Source: Embleya scabrispora DSM 41855 (GTDB taxonomy: Bacteria; Actinomycetota; Actinomycetes; Streptomycetales; Streptomycetaceae). From it: a DNA stretch of 64,000 nt. This document shows, in pieces, positions 1-64,000 of the stretch. Position numbers and translations under genes: made by a program. The notes beneath the pieces were generated by a model, which searched no databases, was not told the origin of the DNA, and saw only the letters and a program-made list of their open reading frames with translations. The stretch lies in contig NZ_KB889674.1 of NCBI RefSeq assembly GCF_000372745.1, forward strand, positions 1-64,000, written 5' to 3'. Position 1 is the stretch's first letter. Every line of letters begins with the position of its first letter.

Positions 1-401
1 GCCTGGCCGACCTCAATGAGGTATCCGTCGGGATCGCGGAGATAGCAGCGCAACTCGGCTTTCCGGTCGATGGGCGGGGTGAGGAATTCCGCCCCCTTGG
101 CGCTCCAGTCCCTGTAGCAGGCCTCGATGTCGGCCACACGGATGTTGAGGAAGCTCGATGTGGTGTTGGGGTCATCGGGCGGCTGCAGCATCACATCGGG
201 TTTGTCGGGGGTCGGGCCGCCGCCGGGATTCATGATGATCCAGCCGTTGGCGAGCTTGACGATGCATGGGTTCTCTTCCAGCACCACACTGCCGCCCAGG
301 ACGTCCGTGTAGAAGGCGCGCGACCGGGGCACGTCCCGCACGGTCAGGAAGTGCGTGAGGAGCACCCCGGTGACCGGGGCGGGCAGGTCCTCTCGCTGCA
401 T
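1..401 (-). CDS. VOC (glyoxalase/bleomycin-resistance fold) family protein, 3' end beyond window
   Basis: Reading leftward from ATG at 401, the protein begins MQREDLPAPVTGVLLTHFL and continues with VRDVPRSRAFYTDVLGG, the usual first beta-alpha-beta unit of vicinal-oxygen-chelate proteins. Near the window edge it reads RDPDGYLIEVGQ, the typical family ending with the metal-binding Glu. About 133 codons are visible, so only a few residues are missing. Members act as cytoplasmic lyases, dioxygenases or antibiotic-binding proteins; the substrate cannot be told here. The 200 bases upstream hold no gene before transposase debris starts. Confidence 0.85.
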   Translation of the reverse strand, partial: MQREDLPAPVTGVLLTHFLTVRDVPRSRAFYTDVLGGSVVLEENPCIVKLANGWIIMNPGGGPTPDKPDVMLQPPDDPNTTSSFLNIRVADIEACYRDWSAKGAEFLTPPIDRKAELRCYLRDPDGYLIEVGQ

Positions 402-599
402 TGGCGGGTCCCCTTCACTTGTCGGCTGCTTCAAAACGCGCATACCCCCCACGCGTCACTCCAGTCCATAGTGCACCCGGCGTCCTTCTCGCCGTCCTCC
501 GCGGCTTCTGGGTGGCCGACCAAGGTGAGCCCAAAAGCCGCCATGAAGGCCCCGGTCGTTCTCTCGTGGTGCGCGGGGAAGGGGCACCACGGCCACCGA

Positions 600-1130
600 C
601 TCGTCGGCCGGGTCCAGGTGGGTGTTCATGTCGAGTTCGAATCTGTCGTACGGGTTCACGTACGTCCAGAAGAGGGGTGAAGGAGCCCGGCGGTCGGCCT
701 CGCCCAGGGTGTCCGCCCACTTCGGCTTGGCCAGGGCCCGTTGGATCAGCAGGGTGTTCACGTGGACCAACGCGGCCTGAACGAGGTGCAGAGCGAGTAT
801 GGAGACCTCCTGGCTCTCCTTGTCGGAGCCGGTGAGGTCGCCGTCCTTGCCGTAGAACAGGTCCTGGTTCGCCGAGTTCCAGTTCTCCACGACCTGCAAC
901 CCCTCGTGGATCTCCTGCCGGAGCTCGACGTCGGCGAGGTAGTCGCACACGAACGAGGTGCGCACCGCGCGTCCCAATTCCTCGATCGCCCGGTAGGTGG
1001 AGTGCTCGGGGCCGCCCCGGGTGAAGCGCCGCAGCACCTGCTCGGCCTCGGCGGCGCCCAACCTGAGTGCGGTGGTGTACTTCACGATCTGGTCGTACTG
1101 CTGTCGAAGGGACCGCAGGTCCACGACCGG
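600..1130 (-). pseudogene. Tn3-family transposase, C-terminal DDE fragment
   Basis: The minus-strand frame carries [19 protein letters not shown], then [40 protein letters not shown] and [20 protein letters not shown], the highly conserved C-terminal catalytic part of Tn3-family transposases (normally about 1000 residues). Only about 175 residues remain. There is no N-terminus, and the frame runs into unrelated low-complexity sequence beyond [12 protein letters not shown]. No terminal inverted repeats or resolvase gene are visible, so this is a dead relic. Confidence 0.8.
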
Positions 1131-1139
1131 GCCGCAGCC

Positions 1140-1645
1140 GGACCGCCCGCCGTCGAGGGCATGGAACCCTCCCACCACCGCCGGGTGTTGGCACGTCCCG
1201 AGGAGATCGCGTACTGCCTCGCCTTCGCCCCGGCGGACACCGCCGTCTCCGAACCGGTGCGGGTGGCCGGCGCCCGATGGGCCATCGAGGAGTGCTTCCA
1301 GGCCGCGAAGAACGAATGTGGTCTCGACCGGTACGAAGTCCGCACGTCGGCTGGTACCGCCACATCACGCCGGCCATGCTCGCGCACGCCTTCCTCGCGG
1401 CGATGGCCGCCCACGCACTCGAAAGGGGGCCGAGGAAACGGTTCGAGCAGCCTCGTTCTCCTCACCGTGGCAGAAATCCGACGGCTCCTGGACCTTGCCC
1501 ATCCCCCGCGATCCGACACCGGTCACCCTCACACCGGCTTCGCTGGTCATGCCGGCGCGGACACCACCAGGCCATCGCCCGCCACTTTCACTACCGGCAC
1601 CGCACGCGACCCGATCGGATGAGTCACGAACAACCACCGCCCTGA
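1140..1645 (+). pseudogene. IS701-family transposase, frameshifted C-terminal fragment
   Basis: The plus strand reads [20 protein letters not shown], then [20 protein letters not shown] and GLDRYEVR, which is the catalytic C-terminal part of IS701-type transposases. The reading frame then jumps: [20 protein letters not shown] is in a second frame, and the conserved tail ending HFHYRHRTRPDR follows. The N-terminal half is missing. It abuts the oppositely oriented Tn3 relic, suggesting nested insertions. A matching N-terminal IS701 remnant lies at about 28427. Confidence 0.75.
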
Positions 1646-1715
1646 CGGGCCGTCAGCAGAATCCGCTCTGAAACAGCCCGCTGACCAGCGCCGATGGAGA
1701 AGTGCAGCTGGAGTA

Positions 1716-3479
1716 CTAGACGAATTCGTGCGCGATCAGCTTCTTCAGGTCCGGCATCACCCCGATGGACGCGCCGGGAGCGCCCGCCGTGCTGTTGCTC
1801 GGGGTGGTCAACACCGTGCGCATGCGATTCGGGCCCAGTTTGCCCGGTGCGCCGACGCCCGGGTTCAGCCTGGTGAACAGGTCCTGCACCAGTAGGCACA
1901 CCCCGGCGATGATCGCGGCGGCGCCCGAGGTGCCGCCGAAGAACGGGCCGGTCCAGTAGGCGTCGCGTTTCGTGGGCGTGTTCGGGTTGCCCGTCGTGAC
2001 GATGTTCTCGCCCCACGCAAAGCAGTCGACGCGGCTGCCGAAGCTGCTCAGCGAGGCGCCGGTGGTCGCATTCTCCGCCTGGATTCGGCCGTGCGGCTGC
2101 ACGGACGTGCCGGACCCCACCATGATGGCGCGCGACTCGCGGAACTCGCCCGGCTCGTTGCGGTTGAGAACGCGCCGATTGCTCGTGGGGTCGCGGAATT
2201 CGTCGAGGTTGGCGTTCTTGTTCCCCGCCGCCTCCACGACGATCACGCCGCGGGCGGTGGCCAGGGCAATCGCGGCGAAGCAACCCGGATCGGTCTCCAC
2301 GGGCACGAAGCGGGGTACGCCGTTGAACTGCGCCTGGAACTGGACTTCCAGCAGCAGCACGTCGCCGGAGGAGAGCTCCGACTGCGCCCGCAGGATGGCG
2401 TTGGCGACACGTTGCCGGTCCGCCGGCGAGTTGAATGCCTCTTTTGAGTGGAAGTAGGAGATCATCCGCGCCGACGAGTTCGGCGCTATGCCGCAGATGC
2501 CCCGGGCGTTGTCGATGCCGACGATCGAGCCGACGACGGCAGTGCCGTGCGCGAAGCTCAGGGGGGTGTTGATGCCGTCGATCAGGCGCAGCCCCGGGGG
2601 AAGATCCTCATGGCCCACGAACCAGCCCTGTTCGACGTCGATGAACCGCGTGCCGCTGCCGTCCGCGCCGTTGGCCCACGCCGCTTGTACGCCGATGCCG
2701 TCCAGGGCCGGGTCCAGGTAGCCCTGCCGGAAGAAGAGCGGGTTGGTGGTGCCGACGACGGCCGGATCCGAGGCGAGTGGCATGCTGTAGGCGAATTCGA
2801 CGTTGCCCCCGAACGCGGCCATGGCGCTCGCGAGCGTCTCGGTGTCGAATCCGACCGGGCAGTCGATCTCGAGGTAGTTGTCGAAGTTCGTTCGCTCGTA
2901 GTCGGGTTCCTCCTGGACGGCCTGATCGACCATCACCTGGATCCGGTCCCCGGATACTCCGTCGAAGACGCGGCTCAACGCGAGATCGGGCAGCAGCGCC
3001 CGCACCGCCTCGACGGCGAACTCGCTTCCCGGGCCCAGGACATCGGCGGCGAACCGGTTCAGGTCGAGGCTGCCGCCCTGGCCGAGCGGCACGAAGACCC
3101 CGTCGGCGATCTTGACGATCACCTGCGGGGCGACCTGGGGATCGGTCGTCCGCACGTTGATACCGGAGACCGGATCGAACGTGATGGTGCCGAGTTCGAA
3201 GGCGTTCATCCGCCCGCCGGCGACATCCGGACTGTCGGCCTCGTCGGTGATCGGATAGCCCAGTCCGCTGGTCTCCGCTCCCAGACCGAGGTAGCTCTCC
3301 ATGATCAGTCCGTGCATCTCGAACGCCTCGCCCACCCGCGGATGGAAGTAGATGCGCCCGAAAATGTAGGCTCGGCAGGAGCCGCCGTCGTAGAGCTCTT
3401 CCTCGTCCCCGGTGGGATCGCCCAGATCCAGGATGCCGTTGGATATCAGGGAATCGTGCTTCTCGTCGATGGGCGACAT
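1716..3479 (-). CDS. S8 (subtilisin-like) serine peptidase with N-terminal LGFP-like region, no signal peptide
   Basis: This 587-residue protein starts at ATG 3479, behind a perfect GGAGG 4 nt upstream. Residues about 45-100 contain GRIYFHPRVGEAFEMHG and GLGYPITDE, resembling an LGFP repeat that binds cell walls in corynebacterial proteins. The peptidase domain follows with the catalytic triad visible: Asp near 280 (RFIDVEQGW), His near 311 (SFAHGTAVVG) and Ser near 516 (GGTSGAAAI), plus the oxyanion Asn in VEAAGN. There is no signal peptide or transmembrane segment, which is unusual for a secreted protease; it may act in the cytoplasm or leave by another route. The region between the LGFP part and the catalytic domain (about 100-270) matches no domain I recognise. 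It stands alone between remnants. Confidence 0.88.
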   Translation of the reverse strand: MSPIDEKHDSLISNGILDLGDPTGDEEELYDGGSCRAYIFGRIYFHPRVGEAFEMHGLIMESYLGLGAETSGLGYPITDEADSPDVAGGRMNAFELGTITFDPVSGINVRTTDPQVAPQVIVKIADGVFVPLGQGGSLDLNRFAADVLGPGSEFAVEAVRALLPDLALSRVFDGVSGDRIQVMVDQAVQEEPDYERTNFDNYLEIDCPVGFDTETLASAMAAFGGNVEFAYSMPLASDPAVVGTTNPLFFRQGYLDPALDGIGVQAAWANGADGSGTRFIDVEQGWFVGHEDLPPGLRLIDGINTPLSFAHGTAVVGSIVGIDNARGICGIAPNSSARMISYFHSKEAFNSPADRQRVANAILRAQSELSSGDVLLLEVQFQAQFNGVPRFVPVETDPGCFAAIALATARGVIVVEAAGNKNANLDEFRDPTSNRRVLNRNEPGEFRESRAIMVGSGTSVQPHGRIQAENATTGASLSSFGSRVDCFAWGENIVTTGNPNTPTKRDAYWTGPFFGGTSGAAAIIAGVCLLVQDLFTRLNPGVGAPGKLGPNRMRTVLTTPSNSTAGAPGASIGVMPDLKKLIAHEFV

Positions 3480-3851
3480 GGATCCTCCGGAATGCGTGGG
3501 CGGAGCCCCGCGTACCACGCCGGGACAGGGTGCCGCTCTTCCAGGTTAGGACAGGGGACGGGCGTGGTCGCGTCGGACCGGGTGGCGCCGAGTGCGGTCC
3601 GCTGCCGCCGACGACCGCTCGACCGCTGCCGCCGGACCTGCCCCATCGACGCAGGCGGATCCGGTCGGGATACGCAGAAAGGCGGCGCAGTCCGCGTCGC
3701 CCCTCCGCATATCCCGACGCGCGCATCGATTGCGTGTCCGGCTCAAAAGGTGAGTGCGGGGGCCGTGTTTGCCACGCCGGAGACAGGTCGCGTCCGCCGT
3801 GGCCCAACTGTCGGCGAGGTGCGCCCCCGGTCGGTCGGAAGGCAGGCAGCC
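3480..3851. other. Intergenic stretch, no gene seen
   Basis: This is the upstream region of the S8 peptidase gene. Frames are open by GC content only; no conserved protein, palindrome or recognisable promoter was found apart from the GGAGG just above 3479. Confidence 0.5.
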
Positions 3852-4087
3852 ATGACTGCCGACCCGTTCGGAATCCTCCGCGTCGGACCGTGGACGTGTC
3901 GGGCGCGGATCTGTCCGTGATGGAGTTCGCGGATCTCGAGGTGTCGGAGAACGTCGTGTGGATCGACGGCACCCGATGGCACCCCGCCGCTCGCGACGCC
4001 GTCCGCGAGTGCTCCCCCGTCATCGGCGAAGGCGTGTACCGGATCCACACCGGGGGCCTTCGAGATCGCGACCGCGCATGCGTGTGA
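3852..4087 (+). pseudogene. Small hypothetical protein, frameshifted
   Basis: ATG at 3852 opens MTADPFGILRVG. The frame then appears to shift by one base and continues as VDVSGADLSVMEFADLEVSE and NVVWIDGTRWHPAARDAVRE to a stop at 4085-4087. Third codon positions in the second part are about 85% G or C, which supports real coding. A 15-bp-stem terminator follows at 4146-4181, as expected at the end of a transcription unit. I do not recognise the family. Alternatively a shorter 55-residue protein could start at ATG 3919. Confidence 0.4.
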
Positions 4088-4145
4088 CGACCGACCCGTC
4101 CCCGCCCGACACGGACGGCCCGCACCCTGATCGGCCGATGACACC

Positions 4146-4181
4146 GTGGCCCGGCCGCCGAACACACGGCGGCCGGGCCAC
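4146..4181 (+). terminator. 15-bp hairpin terminator
   Basis: Perfect inverted repeat with arms 4146-4160 and 4167-4181 (GTGGCCCGGCCGCCG and its complement) around a 6-nt loop AACACA. It lies 59 nt past the stop of the small gene ending at 4087. No T-run follows, as is common in actinomycetes. Confidence 0.7.
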
Positions 4182-4764
4182 GCTTCGGCGCAGCGGCGGG
4201 CGAAGTTCCGCTGGTCTCCCCAGGGTGCCGCACGCGTCGAGGACCCCAGCCACCAATGGTGAGGACGACCTTCTCGTCTGACGGCGTCCATCGGTCCGTC
4301 GAGAGCACGGGCGTTGCCGACCGGGACCGCGAGGACGCGACGCGGTCGTCCCGGGTGTGGAGGAGTTCAAATGGCGCTGCCGAGCAGGGCAGGCAAAGGA
4401 GTTCGGTCGCGTCACGTCAGGTGGCGGTGAGTGCGTCGTGAGCGGACCGCGTGTGCGGCCTGCCGGTCGTCAGTCCCTCCGCGAACTGCAACACCGACAC
4501 CAGCGCCGGGCGCCCCCGGACCGGGCACAGCCCTGGTCCGGGCCGGCTACCTCCGCCGCAAGGCCGGAAGAGGCTTCCGCCGCCACACCACCCCCTGACG
4601 ACCGCCGCTTCCCCACACCTTCGGCAACACCACCCGGCTGCTTCCTCGGCGGTGTAGCAACCGGCGAACCCATGCGGTCGGAGCACTGGCCGGCACAGAG
4701 GCAGCGCATGGTGGAGGGCTGCCTGCTCCCGGTCGATGTCCAGGCATTCGGTCGGCTTCGGACC
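4182..4764. other. Non-coding or degraded stretch
   Basis: No conserved protein can be assembled on either strand. Long frames here are by-products of GC content. It lies just past the 3' end of the broken repeat protein gene. Confidence 0.4.
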
Positions 4765-6170
4765 TCAGGCGGAGTCGTCGCCGGGGTAGGCGACGCCGAC
4801 CGAGCGCACCGGACCGGTGCGCCACGGTGGATCCCAGCGCGGTGGTTGTGCCGGCGTCGCAGGGGCGGGACGAACCGTGACCTCGACTTGACGGCGTTCG
4901 GCGCCGTATCGCAGGGACACGGTGTGCTCTCCGGAGCCAGGGCGGGCGACGAAGGCACGCGGTCCGTGACCGACCGTCTCGGCGTCGAGCAGCCAATGCA
5001 AGGCGGCGGGGTCGCCGTCACCGTCGAGCCGCCCTTCCAGCAGGAGCAGACCGTCCTCAAAGAGCGTGGTGCCCGGCTCCGGTGTCACGATCTCGGGCAA
5101 TGCGGCGATGAAGTCGAGGCGCTGGAGGGCATGATCGACGCGCTCGAAGCGCAGGTCCCTCCACTGCGGAATTTCATCCTGCCGGGAGTGCGCGCAGCGA
5201 CTCGGGCGGGGGTGGCGGGGTGTTCCCGTGCCGCGCCCACCAGGTCTTGGACGTCCTGGTGCTGCCTGACGGCGCCACTCTCACCGTCACCCAACGAGTG
5301 CGCGATCGTAGCGACCAGCCGGGCGAGCGCCTCGGGCGGGGCCGTCCTGTTCCGGCCGATCGCGGCGAGCACGGCCGGACTCGGGTCGCCGGCCGGTTCG
5401 GTGAGCCGCCGGACGGGGGTGAACGCGTTGGCCGCCGCGCCGGCCCGGACGCACGGTTCGGCGTCGGCCGCGAGCCGAGCCGGCACGGCCGGGATGCGGT
5501 TGCGGTGCTGCTGGGCGATCAGCTCCCGAATTCGGATGTCCGGGTCCTGCGCCAAGGCGTCGAGCCACGGGGCGAGTTCCGCGGCCGCACGCTTGCGAAC
5601 GGCGGTTCGGCGCACGCCCGGGTCCGGATCGGCGAGGTCCGCGTCGCCGGCGTGGCCCAGTGCGGCCACCGCCCGGCGGACCCGCACGTCCGGGTCGGCG
5701 GCCAGGGCCCGCAACTGCTCCGGCCGGGCGTCGACCCGCAGGACCAGGGCCAGCCGGACTTCGCCGCAGGCGTCGACGACCAGCAACTCGGCCACACCGC
5801 ACCGGAGTTCCTCGCGCGGCCAGTGCCCGGCGCACCGCCGCCGATCCGTCCCGGGCCGGCGCCTTGATCGCGGCCTTGGGGGTCGCGCGGTGCACCGCCG
5901 CGACCCGGCGCACCGACTCCTCGGGGTGGGCGGCGAGTTCGGCCAACCGCTCGGCCGAGGTGGCCGGGTGGGCGGCGAGCGCACGCAGCACCCCGAGCCA
6001 CTCCGGGCCGCCGGCGACGGCCCGGACGGCCACCTCCTCGGCCGGCTCGGCCGACAGACCTATTCGCGACGCCACGATCCGGGCCGGCCCCGGACCCTGC
6101 GCCGCCAACTCCCGCAGCCGTGGCGGCGGTGTGCCCGGACGCCGGCCTCCGCGATGTCGGCGATGTTCAT
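4765..6170 (-). pseudogene. HEAT/variant leucine-rich-repeat type protein, multiply frameshifted
   Basis: A start ATG at 6170 gives MNIADIAEAGVRAH, then the frame jumps at a CCGCCG tract near 6125 to TPPPRLRELAAQGPGPARIV. Repeats of the form VLRALAAHPATSAERLAELA, QLRALAADPDVRVRRAVAAL and DALAQDPDIRIRELIAQQHR follow, each about 24 residues with the A-x-D-P-x-x-x-V-R signature of variant leucine-rich or HEAT-like repeats. Further shifts occur near 5840 and 5100-5240. A distinct C-terminal part (LPEIVTPEPGTTLFEDGLLL to GVAYPGDDSA) ends at 4765. Joined together it would be about 465 residues, cytoplasmic, probably a protein-binding scaffold. Three independent shifts argue for decay, though clustered indels in the assembly are possible. 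Confidence 0.6.
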
Positions 6171-6230
6171 CCGTACCCCCCTCTTGGCGGGCCGCCCCGA
6201 GTGGGCGGCCCTGGCCGGGCACCGGGCCGC

Positions 6231-6259
6231 CCCGGGTGCGATCGAGAATCGCACCCGGG
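6231..6259. repeat. 12-bp perfect inverted repeat (hairpin)
   Basis: Arms CCCGGGTGCGAT (6231-6242) and ATCGCACCCGGG (6248-6259) enclose CGAGA. It sits 61 bp upstream of the repeat-protein start at 6170 and beside a transposase tail. It could be a terminator, an operator or an insertion-sequence end; context does not decide. Confidence 0.5.
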
Positions 6260-6267
6260 GACGGCAT

Positions 6268-6440
6268 CGAATCAACCGGCCTGCGGACCTGGATCGTCAT
6301 CGCCGCCCACACGCGGCTCTTCATCACGCGCCCGCCCGCCGACGACCTGCGGCGGCCCTGGGAAGGACCCGCCGCGCCGAATCGGCTCACCCCGGCCGGG
6401 CCGTGCCCTGGCAGACGTGGAACTTCTGCGGCTCCCGGCC
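6268..6440 (+). pseudogene. Transposase C-terminal fragment (IS4-like DDE type)
   Basis: The plus strand reads GLRTWIVIAAHTRLFITRPP then ADDLRRPWEGPAAPNRLTPA. This is the C-terminal block of a transposase type common in Streptomyces, in which an R-P-W motif and PNRLTPA close the DDE domain. Nothing else of the gene is here. The central part of what looks like the same transposase type survives at 16835-17430. Confidence 0.6.
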
Positions 6441-6519
6441 CGAGGTCCGGGAGCGGCGTGCCGGGCGGGGGTGGGGCGCCGGGGGGCGAGCCGCGGTGCG
6501 CGCCGTAGGCGATCCGCAT

Positions 6520-6559
6520 CCGCCGGCCGGTGCTGTGGGTGTTGGGAACCGGCCGGCGG
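6520..6559 (-). terminator. 12-bp hairpin terminator after the CAP gene
   Basis: Arms 6520-6531 (CCGCCGGCCGGT) and 6548-6559 (ACCGGCCGGCGG) with a 16-nt loop, placed 20 nt beyond the stop of the CAP-domain gene that ends at 6579. Confidence 0.6.
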
Positions 6560-6578
6560 TATCGGCGGGCCGGTGGTG

Positions 6579-7457
6579 TCAGCGGGCCGTGCCGAAGTCC
6601 TGCGTCCAGTAGGAGTTCGGGCCCGCGAGGCCGACGCCGATCTCCTTGAAGGAGCAGTTGAGGATGTTCTGCCTGTGTCCGGGGCTGTTCATCCAGCCGG
6701 TCATGACCAGCTGGGGCGTGCTGTAGCCGTAGGCGACGTTCTCCCCGTAGGTCGTCCAGATGTAGCCGGCGCGGGTGATGCGCTCGCCCGGGCCGGAGCC
6801 GTCGGAGCCGGTGTGCGACATGTTGGCGTGGGCGGCCATGTCCTGGCTGTGTTGCAGGGCGGCGGCCGTCAGTTTCGTGTTGACGGTGAGTGCCGGACAT
6901 CCTGCCTTGGCGCGCTCCTGATTGACGAGGCTCACCACCTCGGCGGCGGGGCCCGAGGGCGGAGCGGCCGGGGTGGTCGGCTTCTGCGTGTCGACCGGCG
7001 TGGTCGGCTTCGTCGGGGCGGGGGGCTTGCTTGCCTCGGTGGTCGGCTTCGTCGGGGCGGGGGGCTTGCTTGCCTCGGTGGTCGGCTTGCCGACGGGGTG
7101 CGTCGGCCGGATCGGGGCAGGCTGTGTCGGTGTCGTCGCGGTGGGGGGCTTGGTCATCCCGGTGGGCTTGCGCTTGTGCGGAGTGTGAGTGGTCTTCGCG
7201 GTCGGCTGGGTTCCCCCGGTCGGATCGGCCGCACTGTCCGTCCAGCTGGGGACCGGTGTGCCGGGGAGGGGCCGACTGGAGGAGGGGTGCGTGCTCTGGT
7301 TGCCGACGTTCCTCGTCACGCCCGCGACGTTCTTCGTCGCGCCCGGGCCCTGGGGGGCTATGCAGGCCATGGCGGCGGTGGGTACGCCGATGATGCCCAG
7401 GGTGGCGGCGGCTATGGCCATCTTCTTTTTGTATTGCGTCCTACGGTGCTTCCGCAT
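6579..7457 (-). CDS. Secreted CAP-domain (SCP/PR-1-like) protein
   Basis: The 292-residue protein starts at ATG 7457 with GAGG 6 nt upstream; an in-frame GTG at 7469 has no such site. A signal peptide (basic MRKHRRTQYKKK, then AIAAATLGIIGVPTAAMA) is followed by a long Pro/Thr/Lys-rich linker (about residues 40-165) and a C-terminal CAP domain. The CAP part has VNQERAKAGCPAL, HSQDMAAHANMSHTG, YGENVAYGY and GWMNSPGHRQNILN, the conserved His/Glu cavity motifs. Two tandem 39-bp units lie in the linker. Bacterial CAP proteins are secreted and poorly understood. It is a monocistronic unit with its own terminator. Confidence 0.9.
   Translation of the reverse strand: MRKHRRTQYKKKMAIAAATLGIIGVPTAAMACIAPQGPGATKNVAGVTRNVGNQSTHPSSSRPLPGTPVPSWTDSAADPTGGTQPTAKTTHTPHKRKPTGMTKPPTATTPTQPAPIRPTHPVGKPTTEASKPPAPTKPTTEASKPPAPTKPTTPVDTQKPTTPAAPPSGPAAEVVSLVNQERAKAGCPALTVNTKLTAAALQHSQDMAAHANMSHTGSDGSGPGERITRAGYIWTTYGENVAYGYSTPQLVMTGWMNSPGHRQNILNCSFKEIGVGLAGPNSYWTQDFGTAR
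7000..7077 (-). repeat. Two perfect tandem 39-bp units in the CAP linker
   Basis: Units 7000-7038 and 7039-7077 are identical and encode a 13-residue motif containing KPPAPTKPTTEAS, followed by a partial third copy. It is an in-frame expansion-prone linker. Confidence 0.9.
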
Positions 7458-7856
7458 GCGTGACCTCACTTGGTTTCGGCGTAGCGTCCTGTTGGGGGGC
7501 TGTCGGACGCCGGCGGGCCGCCATTGTTGGAAGTCCGGGAACGGGCTCGCAAGTGGTCGGCGCCCGCGTGCGGGGCGGAGCCGGACGGCAGGCTTGACTC
7601 GGGCGGACAGTCATGCCTGTGGCGTGGTCACCGGGTGGTGCGAAATTGGTGATCGGCGATCGGAAACGGCTCTGGCCATCGAAAATGACGCAGGGGATTC
7701 CGTTCGCCGGGATGCTCAATTCGGCCGAGAAGCGGATTGATCGCTTCCAATCGGATAAAGTACGACATGTGGGCGAGGTTCGGAGGCGCAACGCTTTCGC
7801 GGTCACTCGCGCGCCCGTGACGCATATCACTGTTTCAACAGTGGTCGGAAGGTGCC
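7458..7856. other. Relatively AT-rich regulatory stretch
   Basis: Between the CAP gene and the next plus-strand remnant. Bases about 7640-7850 are visibly richer in A and T than neighbours, typical of promoters here. It contains the palindrome at 7828-7843. No protein was recognised. Confidence 0.45.
7828..7843. promoter_or_regulatory. 16-bp palindrome, probable operator
   Basis: CACTGTT, TC, AACAGTG forms a perfect 7+2+7 palindrome about 14 bp upstream of the GTG at 7857, within the AT-rich stretch. It probably controlled the plus-strand gene whose remnant follows. Confidence 0.45.
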
Positions 7857-8150
7857 GTGGGCATCGTGCGCCGTATTCCGTGGGACGGCGACACTCCGTG
7901 GCGGCGGAGCATGGCCGCCGCCGTCGACGACCTGATCGCCGGCCTCGAACGCGGCCCGCTTCCCTTCCCCCTGTCCGGCGGGACACCACGGCCTGGCCCT
8001 CGCCGACGCCGAGGCCACACTCGACGAGGACCCGCAGCGGTGGTTCGCCCCGTTCCCGGACGTCGAACCACGCCGCCCCCGATCCACCGACGAGGACATG
8101 ACCGAGCTGCCGCTGCCCAGCAGGAAGATCGTCAACGTGCTCGCGTTCGT
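7857..8150 (+). pseudogene. Unrecognised protein, frameshifted remnant
   Basis: GTG at 7857 (GGAAGG a few bases upstream) opens MGIVRRIPWDGDTPWRRSMA, then AAVDDLIAGLERGPLPFPLS. After about 7978 the sensible frame changes to HHGLALADAEATLDEDPQRW and later KIVNVLAFVDEADI, and it is lost before 8160. No family was recognised. An operator-like palindrome upstream and good codon use imply it was once a real gene. Confidence 0.35.
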
Positions 8151-8154
8151 AGAC

Positions 8155-8310
8155 GAGGCCGACATCACGGCATCGCCACCGAGGCCGCCTTCGAGGTGCT
8201 CCGCTTCGCCTTCGAGTACGCCCGCGTACCGCGCCTGATCTCCGTCTGCCACGAGGACAACACCGCGTCCGTCAAGGTGATGAGCAAACCGGGCATGAGG
8301 GCGAAGGGCG
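8155..8310 (+). pseudogene. GNAT acetyltransferase, C-terminal fragment
   Basis: One frame reads GIATEAAFEVLRFAFEYARV then PRLISVCHEDNTASVKVMSK. This is the acetyl-CoA-binding helix followed by the N-x-A-S-x-K-V-M-x-K motif of RimJ/RimL-type N-acetyltransferases. About 45 residues remain, with no start. Confidence 0.65.
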
Positions 8311-8930
8311 GCACCCAGGCGGCCATGTCGTCGACAACGGGTCTCTCTCGCTCCGGGCTACCTGCGGGGTGCCGCGGCAGCGCGTAGTCCCGTGCCGCGG
8401 CCGGGTAGTCGGACGCGGCGGCCGGGCGGGCGCGGGCGAACGCGAAGAACGCGGTGAGACGCGCGGCCGAGGGCGGCAGCGCGCGAGGCGTGCCGTCCCA
8501 GACGTGGCGTAGCCGGTTGAACCGGTCAAGCGGATCGTGGACCGGTTCTTTGTAGAGGGCGCGGATCTGTGCAGTGTGACGCAGGCGCACGAACGTGTGG
8601 AGTGTGCGCGGCATGTCCGGGTACGAGCGCCTGGTTCCCGCGGGCCGGCCCGCGAGCAGCAGGTCGTGGAGCATCGTGTCCGCGTGGACGTCGCTCGCGG
8701 CGATGGCGGGTTCGATCCGCTACACGGGCGGTCGAAGTGGCCCGGTACGCGCTCAGCAGGCGGATGTAGGACCAGGTCGTCGTTGCGGCGAAGCCCCGTA
8801 TCACCCAGGTATCGGCGAAGGCCGGCGCGCGGCCGGTCTGGAAAGCCCACGCGTCCCGCCCGGCATCGACAGCCGGGGCAGCGGGCCCGACCTCGACCAG
8901 CCGCAAAAGGGCCTCTCCCTCATACCCCAC
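8311..8930 (-). pseudogene. Unrecognised minus-strand gene remnant
   Basis: A minus-strand frame from about 8680 reads MLHDLLLAGRPAGTRRSYPD, PRTLHTFVRLRHTAQIRALY and PLDRFNRLRHVWDGTPRALP with natural-looking composition. An upstream piece in another frame (MGYEGEALLRLVEVGPAAPA, from 8930) may be its N-terminus after a frameshift. I recognise no family, and the 3' end fades into the GNAT fragment on the other strand. Confidence 0.3.
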
Positions 8931-9239
8931 CTACCGTCTCGTCACGACTGTTGATTAGGGCAACATCTGAACAGGGTGTGTGCTGCCGAAGTCGTCCACG
9001 AGACACCGGAAGAAAAGCAACTCCCGCCTCACAAGCAGCCCCCAACCCACACGAGCATCGGGATTCTTCCTGTACCCCCAGGGCGTGGGAGAGGGAACGG
9101 AAGTGCTTGTGCTCGACCACAACGAGTTCGCGACGATATCGCCGGTGGATTTCGAACACAGGATCTCCGCCGCTGGACGGGCAATAGGGCCACAACACTC
9201 GGACATCGTCGCTCCGCAGCGATGGATCGTGGCCGGCGG

Positions 9240-9383
9240 GGGACGGCCCGGGGCCGCCTGGTCGCCTGCGGCGCCCCCGCGGAGGTCTGCACGGCCCCGC
9301 TGCTGTCCGAGCTGTACGGCCGCCCCCTGGATGTCATGCAACGCCCGGGCACCGACGAACTGTTGATCCTGCCGACGCGCTGA
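9240..9383 (+). pseudogene. ABC transporter ATPase (iron-siderophore type), C-terminal tail
   Basis: The last 43 codons before a stop at 9381-9383 read GRLVACGAPAEVCTAPLLSE then LYGRPLDVMQRPGTDELLIL. This is the characteristic end of FecE/FepC-type ATPases after the switch region. The nucleotide-binding domain is gone. Confidence 0.55.
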
Positions 9384-9788
9384 CCGCCGAAATCCGCGCC
9401 CCGGTTCCGCCCCGGTTCCGCACCCGGGGCGGCGGACGCCGGGAAAGCGGCGTGATGTCGTGCCGGTAAAAGCCCGCCCGCCGAATTTGTCGCCCCAGAG
9501 GATGTCGACGCGTTCCCCGCCATCCCCCGAGCGGTCGCGATACCGGGCGGTCGCGAAGAGGGCGCGACGGCCCCACGCCGTCGCTCCGGGCGGCCGATCA
9601 CGATCCTGTGCCGCGTACGAAAACGCCCGGTGGCGGGGGCGCCGGCCGGTAGTGGCCGGGTCGTCCCACACCACCGGGCGAGTAAAGCGGCACCGTCTCG
9701 AAGCGTCGGCACCCGCACGTCCCGACGCGTCGACTCGGTGTCGACCATCTCGAGCTCGGTGACTCGAGCTCGGTTGACTTCCGCCCGG
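9384..9788. other. Intergenic stretch, no gene seen
   Basis: Past the end of the secreted protein gene. A short direct duplication of a CGAGCTCGGT-like element lies near 9750-9775. No conserved protein or strong terminator was found. Confidence 0.4.
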
Positions 9789-11399
9789 CTAACTCAGGCT
9801 CAGCGTGAGCGCCCCCGAGTAGGTCCCCGGGCGTACGAACGCCGGGGTCGTCAACGTCAGGGCGGCGTCCGCCGAAACGCTGCCGCCCGTGGCTCGACCC
9901 TCGACCGGCGTCTGCGTGCACAACTGGGCCTGCGTCGCCCCGAGCGGCCCCGGGGTGCCGGGGGTGACCGTTCCGGGCGCGCCATCGGCCGCCACGCACG
10001 CGGGGGTCCAGGCCACGCTCCCGGCCGGGAGCTTGTCGGTGCCGTTCTGGGCCGTCAGCTCCGACATCGTGCCGGTGAGCGACCACCCGAGGTCGGTCCC
10101 TCGGGCATCGACCACGGTGACCCGGTTGAGCGCGGCGTTCAGGCGCAGCGGTTTGCCGTCGATCGTCGCGCTGCCGAAGTCGATCCGGCCGCCGGCCTGG
10201 GACATCGTCAGGCCGCCGGGCTTGATCTGCCCACTGACCGACTGGGTCAGCCGAGCCGGGCCCTCGCCCACCGTGTACGGCGTCCGCATTCCGATCGCGG
10301 GGTTGCCGAACTCGTACGCCGCGACCGCGGCGGTGGCCGCGGCGGTCACCGTGAACGTCGCGGTGAACGAGCCGTTCGCGTCGGCGGTGGTGGTCACGGC
10401 GTCCTCCGTCGGCGCCCCGGGCTCGTCCTGGGGTTGGACGGTGATCTGGGCGTTCGGCGAGAACGCGGTACCGGTGACGGTCACCTGGGTACCGACCGGA
10501 CCGGTGTTCGGGCTCAGCACGAGCCCCCGCCCGCCGACCGGTACGGACACGACGGTCAACGGCGCCTCCAGGGCCACCGATCCCGACGTGACCTTCAGGA
10601 GCGCCGCCGTACTGGGAACCGCGCCGGCGACGTGCACCCACCCCGACAGCACACCGTCGACGACCTTGACGTCGCTCGCGGCGATGGTCGAGTAGCCGTT
10701 GTCGCAGAATCCGCCGAACTCGGGGAAGCACATGGTCAACCCCACCGGACCGGCCGGCCAGTGCGCGCCGGACAGCGTGACCCGGGAGTTCGAGTCGACG
10801 GTGCTCGGAGTCGCGGTCAGCGTGGGCGCCTGACTGCCCTGCTCGACCGTGTACGACGCGACCACGCCGTTACCGGAGATCGGCACGCACGTCGCCGTCG
10901 CGAGCAGGTTTCCGCCGACGATGGTCTGCACCACGATCGACTTCAGGGTGAGGTCCACCGTGGACCCGGCCGCCGCACCGACGATCGTCGTAGGCACGGT
11001 GAACGGGGGCGGCACGATGGGCGTGTTCACCTCGATCGGCGTTTCGAACGACGGTGGCGCCACCGAGAGATCCCCGGTCGTGCCGCCGGACATGGCGAAC
11101 GTGTAGACGGACTTGATCGTCGCGAGCGGAATCGGAATCGGGCTGGTCGCCGGACTCCCGCCCGCCACGACGTGCATCGAGGTGGCACCGTCACCGTGTG
11201 TCGGGTCCAGGGTCACCTCGAACTGTTGCTGCCCCTCGGGGGCGCCGACCGGGGTCGTACATCGCATGACCGGGGTCACGGTGCCCGCGCCCGCCGACGG
11301 CGCGAGGGCGACCAGACCGCCGCCGAGGGCCAGGGCGGCTGCCGCCACCGAGGCGGCCCAGCGATGGCGGGTCAATCTTCGGGATAGCCGTTTTGACAC
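9789..11399 (-). CDS. Large secreted protein with DUF6801-like N-terminus and Ig-like/IPT-type repeat
   Basis: GTG at 11399 with GGAG 6 nt upstream starts a 536-residue protein. It has a clear signal peptide (MSKRLSRRLTRHRWAASVAA, then AAALALGGGLVALAPSAGA). The next part (VMRCTTPVGAPEGQQQFEVT) resembles the DUF6801 type of actinomycete exported proteins. A central IPT/TIG-like region contains LSPNTGPVGTQVTVTGTAFS, and the C-terminus has GWSLTGTMSEL, as in WxL-like surface domains. There is no anchor or transmembrane segment at the end, so it is probably released or wall-associated. It is divergent from the small secreted protein at 11739 and shares its control region. The function is unknown. 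Confidence 0.82.
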   Translation of the reverse strand: MSKRLSRRLTRHRWAASVAAAALALGGGLVALAPSAGAGTVTPVMRCTTPVGAPEGQQQFEVTLDPTHGDGATSMHVVAGGSPATSPIPIPLATIKSVYTFAMSGGTTGDLSVAPPSFETPIEVNTPIVPPPFTVPTTIVGAAAGSTVDLTLKSIVVQTIVGGNLLATATCVPISGNGVVASYTVEQGSQAPTLTATPSTVDSNSRVTLSGAHWPAGPVGLTMCFPEFGGFCDNGYSTIAASDVKVVDGVLSGWVHVAGAVPSTAALLKVTSGSVALEAPLTVVSVPVGGRGLVLSPNTGPVGTQVTVTGTAFSPNAQITVQPQDEPGAPTEDAVTTTADANGSFTATFTVTAAATAAVAAYEFGNPAIGMRTPYTVGEGPARLTQSVSGQIKPGGLTMSQAGGRIDFGSATIDGKPLRLNAALNRVTVVDARGTDLGWSLTGTMSELTAQNGTDKLPAGSVAWTPACVAADGAPGTVTPGTPGPLGATQAQLCTQTPVEGRATGGSVSADAALTLTTPAFVRPGTYSGALTLSLS

Positions 11400-11593
11400 G
11401 TTGCTCCTTCGTGTGGACGGCCGGTGCGGACGACCTGTTCGGAGCCCGTCGGAAACGAAAGGCGTAGCGAACTATTCGCACATTTGGATCATCCGTAGTC
11501 AAGAGCAAGATGCGACCCGATTCATTCGACACGTGTCACCATGATCGAGAAATACCCGGGAAACCGAATATTCTTTGCCGATATGACTGGTCG

Positions 11594-11645
11594 TGAATTG
11601 CGATCATGAATTGTCGATCTTGAATTTCGCTGTCGGAGAATTGCG
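11594..11645. repeat. Four imperfect direct repeats (TGAATT core)
   Basis: TGAATTG (11594), TGAATTG (11607), TGAATTT (11621) and AGAATTG (11637) recur at 13, 14 and 16 bp, most followed by a CGATC- or CGCT-like half. The spacing is just over one helical turn, in the AT-rich gap between two divergent secreted-protein genes. They are likely binding sites for a regulator acting on one or both. Confidence 0.45.
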
Positions 11646-11664
11646 CTCCGATCCTGCTTGACGA

Positions 11665-11682
11665 AATCCGAAACTTCGGATT
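11665..11682. promoter_or_regulatory. 18-bp palindrome, probable operator
   Basis: AATCCGAA, AC, TTCGGATT is a perfect 8+2+8 palindrome, 56 bp before the ATG at 11739 and just downstream of the direct repeats. Confidence 0.5.
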
Positions 11683-11738
11683 CACTCCAAATGCGCCGAC
11701 AGGAACTTCCGCAGTATCTGTCGAAAGGGGCTCCTTCC

Positions 11739-12242
11739 ATGTCACGATCCAAAGCCCTCGCGGCCGGCGCCGCCGTCTTCGCCGGTGCCATGGCCGCGAC
11801 CGTCGCACTCAGCGGCACGGCCACGGCCGGTGGCCCGTCCACCGCGAAGTACGACTGTCTGACCTCGATCGGGATCAGCTACACCGGCAAGAGCGCGACG
11901 TTCACCACCAACGCGTCGCACCAGATCTCGGCCACCATCGCGCTCGCGCCGCTGATCACCATCAACAACGGCGACCTCACGATCACCGCCAACCTCGGGG
12001 GTCCGAGCGGCACGGTCACCTTCAGCGGCACCGCCGGCACGTCCGGCCCCTTCGGTCCGGTCAACCTGGGTCCGCTGAACAAGACGGCGGGCACGATCTC
12101 CGCCGGTCAGGCCATGACCGTGATCCAGTCGGCCAGTCCGCCCAGCGCCACGAACTGGTCGGTCAAGCTGCACCACAATCCCAATAACGTCGACATCTGG
12201 TGTGTCGGCAAGAGTGCGTTCAGCCCGGCATTGACCTACTGA
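11739..12242 (+). CDS. Small secreted protein, function unknown
   Basis: ATG at 11739 follows GAAAGGGG. The 167-residue product has a signal peptide (MSRSKALAAGAAVFAGAMAA, then TVALSGTATA) and a beta-rich mature part with two Cys (YDCLTSIG and DIWCVGKS) that could pair. Its start (AKYDCLTSIGISYTGKSATF) parallels the first mature residues of the divergent 536-residue protein. This suggests two related exported proteins under joint control. A hairpin follows 8 nt after the stop. No catalytic motif is visible. Confidence 0.8.
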   Translation: MSRSKALAAGAAVFAGAMAATVALSGTATAGGPSTAKYDCLTSIGISYTGKSATFTTNASHQISATIALAPLITINNGDLTITANLGGPSGTVTFSGTAGTSGPFGPVNLGPLNKTAGTISAGQAMTVIQSASPPSATNWSVKLHHNPNNVDIWCVGKSAFSPALTY

Positions 12243-12250
12243 TCCACCAG

Positions 12251-12272
12251 CCCCGCCCTCGGCGCGGCGGGG
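12251..12272 (+). terminator. 7-bp GC hairpin after the small secreted protein
   Basis: CCCCGCC (12251-12257) and GGCGGGG (12266-12272) with an 8-nt loop, just after the stop at 12242; an outer GATCC/GGATC pair may extend it. Confidence 0.5.
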
Positions 12273-12642
12273 GGATCGACAGCAAGGGGTTCGACGCCGC
12301 TTCGATCGTCACGTTTGGGCCGGCCAGGCCCGAGGCGCCGTCGAACCCCGATGCGCACGACCTCGCGACCTCGCGACGTCCCGACTCCCGAGACCGGTGC
12401 CCGCCCCGAGGTCGCGGGCGCGGTGGGCTCGGCGGGGCGCCGGGCGGGTGTCCTTTCCGGCGTCGACGGGCAGCTCGCGCAGGCACGCGCGGCCTTCGGC
12501 CACGCGCTCCTCCACCGCGCGCACGTCCACTCGCGCGGCCGTCCGCAAGGCCAGGCGTTCCGCGCGGCAACATCAGCACACCCCCACGCCCGGCACGGTC
12601 CGGGCGTGGTCCGCCCAATCGGTGCCGGCGTCCGTCCACTCC
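12273..12642. other. Stretch without a supportable gene
   Basis: A minus-strand piece (VDVRAVEERVAEGRACLREL near 12480) looks helical and protein-like but has no recognisable relatives, start or boundaries. It may be the tail of a gene disrupted along with the neighbouring integrase. Confidence 0.3.
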
Positions 12643-13600
12643 TCAAGGGCCCGCGCCACGGATCGCCTCCGTCTGCTCCCGGTGGTACAGATACCGGTAG
12701 GTCGTTGCCGGACTGCGATGCCCGAGCAACCGCTGCACCGTCAACAACGGATTCCGCACCAGATGACCGGCCAGGTACGTCGAGCCGCCCTCGCGGCGCC
12801 CGGTCTCCTCCCGCACCACCAGGCGGGTCGGGATCGCCGACATGAACACCGCGCACGTGTGCCGAAGATCGTGGACCCGAACCCGTGCGGGCATCACCAC
12901 CCCCGCCGCCGTCGCCGCCTCACGCGCCCGCGAGGTCGCTTCGGCGAAGACCTGCTCCCACCGGGACTTGACCGGCATCAGTCCCCGCGCGCCGACGAAC
13001 AATGCCATCGGCTCCAACCCCCGCCCCCGATCGATCACCGTCACCCGACGCAGCGGCGCGGGCATCGCCGCGATCGCGAACACGCGTCGCCTGCCGTGTA
13101 GACGGCCGGCCGGCCGCACCCGGGTCTCGTCGACGTCGTCGACCACGAACAACCGTCCGCCTCCCGGGCCGACAACCGGCCTGCGGCTTTCACGGCGCGT
13201 GCTCGTTCGGTCCGGCGGTAGAGGTCGATCGACCGCAGCACCTCGTGGCGAATCACCACGTCGCGCGGGATGCCGTACTTGGCGACGGCGTGCAACCGCA
13301 CCCGCGCCCCCGAGCCGTCCGGGCGCGGTGGGTCGACCTCGATGTCGAGCAGGGTGGTGAACTCGCGCAGCCGCATCCCGGTCGTCACCGCCGACTCCCC
13401 CACAGCCATGTTCCGCAGCCGATCCCGCCCCCGAAAACTCGGATCGACCGCGCCACACTGCAACACCCCGCCCAGAGCGACCCGGTGCAGCAGTTGCCAC
13501 CGGGCGTGGGACAAGTGCCGCACGTCGAGGTCGTTGACCGTTCCCAGGACAGGGCGTCGCGCCCGTTGGCACGGACCAAGTACGGCATCACCGGCAACGT
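12643..13600 (-). pseudogene. Tyrosine recombinase/integrase, frameshifted
   Basis: The C-terminal catalytic part is intact in one frame: VRVHDLRHTCAVFMSAIPTR, then HLVRNPLLTVQRLLGHRSPA and TTYRYLYHREQTEAIR. This shows the His-x-x-Arg-His box, the LGH box and the nucleophilic Tyr. The upstream part (VNDLDVRHLSHARWQLLHRV, SAVTTGMRLREFTTLLDIEV) with the first catalytic Arg region is in another frame, with the shift near 13130-13190. The N-terminal arm-binding domain is missing beyond about 13600. This is a mobile-element integrase of the phage/ICE type; no att site could be identified. Confidence 0.75.
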
Positions 13601-13703
13601 CCCCGAGGAGACCGCCCAGCGGGATCTTCAACCCGTCCACGACATCACGACGAAACTTCAGTACCTCCCCTCGGCAGTCCGACAAGGCGCTAGCCTGACG
13701 GTT

Positions 13704-14147
13704 ATGCGTCCGATGACCCTCGAGGAACGAGATGCCTTCCTCGCAGAGCCTCATGTCGGGGTGCTGAGCGTCACGGCCGAGGCGGGACGTGCTCCGCTGA
13801 CCGTCCCGATCTGGTACGAGTACCAGCCGGGCAGACTCGTCAAGGTGATCACGGCCCCCGGCCTGCGCAAGGTCCGGCTCATCGAGGAGGCCGGCCGGTT
13901 CGCGTTGTGCGCGCAGGTGGCCGAAGTCGACGACTACCGGTACGTGTCGGTGGAGGGTCCGGTGACCGGGATCGAACCGACCTCGAAGCAGGAGCGCTTC
14001 GACCTGGCCGCCCGATACATGGGCCCGGACCGCGCCACCGACTACATCAACGCGACGGAAGAGACCGCGGCCGGCTACATCACGATCCACATGCGACCGG
14101 AATGGTGGCACACCTTCGACTTCAGAGTGACGCGCGACGGCCGGTAG
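13704..14147 (+). CDS. PPOX-fold (pyridoxamine 5'-phosphate oxidase-like) flavin/F420-binding protein
   Basis: A 147-residue protein starting MRPMTLEERDAFLAEPHVGV at ATG 13704. The order LSVTAEAGRAPLTVPIWYEY, then VKVITAPGLRKVRLIEEAGR and FALCAQVAEVDDYRYVSVEG is the split-barrel core of small PPOX-type proteins that bind FMN or F420 and reduce or sequester small molecules. The C-terminus (ITIHMRPEWWHTFDF) is typical. There is no clear Shine-Dalgarno site, so it may be leaderless. It stands intact between an integrase remnant and an oxidoreductase tail. Confidence 0.85.
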   Translation: MRPMTLEERDAFLAEPHVGVLSVTAEAGRAPLTVPIWYEYQPGRLVKVITAPGLRKVRLIEEAGRFALCAQVAEVDDYRYVSVEGPVTGIEPTSKQERFDLAARYMGPDRATDYINATEETAAGYITIHMRPEWWHTFDFRVTRDGR

Positions 14148-14330
14148 ACCGCGGTGAACCGGGTTCTGCTGTGCTCCGGCGTACGGCTGTGCTCCGGCGT
14201 ACGGCCTCGTCGAGCAACGCTACGGCGAAGTTGCCGGTCGAGATGCGAGACGCGCCCGTCTCGTCGGTGATCGGTTCGTCGGCGCCGAGCCGGTAGAGGC
14301 CCGTGCGTGAACCCGATTCCGGCAGCATGG
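14122..14330 (-). pseudogene. NAD(P)H-binding epimerase-like protein, C-terminal fragment
   Basis: The minus strand reads RTGLYRLGADEPITDETGAS then RISTGNFAVALLDEAVRR, the conserved ending of YwnB-type NAD(P)-binding proteins (G-x-Y-R-x-G-x-D-x-L, S-R-I-S-x-x-D-F-A). A perfect tandem 18-bp duplication (14168-14185, 14186-14203) inserts RRSTAV/RRSTAE at the end. The Rossmann core is missing. Its end overlaps the PPOX gene on the other strand. Confidence 0.6.
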
Positions 14331-14461
14331 GCGGGCTCAGAGGTCGCTTTCTGCCGATGTTTCATCCTGGAATTGGCTGTTTGTCCCATAGCGTTGGATC
14401 GCGCCAGGAGATCCTGGCCTCGCCGGTGAGGCACCGGGCCATCAGGTCATGGCGAGTTGAA

Positions 14462-14790
14462 TCATGGCCTCTCGGAGCGGGTGGGGAGGGTTTCGTAGTC
14501 GCGGGCCGGTCGGCGTCGGAAGACGGTCTCGGCGGCCGGGTCGGGATGGGGCGTGAGGTGGCGCTCGGCGGGACCGGCGAGAAGTCGGGCGTAGGCGGGG
14601 AGTTGGGGCGGTCGGGGTTCGGTACGGCCGGCTTCCCGGCCCACGACCGTCACGCGGGTGACGCCCAGGGCGTCGGCGACCTGCTGCCGGGTGAAGCCGC
14701 CGGCTTTGCGCAGCCGGGTGCGTTCGGCCAGGGGGCGGGAGATCGCTCGGGCCTATGCGAGCAGAGCGTCCACCGCGTCGTAGAGCCCGG
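14462..14790 (-). pseudogene. XRE-type N-terminal part resembling telomere-associated protein Tap
   Basis: Reading leftward, GLYDAVDALLA is followed by an in-frame TAG near 14756, then ARAISRPLAERTRLRKAGGF, TRQQVADALGVTRVTVVGRE and AGRTEPRPPQLPAYARLLAG. The DALLA/PLAERTRLRKA/ALGVTRxTVxxxEAGRTEPRPP pattern is what I recall for the N-terminus of Streptomyces Tap, which helps replicate linear telomeres. The normal protein is over 700 residues; here it ends after about 100 at 14462. I am fairly sure of the XRE helix-turn-helix and only moderately sure of the Tap assignment. Confidence 0.45.
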
Positions 14791-15121
14791 GCGCCGACCC
14801 ATCTGCGGCGGTTCACCGCGAACCACCACTTCGTCGGCGAGCCGACGCGGCCGCGCCCCATCGCGGCCCTCACGGGTGTCGGGGTCGACATGCCCGGGGG
14901 TCAATCGGGCGCCCTGGGACAACAGCCGCGACGTCGCGGTGTCGGAGCAGGTATTTCGCCGACCGAGTCCGGCGGCCGGATGCCAGGCCCGTCCACCACT
15001 TTGACCGAACCTGCAAGCAAAACGTCCCGGCGACTGCGAGACTACAACCGTCCAGTGGGTGACAGTCCGCAGTCGAATGGTCACCCATCAGCATGCACGG
15101 TATGACGCGAGAGGTGGCCAC

Positions 15122-16450
15122 ATGCCCGAGACGCCCAGGATCGACGTCGAGATCTCCGGTAGGCAGGCGACACCGACAGACACCCAGCGCGCGGCCCTCT
15201 CGGCCGCGTTGGCAAAAGCCCCGCCTCTCGGCATGCGCCTGGACGCGGCCGGCGAGGCGCGGCGCCCGAACGAGGTGTGGGAGCTCGTCTCCCCGCACGC
15301 CCACATGGGACGCAAGGCGACCGGCACCGCGGTCGTCCACTACGCCCCCGGGCATCGCACGCTGACGCGGCCGTTCATCTTCGCCGACGGCTTCAACTAC
15401 GGCCGCAGCGACCTGAAGGGGCTCTGGCAGCACTTCAACCGCGTCTACCAGGAGGGCACGCCGGGCTTCCTGGACCAGCTCCACGCGCTGGGCATCGACG
15501 TGATCCTGCTCGGCTTCGACGTGCGGCACAATCACATCCAGGCGAACGCCGGGGTCGCGGTCTCGTGTATCAGGCGCGCGATCCGCGAACGCGTCGGACA
15601 GGCACCGCTGATCGTCGGCGGCGTCAGCATGGGCGGTATGGTCACGCGCTTCGCGTTGGCCCGGATGGAGAGGGACGAGGACGAGCACGAGACCGGCACC
15701 TACCTGTCGTACGACACGCCGCACCTCGGGGCCTGGACGCCGCTGTCGCTCCAGCAGATGGCGTTCCAGTTCGAGCCGATCCTGCCCGAGCCGCCCGAGG
15801 GCCAGGCCAAGCAGGCCGAGCTGCTGCGCAGTGCCGCAGCGCGGCAGTTGCTCTGGGGCTCGGTGCCGGAGGCCGCGTACTCCGGTCCGGTGAGCGAGGC
15901 GGACCTGCGCCTGGACCTGATCCGCGAGCTGGACGACCTCCGCGGGTTCCCCGTGCGGCCGATCAAGCTCGGGGTCGCCAACGGTGCGGGCGACGGCACC
16001 CCCGGGAAACTCCCGCCCGGCGAGCCGGCGTTCGCGTGGGAGATGGAGGGCATCGCCAAGGCGGTCGCGTACGTCCAGCCGGATGGCGGTACGCGGCGAC
16101 GGGTCAGCGAGATGAGCCTCCTCGGCCCCGTGCTGACAGGAGCGACCTCGGACGTCCCGGCATTCGACGGCGCGCCCGGCGGCACGCTGCTGACCTACGG
16201 TGCGATCGCGGACCAGTTGGGGGCGCCGATCGAAGACGGCAGCCGTTTCAGCGGATTCGTGCCGACGGTGAGCGCAATCGCCCTGGACAAGGACCCGGTC
16301 ATCTGGACCGAAGACCTCTACCGCCCGGCCATCGAAATCACCACCGACGACGTCTGGCTGGACGACTTCCGATGCGCCAGGACCAACACCGAACACGGTT
16401 CGGTGCAGCGGGAACTCGTCGAGTGGATCGTCGAGAAGCTCGCGAAGTAA
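15122..16450 (+). CDS. Alpha/beta-fold hydrolase (lipase-like)
   Basis: ATG at 15122, preceded by GAGAGGTGG, opens a 442-residue protein. After an N-terminal tail (MPETPRIDVEISGRQATPTD), RPFIFADGFNYGRSDLKGLW supplies the oxyanion-hole strand. The nucleophile elbow GGVSMGGM (Ser about 169) follows the strand QAPLIVGG. The later YLSYDTPHLGAW is typical of PGAP1/lipase-like enzymes acting on esters. There is no signal peptide, so it is probably cytoplasmic. A candidate for the catalytic Asp is in SYDTPH or GVANGAGDGTPG; the His is uncertain. It is monocistronic with a strong terminator. Confidence 0.8.
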   Translation: MPETPRIDVEISGRQATPTDTQRAALSAALAKAPPLGMRLDAAGEARRPNEVWELVSPHAHMGRKATGTAVVHYAPGHRTLTRPFIFADGFNYGRSDLKGLWQHFNRVYQEGTPGFLDQLHALGIDVILLGFDVRHNHIQANAGVAVSCIRRAIRERVGQAPLIVGGVSMGGMVTRFALARMERDEDEHETGTYLSYDTPHLGAWTPLSLQQMAFQFEPILPEPPEGQAKQAELLRSAAARQLLWGSVPEAAYSGPVSEADLRLDLIRELDDLRGFPVRPIKLGVANGAGDGTPGKLPPGEPAFAWEMEGIAKAVAYVQPDGGTRRRVSEMSLLGPVLTGATSDVPAFDGAPGGTLLTYGAIADQLGAPIEDGSRFSGFVPTVSAIALDKDPVIWTEDLYRPAIEITTDDVWLDDFRCARTNTEHGSVQRELVEWIVEKLAK

Positions 16451-16485
16451 CAGCGCAGTAGCGGCCGGCACAACAAGGAGGACCC

Positions 16486-16524
16486 GCTGGTGGGCGGCCG
16501 ACGGATCGTCGGTCGCCCACCAGC
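16486..16524 (+). terminator. 18-bp hairpin terminator
   Basis: Outer arms GCTGGTGGGCG (16486-16496) and CGCCCACCAGC (16514-16524), one G-T wobble, then CCGACG/CGTCGG around GAT. It lies 36 nt after the hydrolase stop. Confidence 0.8.
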
Positions 16525-16558
16525 CGCCCACCGCGACCTCCGCCGCCTTCGGTGGCGG

Positions 16559-16834
16559 TCATGTCGGCGTCGACGAGGGCGCGCCGCGAGTACGCGCGCG
16601 TTCCCGACGCCGCCTCCGGGGGGATGAACGCGGAGGCGCCGGGCAGGCCGAGTGCGGCCATGTCCTCGGGGAGATCATCCGTGCGGCCTGTTTGATCTCG
16701 CCGGCGGCCGATTTCGCCGCCTCGGTGTGCCGTTCCTTGAGTCCTCGGGCCTCGCGGTGTATCCGGTCGACGGCGGCTTCGGCGGCGTCGATCCGTGTCT
16801 TGGCCTGTCGGAAGCGTTCCTGTCGGGCGTCGTC
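16559..16834 (-). pseudogene. Hypothetical protein, coiled-coil C-terminal half (split gene)
   Basis: The minus strand reads DDARQERFRQAKTRIDAAEA, AVDRIHREARGLKERHTEAA and KSAAGEIKQAARM, a heptad-rich coiled coil. A frameshift near 16680 leads to EDMAALGLPGASAFIPPEAA and the end near 16559. It may be the distal half of the gene whose N-terminal part lies at 17430-17713, with a transposase remnant between them. The family was not recognised. Confidence 0.4.
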
Positions 16835-17430
16835 AGCTGGACGCGGTACGGCTCGGGCCGGGCGAGGACGTCGCCGCCGCGACCGCCGCCCGGGTCCGCG
16901 TGGTTGTCGAACGCCTGGTCGCCGCTGGGCAGTGCGGACCGAAGGTTCCGGACGTGTTGATCGTGCTGGACGCCGGCTACGACGTCCCTCGCATCGCTCT
17001 CGTCCTTGCGGGACTTTTGGTTGAGGTGCTCGGCCGCATGCGCTCCGACCGGGTACCGCGGCGGCCCACGCCACCCGGGATCTACGACCGGCAAGGCGGC
17101 CGACCGCCCGAGCACGGCGCCGAGTTCGTCTTCGGGCAGCCCACGACGTGGGGCGATCCGTAGGGCCGTGACGACAACCGAGACCACCCGCATCGGCACC
17201 GCAGTCGCCACCGCGTGGGACCGACTCCACCCCCCCGGCTGACCCGACGCAGCGCGTGGGAAGGATTCGACGGCGAGTTGCCGATGATCTCCGGGACGGC
17301 CGTCCGACTCCAGGTCGCTCACCTGCCCAGTGGCGGCGAGGCCGAGCCGGTCCGGCCATGGTGGTCCAAGACCGACGCGACCGACGCCGACGTCGACCGC
17401 TGTCGGCAGTCGTTCCTGCGAGCAGACCGA
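16835..17430 (+). pseudogene. Transposase central fragment (IS4-like DDE type), frameshifted
   Basis: VPDVLIVLDAGYDVPRIALV, then MRSDRVPRRPTPPGIYDRQG, GRPPEHGAEFVFGQPTTW and (in the next frame) TRIGTAVATAWDRLHPP and WEGFDGELPMISGTAVRLQV are the middle of a transposase common in Streptomyces (D-A-G-Y-D catalytic strand). Start and C-terminal end are missing. The C-terminal block of the same type survives at 6268-6440. Flanking minus-strand pieces appear to be two parts of one interrupted gene. Confidence 0.7.
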
Positions 17431-17713
17431 GTGTGCAGCACGCAACTCGGCCCGGCAGGTCCGCGAAAAGGGCATCCGGGTCGATGCCGAAGCCGAACTC
17501 GATCCCCGACTCGGCCGGGAACAGGGTCGTATCAACGACGGAGCCATCGCGGATGACCTTGGCCCACCAGCCGCCGTCTGCGTCCAGGGCGAGCACCAGG
17601 CCGTAGCCCTTGGCTGTGGGCTCGACTCCCACGCTCGCGCATGCCGCCCCGTAGCTCTCCGCCATGTGGGCGGAACGCAACGGCGGGTAGGCAACGGTCT
17701 TGTCAGCGGGCAC
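17430..17713 (-). pseudogene. Hypothetical protein, N-terminal part (split gene)
   Basis: MAESYGAACASVGVEPTAKG, YGLVLALDADGGWWAKVIRD and GSVVDTTLFPAESGIEFGFG are well-formed and start at ATG 17665 (or GTG 17713, which adds 16 residues). The frame continues to ALFADLPGRVACCTLGLLAG and then meets transposase sequence at about 17430. No family was recognised; it is soluble with no motif of known function. Confidence 0.4.
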
Positions 17714-17751
17714 AGTTCGACCCGGGCAGGAATCGGACTCTGTAGCCGTGT

Positions 17752-18429
17752 CTATGGGCGTTCGTCGGGGCGCGACAGCCGCACTCCGGTATCGGCGACG
17801 TAGCAGGCCACTTCCCGCCTGCCGGTGTCCCACCGTGCCCGGTCCGGGAGCAGGTAGCGAACGCCCGCCTCGTTGACCGGCGTTCCGGACGAGGGCAAAA
17901 AGCCCGCGAGCAGCCTCTCGCAGCGAGGGCCGGCCACGGGGTCCAGGCCCGGGGCGCCGGGATAGGGGGCCTGGGAGTCGATGGTGAAGACGGCGTAGAT
18001 CTCGCCGATGTGAACGCGGGTGCAGGGCACGACGCCGACGGCGTCGAAGCCGGCCGGGCGAACCGCTCCATCGGTCACGAAGCAGTCGCCTTTGCGGAGC
18101 GCGGCGCCGAACTCGGCGGGCTGCCGGGGCGGGTCGTCGTCCCGGGCGAGACCGAAGACGAGAAGGACGAAGAACGCGATCAGCCACGCCCCGTTGATCA
18201 CGATCGCGACCGCGGCGGTCCACCTGCCGCGTTCGCCGCTGCGTCGGATGCGTTGCAGCCCGACGATCCCCAGGACCATGCCCACGGGGACGACCGGGCA
18301 GAAGAAGGCTGCCACCGGGGCGAGGGCGGCCAGAAGGTCGTAGGGCGGTTTCACCGCGGCGGGCCCGGCATCGGGTAAGGAGGAGGGCGGTATCGGCGGG
18401 GTGGCCTCGTGCTGCGGGTGCCGGGTCAC
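17752..18429 (-). CDS. DUF4190 membrane protein with septum-formation-type extracytoplasmic domain
   Basis: GTG at 18429 is preceded by GGAGGA. The 225-residue product has a short cytoplasmic Pro-rich tail, two membrane segments of the DUF4190 type (LAALAPVAAFFCPVVPVGMV and AVAIVINGAWLIAFFVLLVF, joined by GIVGLQRIRRSGERG), then an outside domain. That domain has KGDCFVTDGAVRPAGFDAVG, VVPCTRVHIGEIYAVF and GPRCERLLAGF, resembling the septum-formation (Septum_form) domain with paired Cys. Such proteins are typical single-gene membrane proteins in streptomycetes. The role is unknown. Confidence 0.82.
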   Translation of the reverse strand: MTRHPQHEATPPIPPSSLPDAGPAAVKPPYDLLAALAPVAAFFCPVVPVGMVLGIVGLQRIRRSGERGRWTAAVAIVINGAWLIAFFVLLVFGLARDDDPPRQPAEFGAALRKGDCFVTDGAVRPAGFDAVGVVPCTRVHIGEIYAVFTIDSQAPYPGAPGLDPVAGPRCERLLAGFLPSSGTPVNEAGVRYLLPDRARWDTGRREVACYVADTGVRLSRPDERP

Positions 18430-18564
18430 GTCGGTTCCTCCGAGGGTCGGGCACATGAAAACGCGTACTGTATCGGCCCGCGCACGCCCGCCTGCGGCGT
18501 CGATATCGCGCGATGTCGAATGCGGTTGCGTCGGTGGTGTCCCGGCGTCGAGGACCGCGGCGGG

Positions 18565-18764
18565 CGCGACACGGCATCGGTGGTCCGGCCGTGACGCGCC
18601 GTCAGGTTCTCGATGCCGCCGCGTCCGCACGCCGGACACCCCACTGTCGAGCGCCCGTTGCGGACATCGATCCACACCACGTCGCCCACGACGCGGAAGC
18701 CGTCCACGACGAGGTCCTCGACGTCCGGCCACACCAACTCCCGGAATCCGCAGGCGTTCACCAC
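18565..18764 (-). pseudogene. ISL3-family transposase, N-terminal fragment
   Basis: CGFRELVWPDVEDLVVDGFR then VVGDVVWIDVRNGRSTVGCP and ACGRGGIENLTARHGRTTDA show the V-E-D-L-x-V-D start and C-P-x-C zinc motif of ISL3 transposases. The catalytic part is absent. Confidence 0.6.
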
Positions 18765-19212
18765 ACCGACGACGCTCGACTACCCGCTGGGCTCGGCCGA
18801 CGACTTGTTCCAAAGTGACCATCACGAAATATGCGTCACAACTTGGAAGATCCCCAGGGCTGCTGATGCCACTTGATTGACGGAGCAACAAGGGCGCGGA
18901 TTCGCCCGCCAGTTGAGGGGATCGGCAGCTCCTCCCCGTCGGGGGCGCTGCGCGTCGCCGCGCGATGGGCTGCGCCCACCCTTGACTGTTCGTCACAGCC
19001 CAAGTGCGGCTTGCCGTCGCGCGAATCCGGGGTCGCGGCGTTCCGGGTGGCTGTGTCACCGTCTGTGAGAGTCGTTTCGCGGTGAGTGCGGGAGTCACCG
19101 GTCTTGCTGAAGCTAGATCAATGTCAGTGTGAATTGATGTCACTCGTCCGCTCGTTGGCTTGGAAGACGGTCTCGGGGACCCGATGCCGGCCGGATCAGG
19201 CGCCGACGACGA
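18765..19212. other. Degraded stretch, no gene seen
   Basis: Probable insertion-sequence flank. Bases about 19100-19140 are AT-richer. No conserved protein on either strand. Confidence 0.4.
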
Positions 19213-19248
19213 GGGCGGTGCTGCGGGCCTCGGCCCGCAGCACCGCCC
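19213..19248 (-). terminator. 16-bp hairpin terminator
   Basis: GGGCGGTGCTGCGGGC (19213-19228) and its exact complement (19233-19248) around CTCG, 20 nt past the stop of the NmrA-like gene at 19268. Confidence 0.8.
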
Positions 19249-19267
19249 CGCCTCATGCCGTAGACCG

Positions 19268-20125
19268 TCAGGCGGCCGGGGCCAGCTCGGCGGCGTGGTC
19301 GACCGCCCACTGCGCGAGCGTGCGGCCCTTCTTCCCGGTCACCTGCTCGAACGTGGGTGAGACCGACGGGGGTTCCTCGGCGTATTCGGCCTGGTAGCCC
19401 AGGATGAACTCGGCGATCTCCGCCGGGAATCCGGCCTCGAGGTAGGCGCGGCGGGCCTGACCGTACGTCAGTCCCTCGAACGCGATCGCGCGGCCGAGCC
19501 CGGCGCCGATCGCCTGCGCCTGCTCCCGGTGGGTGAGGGCCTCCGGCCCGGTCAGGTCGTACGCCCGGCCCGCGTGGCCGTCCCGCGTCAGGGCGATCGC
19601 TGCGACGTCGGCGATGTCGGCCTCGTGGATCGGCACGCCGATGCCGTCGGGGTAGGCGTTGCGGACCATGCTCTCGTTGCGGATGGACGCGCCCCAGACG
19701 TCGAGCTTGTTGACGGCGAACTCGCCCGGCCGCACGTGGGTCCAGGCCACCTGGCACTTCTCGACGACCTGTTCCACCGCGTGGAGCGTGTCGTAGTGGC
19801 CGCCTCGTCCGGTCGTGACGGCAGAGCTGGTCAGGGTCACGATCCGGGCGACCCCGGCCGCCACGGCACGGCCGACCAAGGCTTGCGCCAGGTCGGCCGC
19901 GTGCGCCGGGTCGAAGATGCCCGCGATGAGGAACACGCTCCGCACCCCGTCGAACGCCAGGGCGCCCGAACGGTTCAGGTCGCCTTTGACGACGTCGACG
20001 CCCTTGGGCAGCCCGGCGGTCTCCGGAGTGCGGGTGAGCGCCCGGACGGGCCGTCCGGCCGCGACGAGCCGAGCGACCACGTGCCTGCCCACGGTGCCGG
20101 TCGCTCCGGTCACGAGGATGGTCAT
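19268..20125 (-). CDS. NAD(P)-binding NmrA/HSCARG-like reductase
   Basis: ATG at 20125 follows AGGGG. The 285-residue protein opens with MTILVTGATGTVGRHVVARL, a Rossmann G-x-T-G-x-x-G motif, followed by GRPVRALTRTPETAGLP, VVKGDLNRSGALAFDGVRSV and RIVTLTSSAVTTGRGGHYDT. The C-terminal half (EFAVNKLDVWGASIRNESMV, IHEADIADVAAIALTRDG) is the substrate-binding part of atypical SDR/NmrA proteins, which act as NAD(P)H-dependent reductases or redox sensors. The active-site Tyr is not in a YxxxK arrangement, as usual for this branch. Monocistronic. Confidence 0.85.
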   Translation of the reverse strand: MTILVTGATGTVGRHVVARLVAAGRPVRALTRTPETAGLPKGVDVVKGDLNRSGALAFDGVRSVFLIAGIFDPAHAADLAQALVGRAVAAGVARIVTLTSSAVTTGRGGHYDTLHAVEQVVEKCQVAWTHVRPGEFAVNKLDVWGASIRNESMVRNAYPDGIGVPIHEADIADVAAIALTRDGHAGRAYDLTGPEALTHREQAQAIGAGLGRAIAFEGLTYGQARRAYLEAGFPAEIAEFILGYQAEYAEEPPSVSPTFEQVTGKKGRTLAQWAVDHAAELAPAA

Positions 20126-20397
20126 GAAGAACCCCTGTTTGTGGGAAACGAACGATGGATGCGGGCCCGCTGCCGAGGACGGTAGGACAAGTCCGGAAGC
20201 CCTCGCACATGGGAACGTTCCCGCAGCGGCCTGGGCAGCCGATCCGCGCGCCGACGTCATGACCGACGATCCGGCGGCCGGGCATCTGCCTCCGTCGCGA
20301 CGGAGGCCGCTCCCCTGGTCCGCCGTTCCCGGGTGGGGAACTTCAGCGAGCAGGTCTGGCCGGGCCATGCCGTGCAGGCCGGACAACGGCGCGCGCA

Positions 20398-20603
20398 TGG
20401 CCCGGCACTCCGGTCCCGACGCCGTCGAACAGACCCACGCCGACTTCGCCCACCAAGCCGACGGCGACGACATCCCCCGGCCCGTCCGGGCGCGCATCGC
20501 GCGCCCGGACGAGGTGCCAACACCCGAGGAACTCGACCTTCGTCAACGCCTGATCGCACAACGAGCGGAGCCGTCGACGACCGGGGACCGACCGCACCCT
20601 TGA
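20398..20603 (+). CDS. Small hypothetical protein
   Basis: ATG at 20398 gives 68 residues beginning MARHSGPDAVEQTHADFAHQ, then ADGDDIPRPVRARIARPDEV and PTPEELDLRQRLIAQRAEP. Third positions are moderately GC-rich and the composition is protein-like, but there is no clear ribosome site and no known relative. It may be a remnant. Confidence 0.25.
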
Positions 20604-20620
20604 CGGTGGTCCCGGGCTCC

Positions 20621-20884
20621 CCGGGCAAGAAGGATCCGCCTCACACCCGGGGCGGACCCCTTCGCGTGCAGGCCGACGCGAGGAAGCGAGCCTTCGCCAA
20701 AGCCGAACTGCACGCGTTCTTCGCCCATTGCGACGACGAGGTCGCCCGCATCAGGGCATTCGGCCGCAAGGGTTGGCTGCCCGCCTTTCGCGACGCGACC
20801 CTCTTCCGCACCCGCGCCCTGCGCAGGCACCTGGACGGCACCGTCGCAGCCGCCCTGGAGAGCCGGAAGGGGAGCCGGGCATGA
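20621..20884 (+). pseudogene. Tyrosine integrase with internal deletion of the catalytic domain
   Basis: The frame reads GGPLRVQADARKRAFAKAEL, HAFFAHCDDEVARIRAFGRK and GWLPAFRDATLF, the start of the catalytic region in a Streptomyces integrase family. It then jumps without a frame change to RTRALRRHLDGTVAAALESR KGSRA, the normal extreme C-terminus. The roughly 200 residues carrying Arg, His-x-x-Arg, His and Tyr are missing. The stop overlaps the next ATG (ATGA at 20881), the natural coupling of this integrase with its XRE partner. Confidence 0.6.
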
Positions 20885-20995
20885 AACGCAAGGTCGACTA
20901 CGCATGGAACCTGCGCGAGGTACTGGCCGCGCACGGCAAGGTCACCACCACCGAACCGGTGCCGTTGTTGCGTAACCGCGGGATCGAACTGTCCG
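20881..20995 (+). pseudogene. XRE-family regulator stub coupled to the integrase
   Basis: MKRKVDYAWNLREVLAAHGK then VTTTEPVPLLRNRGIELS is the N-terminus of the small Cro/XRE-like protein that normally follows this integrase. After about 38 residues the sequence changes to unrelated EHRDEPGLDVAVPLPP, so the recognition helix is lost. Confidence 0.55.
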
Positions 20996-21039
20996 AACAC
21001 CGCGACGAACCAGGACTCGACGTGGCTGTTCCCCTGCCG

Positions 21040-21304
21040 CCGAGCCGGACAGCCGATGCACCCCGACGTGCTCGCGGGACTCATCAACGACATCGGCGTT
21101 CCCACCACCGTCGGAACCACAGCCGCAATCCGACAACACGTTCTGGAAATGCCCGCACCCGTCGTTGCCGAGGCCCTCGGCTACCACCGAGTCATCACGG
21201 CCAAGCTCGCCTCCGAAGCCGGAAGCACCTGGAGCCGATACGCCCCAGGAGAGCACCGGCGGTCACCACCCGGCTGGAACCCGCAGAGAACTGGCGACAG
21301 TTGA
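21040..21304 (+). pseudogene. Second integrase, C-terminal fragment
   Basis: MHPDVLAGLINDIGVPTTVG, TTAAIRQHVLEMPAPVVAEA and LGYHRVITAKLASEAGSTWS then RYAPGEH resemble the C-terminus of a recombinase-like family in which L-G-[FY]-H precedes a basic helix and W-x-R-Y. It is fused directly behind the XRE stub, marking a recombination junction near 21000-21050. Confidence 0.5.
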
Positions 21305-21366
21305 ATACGCGAGCCCACCAGTACCGAGGCCGGGCTAGCACGGCGTGGTCGTCGCCCCGAGGGCAG

Positions 21367-22409
21367 TCACCGCCTGCCGCGGCGGGGCCGGCGCCCACCC
21401 GAGAGCGGCGCGATGTGGTCGGCGATGGTGCGCAGGATGCGCGCGCTGTAATCGACGCCGAGTTGGCTCGGCAGCGTGAGCATCAGGGTGTCGGCCTCTT
21501 GGACGGCCTCGTCGCGGGTGAGGTCTGCCGCGATGGCGTCGGGGGCTCCGACGTGGGTGCGGCCGGCCAGCGACCGCAAATGGCCGAGTGAGCCGGCTTG
21601 TTCACCGCGACCGCGCTCACCGAAGTACACGCGGTCGATGTCCTCGGTGACGGGCAGCACGGTCCGGGCCACCGAAACGCGTGGTGGGTGCGCCTGCCCC
21701 GATTGAGCATAGGCGGCACGGTAGGCGCGGATCTGTTCGGCCTGCAACTGCTCGAACGGAACCCCGGTGTTCTCGATCAGCACCGTCGACGACTGCAGAT
21801 TCATACCGAGTCTCCCCGCCCAGGAAGCGGTGGCACTGCTGCCGGATCCCCACCAGATGCGCTCACGCAGGCCGGAGGACTGGGGCTGGATTACGGCCGC
21901 TGCCCCGTATCTCGACCCGTCGCCCCCGGCGGCGACCGGTCTGCCGTCGATCGCTGAGAGGAACTGCTCAGTCTTGCGGCGGGCCATGTCCGCCTCGCTC
22001 TCTCTCCCTCGGCGGGCACGTAGCCGAAGGCACGCGGCCCATCGGAGACGCTGTCCGGGGCTCCCCGGCTGATGCCGAGTTGGAGGCGTCCGCCGCTGAT
22101 GAGATCGGTGGCTGCCGCCTCTTCGGCCATGTAGAGCGAGTTCTCGTAGCGAATGTTGATGACGCCGGTGCCGATCTCGATCCGCCGGGTGCGAGCGGCT
22201 ATGGCGGCCGGCAGCGGGAACGGGGAAGCAAGTTGGCGCTGCCAGTGATGGATCCGGACGTACGCGCCGTCGATGCCGATGTCCTCTGCGGCCTGGGCCA
22301 GGTCGATCGTCTGCAGGAGGGCATCGGCCGCGGTGCGGGTGTGGGAGCCGGGCTCGTCTCGCCAGTGGCCGAAGGTGAGAAATGCGATCTTCTTACGTGG
22401 TGCGGTCAT
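21367..22409 (-). pseudogene. LLM-class flavin-dependent oxidoreductase, one frameshift
   Basis: From ATG 22409: MTAPRKKIAFLTFGHWRDEP, LAQAAEDIGIDGAYVRIHHW and SGGRLQLGISRGAPDSVSDG, the bacterial-luciferase-like barrel with the SGGR motif. At a GAGAGAGAG tract (about 21999-22008) the frame shifts, and the rest continues as DMARRKTEQFLSAIDGRPVA, VSVARTVLPVTEDIDRVYF and AADLTRDEAVQEADTLMLTL to the stop at 21367. Apart from the shift the protein is complete (about 345 residues). Slippage at the dinucleotide run, in the cell or in sequencing, explains it. It starts about 18 nt after the NDH-like stop and was probably its operon partner. Confidence 0.75.
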
Positions 22410-22426
22410 GCCGGTCGGTCCCGTCA

Positions 22427-22840
22427 GGGTGCGTGCTTGCGCAGGGGTTTGACCCAGCGGTAGCTGCCGGGCTTGCGTCGTTCGGTGCGCAGGGCGCTGA
22501 GGGTGTAGCGGTTGATCCGGTTCTTGACGCGGGCTGCCAGGCGGCCGGTGAGGACCGGGCCGTGGGGTGTGTCGTTGGCGCGGGTGGGCTGCATGACCGC
22601 GTCGTTGCGGCCGAGGCTGGGGGCTGAGGGCCTGGCCGACGAACCGGAAGCGGAACGGTTCGGGTTCTCGGCCCCGGTGGAGCGCCTCGATGCACTCGGC
22701 GGCGTGCGCCCGAGAGCATCGCGGTGGCAACGGCCATCCGCAGCGTCCCTGCCCCGGCCGTGGTGAGGGCTGCCGCATCCCCGACGACGAACACGTCGAG
22801 GTGCGAGAGAGCGCAGCGTCGAGTCGACGAGTGCGCGGCC
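22427..22840 (-). pseudogene. NDH-2-like FAD oxidoreductase, C-terminal part with several frameshifts
   Basis: Three minus frames must be joined: HLDVFVVGDAAALTTAGAGT LRMA (the second FAD-binding G-D motif), then AAECIEALHRGREPEPFRFR FVGQA, then PTRANDTPHGPVLTGRLAAR, VKNRINRYTLSALRTERRKP and WVKPLRKHAP to a stop near 22427. This is the tail of a type II NADH dehydrogenase-like protein; the N-terminal half is gone. Confidence 0.6.
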
Positions 22841-22873
22841 GCGGCGTCCCTGTGAGGGGAGTTGCTTCGGTGG

Positions 22874-23495
22874 TCACTTGGATTCCAGCCGTCCCAGCGG
22901 GTGGGCCTCGGCGAGTACGGCCTGGGCCGTCTTCCAGTCGGTGTCCTCAATGCCGGTGACGTGGCGCAGGTAGGCGAGGGTGACCTGCTGGACGAGCGCG
23001 ACGCGGCCGGGGTCCTCGTCGGTGGTCTCGGCTACCTCGTAGCCGGAGATGCCGCCGAGCATGTGCCGGCCGCCGTGGACGGTGAGCAGGCTCTTGCGGC
23101 TGAGGCTGAGGGTGTAGGGGTCGGCTGTCCAGGCCGGTCCCCGGGTGGAGAGCATGGGGAGGTGGTCGTCATCTCCGGCGACGACCAGTCCGGGGGCGGT
23201 GATGTGGGAGAAGTCCTGGTCGCGCAGCCACGGTACGTTCTCGTAGGCGAACGGGGTCAGTTCGTCCCCGCCCTTGCCGGCGGTCGCCAACTGGATGGTG
23301 GCCATGATTCGGGGATCGGACAGGTCCTCGACGACGCCGGTCTGCGGGTCCTTTACGCGCAGACCTACGAGGATGCCCGCGGTCTGGCCGCCGAAGGAGT
23401 GCCCGGCCGCGACGATGCGGCTGCGGTCGACCCGGTCGGCCAGGCCGGGCACGGACGCCTCCAGGGTGTCGAGCTCATCCAGGATGCGCTTCGCT
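22874..23495 (-). pseudogene. Alpha/beta hydrolase (chlorophyllase/PET-hydrolase-like), 5' truncated
   Basis: AKRILDELDTLEASVPGLAD, RVDRSRIVAAGHSFGGQTAG (nucleophile elbow GHSFGG), then PGLVVAGDDDHLPM (Asp) and LLTVHGGRHMLGG (His) show a complete catalytic triad. The coding sequence reaches 23495 without a start: upstream the plus strand instead encodes a MerR tail, so the first 80-100 residues were lost at a rearrangement. An internal GTG/ATG at 23452 could give a 192-residue product lacking the oxyanion strand. Confidence 0.6.
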
Positions 23496-23641
23496 CCTCG
23501 CCCGCCTCGCCGTGGAGCGTGCTCACATCGATCAGCACATCGCTGACCTCACGCACACCCGGGACCGGCTCGACTCGGTCATTGCCGACGCTTCCGCCAA
23601 TATGGAATCCGGCGTGCCCTGCCGGGCGAACACCCCTGTGT
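23490..23641 (+). pseudogene. MerR-family regulator, C-terminal coiled-coil tail
   Basis: LLARLAVERAHIDQHIADLT, HTRDRLDSVIADASANMESG and a stop at 23641 form the usual dimerisation helix of MerR proteins (L-x-x-x-R-x-x-I-D-x-x-I-A-D-L-x-x-T-R-D-x-L). The DNA-binding part is missing. It abuts the truncated hydrolase on the opposite strand at one junction. Confidence 0.6.
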
Positions 23642-23689
23642 AGCGGCAGGTGTGTCGCCTGGCCACCCCGGCAATGCCGATCTGCTGAC

Positions 23690-23952
23690 GTTGGGCGAAG
23701 ACCGCCTGCTGGGTGCGGGTGAGAGCGGGGCCGTCATCCGGCGGCAGGGCCAGGCGGAGGGCGCATTGTGCGACCTCGGCCGGGTCACCGCCGGGCAGCG
23801 GCGGCCCGGGAGTTGAGATCGGTGGCCCGCAGGCCGGGGGCGAGCGCGTTGACCTTGACGCCGTCCTCGGCCGGCGTTGTTGACCAGCACATCCAGGCGG
23901 TCCACCCGATCCCCTCGTTGGCACCGGTGACCAAAGCTGTGCGTTCGTTCAT
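23690..23952 (-). pseudogene. Short-chain dehydrogenase with large internal deletion
   Basis: ATG 23952 starts MNERTALVTGANEGIG, the SDR cofactor motif. After a deletion, pieces in other frames give RLDVLVNNAG, VKVNALAPGLRATDLNSRAA and GGDPAEVAQCALRLALPPDD. The central Ser-Tyr-Lys region is gone and at least two shifts are present. Confidence 0.6.
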
Positions 23953-24023
23953 CGCAACCACGCTTCCCTGGTCGTGGCCGCCCTGCCAGGGACAGCCTGG
24001 ACCAGGCGGTGGGAGGAGGCGGC

Positions 24024-24360
24024 ATGGCGCGGCAGGAGCCGGCCCACTACCGGGCCGCGGACCGCTACCCGCACGATCCGCGGCCGGCCGCCCTGCCAGC
24101 CGAACTGCACGCCGGCAGTGAGGAGTTCCGGCAGATCCGGCAGGCGCGTCCGGTCCACCGCTGCCGGGCACCGACACCAAGACCCTGGACCATCCGGAGG
24201 CCGGTGCGCTGCGGTTGAACTGTTCCGAGTTCGAGGAGACGGCGGTCAAGTCGGACCCGCTGCTGATACTCACCGGGGCCGAGTTCCCCGGCCGTTGCGA
24301 GGCGTCGGAGCGGAGCCGGAGCGGCGGTGCGGCCCGGGCTCAGTGGCGATCGGACTCAGT
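24024..24360 (+). pseudogene. XRE/MmyB-like regulator, ligand-binding-domain fragment
   Basis: RYPHDPRPAALPAELHAGSE EFRQIRQ, then in a second frame GTDTKTLDHPEAGALRLNCS EFEE and DPLLILTGAEFPG, follow the conserved MmyB-like pattern (D-P-x-L-x-x-L-x-x-E-L, H-P-x-x-G, L-T-L-x-x). It overlaps the 3' end of the intact MmyB-type gene on the other strand and is separate from it. Confidence 0.45.
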
Positions 24361-25281
24361 GAGCGGACCGTCGGCCGCGGCCGGTGCCGGTGCGGCCCCG
24401 CTGCGGGCGCCCTGCTTCAGCAGCTCGGCGGGGCCCAATTCCCGGTAGCGGCCGACAAGTTGACCGAGCAGCCGCTCCGTCTCCGGGTCGTCGGGCGTAT
24501 AGATCCACATCTTGGTGTCGGGGTCGGAGGCCATCGCGAAACCGGTCGCGATCACGCTCAGCTCGTCGCCGTCGACGGTCCAAAACGACTTGCGCCGGGT
24601 GACGGACGAGGCGACCTCGTGTCTGGCCCAGATCTCGGCGAAGCGCCCACTCGCCTCGGAGAGCCGCCGGATGAACCCCGTCCAGTGCGGATCGCCCAGG
24701 CGGCGGCCGGACTCGGTCCGCAACTGGGCGACCATGAACGAGATCTCGCGATCCCACTCGACGAGCGGCTGCAGATGCTCCTCGGCAGTGAACAGGTGCC
24801 ACAGCACATTGCGGTCCGCCGGCGGCAACAGTGCGAGACCCGGATCGAGCGCCGCGTACGCGTCGTTGAAGGCGAGCACGTCGTAGCGGGCGGTCACGAT
24901 GCTCGCCGGAAGCGGGGTCAGGGCATCGAGGATGGTCTGGTGCTCCGGTGGCCGGTCCCGGCCCTCCGACGTGGCGAGGGGCACGCCGGGGATGTTCGCG
25001 AGCCGGTGGAGATGGTCGCGCTCGGTCCGGTCCAGCCGCAGCGTCCGGGCGATCGCGTCGAGCACCTGGACGCTGGGGTTGATCTCCCGGCCCTGTTCCA
25101 GCCAGGTGTACCAGGCGACTCCGATGCCGGAGAGCTGGGCGACCTCCTCGCGGCGCAGTCCGGGCGTACGCCGCCGGGCGCCGCGCGAGATGCCCGCGTC
25201 CTCCGGGGTGATGCGCTCGCGGCGGAGTCGGAGGAATGCGCCCAGTTCGGAGCGCCGCTGGGCCTTGGGGTCGTCGGGCAT
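24340..25281 (-). CDS. XRE regulator with MmyB-like ligand-binding domain
   Basis: A 313-residue protein from ATG 25281 (an ATG two codons upstream is also possible). Residues about 5-75 form the helix-turn-helix (LGAFLRLRRERITPEDAGIS, GLRREEVAQLSGIGVAWYTW, LEQGREINPSVQVLDAIART). The rest is the MmyB-like domain (YDVLAFNDAYAALDPGLALL, WHLFTAEEHLQPLVEWDREI, HPT-like segments to VIATGFAMASDPDTKMWIYT). It is divergent from the exporter gene at 25388. Two GGTACC palindromes lie between them and are the likely operator, so it probably represses the exporter. Confidence 0.9.
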   Translation of the reverse strand: MPDDPKAQRRSELGAFLRLRRERITPEDAGISRGARRRTPGLRREEVAQLSGIGVAWYTWLEQGREINPSVQVLDAIARTLRLDRTERDHLHRLANIPGVPLATSEGRDRPPEHQTILDALTPLPASIVTARYDVLAFNDAYAALDPGLALLPPADRNVLWHLFTAEEHLQPLVEWDREISFMVAQLRTESGRRLGDPHWTGFIRRLSEASGRFAEIWARHEVASSVTRRKSFWTVDGDELSVIATGFAMASDPDTKMWIYTPDDPETERLLGQLVGRYRELGPAELLKQGARSGAAPAPAAADGPLTESDRH

Positions 25282-25326
25282 CACCATCCCAGTGTGCGGG
25301 ACGACCGCAGGGCGCAGCCGGATACC

Positions 25327-25361
25327 CCCGGTACCGGGACAACCGGGTACCTGGTACCCGG
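25327..25361. promoter_or_regulatory. Paired GGTACC palindromes between regulator and exporter
   Basis: Site 1 is CCCGGTACCGGG (25327-25338). Site 2 is CCGGGTACC, T, GGTACCCGG (25343-25361). Both are perfect and sit about 16 bp centre to centre in the 106-bp divergent promoter region, the expected operator for the MmyB-type regulator. Confidence 0.65.
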
Positions 25362-25387
25362 ATGCGACGACCACGATCATCGCCGTC

Positions 25388-26866
25388 ATGAGTGAGACGA
25401 CACAGAACCCGGCCGTTGCGGCCCCGCCCGGAGAGACCGCGCCACAGACCTCGACGCAGGCGCAGGACCCCGCCGCGCACCAACGCCGGAACAACCGCGT
25501 GCTGGTCGTCATGCTGGGCGCGGTCTTCATGGCCCTGCTCGACTCGACCATCGTCAACGTCGCGACGCCGACCATCCGCACCGACCTCGGCACCACAGGC
25601 TCGGCGCTGCAGCTCATCGTCTCCGGCTACACGATCGCGTACGCCACGCTGTTGGTGACCGGCGCCCGCCTCGGCGCGCGCAACGGCTTCCGGACCATGT
25701 TCCTGTTCGGGCTCATCACCTTCACCGCGGCCTCGCTCGCCTGTGGTCTGGCACCCGACTCGGCGACCCTCATCTGCGCACGCGTCGTGCAGGGCATCGG
25801 CGCGGCGATGCTGATGCCACAGATCTACAGCCTGATCCAGCTGAGGTTCGAAGGGGCCGCGCGGGCCCGGGCACTGAGCCTGTACGCGGCCGTCATCGGG
25901 CTCGGCGTCGTGGTCGGCCAGGTCGCCGGCGGCCTCCTGGTCAGCGCGGACCTCTTCGGCACCGGCTGGCGTCCGGTGTTCCTGGTCAATGTCCCGGTCG
26001 GTGTGGTGCTGGCGATCGCCGGGCTGCGGCTGCTGCCGCGGGGCAAGCCCCCGAAGCCCAAGGGCCTGGACATCCCCGGTCTGATCACGCTGACCGCCGC
26101 ACTGCTGCTGCTGGTTGTGCCGCTCGTGATGGGCCACGAGCGGAACTGGCCGCTGTGGATGAGGATCTCCCTGGTCGCCTCGGTCCCCATGCTCGTGGTG
26201 TTCACCCTCGTCGAGCGTGCGGTCGCGCGCCGCGGCGGAGCACCGCTGGTGCCGGGCCGGGTGCTGAAGACGCCCGGCCTGGTGTCCGGAGCGTCCGCGA
26301 ACTTCTTCGCGATGGCCGGGTACGCGGGATTCCTCTTCGCCTTCTCGCAGCACATGCAGTCGGGGCTCGGCGAGTCGGCGACCCGGACCGGACTGACATT
26401 CGCGCCGCTCGCCTTCGGCGTCGCGACCGGCAGCCTCACCTGGCAGAAGGTGCCCGAGCGGCTGCACCGGCCAATGATCGTCACCGCGTGCGTGGTCGCC
26501 GCGGTCGGGTATGTGGGCATCGGCTTCGACATGCGCTCCGGCGGACACGGCGGCCTTGCGCTCCCGGCCCTGCAACTGGTCGTCGGCATCGGGATGGGGT
26601 ACATCACCAGCCCACTGCTCACCGTGGCGCTGGCCCGGGTCGAGCCGGCCGACGCGGCGGACGCGAGTGGCGTGATGACGACCGCGGCCCAGATCGCGCA
26701 GGTCCTCGGCGTCGCGGCTTACGGCAGCGTGTACCTCGGCGCGGCCGACAGCCACGCGGCCGACTCCTCGGCGAACGCCATCTTCGTGACCGCGCTGCTC
26801 GTTACGGCCGGGGCCCTGCTCAGCTCGCTGGCGGCACTGAAGCTGCCGCGCAAGCAGCAGACCTGA
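25388..26866 (+). CDS. MFS drug exporter, DHA2 (14-TM) family
   Basis: ATG 25388 starts a 492-residue membrane protein. RVLVVMLGAVFMALLDSTIV then NVATPTIRTDLGTTGSALQL is the DHA2 signature (motif with L-D-x-T-I-V-N-V-A). TLLVTGARLGARNGFRTMFL is motif A, and ICARVVQGIGAAMLMPQIYS is the TM4 motif. Successive hydrophobic segments continue to LLVTAGALLSSLAALKLPRK, about 14 in all. Such proteins export drugs or secondary metabolites by proton antiport. It is controlled from the shared operator with the divergent regulator; the substrate is unknown. Confidence 0.92.
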   Translation: MSETTQNPAVAAPPGETAPQTSTQAQDPAAHQRRNNRVLVVMLGAVFMALLDSTIVNVATPTIRTDLGTTGSALQLIVSGYTIAYATLLVTGARLGARNGFRTMFLFGLITFTAASLACGLAPDSATLICARVVQGIGAAMLMPQIYSLIQLRFEGAARARALSLYAAVIGLGVVVGQVAGGLLVSADLFGTGWRPVFLVNVPVGVVLAIAGLRLLPRGKPPKPKGLDIPGLITLTAALLLLVVPLVMGHERNWPLWMRISLVASVPMLVVFTLVERAVARRGGAPLVPGRVLKTPGLVSGASANFFAMAGYAGFLFAFSQHMQSGLGESATRTGLTFAPLAFGVATGSLTWQKVPERLHRPMIVTACVVAAVGYVGIGFDMRSGGHGGLALPALQLVVGIGMGYITSPLLTVALARVEPADAADASGVMTTAAQIAQVLGVAAYGSVYLGAADSHAADSSANAIFVTALLVTAGALLSSLAALKLPRKQQT

Positions 26867-26894
26867 CCACCACCTACTGGAGAACGAGGTCCCC

Positions 26895-26960
26895 ATGGCA
26901 GTCGCCGGTCTTGTGACCGCACGCATCCAGGTCGGCGGTTCACCCGGCACCGATCCGTAG
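26895..26960 (+). CDS. 21-codon ORF behind the exporter, probably a truncated gene start
   Basis: ATG 26895 lies 28 nt after the exporter stop with a good GAGG 5 nt upstream. It encodes MAVAGLVTARIQVGGSPGTD P and stops. It looks like the beginning of a second operon gene cut short; the following bases to 27173 hold no gene. Confidence 0.3.
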   Translation: MAVAGLVTARIQVGGSPGTDP

Positions 26961-27173
26961 ACGTACTAGTCGGGCACCAACTTCTGGGCTGGATAGGCGA
27001 GTTGACCGAACCCAAGGTCGACCGGGAGGGCTCGCCGGGCGACGGCGGGCCGCAGACCTGACCACGGCGCTGCTCCTCCGCTTCGGGGTGCGCTTCCCAC
27101 ACCGGGCGAGCCATATCGACCCGACCTGCGTCCCGCGGCGCCCGCCCGGTGCCGTGGCCGACGTCAGGGTCGC

Positions 27174-28163
27174 TCAGCGTCTCGGAAGGCCCAGCCCGTA
27201 CAGGTTCAGCATGCAGTCGCTCCTGTTCAGCCACGCCATGTAGCGCAGATCGTCCAGGTGCACGTCTTGCGCACGCAAGGTGTCCACCAGCATCCGGGCC
27301 GCAGGCACCGTGTCCCGGGGTTGGGGGTGCGGGAAATCGAGTACGTGAAATTCGACCTCGGGGCCGGGCCGCCAACCCAGTCCCGCGAGCGTAGGCGGGC
27401 TCAGTACCGCGGTGCTCGCCTCAAGGCGCAGCAGCCGAGCGTTGCAGATCAACTGCACCACGTGTGGCTTGTCCTCGTCCGTGTTTGGCCGCATCACCAG
27501 GACGAGTTCGTCGTCCAGTCGGCCCATGTCCTTCACCACCGCCGCGAGCGTCTCTTCCAGCCACAGGCCGAACTCATCCCAGGTCTGGGCCTGGCGGCCG
27601 CCCGGCATGAACGCGTCCTCCATTCCCGCATGGCCGTACCCGTAGGCCTGCCACACCCCGAGCTCGGAGACCGCGTCGTCGCGTTCGCTCCACCTGGAGA
27701 CCTGGTACTCGTGGTTCTCGACCACCGCCGCGGACAACAGCGCCAACCGCACCGCTCCCCTGTCCCACTCGAGCTCCAGGAGGGTCTCCTCGCGGCGCCA
27801 GCGCACCACCGGCCCGGGCCCGCGTCGGATCGGCGCCGGCCCGATGCATGCCTCGACCGCCTCCCTGCTCGCCTCGAACGCCGCTTCCAGAACGGCCTCG
27901 TCCTCGGTACGTGCCAACTCGCACTCCAGCAGGGTGAAGCAGCCTTCGCGCGGCGAACCGTGGACATGACCTCGGTAGGCGAAGGTCCGCCCGCCCGGCA
28001 ACGGCCCGTCGAACGTCAGCTCCGTGTCGTCCTCGGAGCGAAGCCTCCACCCCAGGCCGGCGGTCGCGCGCTCCACCGCGCTCCGGTCCCACTCCCCCAT
28101 GCCCAAGGCCTGGAACCGGGGGACCAGGTCATCGATCTCGGCATCGGTCAGTCTGATGGTCAT
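27174..28163 (-). CDS. DUF6301 protein with C-terminal TY-Chap-like domain
   Basis: A 329-residue soluble protein from ATG 28163. The N-terminal half (MTIRLTDAEIDDLVPRFQAL, GPAPIRRGPGPVVRWRREET and LLELEWDRGAVRLALLSAAV) matches the pattern of DUF6301 proteins. The C-terminal half (TWDEFGLWLEETLAAVVKDM, PHVVQLICNARLLRLEASTA, RMLVDTLRAQDVHLDDLRYM) resembles the TY-Chap/YbjN chaperone-like fold. DUF6301 genes often lie near WXG100/polymorphic-toxin loci, but no toxin is seen nearby. The fusion of the two parts is the notable point. Confidence 0.65.
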   Translation of the reverse strand: MTIRLTDAEIDDLVPRFQALGMGEWDRSAVERATAGLGWRLRSEDDTELTFDGPLPGGRTFAYRGHVHGSPREGCFTLLECELARTEDEAVLEAAFEASREAVEACIGPAPIRRGPGPVVRWRREETLLELEWDRGAVRLALLSAAVVENHEYQVSRWSERDDAVSELGVWQAYGYGHAGMEDAFMPGGRQAQTWDEFGLWLEETLAAVVKDMGRLDDELVLVMRPNTDEDKPHVVQLICNARLLRLEASTAVLSPPTLAGLGWRPGPEVEFHVLDFPHPQPRDTVPAARMLVDTLRAQDVHLDDLRYMAWLNRSDCMLNLYGLGLPRR

Positions 28164-28426
28164 GGCCGAAGATGCTATCGACGGCCACCGACGCCTCGGG
28201 AGCCTCTCCGATCCGCCGCAACCTCGCCGACAACGACCCCGACACCCACCAAGAGACCGTCACGGTTCGGAACACACGAGCAGGCCGCGGTTCGTGCGGC
28301 CACGGCAACTCGCCCGTCGACGGTCCGCGCGCGAACGTCACGCGCTTCCGGTGGTTTGTCGACGGCGGCTCTGATCAGCAGTATGTCGTGAAGTAGCGGT
28401 ATTCGAGGGCCCGTTCGGGGGGCGTC

Positions 28427-28520
28427 ATGACCGCTCGTGTACCGTGTCCGCCCGCGCCGGGGCCGTTGGAGGGGTACGCGGCCCGGCTCGGTGACACGGC
28501 GGAGGCAGGCCGGGACGCCC
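28427..28520 (+). pseudogene. IS701-family transposase, N-terminal stub
   Basis: ATG 28427 opens MTARVPCPPAPGPLEGYAAR, close to the usual IS701 N-terminus (P-C-x-P-A-P-G-P-L-x-x-Y-A), then degenerates. Only about 20-30 residues are recognisable. Confidence 0.45.
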
Positions 28521-28611
28521 GGCGCGCGAAATCCGGCGGTTGGGTCCGCAAAAGGGGTGCACCCGCACCGCTCCGAGGCCATGATCGACCTCAAGAGCAG
28601 ACGCGGGCGAT

Positions 28612-29739
28612 TCAGGACATCACGTCCTTGATCCACTGGAGGATCGCCGCGTTGGTCGTGGGCGCGTCCTTGTGCAGCTGCACGTCGTGGCCGCTGTCAG
28701 GCACAACGATGGCCTCGAGGTCGACCTTGTCGGAGTAGTACGGCCGCTCGTTGGCCAGCATCGACTCGGGGGTGCAGGTGCCGGGGGTGCAGTATCGGTC
28801 CTTGTCACCGACGACCAGGAGGGTCGGCACCTTGATCGAGCGGGAGGGGGACTGTGCCGGAGGAAGGCTCGTGCCGTCCGAGTCCGCCGCGGTGCTCACG
28901 TCCTTGAGGCGTTCGTCCGCCTTGATGACGGCCGGGTCGGTGTTGGGGGCGTAGTAGAAGAACCGCCGCATGCCGGCGTTCGTCGTCAGGTAGCCGGGGT
29001 CGTTGATCCTGCCGTGGAACTTCGGGTCGTCCATGGCCTTGATCTCAAACGGGACGTCCCCTCCAGGCCCCTCGTCCGACGGCTCCTCGTCGCGGACGAC
29101 GTGGCTCATGCTGGTGAGCACGAAGGCGTCGATGTCGTCGATGTACGTCTTGGCCTGGTCCCAGGCCATGGACGAGCCCAGCGAGTGGCCGACCCACACC
29201 ACCTTGTCGAACGCGCGGTCCTTGATCTGCCCCGCACGCAGCTTGGTGATCACTTGGTGGATGGCCTCGGTCCCGGAGTCGAGGGTGTAACGCGAACTGG
29301 GCGGCAGGGTGCTCTTGCCCGTGGCGAGCCGGTCGATGTTGAACGTGGAGAAGCCGTCGTCGAGGGCCTTGGAGACGTACGAGTAGCGGGAAGACTTTAC
29401 CGGCATGTCGTAGTAGCTGTGGTTGTAGGTGGAGCCCGGCACGAGCAGCTGAACGGTCTTGCTCGTCTTGCCGCCGTTTCGCGGCTGACACAGCTCTCCG
29501 TATATGTGGGCACTGCCTATCTTCCTGACCGTTACCGGGACCTGCACCTCGTAACAGCGGGCGTCAGGGTGCCTGCTCTGTACTGCGCTTGTGGCGGACG
29601 CGGTGTCGGCTTGCGCGGGGGGTTCCGCCTGTGCGGAAGCGATAGCCGGCACGGCGAGCCCGGCCGTGGCGATCGCAGCCACGGAAGCGACCATCACCTT
29701 GGCTTTCGTTGACATGGTGCGACGCTGACGTGTGGTCAT
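28612..29739 (-). CDS. Secreted alpha/beta hydrolase (lipase-like)
   Basis: Start ATG 29739 is placed 6 nt after GGAG; the ATG at 29745 touches that site and is less likely. The 375-residue product has a signal peptide (MTTRQRRTMSTKAKVMVASV, then AAIATAGLAVPAIASA). The mature enzyme has VQLLVPGSTYNHSYYDMPVK (oxyanion strand), VVWVGHSLGSSMAWDQAKTY (Ser about 185), VPTLLVVGDKDRYC (Asp) and IVVPDSGHDVQLHKDAP (His). A disulfide pair is likely in RYCTPGTCTPES. It is an extracellular esterase or lipase; the substrate is unknown. Confidence 0.88.
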   Translation of the reverse strand: MTTRQRRTMSTKAKVMVASVAAIATAGLAVPAIASAQAEPPAQADTASATSAVQSRHPDARCYEVQVPVTVRKIGSAHIYGELCQPRNGGKTSKTVQLLVPGSTYNHSYYDMPVKSSRYSYVSKALDDGFSTFNIDRLATGKSTLPPSSRYTLDSGTEAIHQVITKLRAGQIKDRAFDKVVWVGHSLGSSMAWDQAKTYIDDIDAFVLTSMSHVVRDEEPSDEGPGGDVPFEIKAMDDPKFHGRINDPGYLTTNAGMRRFFYYAPNTDPAVIKADERLKDVSTAADSDGTSLPPAQSPSRSIKVPTLLVVGDKDRYCTPGTCTPESMLANERPYYSDKVDLEAIVVPDSGHDVQLHKDAPTTNAAILQWIKDVMS

Positions 29740-30178
29740 GTTCATCTCCAAAGGGCCGAAGAGGGGGCGCCGGCGCGGGGACGGGGGCCGTAGCCGGCCG
29801 CCGCTGGGGCGCGCGATGAGGAGGGGCCGGCCGTGCGGGAACGGTCCGGGGCCGCTCAGGGCTTGGTGCCCGCGGCGAAGGTGGTGGCCTTGCCGACTCT
29901 CCCCCGCGCTGCGGGCAACACGTGGTGCGCGAATGGGAGCCTGCCGTTGGGGAGTTGCCCAGCGTGCGTCGGCCTCAGAACGCCGTCCAGGTTTACGTGC
30001 GGGAGTGGATGACCCCGGATCACAGCGACGGCATCGGATACCCGAGACGGCCATGGCCCAAAGCTGGGCGGAAGCAGCCGTCTCGGGCAGAGGCGACTGT
30101 CATCAGGCGGTGCGCTCAGAACATGACTTTCTCCTTGCCCTCTCCGACCGTCATGGAACGGCGGTCTGTGGTGTGTTG
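29740..30178. other. Intergenic stretch, no gene supported
   Basis: Upstream of the secreted hydrolase and downstream of the monooxygenase. A minus-strand tail reading LPFAHHVLPAARGRVGKATT near 29880-29940 looks protein-like but has no identifiable start or family. Confidence 0.35.
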
Positions 30179-31789
30179 CTACGGCCGGGTCCCCGGGTAC
30201 GAGCTCGGCGACGGCCCGCCGCAGCGGCGGCTCCCGCCGCGGTTTCGCGCAGCGGTCTGTCCAGCCGGAGCGGGCCCGAACCAACGAGTCGCGGCCTGCT
30301 GGAACGCCTCACGGTCGGGGGCGTGATCGTCTGCCCAGGCCACGACGCCGTCCGGGCGGATGAGCAGGGCGCTGAATCCGAGGTCGTTGCGTGCCGTGCC
30401 GGCCGCGTACTGGATCCGGCCCTCCCAGCTCTTGGTCGCATGCCGCAGCGCGTGGTCGCCGCTGAAGTCGAGGACCACGCCCCGGCCCTGGCGCAACAAG
30501 TCACCGAGGCGAGTGCCGTCCTCGAAACAGAAGTCAGGGGCGGTACAGCCGACGAGCGGCTGCGCGCTGCCCAGGTCGTAGCGGTTGAACAGCCCGGTCG
30601 TCTTCCGGTAGGCGAGGGTCGTTCCGTCCGTGGTGCTCACAAGCTCGTGCACCAGCTGCCGCAGCGCGGGGGCGTTGGGGCCGGGCGCCATGGTGGCCAC
30701 CTGGGCGCGTGACCAGTCCAGGGTCGCGGCGCCGACGGGGTGGCGCTCACGGGTGTAGGTGTCGAGCAGGCCCTCGGGCGCGTTGCCGTGCGCGGTCGCG
30801 GTCGCGGCGAGCTTCCAGCCAAGGTTGGCGGCATCACCGATGCCGAGGTTGAGCCCCTGGCCGCCGAGGGGGGAATGGATGTGCGCGGCGTCGCCGGCAA
30901 GCAGCACGCGGCCCTTGCGGTAGGTCGTCACCTGCATCGCACGGTCCGTGAAGCTCGATGCCAGATGAACATCGGTCAGCGTCACGTCGGTATCGGTGAT
31001 GCGGCGCAGGACCTCCTGGAGGTGCTCGCGGGTCAAAGGCTTGGAGCGGTCGAACGTGCCGCCGTCGAAGTCCATCATGCCCAGGTGCCCCTCGAAGGGC
31101 GTACGCAGATACATGCCGTTCGGCGTCAGGTTGAAGCCGAGTGGCAGCTGCTGCGGGTCGGCGAAGGTGACACGCGCGACGTAGCCGGTGAAGAGCGGGT
31201 CCGTGCCGACGAAGTCGAAGCCGGCGAGGCCGCGCACCGTGCTGCGTCCGCCGTCGCAGCCCACCAGGTAGCGGGCCTGGTACTCCTGTCCACCCGCCGT
31301 GACGGTGATGGACTGGTCGTCCTGCGTCACGGCCGTGACCGGAGCGCCGCGGACGATGTCCACGCCGAGCGCGGTGGCGCGCTCGGCCATGACCGTGCCG
31401 ACCGCTTCGAGGCTGGTCATGAACCCTTCCATCGCCGGGCTGGGCAGCCGGAACGGGAGGGCGGATACGTCGATGTCGGCCGCGTCCAGGCCCATGCCCG
31501 CGAAATGGCTCACGTCACGGGGGGCCGGCGCCTCGATCGCGTCGGCAGCCGCGCCGACCTTGTCCGCGTCGGCGCCCGAAGCGTTGATCACTGCTTCGAG
31601 CAGGCCGCGGCGGTAGAACGCCTCGGCCGATCCGGCGCTCAGGCCGCGCAATCCGAGCGGGAGCGTCTTGTACGGCGAGGTGACCTCCTCGTCCCGCTCC
31701 AGCACCAGGACGGAACAGCCGCCCAGGGCGAGCTCGGTGGCCAGGAACAAGCCGACCGGGCCGCCGCCTGCTATCACCACGTCGCGCAT
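30179..31789 (-). CDS. FAD-dependent aromatic monooxygenase (PHBH/rifampicin-monooxygenase type)
   Basis: ATG 31789 follows AAAGG. The 536-residue enzyme has MRDVVIAGGGPVGLFLATEL (FAD GxGxxG), YLVGCDGGRSTVRGLAGFDF (DG motif) and RVLLAGDAAHIHSPLGGQGL NLGIGDAANLGWKLA (GD motif). A C-terminal thioredoxin-like part (VVLDFSGDHALRHATKSWEG, ALLIRPDGVVAWADD) is typical of polyketide hydroxylases and drug-inactivating monooxygenases. It uses NADPH and O2 to hydroxylate aromatic substrates. A low-complexity tail (about 30 residues) ends it. It lies 52 nt downstream of TetR on the same strand, so it is probably induced by the TetR ligand. Confidence 0.92.
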   Translation of the reverse strand: MRDVVIAGGGPVGLFLATELALGGCSVLVLERDEEVTSPYKTLPLGLRGLSAGSAEAFYRRGLLEAVINASGADADKVGAAADAIEAPAPRDVSHFAGMGLDAADIDVSALPFRLPSPAMEGFMTSLEAVGTVMAERATALGVDIVRGAPVTAVTQDDQSITVTAGGQEYQARYLVGCDGGRSTVRGLAGFDFVGTDPLFTGYVARVTFADPQQLPLGFNLTPNGMYLRTPFEGHLGMMDFDGGTFDRSKPLTREHLQEVLRRITDTDVTLTDVHLASSFTDRAMQVTTYRKGRVLLAGDAAHIHSPLGGQGLNLGIGDAANLGWKLAATATAHGNAPEGLLDTYTRERHPVGAATLDWSRAQVATMAPGPNAPALRQLVHELVSTTDGTTLAYRKTTGLFNRYDLGSAQPLVGCTAPDFCFEDGTRLGDLLRQGRGVVLDFSGDHALRHATKSWEGRIQYAAGTARNDLGFSALLIRPDGVVAWADDHAPDREAFQQAATRWFGPAPAGQTAARNRGGSRRCGGPSPSSYPGTRP

Positions 31790-31841
31790 GAGGGATACCT
31801 TTCTGAAAACGCACGCTGGGGACCCGGCCGGACGGGGCGGG

Positions 31842-32534
31842 TCAACCGAGCCGGGTCAGGCCATCGAGGACGATGGCGATGCCGGCGAGGAACTGCGCGC
31901 GATCGTCGTGCTCCCTGATCTGGTCGACGACGGCGTGCATGAACGGGTAGTCCTCGGGAGCGAGGCCCTGCCAGGCCGTCGCTGTCGCTTCGAGAAACTC
32001 GGCACGGTCGGGCTGGACGGTCGAGGTGTCACCGTCGATGCGGGCGTTCTGGCTGACGGCTCCGAGGATGTAGTGCACAAGCGTCGAGGCGGCGTCGAAC
32101 CAGGAAGCCTGTGGCACACCCAGCGCGCCCACCTGCCGGCCGATCCGTTCGAAGATCCCCACCGTCACCGGACCGAGTGGCTTCCGGACGATCTGCAGAG
32201 TCAGCCGTGTCGCGAGCCACTGGTGCTCGGCGATCGCGTCGAACAGTGCCAGCGCGACGGTGCGGATCTCGTCCTCGGGCGTGGCCGCGACCCCGGCGGG
32301 CTTGGCTGCCAGTGCGGCAGTGACGACCGTTTCCGTTGCCGTGTCCAGCAGTTCGTCACGGCTGCCCACCCGGTAGTAGATCGCCCCGGACCCGGTGGAC
32401 AGGCGCTCGGTCAGCGCTCGAGTGGTCAGCGCGCTCTCGCCGCCCGCATCGAGCAGCTCGATCGCAGCCTCGATGATCTGCTCCCGGGAGAGCACCTGGT
32501 TACGCCGCTGAGGCCGGCGGGTTCTCGTTGCCAT
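31842..32534 (-). CDS. TetR-family regulator (TetR_C type)
   Basis: A 230-residue protein from ATG 32534. After a basic arm (MATRTRRPQRRNQ) comes VLSREQIIEAAIELLDAGGE SALTTRALTERLSTGSGAIY YRVGSRDELLDTATE, a standard TetR helix-turn-helix. The ligand domain contains DEIRTVALALFDAIAEHQWL and WFDAASTLVHYILGAVSQNA. No Shine-Dalgarno is visible. A 35-bp palindrome begins 19 bp upstream and is surely the operator. With the monooxygenase downstream it forms a self-regulated detoxification or modification operon. Confidence 0.92.
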   Translation of the reverse strand: MATRTRRPQRRNQVLSREQIIEAAIELLDAGGESALTTRALTERLSTGSGAIYYRVGSRDELLDTATETVVTAALAAKPAGVAATPEDEIRTVALALFDAIAEHQWLATRLTLQIVRKPLGPVTVGIFERIGRQVGALGVPQASWFDAASTLVHYILGAVSQNARIDGDTSTVQPDRAEFLEATATAWQGLAPEDYPFMHAVVDQIREHDDRAQFLAGIAIVLDGLTRLG

Positions 32535-32552
32535 GCCGCCACAGTGACACAT

Positions 32553-32587
32553 TTGGAGCGGTGAACCAAATTGGTGCACCGCTCCAA
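32553..32587. promoter_or_regulatory. 35-bp palindromic operator of the TetR-monooxygenase operon
   Basis: Outer arms TTGGAGCGGTG (32553-32563) and CACCGCTCCAA (32577-32587) are perfect complements. An inner CCAA, A, TTGG (32566-32574) shares the same centre. It lies 19-53 bp above the TetR start codon. Confidence 0.75.
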
Positions 32588-32991
32588 CTGGGCGACGGTC
32601 TACTTTGGCGTACTTCCGAACGTGCCCAGGCGCTTCTTCGACCGAGGTCAGGTGGCGGACGGAATGGGACGACGTTGTCGGCGGCCGACGCGGGGACAAA
32701 ACCTGCCGACGTCTCTTCCCGCCGGGTGAGAACCGCGCCGGCCAGGATCGGCGCCCGCACCGGGCAGGCCACCCGAACCGAGCACAACCCCGCCGGCCCG
32801 CTCCTTGCACGAAGGGCGGAAGCAGGACCTCGAAACACGCAGAACCCCCACCGCCGAAACCAGACGACAAACCACCACACCACCACACCCGGACACGGTC
32901 CGAGCCGACCGACCCACCGGCGAAGCCGCCCCACCCGGCGCGGAACCCGAGCTCCAAATCCGGGGAGGAAACGCCCGGTTAAGATCTCACG
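32588..32991. other. Intergenic stretch, C/A-rich on the plus strand
   Basis: Bases about 32850-32930 are strikingly rich in C and A on the plus strand (runs such as CACCACACCACCACAC). No conserved gene was found. GGGGAGGA at 32962-32969 lies 22 nt ahead of the next start, rather far for a ribosome site. Confidence 0.4.
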
Positions 32992-33384
32992 GTGAAGATC
33001 TGGAGGGAGCGCCCTGCCAGGACCGACGTCGAGGCAGTCGTCCGTCGCTACTTCGGTCTACTCCGAGCCGGGAGGATCTCCGAGGCCGAACAGCTCGTCG
33101 ATCACACCTCGGTCCGGCATGTGCTCAAGTCGCTGTGGACCGGCTCGGTCCGGGCGAGCGCCGATGAGGACGAGGCGAGCTACAGCCCTGCCGCCGACGA
33201 CTGGGAACAGGACTCGTCCTGGCTCCGCGAACTCGATCTCGCGGACTTCCACTGGGGCCACGAGGACTCCGGTTGCTACGTCGAGATCACCTACCGCGCG
33301 CGGATCATCGAGGTGTCATTGAGCTTTTGGGTCAAGCCCACCGACGCCGGCTGGGTCGTCTCGGGACCGGCCACCCTCTGGTAG
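32992..33384 (+). CDS. Hypothetical protein, NTF2-like
   Basis: GTG 32992 gives 130 residues. The pattern DVEAVVRRYFGLLRAGRISE AEQLVDHTS, then LDLADFHWGHEDSGCYVEIT YRARIIEVSLSFWVKPTDAG WVVSGPATLW, is that of small NTF2/SnoaL-like cone folds: N-terminal helices over a curved sheet. No catalytic residues can be named. Monocistronic and cytoplasmic. Confidence 0.7.
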   Translation: MKIWRERPARTDVEAVVRRYFGLLRAGRISEAEQLVDHTSVRHVLKSLWTGSVRASADEDEASYSPAADDWEQDSSWLRELDLADFHWGHEDSGCYVEITYRARIIEVSLSFWVKPTDAGWVVSGPATLW

Positions 33385-33806
33385 TCGGACAAGCGAAAGA
33401 GCAGCACGATCCGGGTGCCGGTGCGGCCCCCGCCGACGGGCCGTCACCTGCCGACGATCGGGGCCCGAGCACCCCGCTCCGGTCCCGCGCCGGCCCTGCG
33501 ACCTGCCGGGGGATTCCGAGGTCCCCGGACGCGACGCGCGGACGGCGCCCTCGACATCGCCATCGCCGCGGAGGACGGCGGGCCGCCCGTCCCGTACACA
33601 ACCGATCCGAGACGCCCGCCCGTAACCCGCCCGACAGAGAACCGTCCGGTCGTCGCTCAAGCACTCCTCAAGCACAACGAGGCCGCCACACCGCTCGTCG
33701 CCAGGCCGCCGGGACTCGGTGCCGACATACCTCAACAGCCTTCGCGCCTCACGATGAAGTCATTGCACCGTCCTTGTCCACGAAGCGGCCCGCGGAGTCC
33801 GATGTT
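33385..33806. other. Intergenic stretch, no gene seen
   Basis: Convergent gap between the NTF2-like gene and the MocR gene. No hairpin of note and no conserved protein. Confidence 0.45.
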
Positions 33807-35231
33807 TCATGCGCCTCGCTCCCGCGCCGGCGCGAGATCCGCGAGCGCGGCTCCCAATCGACGTGTGCCCTCGGTCAGTTCGGCGAGGTCGGCTGCGGCG
33901 GCGAACCCGATACGCAGGTGGCCCGCGGTTGGCTCGGTGGCGAAATAGCGGCTGCCCGCGCTGACGGCGACGCCGCGTTGCCGGGCCGCGCTCGTCAATA
34001 CGGTGTCGTCCACGCCGGGCGGCAGGCGCACCCACAGGTGTAGTCCGCCCGCGGGCAGCCCGGTCAAGGTGGCGCCGGGGATCTCGCGGGCGACCGCGGC
34101 GGCCAGCAGCGCGCACCGCTCCCGAAGCGCCGCGCCGAGGGAGCGGATGTGCCGGTCCCAGGACGGGGAACCGAGTACTTCCAGCGCGGCCTCCTGGAGT
34201 GGGCGGCTGACGAAGAAGTCGTCGACCAGGCGCACCGCCCGCATACGCTCCATCACCGGCCCCCGGGCCACCAGCGCCCCGATCCGCAGGCTCGGTGCCC
34301 CGGGCTTGGTGAGTGAGGTCACGTAGACGACCGTGCCGTCGTTGTCGTCCGCCGCCAAAGGCCGGCGCACGGCGCCGCCGTGCCCCAGGTGTCGAGCGAA
34401 GTCGTCCTCGATCACGAACGCCCCCGACGCGTGCGCCACATCGAGGATTTGGCGGCGTCGTTCGGGTGCCAGCACGGTACCGGTCGGGTTCTGGAACGTG
34501 GGCTGGCAGTAGAACAACCGGGCGCCGGTCATCGCGAACGCCTCGGCCAGCATGTCGGGCCGCACCCCGTCGGCGTCGAGGGGCACCGGCACCGGCCGCA
34601 GCCCCGCGGCGCGAGCTGCGGCCAGCGCCTGGGGATAGGTGGGCGATTCCACCAGGACCGGGCTGCCGGGGCCTGCGATGGCTCGGAACGCAATCGACAG
34701 GGCACTCTGTCCGCCTGCGGTGACCAGCACATCCTCCGGCGCCACGCCGCCGCCGACGATGCCGGCGAACACGGTGCGCAGTTCCATCAGACCGCCGGAC
34801 GGGGCACGATCCCAGGCGTCCGGACGGCGTGCCGCCCTCGCCAGCGCCGCGCTCAGGACCCGAGTGGGCTGGAGCGAACGATGCACGTAGCCGCCGTCCA
34901 TGGAGATGGTCCCAGCCGACGGCGGTCCGAGCGGATCGGCGATCAGGTGGGTGTCGACGGCGCGGTCGGTGAGAGCGACGGTCTGCCAGTCGGTGTCGGT
35001 GACTCCGTCGCGCAGCCTGGGGCGCTGCGCCACGTACGTTCCACTGCCCGGACGAGTCACCACCACGCCCTCCGCGGCCAGCGACGCGATGGCCCGTGCC
35101 ACGGTCGCGGGGCCGACCCGGTACTCCTTGATCAGGTCCCGGCTGCTCGGCAGCAGGTCGCCGGGCGACAGACCGGAAACCAGCGTGCGAAGACGGTCGG
35201 CAAGCTGCCTGGAAGTGCTACTGTCATTCAT
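33807..35231 (-). CDS. MocR/PdxR-type GntR regulator with aminotransferase-like domain
   Basis: ATG 35231 starts a 474-residue protein. Residues about 5-70 are a GntR winged helix (QLADRLRTLVSGLSPGDLLP, SSRDLIKEYRVGPATVARAI, ASLAAEGVVVTRPGSGTYVA). The rest is a fold-type I PLP domain with LVTAGGQSALSIAFRAIAGP, FYCQPTFQNPTGTVL and the PLP lysine in YVTSLTKPGAPSLRIG (about 309). MocR proteins sense PLP-amine adducts and usually control a divergent gene. Here the start codon overlaps that of the divergent aminotransferase by two bases. Confidence 0.92.
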   Translation of the reverse strand: MNDSSTSRQLADRLRTLVSGLSPGDLLPSSRDLIKEYRVGPATVARAIASLAAEGVVVTRPGSGTYVAQRPRLRDGVTDTDWQTVALTDRAVDTHLIADPLGPPSAGTISMDGGYVHRSLQPTRVLSAALARAARRPDAWDRAPSGGLMELRTVFAGIVGGGVAPEDVLVTAGGQSALSIAFRAIAGPGSPVLVESPTYPQALAAARAAGLRPVPVPLDADGVRPDMLAEAFAMTGARLFYCQPTFQNPTGTVLAPERRRQILDVAHASGAFVIEDDFARHLGHGGAVRRPLAADDNDGTVVYVTSLTKPGAPSLRIGALVARGPVMERMRAVRLVDDFFVSRPLQEAALEVLGSPSWDRHIRSLGAALRERCALLAAAVAREIPGATLTGLPAGGLHLWVRLPPGVDDTVLTSAARQRGVAVSAGSRYFATEPTAGHLRIGFAAAADLAELTEGTRRLGAALADLAPARERGA

Positions 35232-35232
35232 G
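35229..35232. promoter_or_regulatory. Interlocked divergent start codons (CATG)
   Basis: The sequence CATG carries the minus-strand ATG (35231-35229) and the plus-strand ATG (35230-35232). Each gene's promoter must therefore lie inside the other's coding region, or the mRNAs are leaderless. Confidence 0.6.
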
Positions 35233-36468
35233 AAGGACAACAGTAGCGCTATTGAATTCCGCCCGGAAGTGCTTCAACTGGACGTCGCCACCCTGCGTGC
35301 CGACACTCCGGGATGCCGGAACGTCATCCACTTCAACAACGCGGGATGCGGGCTCCTCGCCACCCCGGTCCTCGACGCGATGGTCGGCCATCTCAACCTC
35401 GAGGCGGAGATCGGCGGCTACGAGGCCTCGGCCGCCCGGGCCGCCGAAGTCCGGGCTTTCCACACGGAGATAGCCGCGCTCGTCCACGCCACGCCCGACA
35501 ACATCGCCTTCGCGGGCAGCGCCACCCACGCCTACGCGAACGCCTTGTCGTCGATCCCGTTCGAGGCCGACGACGTCATCCTCACCACCCGCGACGACTT
35601 CGTCTCCAACCAGATCGCGTTCCTCTCCCTGCGCAAGCGATTCGGCGTACGGATAGTCCACGCGCCCAACACACCCGACGGCGGGGTCGAGGTGGAGGCG
35701 ATGGCAGCGCTGATGCGGACCCATCGCCCCCGTCTGGTGTCCGTCACCCACGTCCCCACCAACTCGGGACTGGTCTCGCCGGTCGCCGAGATCGGCCGCC
35801 ACTGCCGCGAACTGGACCTGCTCTACCTGGTCGACGCCTGCCAGTCGGTGGGCCAGTACGTCATCGACGTGGAAGAGATCGGTTGCGATTTCCTCACCGC
35901 CACCTGCCGCAAATTCCTCCGCGGCCCACGCGGTTCCGGATTTCTGTACGTATCCGATCGCGTCCTGAACGCCGGCTACGAACCGCTGTTCATCGACATG
36001 CACGGGGCCCGCTGGACGCAACCGGGCGGCTACGAGCCCGTCGCGACGGCGGCCCGGTTCGAGGAGTGGGAGTTTCCGTACGCCACCGTGCTCGGCAGCG
36101 CCGCCGCGACGCGCTACGCCCGCAAGGTCGGCCTCGAGGCCATCGAGCAGCGCACACCGGCGCTCGCGGCCCGGCTACGCGAACGTCTCGAACCCATCGC
36201 CGGCGTACGCGTCCTCGACCGCGGCCCGCGTCTCGCCGCGCTCGTCACCTTCGGCGTGGAAGGTTGGCAGCCGCACCCGTTCAAGGCGGCCATGGACGCC
36301 CGCGGCATCAACTCGGCGCTCAGCTTCCGAGAGTTCGCACAGTTCGACTTCGCGGACAAGGACGTCGAATGGTGCCTGCGCTTGTCACCGCACTACTACA
36401 ACACCGAGGAAGAGGTGGATCGGGTCGGCGACGCGGTCGCGGACCTCGTCCGTCGGGGACGGCGATGA
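35230..36468 (+). CDS. Class V aminotransferase-family PLP enzyme
   Basis: A 412-residue protein from ATG 35230 (a later GTG at 35268 is possible). NVIHFNNAGCGLLATPVLDA, ADDVILTTRDDFVSNQIAFL and SVTHVPTNSGLVSPVAEIGR lead to the PLP site: LYLVDACQSVGQYVID (Asp contact) and FLTATCRKFLRGPRGSGFLY (Lys about 228). This is the cysteine-desulfurase/isopenicillin-epimerase-like branch. The C-terminal SALSFREFAQFDFADKDVEW is typical. It is divergent from a MocR regulator and overlaps the exporter gene downstream (ATGA), implying turnover or synthesis of an amine or amino acid that is then exported. Confidence 0.9.
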   Translation: MKDNSSAIEFRPEVLQLDVATLRADTPGCRNVIHFNNAGCGLLATPVLDAMVGHLNLEAEIGGYEASAARAAEVRAFHTEIAALVHATPDNIAFAGSATHAYANALSSIPFEADDVILTTRDDFVSNQIAFLSLRKRFGVRIVHAPNTPDGGVEVEAMAALMRTHRPRLVSVTHVPTNSGLVSPVAEIGRHCRELDLLYLVDACQSVGQYVIDVEEIGCDFLTATCRKFLRGPRGSGFLYVSDRVLNAGYEPLFIDMHGARWTQPGGYEPVATAARFEEWEFPYATVLGSAAATRYARKVGLEAIEQRTPALAARLRERLEPIAGVRVLDRGPRLAALVTFGVEGWQPHPFKAAMDARGINSALSFREFAQFDFADKDVEWCLRLSPHYYNTEEEVDRVGDAVADLVRRGRR

Positions 36469-37793
36469 AGGCCTCCGGAAGGCACGCCGAGGAATCTTCT
36501 CCGGAGAACCCGGAGAGCCCGGAGAGCCCGGTCAGTCTCTGGCGTAACGGCGATTTCCTCAGATTCTGGCTCGGCGAGACGCTGTCGCTCCTCGGCACCC
36601 AGGTCACCAACCTCGCACTGCCACTGACGGCGATCACCGCCTTCGACGCCGGTGACGAGCAGGTCGGTGTCCTGCGATTCCTACAACTGGTCCCCTACCT
36701 CGGGCTCGCACTGGTCTTCGGGGTTTGGGTGGACCGAGCCCGACGGCGGCGGATCATGCTCGCCGCCAACCTCGTCCGGATGATCCTGCTGGCCCTCGTG
36801 CCCGTCATGTACTGGACGGGCACACTCAGCCTCGTCCGGCTGCTGGTGATCGCCTGCGCCGTCGGTGTCGCCTCGGTCCTCTTCGACGTGAGTTGGATGT
36901 CCTACGTACCGACTCTGGTCCGCGACCCGAGGCACTACGTCGAGGCCGGCGCCAAGATGGGGATGAGTTCGTCGGCGGCCGACGTGGCGGGACCCGGGCT
37001 CGCCGGTGTCCTGATCGGCGCCCTGACGGCGCCGGTGGCGCTGATCGTGGACGCGTTCTCGTATCTGGTGTCCCTCGTCTCGCTGTTGCTCATCCGCACC
37101 CCCGAGCCCCGCCCTCAACCCCCGTCCGTACAACGGCACTGGCCCACCGAACTCCGGGACGGCCTGCGCTGGGTTCTGAAGAACCCGATCCTGCGTTGGC
37201 TGGCGCTCATCGGCTTCTGCTGCAACTTCTCCATGGTCACCGTGTGGACCATGTTCCTGCTGTACGGCGCCCGTGACCTGCATCTGGGCTCGACGGCCCT
37301 CGGTGGCATCTTCGCAACCGCCTCCGTGGGCGGCCTGATCGGCGCGGCGGTCTCCCGGGAGGTCATTCGGCGCTTCCGGCTCGGTCGCGTCTATCTCGTC
37401 GCCCAGTCGGCGCTTCTCCTGGGTCCGATACCGATCGTCCTGGCCACCGGCCCCCGGCCGGTGATGGTGGCGATGTTCGTCCTCTCCTTCTTCGTCACCT
37501 ACCTCGGTCTCGGCGTCGCCGGCGTCGTCATCGTCAGCCTGCGTCAGGCCGGCACCCCGCAGTCGATGATGGGCCGGATGACGGCGGTCTTCCGCACCCT
37601 GTTGTTCGGGGGCGGCGCACTCGGCGGCCTCTCCGCAGGTCTGCTGTCGGGCCGAATCGGAGCCCAAGGCGCTTTGACCGTGGCGGCGTTCGGATCCGCC
37701 GCCGTACTGATCCCCCTCTTCCTGTCCCCGGTGAGCGGGCTCCACGGCCTCCCATCCGCACCTGAGGAACCTATCGCGGTGGCAGCGGACTGA
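36465..37793 (+). CDS. MFS transporter (DHA3/enterobactin-exporter type)
   Basis: ATG 36465 overlaps the upstream stop by 4 nt. The 442-residue product has an acidic, repetitive N-terminus (SPENPESPESP). It then has about 12 membrane segments beginning NGDFLRFWLGETLSLLGTQV TNLALPL, with motif GVWVDRARRRRIMLAANLVR and later FATASVGGLIGAAVSREVIR RFRLGRVYL. This matches the DHA3 branch that exports macrolides or siderophores. Coupling with the PLP enzyme and control by a MocR protein suggest it exports that enzyme's product or a toxic amine. Confidence 0.9.
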   Translation: MKASGRHAEESSPENPESPESPVSLWRNGDFLRFWLGETLSLLGTQVTNLALPLTAITAFDAGDEQVGVLRFLQLVPYLGLALVFGVWVDRARRRRIMLAANLVRMILLALVPVMYWTGTLSLVRLLVIACAVGVASVLFDVSWMSYVPTLVRDPRHYVEAGAKMGMSSSAADVAGPGLAGVLIGALTAPVALIVDAFSYLVSLVSLLLIRTPEPRPQPPSVQRHWPTELRDGLRWVLKNPILRWLALIGFCCNFSMVTVWTMFLLYGARDLHLGSTALGGIFATASVGGLIGAAVSREVIRRFRLGRVYLVAQSALLLGPIPIVLATGPRPVMVAMFVLSFFVTYLGLGVAGVVIVSLRQAGTPQSMMGRMTAVFRTLLFGGGALGGLSAGLLSGRIGAQGALTVAAFGSAAVLIPLFLSPVSGLHGLPSAPEEPIAVAAD

Positions 37794-37879
37794 AGCGGAG
37801 CGAGCATGATCGCCACCGGCGTCGGCGTGGGCGAGCGCGGCGGTGGGGCCGTCATGGATGGCCTCCATGGCGGGGCTCG

Positions 37880-38010
37880 ACCTCCGCTCAAGGCGTCCCG
37901 GACGCGTCCGGCCCGGGCTCCAGCCGGGCCTGACGAGTCCGGACTCGTACGCGGCGACGACCAGTTGGGGCCGGTCCCTCGCCCGCTGCCTCAGCTTCCA
38001 CGCCGGCACC
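37880..38010 (-). pseudogene. LuxR-type response regulator, C-terminal remnant
   Basis: RARDRPQLVVAAYESGLVRP G is the ending of NarL/LuxR response regulators (L-x-x-R-[DS]-R-x-Q-L-V-V-x-A-Y-E-S-G-L-V). Upstream bases to 38219 show only poor matches. It adjoins the cut end of the sorbosone dehydrogenase gene. Confidence 0.45.
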
Positions 38011-38219
38011 CGCATGAGGCGGGCCCGGATCACCGAGGCGGTCCGGCGCACACCCAATCCGGGCCGGCGCCCGCATGGTCCCCATCGACGAGACCCCGCC
38101 GCCTCGACTCCCGCACCACCACCGGCGCCGAAACCACCGGCCCGAGGGGCACAACTCGTCGAACGGGCTTGCCTGGTCGACTGCGGGCGTTCCCGGCCCG
38201 GCTCGGGCAACGCGAACCG

Positions 38220-40433
38220 TCAGCTCTTGGCGCCGGTGCCGCCCGCACCCCACGCCGGCGGCGGTGAGGTGTCCTGGGCCGCCGAACCGTCCCAGGTGTA
38301 CTTGTCGGGGATGGTGGCGTTGTCGGCGAAGGCGGTGCCGGTCGGCTCGAACTCGCCGGGCCCCGAGCCGGGTCCGCCCGAGTAGACGATGTCGATCAGC
38401 AGGATCCGGTCGTTGCCCGCCGTGCCGTCCTTGTCCGTGGACGTGGTGAGCCAGATGTCCCCGTCGTGGTCGACCTCCACGGTACGCAGCCGGTCGTACG
38501 TCCCCTCGAAGTACGACTTCTGCTCGACCAGATTGGAGCTGGAGTCGATGCGCAGCCGGTAGACTCGCTCGCCCCGAGTCGTGGCCACGAACACGTGGTC
38601 GTTGATGATGGTCAGGCCGCTCGGCGAGGCGGACGACACCGGCCAGGTCTTCTTCGGCGCGATGTATCCGGAGCAACTACCTTCGGTGCCCTGACAGTTG
38701 GGCCAACCGTAGTTGCCGCCTTTCTGGATCAGGTTGACCTCGTCCATGATGTTGTCGCCGAACTCCGCCTGCCAGAGGCGTCCCTTGGAATCGAAGTCCA
38801 GGCCCTGCGGGTTGCGGTGCCCGATGGACCAGACGGCGTTGCCGAACGGGTTGTCCGACGGGATCGAGCCGTCCGGGTTGATGCGCAGGATCTTGCCGTT
38901 GAGGGAGTTCTTGTCCTGCGCCCGGGAGTCGTTCTGGGCATCGCCCATGCCGGCGTACAGCTTGCCGTCAGGCCCGAAGCGAAGCCGTCCGCCGTTGTGG
39001 TAGCGGCTCTTGGCCATGCCATCGAGCAGCACCTTGTAGCCGCTGAGCGCGTTGTTCTCCAGCTTCATCCGGGCGATGCGGTTGCCGTCGGACGAGGTGT
39101 GCAGGAAGTACACGTAGTGGTCGGTGGCGAAGTTCGGGGAAACCTCCACCCCCATGAGACCGCCCTCGCCGCCGGTGGTCTGGGAGTTGGGCACCTTGCC
39201 GAGCTGTGTCCTCTGGCCGGACTTGGTCAGCCGGTAGACGTTGAAGGTGTTCCGCTCGGTGTAGATCCCGGAGCCGTCCGGCAGGAACGCCACGCCCCAG
39301 GCGACGTCCACACCGTCGGCCAAGGTCTTCACGGCGCCCGGATCAGGGGTGCCGCCCGGCTGGGAACCGGCGGTGGTGACGCTGATCTCCGGGCCGAACG
39401 CCGACCGGTTGCCCTTGGCGTCGAAGGCCCGCACCTTGAATCTGTACGCCGTGTCGGCCTTCAGGCCGGCGACGGTCGTGGACGCGGTTTCCGAGGTACC
39501 CGCGGCGGCGCCGTCACGGTAGATGTCATACCCCGTGACCTGCACGTTGTCGGTGGACGGCGTCCATGCCAGGTCGACGCTGGTCGCGGTCTTGCCGGTG
39601 GCGTGCAGCCCCTGCGGGGTACTCGGCGCCTCGCCGTCGGGTGGCGCGGGCAGCGTGGCGATGGTGACCGCGTTGCTGGCGTCGGAGACGTTCGGCGCTG
39701 CATCGCGCGCGAATACGGTCCAGTCGTAGCTGGTCTCGGGCGTCAGGCCGGTCACCGTGGTGGCCAGTGTGGAGCCGTCGACCTGCTTCATGAGCTGGCC
39801 GTGCTGGTAGACGTCGTACCCGGTGACCTTCACGTTGTCACTGGCCGCGTCCCAGGTGAGGGACACCGAGGTGGTAGTCGGCTCCTTGTCCTTGCGCAGG
39901 TTCTTCGGGGCCGTCGGCTTCTCGGTGTCGGCCGGGCCCTGCGGGGTGACGGCCAGGCTGTCGAGGTTGGGGCCGTCCACCCCCGAGGTGGTGGCGCGAA
40001 TCCTGTTGGTGCCCGCAACCAGTGCCGTCGTGACGGAGACCGTCTTCCAGGTCGTCCAGGCGCCGGTGCCGGGGAAGGAGAGGTCACCGGCGGCCTGGGT
40101 GCCGTTGACCGTGATGTCCAACGGCCGGTCGGCGGAAGTGCCGTTGGCGTAACGGAAGTCGAGCTTCGTGGCTCCCGGCTGCTCAGCCTGGACGGTGAAC
40201 TCGACGTACGCGTCGGAGACCGCGTCGAAGTTCACGAAGCCGGTGCCGGTGTGGCCGGCGTGGTTGGACTCCACCTTGCCCTTGACGACATGGGCGGCCT
40301 CGGCCTCGTACGTGGCGGCGCGAGAGAGGGTAGCGGAGTGGGCAGCGGGCAGGGCCACGCAGAGCGAGGCGGTGGTGGCCGCAGCTATCAGGGCGCCGAA
40401 CGCCCTGGACGGCCGGGATTTGATGCATCTCAC
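38220..40433 (-). CDS. Secreted CBM-FN3-FN3-sorbosone dehydrogenase protein, truncated PEBP tail
   Basis: GTG 40433 with GGAGG 5 nt upstream starts a 737-residue exported protein. Domains: signal peptide (FGALIAAATTASLCVALPAA), a carbohydrate-binding module (ATYEAEAAHVVKGKVESNHA to GPNLDSLAVTP), two fibronectin III domains (APKNLRKDKEPTTTSVSLTW; TPQGLHATGKTATSVDLAWT), and a glucose/sorbosone dehydrogenase six-blade propeller. The propeller has GVDVAWGVAFLPDGSGIYTE, NGGRLRFGPDGKLYAGMGDA, IGHRNPQGLDFDSKGRLWQA EFG and GGNYGWPNCQGTE. After the propeller, TGTAFADNATIPDKYTWDGS AAQDTSPPPAWGAGGTGAKS starts like a PEBP (YbhB) domain but stops after about 40 residues. It oxidises sugars outside the cell with PQQ-like chemistry. 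A ROK-type palindrome lies upstream. Confidence 0.88.
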   Translation of the reverse strand: MRCIKSRPSRAFGALIAAATTASLCVALPAAHSATLSRAATYEAEAAHVVKGKVESNHAGHTGTGFVNFDAVSDAYVEFTVQAEQPGATKLDFRYANGTSADRPLDITVNGTQAAGDLSFPGTGAWTTWKTVSVTTALVAGTNRIRATTSGVDGPNLDSLAVTPQGPADTEKPTAPKNLRKDKEPTTTSVSLTWDAASDNVKVTGYDVYQHGQLMKQVDGSTLATTVTGLTPETSYDWTVFARDAAPNVSDASNAVTIATLPAPPDGEAPSTPQGLHATGKTATSVDLAWTPSTDNVQVTGYDIYRDGAAAGTSETASTTVAGLKADTAYRFKVRAFDAKGNRSAFGPEISVTTAGSQPGGTPDPGAVKTLADGVDVAWGVAFLPDGSGIYTERNTFNVYRLTKSGQRTQLGKVPNSQTTGGEGGLMGVEVSPNFATDHYVYFLHTSSDGNRIARMKLENNALSGYKVLLDGMAKSRYHNGGRLRFGPDGKLYAGMGDAQNDSRAQDKNSLNGKILRINPDGSIPSDNPFGNAVWSIGHRNPQGLDFDSKGRLWQAEFGDNIMDEVNLIQKGGNYGWPNCQGTEGSCSGYIAPKKTWPVSSASPSGLTIINDHVFVATTRGERVYRLRIDSSSNLVEQKSYFEGTYDRLRTVEVDHDGDIWLTTSTDKDGTAGNDRILLIDIVYSGGPGSGPGEFEPTGTAFADNATIPDKYTWDGSAAQDTSPPPAWGAGGTGAKS

Positions 40434-40581
40434 GGTGTCCTCCAGCGAAGAGGGGCTGAGCGCGGGGCGACTCAGCAGCTCGTGGTGCTGCCCGGGCGGG
40501 TCCGCTGCGAGAGTCTTCGCGGCAAGCGATATCCGGCAACGGTCGGTCACGCGGGGGAAGTTGGCGCTGGACCTCGATAGT

Positions 40582-40596
40582 TAGGAAACTTTCCTA
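40582..40596. promoter_or_regulatory. TAGGAAA-C-TTTCCTA palindrome
   Basis: Perfect 7+1+7 palindrome about 150 bp above the sorbosone dehydrogenase start. GTTAGGAAA-type palindromes recur upstream of sugar and glycoside-hydrolase genes in streptomycetes and are attributed to ROK-family regulators; that link is from memory. Confidence 0.5.
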
Positions 40597-41232
40597 TCCG
40601 GTGATGGAGCACGCTAGGGCTCGGTTGTGTACCTGTCAACGGGTCACGCGCCACTCGATATGTGCGGGCCCACTCCCGACCGCGCCTCGGTCATGCCGTT
40701 GAATCGCCGCATGAGGCGTTGAAACGAGTACCGGGCCGCTCTGCGCTCACACGATCTCGGTCGTGACGGTCCTTCATATGACTGAACACATCGCCGTCAC
40801 CCGCCGCCCGCCCCGGGCCGCCCCCGGCGAAAGACGAACCGCCCGGCGACGAGCTTTTTCCCGCGCGCACGCGCAGAGATCCGGGTCCTGCCTGGTTCGC
40901 ACTGCAGGGACGTGAACCACGACCCCCGAGGCGACCTGGACGCCTGGTAGACCACGAACCTGCGGCGGTGCGCCCTCGGCGTGGGACCGACCGAGGGTGA
41001 GGAATGCCCGGTGAGGCCGCCGGCGGCCCGGCACCCGACCGGGCCCGACTACGGCGGCCGGATGAGGAACTGCGCCGCTCGCGCCCGGTTTTGGAGGTCC
41101 CCGGGGTCGGCCGGGCGCCGAGCCGCGCACCCGCGGACACCGCGTCGGCCTCGACGACCTGGTCCCGGGCCTGCTGCGCCCGGACGTCGACCCGCGACTC
41201 CTGGCGACCGGAGAGGATCCGGTAAAGGTTCA
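40597..41232. other. Degraded stretch, no gene seen
   Basis: Between the sorbosone dehydrogenase promoter and the IS5 relic. Several frames are open, none with a recognisable protein. Confidence 0.4.
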
Positions 41233-41560
41233 GGCTTCTGCGTCCGGTTTTGGGTGGGTGGTTTGCCGGAATCGGACCTTGGGTCCGACCAGTCGGCGGG
41301 CGAGTGTATTGGTCATCGCCCAGGGGATCATCGCGCGGGACCGTTCGGGATGGGTCTCGTAGCCGCGATGCGGGCGACGGTAGCGGGCGAGGATGCCGAA
41401 TGTCTGCTCGACGACCCACCGTTTGGGCAGAACCGCGAAGCCCTTGGTGGCAGGGTCGGTTCACGAGTTCCAGGTCGACGCCGAGGGTGTGCGTGTGGCC
41501 GACGGTGCCGTTCTTGCAGCCGCCGTCCGCCCGCGCCTTGGTGATGTCGGGGAAGGAGCA
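41233..41560 (-). pseudogene. IS5-family transposase, frameshifted C-terminal part
   Basis: DITKARADGGCKNGTVGHTH TLGVDLELV is in one frame. Then DPATKGFAVLPKRWVVEQTF GILARYRRPHRGYETHPERS RAMIPWAMTNTLARRLVG is in another, ending at a TGA near 41233. The K-R-W-V-V-E-x-T-F and Y-E-x-x-P-x-x-S motifs identify the IS5/IS1182-like DDE C-terminus. The N-terminus is absent. Confidence 0.7.
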
Positions 41561-41611
41561 GTGATGGTGAGAGCGGCGTCGCACAACAGGCCGCCTCTGG
41601 CCGGACACGGC

Positions 41612-41652
41612 CGTTCGGCCGGTGATCCCCATTGCGGATCACCGGCCGAACG
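41612..41652 (-). terminator. 17-bp hairpin terminator
   Basis: CGTTCGGCCGGTGATCC (41612-41628) and its exact complement (41636-41652) around a 7-nt loop, 16 nt past the stop of the small secreted protein. Confidence 0.8.
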
Positions 41653-41667
41653 AACGATCGCTGCGGA

Positions 41668-42036
41668 TCAGATCAGACGCAGGTACAGGGCGACGCTGCT
41701 ACCCGGCGCGTTCCAGGCGAACGTCTTCTTGGTGTTCTTGGGGCAGGCGTTGGCGCTGTTGACCGCCACCGAGCCGACGCTGCCGTAGACCTCGGCGCAC
41801 TTTCCGTCGGCCTTGGTGTCCTTCACGTAGCCGTCGACGTAGACCCGGCCACCCGAACACCAAACGGTCCAGTGGGCCTCACCGCCGTTGACGGAGACGT
41901 TCCTCGTCTCCGGGCAACTGCCCAGCACGCTCACCTGCCCGGACGGTGCGGCGGGCGCCGCCGAGGCGACGGCCGTCCCGGAGCACGCCGCGAACGCTGC
42001 CACCGCGACGAGCCCCGTGGCTATGCGTCGTTTCAT
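41668..42036 (-). CDS. Small secreted protein, function unknown
   Basis: ATG 42036 is preceded by GGAGG 7 nt away. The 122-residue product has a signal peptide (MKRRIATGLVAVAAFAACSG, then TAVASAAPAA) and a mature beta-rich domain with four Cys (GSCPETRNV, TVWCSGGRV, GKCAEVYG, NACPKNTKK) likely forming two disulfides. It ends FAWNAPGSSVALYLRLI, reminiscent of small exported beta-sandwich proteins whose C-terminal strand ends in an R-L-x-V-like motif. It has its own strong terminator. Confidence 0.8.
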   Translation of the reverse strand: MKRRIATGLVAVAAFAACSGTAVASAAPAAPSGQVSVLGSCPETRNVSVNGGEAHWTVWCSGGRVYVDGYVKDTKADGKCAEVYGSVGSVAVNSANACPKNTKKTFAWNAPGSSVALYLRLI

Positions 42037-42711
42037 GGTCTTTCCTCCCGTATGTCGTCGGTTGTGCAATGACAGGACGACGCTATCCACGGGGTCGGCC
42101 GAGCACGTCAAACGTGGGGTGTATCCGTCCCCACCACGGTCGTTCTACACGCGCGCTTCGACGTACCACCGTCGTGCCGGTGAGCATGGGGCCGAGGTAC
42201 CACTTCCGGCCGGTGCGCGAGTGGTGTCTCATGGGGCCTGGCGTCGAGGACGTGACGCCGACGGACACGTTGGGGGATGGGCCCGCCACGGACCCCTGGG
42301 CGCAGCGGCGGGTTTCGGCCAGTGGTGTTGTGACGTTGCGGCTTCCGGCGGTGGTGTTGGTGTTCGGTGGTGGATTTGGTGTGGGAGGTGGTGAAGGCGA
42401 ATCTGGATCGTGGGGTTCGTGGGGAGTGGCCGTGGCGGTTCACGGTGTTGGACACGTCTGCGTGTGCGGCATTCGTGGCGTTGCCGGGTGGGATCGTGCG
42501 ACATCAGGCTCGTCGTCACCGACGTCCTGGGCGACACCCATCAGCGCGATCTCCGTTGCTGCGCGCCGCAGGCCCGGGATTGGACGCAGGTACTCAACAG
42601 CCGGTCGTCGTGGGTCGGTTCACAACTGCGGATCACAAACCCCATGATCCCGCGTCACCAATCGAAGAGACGGCTTGGACGCGCTACCCGGATGGTCGGC
42701 GGCCCGGGGTG
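42037..42711. other. Stretch with G/T-rich coding-like remnants
   Basis: The plus strand from 42187 reads MGPRYHFRPVREWCLMGPGV EDVTPTDTLGDGPATDP. After a frame change near 42360 it reads VDLVWEVVKANLDRGVRGEW PWRFTVLDTSACAAFVALPG. Codons here end mostly in G or T rather than C, unlike neighbours. It is probably a decayed foreign gene; no family was recognised. Confidence 0.35.
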
Positions 42712-43308
42712 TCACGCCAGGAAGCCCACGACGCCGCGCCCCGGGTGCGCGCGGGCTTCGCGGAGCCATCCGCCGATCTCCTCGACCGCCTCGCGCACCT
42801 CGCGGTCCAGTGCGGCGAGTTGCTCCTCGGTCACGGCCTCGTACTGCGCGAGTGCGACGGCACAGGCATCCGGTGACCAGACGCCGTTGCCGGGCAGATC
42901 GGTGTACGGCAGCGGCGAAGGCAACCCGTAGCCGAACTCGGACACCGTGACGGCTTCGATCCCGAGGGACTTCAGGGCCTCGTCCACGTACCCCAGCCAC
43001 GCGTACTTGAAGGGCGAGAAGCTGTTACCCCACAGACGGCGCCCGTGGAAGGCGCAGACCATCCGGTACGCGTACCCGTACTGGAAGGCGTGCTTCTCGT
43101 CGAACGGCCCGCCGTCCACGACAGCCGTCAGCGCCTCGTACCGCGTCGGCGCGCCGTTCTCGATCTCGTGGGCGAAGTAGTCGTCGTCGTGCGACATCTC
43201 CTGCTTGAACCGCCCGCCGATGGCGCGACGGACCCGGACGTCGCCGGATCCCACCACAGCGCGCGTGACTTCGGGGTCGACGAGGAACAGCGACAGCGAC
43301 ATGCTCAT
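42712..43308 (-). CDS. DUF7691 family protein
   Basis: ATG 43308 begins a 198-residue protein, MSMSLSLFLVDPEVTRAVVG SGDVRVRRAIGGRFKQEM. It continues PTRYEALTAVVDGGPFDEKH AFQYGYAYRMVCAFHGRRL and SFSPFKYAWLGYVDEALKSL GIEAVTV, the pattern I know for DUF7691, a soluble actinomycete family of unknown role. The order and length match the family. No catalytic motif is evident and no operon partner is present. Confidence 0.75.
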   Translation of the reverse strand: MSMSLSLFLVDPEVTRAVVGSGDVRVRRAIGGRFKQEMSHDDDYFAHEIENGAPTRYEALTAVVDGGPFDEKHAFQYGYAYRMVCAFHGRRLWGNSFSPFKYAWLGYVDEALKSLGIEAVTVSEFGYGLPSPLPYTDLPGNGVWSPDACAVALAQYEAVTEEQLAALDREVREAVEEIGGWLREARAHPGRGVVGFLA

Positions 43309-43448
43309 GCGGCAAACCCTATCCGCGCCGGCCGACACCCTCGCGGCCGGAGCCGACGGGCCTTCAGAGCTCGATCGTTCGTGACCGTGACGGCCCCGCC
43401 CGCGCGGCCGAGACCTCCACGGACAGCGGTCTGCCGACCTGTGCGAGT

Positions 43449-43497
43449 GCCGGGTCGTTTGAGAACGCCGGTGGCCGGCGTTCTCAAACGACCCGGC
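43449..43497. terminator. 23-bp perfect inverted repeat, likely bidirectional terminator
   Basis: Arms 43449-43471 and 43475-43497 are exact complements with a 3-nt centre TGG; TTT follows on the plus side. It is the longest perfect hairpin seen in the window, upstream of the DUF7691 gene. It could terminate transcription coming from either side or be an insertion relic. Confidence 0.6.
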
Positions 43498-43818
43498 TTT
43501 CGCGGAGTCTCGTTCGCGGCAGGGGCAGGAGCGCCTCCGATGTCGCCGACGGTGTCCGCAGGAGAACATCATTCTCCATGGTGCTGCGATGTGGAAAACC
43601 CCGAACCCACCCTCGCCGCCCCGGATCTGCACGTGGTGATGTGCTGTGCGATGTGCACCGTTACCTGTACGCCGTGCTGAGCTGCGTTGTCAATTGGGGA
43701 GTCGAACCCCCGCGTTGCTCTTCACGCACCAGGAGTGGGCTGGAAACCGCCGGCCCTCGGTGTGTGCACGCCTCCGAAGCAGCTACCTGCTCCACATCCT
43801 CCCGGCTTGCCGGGCTCC
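43498..43818. other. Intergenic stretch with a tRNA T-arm-like motif
   Basis: On the minus strand at about 43699-43714, GGGG, GTTCGACT, CCCC looks like a tRNA T arm. No matching acceptor, D or anticodon arm was found over the next 110 bases, so no tRNA is called; it may be a tRNA-end relic. Confidence 0.25.
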
Positions 43819-44289
43819 TCAGTCCAGCAGGTCGGCTTCCCAGTTCGTTCGCTGGATCCGCACATCGACCTCACGGATCTCGCGGGCCAGTGCATCCGCC
43901 TGACCGCGCAGTTCCGCGACCGGAAGCGCGGAGAGCGTCATCAGCTCGGACCGAAGCTGCCGGCCGTATCCCCGCTCCCCCGTGCCCGCTGCCGCGTCCG
44001 CCGCCGCGGTGACCACGGAGTGACGCAGCCGCAGGACATCCCGGCGCGCGAGGGCGTCGGTGAGCGTGCCATCAGGGACCATCTCCACCGTGGCATTGGT
44101 CCGGTTGATCCGACGAATCAACGTTTCGAGGGCGTCCAGCATTTCACCGGCCTCGGCCAGCAGCCGAGCTGCATCCTCGGCGGGCGTCTCCCCTTCCTGG
44201 TACCGCGCACTGCTGACTACGCGCGCTCGCAGCTGCTCTACACGACGCTGCGTCTCCGCACGTTCTGCCAGTGCCTCAGCAAGTTTCAC
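43819..44289 (-). CDS. DIP1984 family protein
   Basis: GTG 44289 with GGGAGG upstream starts a 156-residue helical protein. MKLAEALAERAETQRRVEQL RARVVSSARYQEGETPAEDA, LLAEAGEMLDALETLIRRIN RTNATV, then LTDALARRDVLRLRHSVVTA AADAA and a C-terminal DALAREIREVDVRIQRTNWE ADLLD, are characteristic of DIP1984 proteins, which are coiled-coil and of unknown function. Confidence 0.88.
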   Translation of the reverse strand: MKLAEALAERAETQRRVEQLRARVVSSARYQEGETPAEDAARLLAEAGEMLDALETLIRRINRTNATVEMVPDGTLTDALARRDVLRLRHSVVTAAADAAAGTGERGYGRQLRSELMTLSALPVAELRGQADALAREIREVDVRIQRTNWEADLLD

Positions 44290-44351
44290 TGCCCCACCTC
44301 CCGTCCTCTGTGAGCTCGCCCGAGTATACGAGTGGAGGCCGGCTCATCCGC

Positions 44352-44380
44352 GCCTGAGATTGGGGCACCAAATCTCAGGC
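44352..44380. repeat. 10-bp perfect inverted repeat
   Basis: GCCTGAGATT (44352-44361) and AATCTCAGGC (44371-44380) around a 9-nt loop, 63 bp above the DIP1984 start. Either an operator for that gene or a terminator for sequence to its right. Confidence 0.45.
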
Positions 44381-44634
44381 CCTACAACATTCCTCAGCCG
44401 GCGAATCCGACCCCGGACGCGAGCTCGAAGCCCCCCGGTCGGCCCGAGATCGGCCAGGACCTCGTCGGTCCACAGGTCGTCCAGCGTTCCGTTCGTCGCC
44501 GAGTGCCCATGCGCGCGCACTCGCGCCCCGGCGGCGGACGTTCACGTCCGTGGAGGTCGGCGTCGACGGCCACCGTCAAGACATGACCGGAAGGAGGCTG
44601 GAAGGCGGCCGGATGCTCGTCATACGTTCGACCG

Positions 44635-45147
44635 ATGACTCTTGACAAGCAATTCTTGATGCTGCGGCCCGCAAGTCCGGGCGACGTGGGGACGATCGCG
44701 GAGATCTGGCAACAAGGGTGGCGTGATGGTCATCTGGGACACGTTCCCGAGGCTCTCGTCGCCGTCCGCAGTGCGCCGTTGTTCAGGACACGGGCCCTCG
44801 AACGTGTCGACGACACGGTGGTCGTGGACACCGGTGACGCTGTGGCGGGGTTCGTGACGGTGATCGACGACGAGGTGGAACAGGTCTACGTGTCGAACGA
44901 GCGCCGAGGTACCGGAGTGGGAGACTTACTGCTCGCGGAAGCCGAGCGCCTCGTCGGTGCCGGCGGCCATCGTCGGGCGTGGCTGGCCGTCGTGGGCGGC
45001 AACGCCCGAGCCCGTAGGTTCTACGCACGCAACGGCTGGACCGACGAGGGCCTGTTCGACTATCCGGCGGACGGCGTCACCGGCTCCGTCCTCGTCCCCT
45101 GCCACCGCTACACCAAGCCCGTCGCGAGAGATCGGACGAGCCGCTGA
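44635..45147 (+). CDS. GNAT-family N-acetyltransferase
   Basis: A 170-residue protein from ATG 44635; the second ATG at 44659 (MLRPASPGDVGTIAEIWQQG) may be the true start. VDTGDAVAGFVTVIDDEVEQ VYVSNERRGTGVGDLLLAEA ERLV contains the strand beta4 and acetyl-CoA loop (R-R-G-T-G-V-G), and ARRFYARNGWTDEGLFDY is motif B. It transfers acetyl from acetyl-CoA to a small-molecule or protein amine; the acceptor is unknown. Monocistronic. Confidence 0.9.
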   Translation: MTLDKQFLMLRPASPGDVGTIAEIWQQGWRDGHLGHVPEALVAVRSAPLFRTRALERVDDTVVVDTGDAVAGFVTVIDDEVEQVYVSNERRGTGVGDLLLAEAERLVGAGGHRRAWLAVVGGNARARRFYARNGWTDEGLFDYPADGVTGSVLVPCHRYTKPVARDRTSR

Positions 45148-45402
45148 CCTGTATTCCTCCGGCGGGTCGGGGGGTTCGGTGAGCGGCGAGTACCGGGTGA
45201 GTGGTGTTCGTCGGCCATCACCCGCGTCCACCGCTCCCGAACGTCCTCTCGATGCCGAGGCACCATGGCGAGACCACGTTGTCGCCGGGCACCGGATCCG
45301 TCACCGCGGCTCGGGGGCGCACGCCGTGGTCGAAGAGGTGCTCGACTCCGGCCGGTAGCGCGGCGATCGGTTCCTCCGGATGCGGGATCGGATCGCCTCG
45401 AA

Positions 45403-47490
45403 TCACCTCGGCGACGTCGGCCCGGCCGCAGGGTTCGTTCCCTCCCCGCCCCGGTCCCGCAGTCGGCGCAGCGAGTGTCCGGTCGCCGACTTGCACAGGA
45501 ACTCGGCGCGCTCGTAGGACAGTCGCCCTCGGCCGGTCTGCGGGCAGATGTCCTCCGCGCCCAAGGTCCCCGCCCGGGCCGGACCCGGGCGTCGGTCGGC
45601 GAGGAACACCGGGCCCCTGGTCCGGCCGTTCAGGAGTTCGGGCAGGAGCGCGGCCGTCCCGGATCGCCAGGTGATCCACGTGCCACGCCGATCCGACCGC
45701 CGATCCGACCGCCGGTCCGCGCGGCGGGCTCGTCGCTCCGGCAGGTCGAGGTCTTGGACGTTGAGGGCCAGCACGGCCGCGACGGTGGCGCCCGACTCGC
45801 GCAGCAGCGTCCACAACGTGCGCTCGCGCAGCGCGGCTTCCACGTCTCCGGGCCACGCCGTTCCGGGCGGGACCGTGGCGGGCGGGATCGGAGCGGGCGC
45901 CGGCGCGGAGCGGCGTTCGGGCATCCGCTGGGGGATGCCCGCGTCGAGGCCCGGGGTGTGCGTCCACGCCCCGAACGCCCGTACGGCGGCCCGGTGTCGG
46001 TTCCAGGTGGCCGCCGCCACGCCGCCCCACGACCCGCGGAAGGCGCCGGCGATCTGATCGGCCGTCAGCGACGCGAGCGGCATCCCCACGCCCAGAGAGA
46101 GCCGCAGTCGCCACAACGTCTGTCCGTAGGAGCGGGCCGTCGCCGGTGCGAGCCGGTCCTGGGCCAGAAACGCGTCGATGGCCTCACCGAACGTCCGCGT
46201 GGACGCGTCCCCGACCGGGATCGCCTCGGCACGACGCGTCAGGTAGGCGCGTTCGGCGGCGTTCCCGGTCAGCAGCGCCGCGCGCTCGAACTCGCGGCGG
46301 GCCTCCTCGCCGCGTCCCAGGCGCAGCAGCAGGTCGCCGCGTACCCCGGGGAGCAGGTGGTAGTCACGCAGCGTCGGGTCCCAGGTGAGCGTGTCGACGA
46401 GGGCGAGGCCGGCCGCGGGGCCGTCCGCCATCCCCACCGCGACCGCCTGGTTGAGCCGCACCACGGCGGTGGGCAGAAGGCGGGCAAGTGCCGCGTAGAG
46501 TCCGGCGATCCGCACCCAGTCGGTCTCCTCGGCGGTGCGTGCCTGGGCGTGACACACGGCGATCGCCGCCTGCAACACGTAAGGACCGGGCCGGCCGGGC
46601 GTGCCGACCGCGCGGGCCCGCAACATCGCCGCGAAGCCGCGGCGGATGAGCAACCGGTCCCAGCGCCCCCGGTTTTGCGTGTGCAACGGAACCGGTTCGC
46701 CGGCAGGGCCGGTACGCGCCGCCGTACGGGACGCCTGAATCTCCATCAGCGCCACCAGGCCGTGCACTTCTGCCTCGTCCGGCGCGGACTCGGCGAGCAG
46801 ACGCCCCAGCCGCAGCGCCTCCAGGCACAGGCCGGGCCGCATCAGATCGTCGCCCGATGTCGCCGAGTAGCCCTCATTGAAGATCAGGTAGACGACCTCC
46901 AGGACGGAGGACAGGCGTTCGGCCGGGTCGGCGCCGTCCGGGAGTTCGAACGGCACCCGCTCCTCGGCGAGCGTGCGCTTCGCGGTCGCGATGCGGCGGG
47001 CGATCAGCGGCTCGACCGTGAGGAACGCGCGGGCGATCTCGGATGCGGTGAGTCCGCCGAGCAGCCGCAGGGTCAGGGCGACGCGTGCCTCGGTCGGCAG
47101 GACCGAGTGGCAGGAGACGAACATCAGCCGCAGCACGTCCTCTTGTTCGGACGCCGGCTCGGCGGCCCCGAGGTCGTACTCGGGGCCGCCGACGCCGTCC
47201 TCGAGCCGCCGCCGCTCGGCCAGGTCGTGCGCGAGCAGTTCGTCGTGTTCCGCCGACCGCCGGTCGCGGCGGATGTGGTCGACGGCACGGCGTTTGGCGA
47301 CGGTGGTGAGCCAGGCACCCGGATTGTCCGGGACACCCGACTCCGGCCACTGCTCCAGCGCCGCGACCAGCGCGTCCTGCGCCAGTTCCTCGGCCACCCC
47401 GACGTCGCGCACCATGCGGGTGAGCGCGGCGACGATCCGGGCCGACTCCATCTTCCAGATCGCGTCGACCGTGCGGTGGACGTCGGTCAC
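45403..47490 (-). CDS. YCII-associated ECF sigma factor fused to a degenerate tyrosine recombinase
   Basis: One uninterrupted 695-codon frame from GTG 47490, overlapping the YciI stop (GTGA). Residues 1-425 are a complete ECF sigma factor of the DUF6596 type: IVAALTRMVRDVGVAEELAQ DALVAALEQWP (region 2), RLLGGLTASEIARAFLTVEP (region 4), then FNEGYSATSGDDL and TPR-like helices ending REFERAALLTGNAAERAYL. From about 430 it becomes a recombinase: RTFGEAIDAFLAQDRLAPAT ARSYGQTLWRLRLSLGVGMP (SAM-like core-binding domain), TWNRHRAAVRAFGAWT, LWTLLRESGATVAAVLALNV QDLDL, RTRGPVFLADRRPGPARAGT and LSYERAEFLCKSATGHSLRR LRD. The first catalytic Arg appears to be Thr, the HxLRH box reads RRLRD, and the frame ends before the LGH and Tyr boxes. 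The recombinase half could thus bind DNA but not cut it. Confidence 0.85.
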   Translation of the reverse strand: MTDVHRTVDAIWKMESARIVAALTRMVRDVGVAEELAQDALVAALEQWPESGVPDNPGAWLTTVAKRRAVDHIRRDRRSAEHDELLAHDLAERRRLEDGVGGPEYDLGAAEPASEQEDVLRLMFVSCHSVLPTEARVALTLRLLGGLTASEIARAFLTVEPLIARRIATAKRTLAEERVPFELPDGADPAERLSSVLEVVYLIFNEGYSATSGDDLMRPGLCLEALRLGRLLAESAPDEAEVHGLVALMEIQASRTAARTGPAGEPVPLHTQNRGRWDRLLIRRGFAAMLRARAVGTPGRPGPYVLQAAIAVCHAQARTAEETDWVRIAGLYAALARLLPTAVVRLNQAVAVGMADGPAAGLALVDTLTWDPTLRDYHLLPGVRGDLLLRLGRGEEARREFERAALLTGNAAERAYLTRRAEAIPVGDASTRTFGEAIDAFLAQDRLAPATARSYGQTLWRLRLSLGVGMPLASLTADQIAGAFRGSWGGVAAATWNRHRAAVRAFGAWTHTPGLDAGIPQRMPERRSAPAPAPIPPATVPPGTAWPGDVEAALRERTLWTLLRESGATVAAVLALNVQDLDLPERRARRADRRSDRRSDRRGTWITWRSGTAALLPELLNGRTRGPVFLADRRPGPARAGTLGAEDICPQTGRGRLSYERAEFLCKSATGHSLRRLRDRGGEGTNPAAGPTSPR

Positions 47491-47816
47491 GGGCCGAAGA
47501 CCTGCTGAAGCATGCTCTCGCCGTCACCGACGATCCTCCGGAACCGGCGGCCCAGCTCGACCGCCTCCTCCTTGGAGCGGACCTCGACCAGGGCGAAGCC
47601 GACGACCGCCTCCTTGGACTCGGCGAACGGACCGTCCGTGACGGTGACGTCGTCGCCCTCGGAGACCAGCCGGACGCCGCCCGGCTCGAGCCCGCCGGTG
47701 GCCAGCAGTACGCCTGCGGCGCTGAGTTCCTCGATGAAGGCGCCCATCTCGGCGAACAGCTTCTCGTCGGGGGCCTTCGCGTTCTCCGAGGCCCTGGAGG
47801 TCATCAGGTAGCGCAT
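47487..47816 (-). CDS. YciI-family protein
   Basis: ATG 47816 with GGAG 7 nt upstream; 109 residues: MRYLMTSRASENAKAPDEKL FAEMGAFIEELSAAGVLLAT GGLEPGGVRLVSEGDDVTVT DGPFAESKEAVVGFALVEVR. This is the YCII domain with the G-x-x-P...D-G-P-F-x-E-x-K-E motif that goes with ECF sigma factors of the neighbouring type. It overlaps that gene by 4 nt, so the two are translationally coupled. A small dimeric ferredoxin-like fold protein, role unproven. An inverted repeat at 47882-47915 sits in the promoter region. Confidence 0.93.
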   Translation of the reverse strand: MRYLMTSRASENAKAPDEKLFAEMGAFIEELSAAGVLLATGGLEPGGVRLVSEGDDVTVTDGPFAESKEAVVGFALVEVRSKEEAVELGRRFRRIVGDGESMLQQVFGP

Positions 47817-47881
47817 GCTGTTTCTCCGGTTTCGTCTCGCCCGGCCGGATCGCCGGGGTGCATGGACGCGTCGTGGCGGCC

Positions 47882-47915
47882 ATGTGACAGGGAATTGCAT
47901 TATTCCCTGTCACAT
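47882..47915. promoter_or_regulatory. 14-bp inverted repeat between YciI-sigma operon and RibD-like gene
   Basis: ATGTGACAGGGAAT (47882-47895) and ATTCCCTGTCACAT (47902-47915) with 6 nt between. It lies 66-99 bp above the YciI start and 200 bp before the divergent reductase, in an AT-richer patch, so it is a strong operator candidate. Confidence 0.65.
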
Positions 47916-48115
47916 CGGCGAGTCGACGACGGTGCGAGCCCCACGGAAGAAACCCGAGGCCCGCCCGGCTTGGTGACGCGCACGTCGTCGCACGACGAGG
48001 TGGTCGAAGGTCAGCCGCTGGGGCGCCCGCAAAAAATGATCGTCGGAACCGACGGAGTAGTGGACGGCCCGACGCCCTCCATGACCGGCAACCAACGAGG
48101 AAGCGAGACAGTTCG

Positions 48116-48712
48116 ATGCGCATTGTGATTGGTGAATTCGTCAGCCTGGACGGCGTCATGCAGGCTCCCGGCGGCCCCGACGAGGACACCGACGGCGGGT
48201 TCGCCCACGGCGGCTGGACGCACCCGTTCTTCGACCCGCAGGTGATGGGCGGCGCCCTCGCCGAGTGGGCCGCCGACACCGACGCGCTGCTTTTCGGGCG
48301 CCGCACGTGGCAGGTCATGGCCGCCGCGTGGCCCGAGCGGGCCGGCGACCCCTTCGCCGACCACATGAACTCGGTCGCCAAGTACGTCGTCTCCGGCACG
48401 CCGGGCGAAGACGACCCGACGTGGAACAACACCACCCGCATACCCGGCGACCAGGCACTCGACCGGATCCGGAAGCTGCGTGACACCGAGGGCCGGGACC
48501 TGGTGGTGATGGGCAGCCTGACGCTCGCCCGCACCCTCCTCGCCAACGGGCTGGTCGACGAACTGCGGCTCATGATCATGCCGGTGCTCCTCGGCGGCGG
48601 AAAGACGATCTACCCGGCCGACGGCACACTGCGCACGCTCGAACTGGTCTCGACGGTGGTCAGCGGCACAGGCGTGCACGTGTGCACCTACCGACCGGTG
48701 GCCGCGGCGTAG
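48116..48712 (+). CDS. RibD/dihydrofolate-reductase-like family protein
   Basis: ATG 48116, 198 residues: MRIVIGEFVSLDGVMQAPGG PDEDTDGGFAHGGW, then ADTDALLFGRRTWQVMAAAW PERAGDPFADHMNSVAKYVV S, GRDLVVMGSLTLARTLLANG LVDELRLMIMPVLLGGGKTI Y. These are the NADPH-site and substrate-loop motifs of YwjB/RibD C-terminal-type reductases. They commonly accompany YCII-linked ECF sigma genes, as here divergently. The natural substrate is unknown. A terminator follows the stop. Confidence 0.92.
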   Translation: MRIVIGEFVSLDGVMQAPGGPDEDTDGGFAHGGWTHPFFDPQVMGGALAEWAADTDALLFGRRTWQVMAAAWPERAGDPFADHMNSVAKYVVSGTPGEDDPTWNNTTRIPGDQALDRIRKLRDTEGRDLVVMGSLTLARTLLANGLVDELRLMIMPVLLGGGKTIYPADGTLRTLELVSTVVSGTGVHVCTYRPVAAA

Positions 48713-48736
48713 TTCGCGCCCGGGATCGGGTTCTCA

Positions 48737-48768
48737 CGGCGCGGCCGGGAACGCTCCCGGCCGCGCCG
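48737..48768 (+). terminator. 14-bp hairpin terminator
   Basis: Arms CGGCGCGGCCGGGA (48737-48750) and its complement (48755-48768) around ACGC, 25 nt past the reductase stop. Confidence 0.8.
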
Positions 48769-48870
48769 GCACAGTGCTGAAATCGCGAGCCGAATAGCCG
48801 CGAATACGCACGGAGTTCCATACTCCGGACTACCCTTGGTGGTGGTATTCGGACGCGAGGGGGAAATCGC

Positions 48871-49293
48871 GTGGATCCGTTGACACTTGCTGCGGCATCC
48901 GCAGTGGTGGGGGCAATGGCGACGCAGACCTGGGAGCAGGCACGCCAGGCGGTGGTGGCGTTCTGGCGGCAGCGCCACGCCGAAGAGGTCCCGGCCATCG
49001 AGGCGGAACTGGCGCACTGCCGCACCGAGGTGACCGAGGCACGGGCGGTCGGAGACGGTTCCGTCGAAGAGGCCCTGATCGGCGACTGGCAGCGCAAACT
49101 CAGGCGGCTGCTGTCCGAGGACCCCTCGCTGCGGGCCGAGTTGCAGCGCGTCCTTGATGAAGAGCTGACTCCGCTGCTGCCGGACGCCGCACGCGCCGGC
49201 ATCACCGACATCCGGATGAGCGCCAACGTCTCCGGCCACGGAGAGGCCTATCTGGCCGGTCGCGACATGACGGTCAAGAAGACCTCGTCATGA
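48871..49293 (+). CDS. Small helical protein ending in an AYLAGRDMTV motif
   Basis: GTG 48871 with GAGGGGG upstream; 140 residues. A hydrophobic N-terminal segment (MDPLTLAAASAVVGAMATQT WEQARQAVVAFWRQRH) is followed by charged helices (EEVPAIEAELAHCRTEVTEA; QRKLRRLLSEDPSLRAELQR VLDEELTPLL) and a tail with SANVSGHGEAYLAGRDMTV. This order recalls the N-terminal part of large actinomycete proteins in which a G-x-A/V-Y-x-A-G-R-D motif precedes NTPase or effector domains; here it is free-standing. It overlaps the next gene by 4 nt (ATGA), and that partner carries the same motif. Confidence 0.75.
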   Translation: MDPLTLAAASAVVGAMATQTWEQARQAVVAFWRQRHAEEVPAIEAELAHCRTEVTEARAVGDGSVEEALIGDWQRKLRRLLSEDPSLRAELQRVLDEELTPLLPDAARAGITDIRMSANVSGHGEAYLAGRDMTVKKTSS

Positions 49294-49856
49294 CACAGCC
49301 ACCGCCGCTGCCCCCGGGCGAGGACCCCGGCCGGTCGACCACGCACGCTTCGGTGAACGATCACGCCTCGGCGTACCTGTCCGGCCGTGACATGACCGTG
49401 GACAACAGTTCACGCACCCACAACAACAAGAACATCGTCAAACAGTTGGGCCCACTGACGCTGGTCATGCTGGTCGCGGTCGCCGTGGCCGCGATCGTCG
49501 CCGTGGCGTGGCTCGTCGGACGCGTGAACGACGACAACGGCGAGCCGCCGGCCGCGACCCCGGCCAACACCGAGATCACCATCGAGCCGAACTCGGGTCC
49601 TCCGGGGACTCCCATCCGGATCTCGGGCACCGGCTTCCAGCCGGGCAAAATCGTGCAGGTGATCTGCCAGGATCCGATGAATCCACAGCTCGGCGAGTTC
49701 CGCGCGGCAGCGGATGGTTCGTTCTCGGGAGAGGCTGTCATCCCGGACGACGATTGGATCAGGAAAGTCGGTGTCCAGCTTGCGGTCGTGGCGGCGAGCG
49801 GCCAGGCACAGGACTCGGACCAGCAGGGCCTGGCGTTCTTCACCGTACGGCGCTAG
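49290..49856 (+). CDS. Single-pass membrane protein with AYLSGRDMTV motif and Ig/IPT-like outer domain
   Basis: ATG 49290 overlaps the preceding stop. The 188-residue product starts with a Pro-rich tail, then ASVNDHASAYLSGRDMTVDN, near-identical in motif to the upstream protein. One transmembrane helix follows (PLTLVMLVAVAVAAIVAVAW LVG), then an outer domain TEITIEPNSGPPGTPIRISG TGFQPGKIVQVICQDP of the IPT/TIG kind. The motif is thus cytoplasmic, beside the membrane, where it could associate with its partner. The function is unknown. Confidence 0.78.
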   Translation: MTQPPPLPPGEDPGRSTTHASVNDHASAYLSGRDMTVDNSSRTHNNKNIVKQLGPLTLVMLVAVAVAAIVAVAWLVGRVNDDNGEPPAATPANTEITIEPNSGPPGTPIRISGTGFQPGKIVQVICQDPMNPQLGEFRAAADGSFSGEAVIPDDDWIRKVGVQLAVVAASGQAQDSDQQGLAFFTVRR

Positions 49857-49952
49857 CGGGACAGGCGCCGCCGGCGGCGTCCTCGATGAGGTGGGTGACG
49901 GAGTCGGGGTGGGAGATCCCCACCGCGCCTCCCCCACAGCCGCGCGCCGTCT

Positions 49953-49978
49953 CCGAGGGCGGCCACGGCCGCCCTCGG
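49953..49978. terminator. 12-bp hairpin between convergent genes
   Basis: CCGAGGGCGGCC (49953-49964) and its complement (49967-49978) around AC, between the stops at 49856 (plus) and 49985 (minus); it can serve both. Confidence 0.7.
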
Positions 49979-49984
49979 CGGGCG

Positions 49985-50275
49985 TCAGTCGCCGATCCAG
50001 GCGTCGATCATCTCCAGTTGTTCGACCGCCGGCTCGGGCGGGCGAAAGCCCAGCGCCGCGGTGACCACTCGATCCACGACCGGGTGCAGGCGCTCCCCGG
50101 CGAACCTCTTCCAGTGGGCCTCCGACTCCCAGACATCGGTGTACCGCAGCCCGCCCGGTGTGCGGTGGACGAGGTGGGCCACCAGCCCCGGGGGCTTCTC
50201 CGACCCCAACGCTTCCCTGATCCGTGCGTAGATGGCCGGGTCGATCGGCACCTCGAAGGTGAACGCGTACGTCAC
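49985..50275 (-). CDS. Small ABM-like (dimeric alpha/beta barrel) protein
   Basis: GTG 50275, 96 residues: MTYAFTFEVPIDPAIYARIR EALGSEKPPGLVAHLVHRTP GGLRYTDVWESEAHWKRFAG ERLHPVVDRVV. The alternation of strands and helices and the W-E-S-x-x-x-W-x-x-F motif match antibiotic-biosynthesis-monooxygenase-like folds. It is divergent from a TetR gene only 38 bp away, with a shared palindrome, so it is probably that regulator's target. Confidence 0.75.
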   Translation of the reverse strand: MTYAFTFEVPIDPAIYARIREALGSEKPPGLVAHLVHRTPGGLRYTDVWESEAHWKRFAGERLHPVVDRVVTAALGFRPPEPAVEQLEMIDAWIGD

Positions 50276-50292
50276 GGGACCACATCCCTCAT

Positions 50293-50319
50293 ATTCAACC
50301 GAAGCCGTTTCGGATGAAT
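50293..50319. promoter_or_regulatory. 27-bp palindromic operator overlapping the TetR start
   Basis: ATTCAACCGAA (50293-50303) and TTCGGATGAAT (50309-50319) with one mismatch around GCCGT. It covers the ATG at 50314 and lies 18-44 bp upstream of the divergent gene at 50275. Confidence 0.65.
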
Positions 50320-50970
50320 GCGATTAGCATCGACCGCGTGGACAGACAGGTCAAGAGGCAATACGACACCAGCCGCCGCCGCGCCGCCGCGCAGGAGACC
50401 CGCCGGGCGATCCTGGACACCGCCACGCGGCTGTTCGTCGAACGCGGCTACGCGGCGACCACCATGGCGCAACTCGCCGAGTCCGCGGGCGTCGCGGTCG
50501 ACACCGTCTACACGGTCGCCGGCCGCAAACCCGCGCTGTTCCTGCATCTGGTGGAGGCCGCCATCTCCGGCACCGACGAGGCCGTCCCGGCGGCCGAGCG
50601 CGACTACGTGCGCGAGATGCGCGCCGAGCCGGACGCGGCCCGCAAACTTCGCCGCTACGCGCGGGCCATCCGGGAGATGCACGCCCGGCTGGCGCCGCTG
50701 CTGCGCGTCGCCCGCACCGGGCCCCCCGAAGTCGCCCGGATCTGGCAGGACATCACCCGACGCCGCGCGGACAACATGCGACTGCTCGCCCGTGACCTGG
50801 CCGCGACCGGGCAACTGCGCCACGAACTGGACCCGGACGAGGTGGCCGACGTCATCTGGGCCACCAACTCGCCCGAGTTCTATTGCCTGCTGGTCGAAGA
50901 CCGCGGCTGGCCGCCCGAACGGTTCGAACAATGGCTCGCCGACACCTGGTGCCGACTACTGCTCGCCTGA
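50314..50970 (+). CDS. TetR-family regulator
   Basis: A 218-residue protein if started at ATG 50314. Since the operator covers that codon, GTG 50338 (8 residues shorter) is a real alternative. AQETRRAILDTATRLFVERG YAATTMAQLAESAGVAVDTV YTVAGRKPALFLHLVEAAI is the helix-turn-helix, followed by a helical ligand domain with LRRYARAIREMHARLAPLLR VARTGPPEVARIWQDITRRR. It most likely represses the divergent ABM-like gene and itself. Confidence 0.9.
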   Translation: MNAISIDRVDRQVKRQYDTSRRRAAAQETRRAILDTATRLFVERGYAATTMAQLAESAGVAVDTVYTVAGRKPALFLHLVEAAISGTDEAVPAAERDYVREMRAEPDAARKLRRYARAIREMHARLAPLLRVARTGPPEVARIWQDITRRRADNMRLLARDLAATGQLRHELDPDEVADVIWATNSPEFYCLLVEDRGWPPERFEQWLADTWCRLLLA

Positions 50971-50984
50971 CCCGGCCCGGACGG

Positions 50985-51230
50985 CCGGCAGCGCTACCCC
51001 TGCGACACAACCGACGCCGAATGGGCCCTGCCGGAACCGCTGTTGCCGACCCCGGCATGGCGCCGGCCCCCGGCGGCCGCCCCGAGAAGCACCATCGCCG
51101 CGACATCGCCGCCGCGATCCGCCATGTCACGGACAACGGGATCAACCGGCGGGCCCTGCCGGCCGACTACCCGCCGTTCCGGACCGTGTTCGGGTTATTC
51201 GGCCGCAGTCGCGGACGTGTGGTCGCCGTG
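50985..51230 (+). pseudogene. IS5-family transposase, N-terminal fragment
   Basis: RYPCDTTDAEWALPEPLLPT PAW, then GGRPEKHHRRDIAAAIRHVT DNGINRRALPADYPPFRTVF GLFGR, is the recognisable N-terminus (T-D-A-E-W-x-x-x-x-P-L-L-P, R-x-x-P-x-D-[FY]-P). The DDE part is absent. The IS5 C-terminal relic at 41233-41560 is on the other strand. Confidence 0.7.
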
Positions 51231-51248
51231 CCCGCCGCGGGCGGTGGG

Positions 51249-51794
51249 TCAGGCCGCCGGGGCGGGGCGGTAGTCGAGGACGATCGCGCCCGAGCTGAAG
51301 GACTGGGTGCCCGCGAGGGTCCAGGTCTTCGGGGTGAGACCATCCTTGAACAGGCGCTTGCCGGTGCCGACGGTCACCGGGTGGAGGAACAGCTTGAGTT
51401 CGTCGACCAGGTCGTGCTCGATCAGCGTGTCGACGAGCGTGACGCTGCCGTAGATCAGGAGGTCGTCGCCCGGCTCGGCCTTGAGCTTGGCCACCTGTTC
51501 GACGACGTCGCCGTCGAGGATCGCCGTGTTCCAGGTCGTCGTCTGCAGCGTGGTGGTGGCGACGTACTTGGGGATGTGGTTCATCCGCGCGGTGAACTCG
51601 TCCGACTCGTCGCGCGGGGCCCACGCCTTCGCGAAGCTCTCGTAGGTGGCGCGCCCCAGCAGCAGGGCGCGGCTCGCGCGCAGTTGGCCGTTCTGGTACT
51701 TGGCGTGCTCGTCGTTCCAGAACGGGCCGGTCCACGCGGGGTCCTCGACGACGCCGTCCATCGTGATGTACATGACCGCAACGACCTTGCTCAT
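51249..51794 (-). CDS. RibD/dihydrofolate-reductase-like family protein
   Basis: ATG 51794 with GGAG 8 nt away; 181 residues: MSKVVAVMYITMDGVVEDPA W, SRALLLGRATYESFAKAWAP RDESDEFTARMNHIPKYVAT TTLQ, DDLLIYGSVTLVDTLIEHDL VDELKLFLHPVTVGTGKRLF KDGL. Same family as the protein at 48116 but clearly diverged. Predicted NADPH-dependent reductase. It is divergent from a LysR regulator, its likely controller. Confidence 0.92.
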   Translation of the reverse strand: MSKVVAVMYITMDGVVEDPAWTGPFWNDEHAKYQNGQLRASRALLLGRATYESFAKAWAPRDESDEFTARMNHIPKYVATTTLQTTTWNTAILDGDVVEQVAKLKAEPGDDLLIYGSVTLVDTLIEHDLVDELKLFLHPVTVGTGKRLFKDGLTPKTWTLAGTQSFSSGAIVLDYRPAPAA

Positions 51795-51948
51795 GCGGAA
51801 GTCTCCGTTTCGCAGCATGGGGGATCCGCTCCGAGGTCCCGGTGACCGTCGGACGCGACCCCTCCAGCGTCCAAGATCCGCACGCGGTACAACAAGATCC
51901 GACCGCAGCACGCTAGGTTGAGCGCGATTAAACGATCAGGGGGCGGGC

Positions 51949-52854
51949 ATGCTTGAACGGTTGGAGCTCGAAGCGTTTCTCACGCTCGCCGAGGAGCTGC
52001 ACTTCGGGCGCACCGCCGAGCGCCTGCACGTCACGACCGGCCGGATCAGCCAGACCATCCGCAAGCTGGAGCGCCGCGTCGGCGGACCGCTGTTCGAACG
52101 CAACAGCCGTAAGGTGACGCTGACTCCGCTCGGCGAGCAGCTGCGCGACGACCTGCGACCCGCGTACGACCAGATCGCCGCCGGGCTGGCGCAGGCGATC
52201 ACAACAACCCGAGGCGTGCGCATCAAGGGTGTGGTGCGCGTCGGCTTCTCCGGGGCGTGGTGCGGCAACCTGCTCGTCAAGGCCGCCGACCTGTTCCGTG
52301 TGCGCCATCCGGACAGCGTGGTGGAGATCCAGGAGATCCAGCTCGTCGACCCGCTCGGCCTCATGCGGGCCGGCAAGGTGGACCTGCAGCTCACCGAGTT
52401 CCCCATCGACGAGCCGGACATCGTCCGGGGGCCGCTGATGTTCGCCGAGCCGCGCGGGCTGATGGTGCCCGCCGACCACCCCTTCGCCGCCATGGAGTCC
52501 GTCTCGCTGGAAGACCTCGCCGATACGACGCTGGTCACGATCGACTCGGAGAACGTCCCCGAGTACTGGATGGACTACTACTTCCCGCGAAGAACCCCGT
52601 CCGGCCGTCCGATCACGCAAGGGCCGGCCACCCGGTTCTGGCCCGAGGTACTGGTCCACGTCAGCATGGGCGTCGGTGTCAGCACGGTGTCGCTGCGCGC
52701 CCAGGACTTCCACTCCCGCCCGGGCCTGGCGTTCGTCCCGCTGCGCGACGCCCTGCCGATCGATTACGGCTTCCTGTGGCCGCGCACCGGCTTGAACGCC
52801 GTCGCCGCGGCCTACCTCGACATCGTCCACGAACTCGCCACCCCCATCCGCTGA
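51949..52854 (+). CDS. LysR-family regulator
   Basis: ATG 51949 after CAGGGGG; 301 residues. MLERLELEAFLTLAEELHFG RTAERLHVTTGRISQTIRKL ERRVGGPLFERNSRKVTLTP is the LysR helix-turn-helix. The substrate domain begins GVVRVGFSGAWCGNLLVKAA and includes LVDPLGLMRAGKVDLQLTEF PIDEPDIVRGPLM, close to regulators found beside RibD-like reductases. It probably controls the divergent reductase 154 bp away. Confidence 0.93.
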   Translation: MLERLELEAFLTLAEELHFGRTAERLHVTTGRISQTIRKLERRVGGPLFERNSRKVTLTPLGEQLRDDLRPAYDQIAAGLAQAITTTRGVRIKGVVRVGFSGAWCGNLLVKAADLFRVRHPDSVVEIQEIQLVDPLGLMRAGKVDLQLTEFPIDEPDIVRGPLMFAEPRGLMVPADHPFAAMESVSLEDLADTTLVTIDSENVPEYWMDYYFPRRTPSGRPITQGPATRFWPEVLVHVSMGVGVSTVSLRAQDFHSRPGLAFVPLRDALPIDYGFLWPRTGLNAVAAAYLDIVHELATPIR

Positions 52855-53336
52855 CCGCTCCCTCGGCCGGGCTCCGTGCCGACGGCAACCCCGAATTCCG
52901 CCTCGACGCCCATCACGTCCGACAACATCGCCGAACCGCCCCGCACGCCCCCGTGCGGCCGGAGAACGCGAACGGCGCCGCCCCGATGCGGGAACGGCGC
53001 CGTCGACGTCGAAGGTCGGTGAGGGTGGCCGCCTCACGGCGGAAGGCACACCGTGGCTCCAGCCGAGCGGTATTCCACGGAGGCAATGGTTGGGCCCGGG
53101 GGCACACCCTCACCGACGGAAAGCACAACGGCCGTCTCCCGCCCGAAATTCCCCGCGCGTCCGGACGGGTGCGCCGACCCGGGATCGCCGCTCCCGTCCG
53201 GGCTCACCGCACCCCGTGCTCCCGAGTGGTCGCCGGCGGAGCCGAGAACCGCGCCTGCGGCGGTCGCCTGCCTCCGCCGTGTGCCCTGGTGATGTTGCCG
53301 CCCCAACCGGGAATCGAGGTCGCGCGTTGTGGCTGC
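52855..53336. other. Intergenic stretch, small hairpins only
   Basis: CCGCACG/CGTGCGG (52941-52958) and two GAACGGCGCCG copies near 52969 and 52991 may end LysR transcription. A 79-codon frame from GTG 53053 and a similar one on the other strand have no recognisable features, so no gene is called. Confidence 0.4.
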
Positions 53337-54086
53337 CTAGCCGGGCAACCGCAGCGGATTCCAGGCCGTGAACACGTCTCCGTCATCGAGCAGCCAGGTG
53401 GCGCCGAGCCAGGCCATGGCGATCGAAATCAGGCCGAAGGCCGCCACCCACACGGGCCACGGTATCCCGGTGGAGGTCGCCAAATTCGCCGCGTCGGAGG
53501 AGGAGTTGCCCTTCAGATGGCGTCGTAGCAGCTCGACGACGTGCCGTACCGCGGCGATCAGCAGGAACCAGACGACCACGTACGCGGCGAAAGCCTGTAC
53601 GTCCGTCCGGCCCTGCCACGACACCGCGGCCAGGACACCGGACGCGAGGAGGATGATCACCACGCCGAACACGTTGCGAATCGTCGTCAACAGCAGGAGC
53701 ATCAAAGCGGTTACGCCCCACAGCGACGCCGTGACGTGCCCCGCGCGCAGAAGAGCCGCACCACCGATTCCCGCCAACGAGGGTGCCGGATAGCCGGCCG
53801 CCGAGATCAGGAGTCGGCGAACGCGGCCCTTGCCTCGATGAGACGTGGTTCCCGAGTTGTCGACCTCCAAGCGGACGGCGACGACGCGATGTCCGCACAG
53901 GAGCGCGGCGAGGACGTGGCCCGCCTCGTGTGCCATCACCGAGTAGCACCGCAAGGTGGACCATGCCAACCGATGCACCACACAGGTCAAGGCCACACCC
54001 CCGGCGACGAGGACAAGCCCCGGAGGCGGATGCGGCTGCCTCGCGAGGGCGTGCTCCCACAGGAGCCGCGAGAACGACAAGGTCAT
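53337..54086 (-). CDS. M50-type membrane zinc metalloprotease
   Basis: ATG 54086, 249 residues. Membrane segments: LVLVAGGVALTCVVHRLAW, then the zinc site RCYSVMAHEAGHVLAALLCG (HEAGH about 52-56). RLLISAAGYPAPSLAGIGGA carries the conserved A-G-Y/P-x-x-x motif with AALL, followed by SLWGVTALMLLLLTTIRNVF GVVIILLASGVLA and further segments to AWLGATWLLDD. This is the short M50B-like family of actinomycetes, an intramembrane protease fold; substrate unknown. The third zinc ligand, usually an Asp in an N-x-x-P-D motif, is not clearly seen. Confidence 0.8.
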   Translation of the reverse strand: MTLSFSRLLWEHALARQPHPPPGLVLVAGGVALTCVVHRLAWSTLRCYSVMAHEAGHVLAALLCGHRVVAVRLEVDNSGTTSHRGKGRVRRLLISAAGYPAPSLAGIGGAALLRAGHVTASLWGVTALMLLLLTTIRNVFGVVIILLASGVLAAVSWQGRTDVQAFAAYVVVWFLLIAAVRHVVELLRRHLKGNSSSDAANLATSTGIPWPVWVAAFGLISIAMAWLGATWLLDDGDVFTAWNPLRLPG

Positions 54087-54527
54087 GCAACTCCGATGCT
54101 CTGACCCGCCCTTCGGACGCGAAGCAGCCGACCCGCCGGCCGACAAGGCCACGCGGGTGCGTCGGGGCAAGGGGCGTGGAACGGTTCACGAATGACACAC
54201 GGTCGGTGACCGTCCCGGGCACGTCAAGCCATCCGGCGCGTCCGGGCCGGACCCCGCGTTTTCCGGATCACACGCCCCCGACACACGAGAAGCCGGCCAC
54301 GGCTGCGAGCGTGGCTCCGAGTTCCCGTGCGCGGTACTGTGCGGCCGAGCAGAACCCCGGACACGAGCGGCGGTCCTTGCCGGCCACAACCGGGTGGCGA
54401 GGACCGCCGTCACGCCTGGGCCCCGTTTCCCGGCCGTGCCACGCCGGCGGGGCCCGATTTGCCGGGCGGATCCCTGCTCAGGGGATCCTGGTCCACCGGG
54501 GCTCGGTGCGAGGCCCGGTGGACCGGC
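54087..54527. other. Intergenic stretch, no gene seen
   Basis: Between the M50 protease start and the collagenase stop. GC-rich, with small inverted repeats but no convincing terminator or protein. Confidence 0.4.
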
Positions 54528-56849
54528 TCACTTGTACTGCGTGGTGGCGCTCACGCCGCCGAAGGTCTGCGAGGCGGCGAGGGAGAAGTAGACCCAGCCG
54601 GATGGCGGGTCGGCGATCGTCAAGGTCTCACCGTTGCCGGCGTTGGTGGACTTCGCCTGGTAGTTGCCGGTGGTGGCCCAGCTGGTTCCGCCGTAGTACA
54701 GGTCGGCGTTGCCGGTGCCGCCGCTGCTGGTGATGGTCAGCTCCTTGACGCCGGCCGGCAGGTGGAGGAAGTGGTAGCTGTAATTGCCGGTGGTGGCCGC
54801 GAGGTTGTCCCGGCGGCAGTTCTTGTCGAACTGGCGGGGGTCGGCGATGGTGCAGAGCGGTACGGACGACGCCTCCGGCAGGGGGCCGCAGTCGTCGGTG
54901 GCGCAGGTGGTCGTCAGCCAGGTGGCGAAGCCGGCGTCGTAGCCGGTGCCGATGGTCTGCTTCAGGAAGGTGCGGGCGCCGTTCCAGTCACCGGTGCGGT
55001 ACTTGGCGAGCACCGTCTCGACGTCCGCGGGGTGCGCCTGCAGCATGTAGCGGACGGCCAGGAAGCCCCACCGGTAGACCCGGGCCGAGTTGACGTCGGG
55101 GTCTTCGTCCTGACCGTAGACGGTGTCGAACAGTTCGCTGAGCGTGTAGGTCTTCAGGCCGGCCGCGGCGATGGCATCGGCGTTGCGCTCGTTGCGGTAG
55201 CCGAACGAGATGTTCTCGGCGATGCCCTCGACCCACCAGATGGTCGGCGTGGTCAGACTGGCATCGAAGTCGCCGTACATGTTGTAGCGGCCGTCGAGGT
55301 AGTGGGTGTACTCGTGGTTGAGGTTCCAGATCTCGAAGGACGGACGCAGCCAGTCGGCCTCGTGGGCGATGAAGCGGGCCTGGTTGCCGGCCTGGGTCGG
55401 GTTGCCCTCCTCGTACATGCCGCCGTTGTCGACGTCGATGTTGTAGATGGCCCAGGCGTACAGCGCGTACTGGGCGTAGTCGTCGAAGGCGACGACCTCG
55501 AGGTTGGTGTTCACGTCACCGGGGATCGCGCCCTTGTCGCCGATCACCCGGTGGAAATACGCGTCTTGGTTGATCAGGCTGGTGCAGGTGGTGGCCAGCT
55601 GCCCGGGAGACATGTCCTGGGCGCGGAACTTCAGGTTCGGGTTACAGGTGTGCCGAATCGGCAGGACCACGGGGAGCACACGGTCGCCGAGGTCGCAGAT
55701 GGCGTAGGCCGCACAGTTGTTCTTGTCGAACCGGCGCGTGTACCAGGCCAGGTTCATGGTGATCGGTGCGGTGGGGCCGACGTTCGGGTAGCGGTTGATC
55801 AGGTCCTTCAGCAGCGGCCGGACCCGGTCCTTGAGCTCGGGGACGTCGAGGGCGTAGCCGAGGTAGCGGCCGACGTTGCTGACGACGTCCAAGCGGTTCA
55901 GCTGGGCGTTGTTGCGGATGATGAAGTCGGCCCAGGTGTCGAGGATGGTGGGGTCGGCCTTGAGGGCGGCCCGCCAGCCGCGGCCGTCGTTCTTGGCCTT
56001 GAAGCCGTTCTCGACGACCCACTCGACGTGCTCCACGGCGAGGGTCATCCGGCTGGGCCAGGTGGCCCCGTAGCCGGCGAGCAGCCACTTGACGACGCCG
56101 GCGTACCGACCGGCCGTGTGGGTGCTGTCGATCAACGTGACGACCTCGTTGAGGTTCTCGCCGTTGGCGTCGGTGATGTCCTTGCTGTGCGGGGAGGCAA
56201 AGAAGGCGTCCAGCGCGCTGCGGGCCGCGGTGTCCAACGCCGGACCGTAGTCGCCGACGGCGTCCGCGTGGTTGTCCTGCACGTAGTAGCCGGCGCGCAG
56301 GAACATCACCAGCTGTCCGATGGAGGTGGTGTTGGTGCCCGGGTACGTCGCGGCGGTGTCGCGCAGCGCCTCGGCGACGGTCACCATCTTGGCTTCGCGG
56401 AAGGCCGTCCCCGCGGTCGCCCCGGTGAGGTTGAACAGCGGGTAGGTGCACGTGACCTTGGGAAGGGCCTTGAGTTGTTGGATCAGCGCGCTGCCCGTGG
56501 CGTTGACGACTCCGGACAGGTCCCCGCATTCGTCCCCGGCGGCCGAGAACTGCCCGCCGCCCTTGGCCGGTTCGGCCGCCGGGGAGGCCTGCGGGGCGGA
56601 CTCCTCGGTGCCTTCCGGCGAGGAGATCTTGAAGCCGGCGCTGTCGGTCCTGGCGTCGGGTGACTTGGGGACCGGGATCGACCGCGGCGCCGGGGCCGCG
56701 GTTTTGCCGGCGCTCACACCGGCCGGAGCCGTGGCGCCGACCGGGGCGGCCTGGCTCGGTGGCGCGAACAGGCCGAGCGCCATGAACAGGGCCACGCCGA
56801 GCGCAGGGAGTCTGCGCGTATTGGCCTTTGATATCCGGGAGGGACTCAT
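54528..56849 (-). CDS. Secreted M9 family collagenase (microbial collagenase)
   Basis: ATG 56849 with GGAGG 9 nt upstream; 773 residues. Signal peptide (LPALGVALFMALGLFAPPSQ A), a Pro/Ala-rich linker, then the M9 activator region (MVTVAEALRDTAATYPGTNT TSIGQLVMFLRAGYYVQ). The catalytic part has WNLNHEYTHYLDGRYNMYGD (HExxH, His about 509-513) and TIWWVEGIAENISFGYRN (third ligand Glu about 538). The end is a PPC-type domain (NYSYHFLHLPAGVKELTITS to VYFSLAASQTFGGVSA) that binds collagen or helps secretion. It cleaves triple-helical collagen or gelatin outside the cell. The operator candidate is at 56906-56933. Confidence 0.92.
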   Translation of the reverse strand: MSPSRISKANTRRLPALGVALFMALGLFAPPSQAAPVGATAPAGVSAGKTAAPAPRSIPVPKSPDARTDSAGFKISSPEGTEESAPQASPAAEPAKGGGQFSAAGDECGDLSGVVNATGSALIQQLKALPKVTCTYPLFNLTGATAGTAFREAKMVTVAEALRDTAATYPGTNTTSIGQLVMFLRAGYYVQDNHADAVGDYGPALDTAARSALDAFFASPHSKDITDANGENLNEVVTLIDSTHTAGRYAGVVKWLLAGYGATWPSRMTLAVEHVEWVVENGFKAKNDGRGWRAALKADPTILDTWADFIIRNNAQLNRLDVVSNVGRYLGYALDVPELKDRVRPLLKDLINRYPNVGPTAPITMNLAWYTRRFDKNNCAAYAICDLGDRVLPVVLPIRHTCNPNLKFRAQDMSPGQLATTCTSLINQDAYFHRVIGDKGAIPGDVNTNLEVVAFDDYAQYALYAWAIYNIDVDNGGMYEEGNPTQAGNQARFIAHEADWLRPSFEIWNLNHEYTHYLDGRYNMYGDFDASLTTPTIWWVEGIAENISFGYRNERNADAIAAAGLKTYTLSELFDTVYGQDEDPDVNSARVYRWGFLAVRYMLQAHPADVETVLAKYRTGDWNGARTFLKQTIGTGYDAGFATWLTTTCATDDCGPLPEASSVPLCTIADPRQFDKNCRRDNLAATTGNYSYHFLHLPAGVKELTITSSGGTGNADLYYGGTSWATTGNYQAKSTNAGNGETLTIADPPSGWVYFSLAASQTFGGVSATTQYK

Positions 56850-56905
56850 CTGCGGGGGCCTCCGGGGCCGTTGTCGGCCGCGTACCAGAACGCGGCCTGC
56901 CGATA

Positions 56906-56933
56906 TGCGACATGTAACATTGCACATGTGGCA
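56906..56933. promoter_or_regulatory. Near-perfect inverted repeat above the collagenase gene
   Basis: TGCGACATGT and ACATGTGGCA (one mismatch) separated by AACATTGC, 57-84 bp above the start codon in an AT-richer patch. Confidence 0.5.
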
Positions 56934-57071
56934 TCACGCCGGAAGAGCCTTGGCCGGACTGCCGCCCACAACCGAGACGTCGTCATAGGCGACCTCGGGC
57001 AATGCTGCGGTGAAGGCTGTTCGAACCCCGGTGGGACGCTTGCCGGTCTCGGGCACCGGCGGCTGGGCGCG

Positions 57072-58499
57072 TTACGGAGTGATGGTGATCGTGTACGCGG
57101 TGCCCGGGCGGGCGTGTGTGGTGACCTTGACCGTTCGGCCTCGGTCGTTGCGACTTGCCCTTGGGCCGTCGATCTTGACGTGGTAGCCGTGCGGGTAGAC
57201 GCTCTCGGGAACGACGATCTCGGTGGGTCCGTCGGTGTTGCGGCGCGTGGTGTAAGTGAGGCGGTAGGTGCGGGTCGTCGGGTCGTAGCCGGCTGCCAGG
57301 GGGTTGCCGGCTGTGGCGGACGCGTACGGCTGACTGAGCAGTTCGGCGTTCGGACGCCAGTTCCCGTTCGGGTCGAGGTTGCAGTAGCCGCCGTTGCCCA
57401 GGCACCACTGCCACCATGTCCAGCCGCTGGAGAAGCGGGACATGGCAGCGGTCATGTCGTTGATGAACTGCGCACCGTGCGGGATGGCGGGGCTCGTGCC
57501 CCACTCCCCGACGATGACCGGCATGCGGTTGCGGGTCGGATAGTCGCTGATGGCCGCCTCGTAGGCGGCGATGAAGGTGCCGTTCGGGTCGTAGTCGGCG
57601 CCGGATTCCATCGCGGTCTCGTAGAAGTGCGGCATGTAGGCGGCGTGCGGGTCGTCGATGTGACCGAGGGTGGTCGGGACGCCCAGGCCGACGATGACCG
57701 TGGGTTCGACGAAGACCCAGGATTTGCGGTCGACGAGGCGTATGGCGTCGGCGAGGCGGTTCCACAGGTCGGTCAGTTGGGTGGCCTCGAAGCGGCTCGC
57801 GGCGGTCGGCAGGTCCTCGCCTTCGAGGAACTTGGCGAACGGCTCGTTCATCAGGTCGTAGCCGAGCAGCGCCGGGTGCCGTCCGAGTGTCGCGGCGACG
57901 GTCGTCCACATGCGGGCGTGGGCGGTGCGCAGGTCGCGGTCGTTGTACAGGTGGTCGAACGCCGTTTGTACGGACGGCTCGAAGTATTCGGAGAACCAGT
58001 CGCCGGGTATCGGCTCGAACGGCAGACCGTCGTCGCGGGTGGCCCAGTCGGGGATGCCGCGCGCGCCGAAGTGCGGGCCGTAGATGTCCTGGTGGGCGTC
58101 GAGGACGACCTTGATGCCGTAGCGGTCGGCCCAGTCGAGGATGCGGCGCATCTTGGCGAGATAGGTGCGGTCGTACCGGCCCTGGGCGGGTTCGAGGTCG
58201 TCCCAGAAGAAGGCGAGGCGCGCGAGGTTGAAGCCGCGCGCGGCCATCTCGCGCAGGTCCCGCTCGTGGATGTCGGCGAACGCCTCGGCGCCGCGATGAC
58301 CCTTGTCGGAGAGGTCGAAGCCGCGCCACTGGGTCGCCCGGCCGCGATCGTCGGCGATGTACGTGCGCTCCCCCACGGTCACCCGGTCCGGCGCCGGGCC
58401 GCCTCCCCCGCCGTCGCCGGGACGGGCCTGGGCGGGGACCACGCCGAAGGTGCACAGGAGGGCGACGACGAGAGCCGACAACACGAGGCGAAGGCGCAT
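57072..58499 (-). CDS. Secreted GH5 glycoside hydrolase (endoglycoceramidase-like)
   Basis: ATG 58499 after GAAAGG; 475 residues. Signal peptide MRLRLVLSALVVALLCTFGV (cut near AQA). The barrel starts RATQWRGFDLSDKGHRGAEA and includes RGFNLARLAFFWDDLEPAQG, GIKVVLDAHQDIYG, LLGYDLMNEPFAKF (acid/base Glu about 218) and MPVIVGEWGTSP (nucleophile Glu about 332). A beta-sandwich ends it. D-A-H-Q-D and N-E-P are the GH5 endoglycoceramidase-type signature, cleaving oligosaccharide from glycolipids. It is co-oriented with the collagenase gene but has its own gap (222 bp). Confidence 0.9.
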   Translation of the reverse strand: MRLRLVLSALVVALLCTFGVVPAQARPGDGGGGGPAPDRVTVGERTYIADDRGRATQWRGFDLSDKGHRGAEAFADIHERDLREMAARGFNLARLAFFWDDLEPAQGRYDRTYLAKMRRILDWADRYGIKVVLDAHQDIYGPHFGARGIPDWATRDDGLPFEPIPGDWFSEYFEPSVQTAFDHLYNDRDLRTAHARMWTTVAATLGRHPALLGYDLMNEPFAKFLEGEDLPTAASRFEATQLTDLWNRLADAIRLVDRKSWVFVEPTVIVGLGVPTTLGHIDDPHAAYMPHFYETAMESGADYDPNGTFIAAYEAAISDYPTRNRMPVIVGEWGTSPAIPHGAQFINDMTAAMSRFSSGWTWWQWCLGNGGYCNLDPNGNWRPNAELLSQPYASATAGNPLAAGYDPTTRTYRLTYTTRRNTDGPTEIVVPESVYPHGYHVKIDGPRASRNDRGRTVKVTTHARPGTAYTITITP

Positions 58500-58767
58500 G
58501 CGCGGACCTTTCGGAGACGCGGAGGTGCGGAAACGGCCCGTGGGACAGGCGGGCATCGGGCCGCGGCGGCGGTGCGCGAGCGAGTCGGATATTACTGCCG
58601 AGTTCGGCAACTTCCCAGATGGCGTGGTGGTTTACGGCCATCCGCCCCGCCCCCTTCGTGGCGCCGGGTCCGTGTACTCCGGCCCGGGCAGCCGATCACA
58701 CTGCCCGGGCGTCACCCGGTGCTCGAGTCCACGGCCCGGGATCGGGCCGTCCCGCACCGGGCGGGGG

Positions 58768-59649
58768 TCACCACTTGATGCGAGGGTCCTCCACCAGGGA
58801 CTTCAGTTGTGCCTGGGTGACCGGGATCGTGGTCAGGGGAGTGCCTTGGGTCGGTGGGGTGGTCTGGCCGTAGCCGTGCACGGTCATGGAGACGCTGACC
58901 TTGCTGCCGTCGGGATGGGTGACGGTGGCGGTGACCGCGTCGGGGTCGGTGGAGGTGCCGCGGCCGACGCTGATGACGCGGCCGTCGGGCAGCGTCTGCG
59001 GGGTGCACTCGTTCCACCGGTTCGTGTCGAGCGCTTCCGGGTCGGGGGGCGTGCCGCACAGGTCCGCGGGGTTGTCCAGTGGGATCTTGGGGCCTTGCCC
59101 GGCCCGCGGTTCGTTGCCGACCGCCAATTTGGGCGAGTAGAAGGTGACGGCCAGGTTGCCCGTACGGTCGCCGTCCTGCCACGCACCGTCGTAGCGGGCA
59201 TGGGTGAAGCCGTCGTTGTCGCCGCCGTATTCCGGCGCGATGAATCGCAGGTGGGCCTTCGCGGGGTCGAGGGTCTCGATGATCACGGCGATGGCGCCCT
59301 CGGTGCGCCGGGCAACCTCCGCGCCATGCGGCGGCACAGGCGCCTGTGTTCCCCCCGGGAGCGTGCGCGCGGTGTAGGTGGGCTTCACCGAGGCGCCGGC
59401 GGTACCGGCGGCGGCCGGGCCCTGGCGGGTCGCCGCGCCCTTGGGGCTGTGTTCGACCAGGGCGAGCGTGCAGACCGCCGCGATCGCCACGGCGGCGGAA
59501 GTCAGGGTGACCGTCACTCCCGTGCGGCGCCGGCGGATTCGGCGGCGCCGGCGGTCGATGCTCTCGATCGGAGCCGGCGGTTCGGTGAAGTCCGCCATCC
59601 GCTCGTCGAGTCCGGCCCGGATCCAGGCCGTTTCGTCACGTACGTTCAT
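58768..59649 (-). CDS. Membrane protein partner of the SigE-family sigma factor (anti-sigma-like)
   Basis: ATG 59649 overlaps the sigma gene by 14 nt. The 293-residue product has a cytoplasmic N-terminus (MNVRDETAWIRAGLDERMAD FTEPPAPIESIDRRRRRIRR RRTG), one membrane helix (VTVTLTSAAVAIAAVCTLAL VEHS), and an outer domain with PADLCGTPPDP and NECTPQTLPDGRVISVGRGT STDPDAVTATV. This arrangement is standard for proteins encoded after SigE-family sigma genes and suggests sensing outside and restraint of the sigma factor inside. Confidence 0.8.
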   Translation of the reverse strand: MNVRDETAWIRAGLDERMADFTEPPAPIESIDRRRRRIRRRRTGVTVTLTSAAVAIAAVCTLALVEHSPKGAATRQGPAAAGTAGASVKPTYTARTLPGGTQAPVPPHGAEVARRTEGAIAVIIETLDPAKAHLRFIAPEYGGDNDGFTHARYDGAWQDGDRTGNLAVTFYSPKLAVGNEPRAGQGPKIPLDNPADLCGTPPDPEALDTNRWNECTPQTLPDGRVISVGRGTSTDPDAVTATVTHPDGSKVSVSMTVHGYGQTTPPTQGTPLTTIPVTQAQLKSLVEDPRIKW

Positions 59650-60178
59650 GGGATGTCCCTTCCAACGGGGCCTGCGCGTTCCGAGCTGCCGCCGCCAGTG
59701 CGGGGTCGCGGCGCAGCTTCGCGAGGCCCTTGGATGTCTGGCTCTTGACGGTTCCGACCGAGCAGCCGAGAACCCCCGCCACGTCCGCCTCCGACATGTC
59801 GTCCCAAAAACGCAGGACGACCACGGCGCGCTGGCGCGGGGGCAGATCGGCCAGGGCGCGCATCAACGCATCGCGCTCGTCGATCTGGTGGGTCGGATCA
59901 GGGCCCGGCACATCGGGCGTGCGCATGCCGAACAAGGCCACCGGGCGCAGCCGGCGATACCGGTTGATATTGCAGTTGACGAGGACCCGGCGCACGTACG
60001 AATCCGGCTGCTCGACCGCCCGCACCCGCGTCCACGAGGCGCCCACCCGGGCAAGTGCCGTTTGGGTGAGATCCTCGGCCTCGCCGTGGTCTCCGGTCAT
60101 CAAGTACGCGATCCGCACCAGCCTTCCCCATCGGGACTGGACGAACTCGCGGAAAGCCGCAGCGTCGTCTGGCTTCAT
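59636..60178 (-). CDS. SigE-family RNA polymerase sigma factor (SigM/SigE ECF type)
   Basis: ATG 60178 sits just behind a strong AAGGGGGG. 180 residues: AAAFREFVQSRWGRLVRIAY LMTGDHGEAEDLTQTALARV (region 2, the SigE-family signature), NRYRRLRPVALFG, then ALADLPPRQRAVVVLRFWDD MSEADVAGVLGCSVGTVKSQ TSKGLAKLR (region 4). It directs RNA polymerase to stress-type promoters. It is translationally coupled to its membrane partner; both are probably autoregulated. Confidence 0.95.
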   Translation of the reverse strand: MKPDDAAAFREFVQSRWGRLVRIAYLMTGDHGEAEDLTQTALARVGASWTRVRAVEQPDSYVRRVLVNCNINRYRRLRPVALFGMRTPDVPGPDPTHQIDERDALMRALADLPPRQRAVVVLRFWDDMSEADVAGVLGCSVGTVKSQTSKGLAKLRRDPALAAAARNAQAPLEGTSHERT

Positions 60179-60264
60179 GCACACCCCCTTCACCCATACA
60201 AACAAGGGCTTGGGGGCGCGGGGTTGCCCGAGCGCGGAAAGATCGCGAAGAGGCGTCTGTCGCC

Positions 60265-60645
60265 GTGAGGTTGTCGGATTCCCAAATGGACGCCACCCTC
60301 GACGATCCGCAACGTGCGCGGATGGTCGTGTGGCAGGCGCTCGGCGACGGACCCGACGACGCGCAGGCGCTGACGGACGAATGGCGCACGACGATGGCCG
60401 GCGCGGTGGAGCGGATGCGCGCCCGACAGGAATCGGGTGAGGTCACCGACGAGTTCGACGCCGAGTTCGCGGTGCTGCTCGGCTTCGTGTTGTCCTTCGC
60501 CCCGATCGCGCTTCCGCAGGTGGTCGAGGGCATCTACGGCATCGATCCGCTTTCCGCCGAATACCGCCGGCGAGTGCGCGCGCAACTGATGAAGATGCTT
60601 GTGCCCGCGGACGCGGGTGCGGGCGAGGAGGAGGGTTCGGCATGA
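60265..60645 (+). pseudogene. TetR regulator lacking its DNA-binding domain
   Basis: GTG 60265 opens a 126-residue frame: LDDPQRARMVVWQALGDGPD DAQALTDEWRTTMAGAVERM, EFDAEFAVLLGFVLSFAPIA LPQVVEGIYGIDPLSAEYRR RVRAQLMKMLVPAD. This is the TetR C-terminal ligand domain in full. The first 60-70 residues with the helix-turn-helix are missing. It overlaps the following frame (ATGA at 60642). It might still be translated as a ligand-binding dimer. Confidence 0.6.
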
Positions 60646-60842
60646 GTCGCGCGATCGTGTTTGTACAGGCGGTGCGAGCCACTCGCAACGCCGAGCAACT
60701 CGGCGCGCTCGCCGCGCTGTTCGAGAAATACCTGCTGCGGATCGAGACCGCGCGCGAGGTGGCGCCGGCCGACGCCGCCGAGGCGCACCGCGAGATCGAG
60801 ACCGGACACGTGCGCGGCAAGGTCGTCCTGACGGTCGACTGA
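60642..60842 (+). pseudogene. Zinc-type alcohol dehydrogenase/quinone reductase, C-terminal tail
   Basis: 66 codons from ATG 60642: FVQAVRATRNAEQLGALAAL FEKYLLRIETAREVAPADAA EAHREIETGHVRGKVVLTVD. The E-A-H-x-x-x-E-x-G-H-x-x-G-K-V-V-L motif is the conserved end of the MDR superfamily. The catalytic and cofactor domains are gone. It is coupled to the truncated TetR frame. Confidence 0.65.
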
Positions 60843-60937
60843 GTCGCTTCCGTCGCTTCCGAAACGCTCCCCCGGTTCCGCCCTCGTCGAACCGCCCCCG
60901 TCGAACCGCCTCCCGCGCAGGCGGTCAGCCCGTTCGA

Positions 60938-61393
60938 CCCCGCTATTTCATGGAGAACGCGCTCAACGTCGGCTTCAACCGTTTGCCGCAGGGCGTCTAC
61001 GCGTTCCCGCTCTCGGCCGACCGCCGACTCGACCAGGTCACGGTGCTCGACATCGCGGGATTGGCCGTACACGCGATCGAGAACCCGGGCACCCTCACCG
61101 GGCACCGGATCGACGTCGTCTCGGACAGTCTCAGCACGGTCGAGGTCGCGCGGATCCTCTCCGGCGTGCTCGGCAAGGACCTCCCCTACGCGCACATCCC
61201 GATCCCGCAGGTACGACAGTGGGCCGGCGACGAGATCGCCGACATGTTCCAGAGCTTCGAGGACAACCCGCCGCACACCGACATCGCGGCTCTGCACGCC
61301 GAGTTCCCCGAGGTCGCGTGGCACGACTTCCGCCGATGGGCCGAGGGCATCGATTGGGAACACGTCTTCGCACAGACGCCCACCTGGGGGTAA
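60938..61393 (+). pseudogene. NmrA-like NAD(P)-binding protein, C-terminal half
   Basis: Coding-like sequence is present from about 60938 (PFDPRYFMENALNVGFNRLP QGVYAFPLSADRRLDQVTVL DIAGLAVHAIENPGTLTGHR IDVVSDSLSTVEVARILSGV). It ends YAHIPIPQVRQWAGDEIADM F. The Rossmann half is absent. ATG 60950 could express a 147-residue fragment. This is the third truncated gene in a row on this strand. Confidence 0.65.
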
Positions 61394-61804
61394 GGAGCCG
61401 CGGGACGAGGCCGCACCGCCACCTCGTCGGCGGCCCGGCCCACGCACACGCGCGTTGTCGGGGCCGCGTTCACGAGGTGGTCCCCGAGGGAACGCGCCCG
61501 GGGTCACGCAGACCGAAACCGTGACGCATGTCGACCCGCAATATTTGTCATCAGTCAATCATTCGATACGCTTCGCTTCGGACGGCGGGGCAACCGACGT
61601 CGAAGGCAACGACGTTGGTCCGCCGCTCGATCCGCTCGCCTGCGGTCGTGTGGCGCCGCGCGTCCGACGGAAGGAGTCGCCATGGGACATCGGCATCGGC
61701 ATCGGCCGGCGTCCGGTCGCGACACGTCGGCCCGGCGTGCTCGGCGCTCCCGGCACACGCTGAAGCGGGCGCACCGCGCGGCCCGCGTATGGCGGCCGGT
61801 CGCC
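61394..61804 (+). other. Intergenic stretch with a short basic ORF start
   Basis: Bases 61520-61575 are AT-rich and promoter-like. At 61682 an ATG with an excellent GGAAGGAG 5 nt upstream opens MGHRHRHRPASGRDTSARRA RRSRHTLKRAHRAARVW, a very basic peptide whose frame then runs antisense through the MarR gene. It may be the stub of a truncated gene. Confidence 0.35.
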
Positions 61805-62299
61805 TCAAGCGGTCCGCGCGTGGGGGGCGAGCGATGCGTCCGCCCCCTCGTCCATGACAGGGACGGCGGCGCTCCGCAGGGATTCGAGCCCCTTCAGCAG
61901 CATCGCCCGGGATTCGCCCGACATGCGCGCGGTGACTACTGCCAGTTCCCGCTCACGGCGGGCCCGCAGATCCGCCAGGAAGGCGCAGCCCCGCCTGCTG
62001 AGTCGCAACTCCAGTTCACGACGACTGCTGGCGCTGGGCAGGCGCTCGACGAAACCCACCGCCTGCAAGCGGTCACACAGGCGACTCGTCGAGGAGGGTG
62101 TCGACCGCAGGCCGTCGGCCAACGTGCGCAGGTTGATCCCCTCGTGCTGTTCCAGCAGGAACAGCACGCGCAGCTGTGACGCGGAAACGGGTGCGGTGGA
62201 CGCCCGCCCCAGCAGCATCTCGAGCAATTCGGCCGCCGCGGTCGCCACACGCGCCGTCTCGTCCGAATGGTCGTGTCGAGAGGAGGTAACCCCGCTCAC
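61805..62299 (-). CDS. MarR-family regulator
   Basis: GTG 62299, 164 residues. LGRASTAPVSASQLRVLFLL EQHEGINLRTLADGLRSTPS STSRLCDRLQAVGFVERLPS ASSRRELELRLSRRGCAFLA is the winged helix with its wing. Helices on both sides form the dimer. It is divergent from the SpoIIE-type phosphatase 164 bp away; GCGGCCGT/ACGGCCGC (62321-62343) between them is a likely operator. It probably controls the phosphatase, itself, or both. Confidence 0.9.
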   Translation of the reverse strand: MSGVTSSRHDHSDETARVATAAAELLEMLLGRASTAPVSASQLRVLFLLEQHEGINLRTLADGLRSTPSSTSRLCDRLQAVGFVERLPSASSRRELELRLSRRGCAFLADLRARRERELAVVTARMSGESRAMLLKGLESLRSAAVPVMDEGADASLAPHARTA

Positions 62300-62320
62300 C
62301 GCCTTACTCTGACGCCCGAA

Positions 62321-62343
62321 GCGGCCGTCGGCCCCACGGCCGC
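62321..62343. promoter_or_regulatory. 8-bp inverted repeat, possible MarR operator
   Basis: GCGGCCGT (62321-62328) and ACGGCCGC (62336-62343) with 7 nt between, 22 bp above the MarR start. Confidence 0.4.
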
Positions 62344-62462
62344 GCCGTCACCACAATAGACGCTGTAAAAGCGGTTGATCCGACAGGCGGTCCGGGCCGT
62401 TCCGCGGACACGCACGAGGGTGCTCCCCGCCGCACCCCGCAGAGAACGGCTGAAGACATACT

Positions 62463-63707
62463 GTGAACGCATACGAGGAAGCCGAGCGCGCGCTGCGCGC
62501 CGCGCCCGCGCACGGGCTGCCGGACGCCATCCGCAGCGTGCTGGCAAGGCACTACCGGGCGAAATCCGTCGATCTGCTGATGGCCGACTACAGCCTGACC
62601 GTCCTGCAATCGGTGTCCGCGCTCCCGCACGCCATCGAACCCCTCTCCGTCGACAACAGTCCCCAGGGCCGAGTCTTCGGCGCGCAGGAGCCCGCGCGCG
62701 AGGAACAACGAGAGGCCACGGTCGTCCACCTCCCGGTGACCGTACGCGGCGACCGCCTCGGTGTACTCACCGTCACCCTTCCCACCGACGCCTGTCCCCC
62801 GGAGATCCTGGCCGAACTCGCCGACATCGCCGAGATGCTCGCCCACGCGGTGACCGTCGCCGAACGCGACACCGACCTCTACCTCCGGGCCCGGCGCAAG
62901 GACCGCCTGACCCTGGCGGCCGAGATGCAGTGGCAGCTCCTGCCCGGACGAGCCTGCAGCCGCGAAGAGTACGCGATCGGCGCCCAGCTCGAGCCCGCCT
63001 ACGCCGTCCACGGCGACAACTTCGACTGGTCCGCCACCGCCGACCACCTCGTCCTGACGGTGACCAACGGCATGGGCGAGGGCATCGACGCCGCCCTGCT
63101 CAGCAACCTCACGATCAACGCCCTGCGCAACGCCCGACGCGCCGGCATCCCCATCGCCGACCAGGCGGCCCTCGCCGATCAGGCCGTCTTCGGCCGGCAC
63201 CGCGGCGACGCCTACCTGTCCGTCCTGCTGCTGGACTTCGAACTGGCCACCGGGCGAGTCCAGGTGGTCGACGCCGGCTCCCCACGCCTGCTGCTCCTGC
63301 GTGAGGGCGCGGTCACCGCGATCGACTTCGACGCGCAACTGCCCCTGGGCATGTTCGAGGAGACCGACTACAGGGCGCAGGAATTCCACGTCCGACCCGG
63401 CGATCGGCTCGTGTTCGTCAGCGACGGCGTCCACGCGGTCGCCTCGCCGGCCGGCGAAGCCTACGGGGAACGCGCGTTGGCCCGGGCGATCAACGCCACC
63501 CGGCTGCTGCCGCCCGCCGAGATGCCCCGGGCGGTCCTGCGCGAGCTCACCGGTCATCGCGGACGTCCCGTCCCCGACGACGACGCCCTGGTCGTCTGCC
63601 TGGATTGGTACGGCAGGCCCGCCGCCGACCGGCCGGCAGCCGATGACTCCGGACGGCACCGCACCCACTCCTCCCCCTTCCCCGCACCACCTCACGATCC
63701 GCGGTGA
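62463..63707 (+). CDS. GAF-like and SpoIIE/PP2C-type phosphatase
   Basis: GTG 62463, 414 residues. The N-terminal half (LPDAIRSVLARHYRAKSVDL LMADYSLTVLQSV to ILAELADIAEMLAHAVTVAE RDTDLY) is GAF-like. A linker helix (RRKDRLTLAAEMQWQLLPGR) is typical of SpoIIE proteins. The PP2C domain follows: LEPAYAVHGDNFDWSATADH LVLTVTNGMGEGIDAALLSN, VVDAGSPRLLLLREG, GDRLVFVSDGVHAVASPAGE, VPDDDALVVCLDW. Metal ligands normally in GGDWYD and DGMGHG read HGDNFDW and NGMGEG, so the second site lacks its Asp. It would dephosphorylate anti-sigma antagonists in the SpoIIAB/RsbW manner if active. Confidence 0.88.
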   Translation: MNAYEEAERALRAAPAHGLPDAIRSVLARHYRAKSVDLLMADYSLTVLQSVSALPHAIEPLSVDNSPQGRVFGAQEPAREEQREATVVHLPVTVRGDRLGVLTVTLPTDACPPEILAELADIAEMLAHAVTVAERDTDLYLRARRKDRLTLAAEMQWQLLPGRACSREEYAIGAQLEPAYAVHGDNFDWSATADHLVLTVTNGMGEGIDAALLSNLTINALRNARRAGIPIADQAALADQAVFGRHRGDAYLSVLLLDFELATGRVQVVDAGSPRLLLLREGAVTAIDFDAQLPLGMFEETDYRAQEFHVRPGDRLVFVSDGVHAVASPAGEAYGERALARAINATRLLPPAEMPRAVLRELTGHRGRPVPDDDALVVCLDWYGRPAADRPAADDSGRHRTHSSPFPAPPHDPR

Positions 63708-63749
63708 CGACGCGACGCGGCGCTCGGGCACGGGGGTGGGCGGGTGCGG

Positions 63750-64000
63750 TCAGTCGCCGATGAGCCGTCTCTTGGCCCGGGTGAACTCCTCGTCCGTCAG
63801 AGCGCCGTCGCGGTGCAGGACGGCGAGGCGCTCGAGCTCGTCGAGCATCGAGGGCCCATCGCCCTGCTGCCCGGGGGCGGTCGTTTCCTCGAGGGCGTGC
63901 CGCGGATTCGCGGCGTCGGCGACGGCTTCCCGCAGTTTTCCGACGAACGTCTCGATGTCGGTGACGTTCTCCCAACTGTGCGCGCCGCTCAGGGAGGTGA
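63750..64000 (-). CDS. SHOCT-domain protein, 5' end beyond window
   Basis: The minus strand up to the window edge reads TSLSGAHSWENVTDIETFVG KLREAVADAANPRHALEETT, then GDGPSMLDELERLAVLHRDG ALTDEEFTRAKRRLIGD and a stop at 63752-63750. The last 30 residues are a SHOCT (short C-terminal) motif, and the part before it resembles the end of a bacterial PH domain. The start lies to the right of 64000. Confidence 0.8.
   Translation of the reverse strand, partial: TSLSGAHSWENVTDIETFVGKLREAVADAANPRHALEETTAPGQQGDGPSMLDELERLAVLHRDGALTDEEFTRAKRRLIGD

Follow-up and report, generated by a model that had tools for sequence, protein, structure and literature searches.

The locus described here raises the question of what a sigma factor would do with a site-specific recombinase that can no longer cut DNA. 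The window, a stretch of 64,000 nucleotides from Embleya scabrispora DSM 41855, contains a gene in which an ECF sigma factor runs in frame into part of a tyrosine recombinase. The gene, its parts and its neighbours are as follows.

45403..47490, reverse strand: fusion gene of 695 residues, an ECF42-type sigma factor joined to a truncated domain derived from a tyrosine recombinase (open frame, Pfam)
46216..47490, reverse strand: sigma part, residues 1-425, with sigma2, sigma4, DUF6596 and a TPR-like end (Pfam, model)
46978..47019, reverse strand: codons of residues 158-171 in the sigma4 recognition-helix region, near-fixed in unfused ECF42 proteins and relaxed in this gene
45964..46191, reverse strand: core-binding (SAM-like) domain, residues 434-509, with a TWNRHR motif (Pfam, model)
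45445..45831, reverse strand: first half of the recombinase catalytic domain, residues 554-682, which stops at the H..R box (model, alignment)
47487..47816, reverse strand: YciI/YCII-family gene with a 4-base overlap with the sigma start (Pfam)
48116..48712, forward strand: divergent RibD_C-domain gene (Pfam)

The frame at 45403-47490 is open across all 695 residues and contains Pfam domains of both halves, which bears out the in-frame fusion of an ECF sigma factor to a recombinase proposed in the earlier note. Sigma70_r2 (18-78) and DUF6596 (192-292) are matched, while Sigma70_r4_2 (123-174) and Phage_int_SAM_1 (444-509, E 0.00025) lie marginally below their Pfam cutoffs; all 13 family members that were aligned match the latter. 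AlphaFold2 modelled the whole protein with a pLDDT of 88.1 and a pTM of 0.70, and the recombinase half alone with 86.4 and 0.60. Foldseek matched the model of the recombinase half to XerA (E 9e-6) and also to Tn1549 Int, lambda Int, Cre and the repressor MrpR (8a0a); TMq values for the listed matches are moderate (0.25-0.57), with half a catalytic domain present. Active tyrosine recombinases have the set R..K..H-x-x-R..H/W..Y, of which the window protein has Thr for the first Arg, Arg for Lys, Arg for His and no Tyr. The motifs had thus been read correctly beforehand, including an H..R box of RRLRD and the absence of LGH and Tyr boxes. The junction had been placed at the natural end of the sigma factor, and unfused ECF42 proteins do stop near there (18 of 20 have 415-443 residues).

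ECF42 sigma factors are linked to YciI/DGPF proteins and include Sven_0747 of S. venezuelae, ECF-10 of P. putida and RpoE10 of S. meliloti (PMC8999054, PMC6180224). The window protein resembles them in its sigma2 and sigma4 regions (the latter marginally below the Pfam cutoff), its DUF6596/TPR-rich C-terminal extension, its adjoining YciI gene and its CGACG/CGTC-type -10 (PMC8999054, PMC6180224). Unlike them, the fusions add a C-terminal half derived from a recombinase, and in their main clade neither the TGTCGA-type -35 nor the fixed residues of sigma4 remain. In the review PMC8999054 a text search gave no occurrence of “integrase” or “recombinase”, the part of PMC11256431 that was available does not mention a sigma-recombinase fusion, and none appeared among the matches listed in searches of PubMed Central.

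The same fusion is found in other genomes across many actinomycete genera, including Embleya, Yinghuangia, Streptomyces, Kitasatospora, Saccharopolyspora, Amycolatopsis, Actinoplanes, Nonomuraea and Streptosporangium. The Embleya scabrispora genome has a second full fusion, a paralogue at C190:6429-8336 with 63% identity, and falls in one genus group with an Embleya hyalina contig (G001); replicons of Embleya sp. NBC_00888 and NBC_00896 carry copies that are 89-91% identical. Among 120 relatives listed, a dozen more genomes have matches through both halves, alongside many unfused ECF42 proteins. Genome contigs were scanned with an alignment of the recombinase half, which gave 224 relatives; in 79 of the best 80, which were kept, this half lies in the same frame as the sigma half. 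At 14 loci, inspection of three frames by eye downstream of the stop revealed no missing recombinase half of the kind that a frameshift or split gene would leave. One copy, on a Streptomyces plasmid next to YciI and DUF998 genes, carries the annotation sigma-70 family sigma factor. Intergeneric transfer is suggested by the recombinase half with the highest identity to that of the window protein (L142/L204, 84% over 243 columns), which belongs to a different genus of the family.

A protein search of 205 genomes yielded fusions with a longer recombinase part. One (L220/L249) joins the sigma factor to a full-length recombinase in which R, D, K, H, R, H and Y are all present (Pfam Phage_integrase, E 1.3e-12), and eleven further full-length fusions (L221-L229, L236, L183) have Pro at the first Arg and Phe or Leu at the Tyr. 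With the addition of truncated forms (L105, L113 and L233 among them), these constitute what is here called the early type; loci that remain once it is excluded are assigned to the main clade, which has 41 rows in the first two of the following trees. Fusions form a single group in trees of both halves (97 SH-aLRT; 99/100; 99/95; 100/100), which gives them one origin, and in the sigma trees this group is nested among the unfused ECF42 rows used. Two stand-alone recombinases, L109 and L182, are the sister group of the fusions in the recombinase tree (97/86), with L230 next, and the sigma tree separates early-type fusions (100/96) from those of the main clade (100/99). In the sigma tree, truncated rows surround the fusion that retains every catalytic residue, which suggests parallel truncations; truncation may have occurred more than once, but a tree with all truncated forms in one clade is not rejected (p-AU 0.111).

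Within 250 bp upstream of the YciI start, fusion loci have a conspicuous 13-bp element, TTCCCTGTCACAT, termed the arm, which usually occurs as two inverted copies. In the window its elements are the following.

47882..47894, reverse strand: arm TTCCCTGTCACAT toward the YciI-sigma operon
47903..47915, forward strand: arm TTCCCTGTCACAT toward the divergent gene; the 8-bp spacer 47895-47902 lies between the arms
47869..47873, reverse strand: putative -10 core CGACG of the YciI-sigma operon, 8 nt past the arm
47924..47928, forward strand: putative -10 core CGACG of the divergent promoter, 8 nt past the arm

The upstream survey covered 86 of 94 loci; eight (L054, L059, L069, L075, L079, L103, L109, L125) were left out because a single BLAST piece fell short of the protein or no fusion was found, and among them L059 is apparently frame-broken and L075 apparently rearranged. 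The arm occurs with at most one mismatch in 80 of the 86 regions (shuffled mean, 0.0 loci), and in the other six (L142, L143, L124, L131, L138, L140) the upstream DNA was missing from the stretch and the arm is present in a longer one. Longer stretches of 15 loci contain the arm in 14. The exception, L218 (G178:C186), is a decayed fusion with its recombinase half in two frames, a truncated YciI gene and no arm, so that gene and site were lost together. Removal of three same-contig duplicates from 94 usable main-clade regions leaves 91 distinct ones; all 91 contain the arm, on one strand or the other, with no more than one mismatch, and 80 of these have it toward YciI with at most two mismatches. 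It is also present in 19/19 early-type promoter regions and in 0/18 unfused ECF42 promoter regions, in a comparison made without L022, L030, L051 and L075, for which the upstream region is missing. These counts tie the arm to the promoters of the fusions.

Core sites of the loxP, Xer and att kinds have two inverted arms of about 11-13 bp and a 6-8 bp spacer. The fusion site resembles them in its inverted arms and short spacer; it differs in that it forms a back-to-back promoter pair, with a spacer of 8 bp in 47 and 9 bp in 10 of 63 two-arm loci, and in that the main-clade protein lacks the catalytic set. CGACG (or GGACG) begins 8 or 9 nt past the right arm in 67/76. A divergent DUF998-type gene of one cluster is present at 54/73 loci: 48/60 with both arms, 4/5 with the left arm only, 0/4 main-clade loci with the right arm only and 2/3 early-type loci. 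The 12/60 both-arm loci at which no such divergent gene was found include the window, where RibD_C takes that place. The divergent gene tracks the arm pattern, which indicates that each arm tends to pair with one promoter direction. The palindrome was also considered as one dimer operator; the arm-per-promoter pattern favours two back-to-back promoters, and a dimer could still span the spacer.

Exact copies of the site are rare. The 11.39-Mb Embleya scabrispora genome has four exact arms, two per fusion locus and none elsewhere, and three more sites with one mismatch versus one with a reversed control. Exact palindromes number seven in 6/374 class genomes and 21 in 20/210 genomes of one family (some genomes are common to both sets), with none for the reversed control in either set; none was found in viral contigs. 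In the family set, 15/21 palindromes precede YciI and a fusion-type sigma gene (short loci show the N-terminal part of the sigma factor alone), and the other six comprise one distant ECF42 locus, one decayed fusion, the stand-alone L182, the split ECF42 gene of L181 and two orphans. At L200 and L201, arm sites with 7-bp spacers occur with no such recombinase or sigma gene detected within 19 kb.

The arm is also linked to stand-alone recombinases related to the fusions. Those nearest to the fusions are L109 (from Actinomadura sp. J1-007) and L230, found by protein search, and L182, found first through its arm. The catalytic set is full in L109 and L182; L230 departs from it only by Val in place of the acidic residue, and the reading frame of the L230 gene is broken near residue 65. 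All three have inverted arms with a 7-bp spacer, about 1.6 (L109), 0.9 (L182) and 0.3 kb (L230) upstream, with 2, 0 and 2 total mismatches (both in the second arm for L109, one per arm for L230/L260), and no sigma gene was detected near them in the stretches examined. A fragment 86% identical to the L109 enzyme (L267) has no arm within 17 kb, and the L109 enzyme itself had no match in phage records at E 1e-20. Twenty more distant stand-alones, 43-50% identical to the L109 enzyme, were picked by protein search regardless of sites. Fourteen of them (L271, L274-L278, L282-L289) have inverted arm-like sequences, separated by 6-7 bp, at a distance of about 100-250 bp upstream of the recombinase gene. 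Their type is GTGTGACAsnrAA-N6-TTAyCTGTCACAC, and across 26 bases they differ from the fusion arm at 3-8 positions (shuffled means 9.8-10.6). Another (L270) has an arm-like pair about 6 kb away, and five have no site above chance with the fusion arm. None of the 12 most distant stand-alones tested has an arm pair above chance, and L169, which is among them, has a related palindrome at the equivalent place. Arm-like pairs beside stand-alones indicate that the arm belongs to the recombinase lineage related to the fusions and has diverged along with it. A site 100-250 bp upstream of the stand-alone's own gene points either to site and gene moving as a unit or to an enzyme that regulates its own promoter. 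A third arm occurs about 75 bp from the inverted pair in L109 (4334-4443), L260 (6172-6277) and L289 (7002-7111).

Comparison of promoters suggests how the arm came to be used. The canonical ECF42 promoter, GTCGA followed after 16-17 nt by a CGACG-like -10, agrees with mapped RpoE10 promoters of S. meliloti (PMC6180224). It occurs in 14/18 unfused regions, the other four being paralogues (L003-L006) from the genome of Embleya scabrispora itself, in 18/19 early-type regions and in 0/91 distinct main-clade regions (TGTCGA-type -35 with CGACG/CGTC -10). Early-type regions have a tandem arm pair (16/19) or a single arm (3/19), and in 18/19 a separate canonical -35 begins 42-56 bp past the start of the nearer arm. 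A CAGGTCA/CTGGTCA-like stretch is visible by eye between arms and -35 in early-type promoters (upstream regions of L250-L265). In the main clade the arm begins 21-22 nt before CGACG, and an ECF42 -35 begins 22-23 nt before it. Sigma4 changes in parallel: R169 is retained in 20/20 unfused, 19/19 early-type and 5/84 main-clade rows, Q165 in 19/20, 19/19 and 34/84, and T149 in 19/20, 19/19 and 8/84. T162 (20/20, 7/19 and 14/84) is an imperfect marker; it is already Ala in 12/19 early-type rows that keep the canonical promoter, which counts against the reading favoured below.

Such changes could also mean that the arm is merely a longer -35 read by an altered sigma4, and that the recombinase half has another role, for example in dimerisation or in contact with a partner. 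The arm includes TGTC, as does the ECF42 -35, and sits at -35 in the main clade, where sigma4 is altered too. Against this, the arms of 18/19 early-type loci stand upstream of separate canonical -35 and -10 elements, stand-alone recombinases adjoin arm-like inverted pairs with 6-7 bp spacers, and the TGTC of the arm lies just 16-17 nt before CGACG versus 22-23 in ECF42 promoters. Thirteen near-fixed bases also exceed what a -35 element usually needs. This alternative is considered unlikely.

Less probable still, the arm could be the attachment site of separate integrating elements aimed at ECF42 loci, with its proximity to the fusion a by-product. The locus L181 (G1074:C50, about 8340-14430) would fit such elements: about 4.9 kb of DNA interrupts an ECF42 gene of the unfused type at sigma4, and of the two junctions one has an arm-spacer-arm site and the other an N-terminal recombinase fragment (45 aa), a layout that is read as an old insertion at an ECF42 gene. 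As the origin of the fusion it is a lead only, its own recombinase being cut at residue 45. The fixed arm-to--10 distance (67/76) does not sit well with mere attachment sites, nor do the presence of exact arms in Embleya scabrispora at its two fusion loci only and the contrast in DUF998-type divergent genes between left-only loci (4/5) and main-clade right-only loci (0/4).

Selection on the recombinase half was estimated from 18 pairs, not all independent, by the Nei-Gojobori method. Pseudogene-like dN/dS in this half had been named in advance as evidence against a functional fusion; values of 0.19-0.51 were found instead (sigma half, 0.14-0.29), as is expected of a sequence under purifying selection. 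All 13 aligned fusions share an end point, GxTLxxL or close, followed by a short variable tail, and many residues are invariant. That the recombinase half is decaying debris of an accidental fusion, read through from the sigma gene, is scarcely credible: the missing catalytic residues, the truncated domain, a dN/dS above that of the sigma half in 17/18 pairs and truly decayed copies (L218, L199) would suit it, but not the low dN/dS, the common end point with its invariant residues or the 79 fused among the best 80 of 224 relatives. The earlier note had also seen integrase debris nearby, which was not confirmed; tblastn with family queries matched only the fusion gene in the window and Pfam found no integrase in 10 other window ORFs, although neither check is exhaustive. 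Of its two explanations, the gain of a non-cutting DNA-binding module is supported, now with a candidate site, and the joining of two genes through a deletion in decaying DNA is rejected because the fusion spans many genera, has one origin in both trees, is under purifying selection and is tied to a conserved promoter element.

The reading that we favour, with a probability of about 0.83, is that a captured and now dead recombinase serves as a promoter-recognition module of an ECF42-type sigma factor, through capture of a half-site, loss of catalysis and, in the main clade, takeover of the -35. An ECF42 sigma factor would have been fused once, in frame, to a site-specific tyrosine recombinase whose part in the protein kept its recognition of the 13-bp half-site and lost cutting. 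Physical binding of the arm by this half is inferred from the association of site and gene; the second half of the catalytic domain helps to grip DNA in known recombinases, and its absence from the truncated part counts against binding. Other points against this reading are the TGTC shared by the arm and the ECF42 -35, the stand-alones that have no site above chance, L267 with no arm, the frame-broken L230 gene, the two orphan palindromes and the one at a distant ECF42 locus, and the both-arm loci in which no DUF998-type gene was found. The recombinase part of early-type lineages would tether the polymerase by binding arms that lie some 50 bp ahead of a normal ECF42 promoter. In the main clade, including the window, the arm is at the -35 position, and with the ECF42 -35 gone and the sigma4 reading residues lost, the recombinase-derived half would have taken over -35 recognition while sigma2 still reads the CGACG -10. 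The presumed targets are the protein's own YciI-sigma operon and the divergent gene, often DUF998 and RibD_C in the window. It is probable that -35 recognition passed in this way from sigma4 to a domesticated, truncated site-specific recombinase and that intermediates survive: an active-looking stand-alone enzyme, a fusion with all catalytic residues, full-length fusions without Tyr, truncated fusions with upstream arms and truncated fusions with the arm at -35. The order would run from capture of an active recombinase and its half-site, through the arm as an upstream tether and the loss of catalysis, to the arm at -35 and decay of sigma4 reading; for the last steps it rests on the trees and on the early type being read as nearer the ancestor, since the ECF42 promoter is kept there.

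Precedents exist for recombinases turned into DNA-binding modules, neither of them fused to a sigma factor in the parts of the reports available (MrpR, PMC10516654; TnsF, PMC10293859). MrpR/YopR, the master repressor of SPbeta, is a DNA-binding regulator with a tyrosine-recombinase fold and no catalysis (PMC10516654). The fusion would resemble it in its fold, lost catalysis and presumed DNA-binding role, whereas MrpR/YopR is a stand-alone repressor with a whole catalytic domain. TnsF of Tn6022, an inactive recombinase with an active relative, has an incomplete catalytic domain and acts as a DNA-targeting module (PMC10293859). The recombinase half of the fusion is likewise inactive and partial, but TnsF serves transposition rather than transcription and has zinc fingers and two core-binding-like domains.

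If this reading is true, a sigma factor has changed which promoters it recognises by taking over an enzyme of a mobile element along with the site that this enzyme recognises, and the sigma factor's own -35 reader decayed later. Living intermediates make the order of these events testable. The fusion would also be a compact natural design in which a module with 13-bp specificity is added to a sigma factor.
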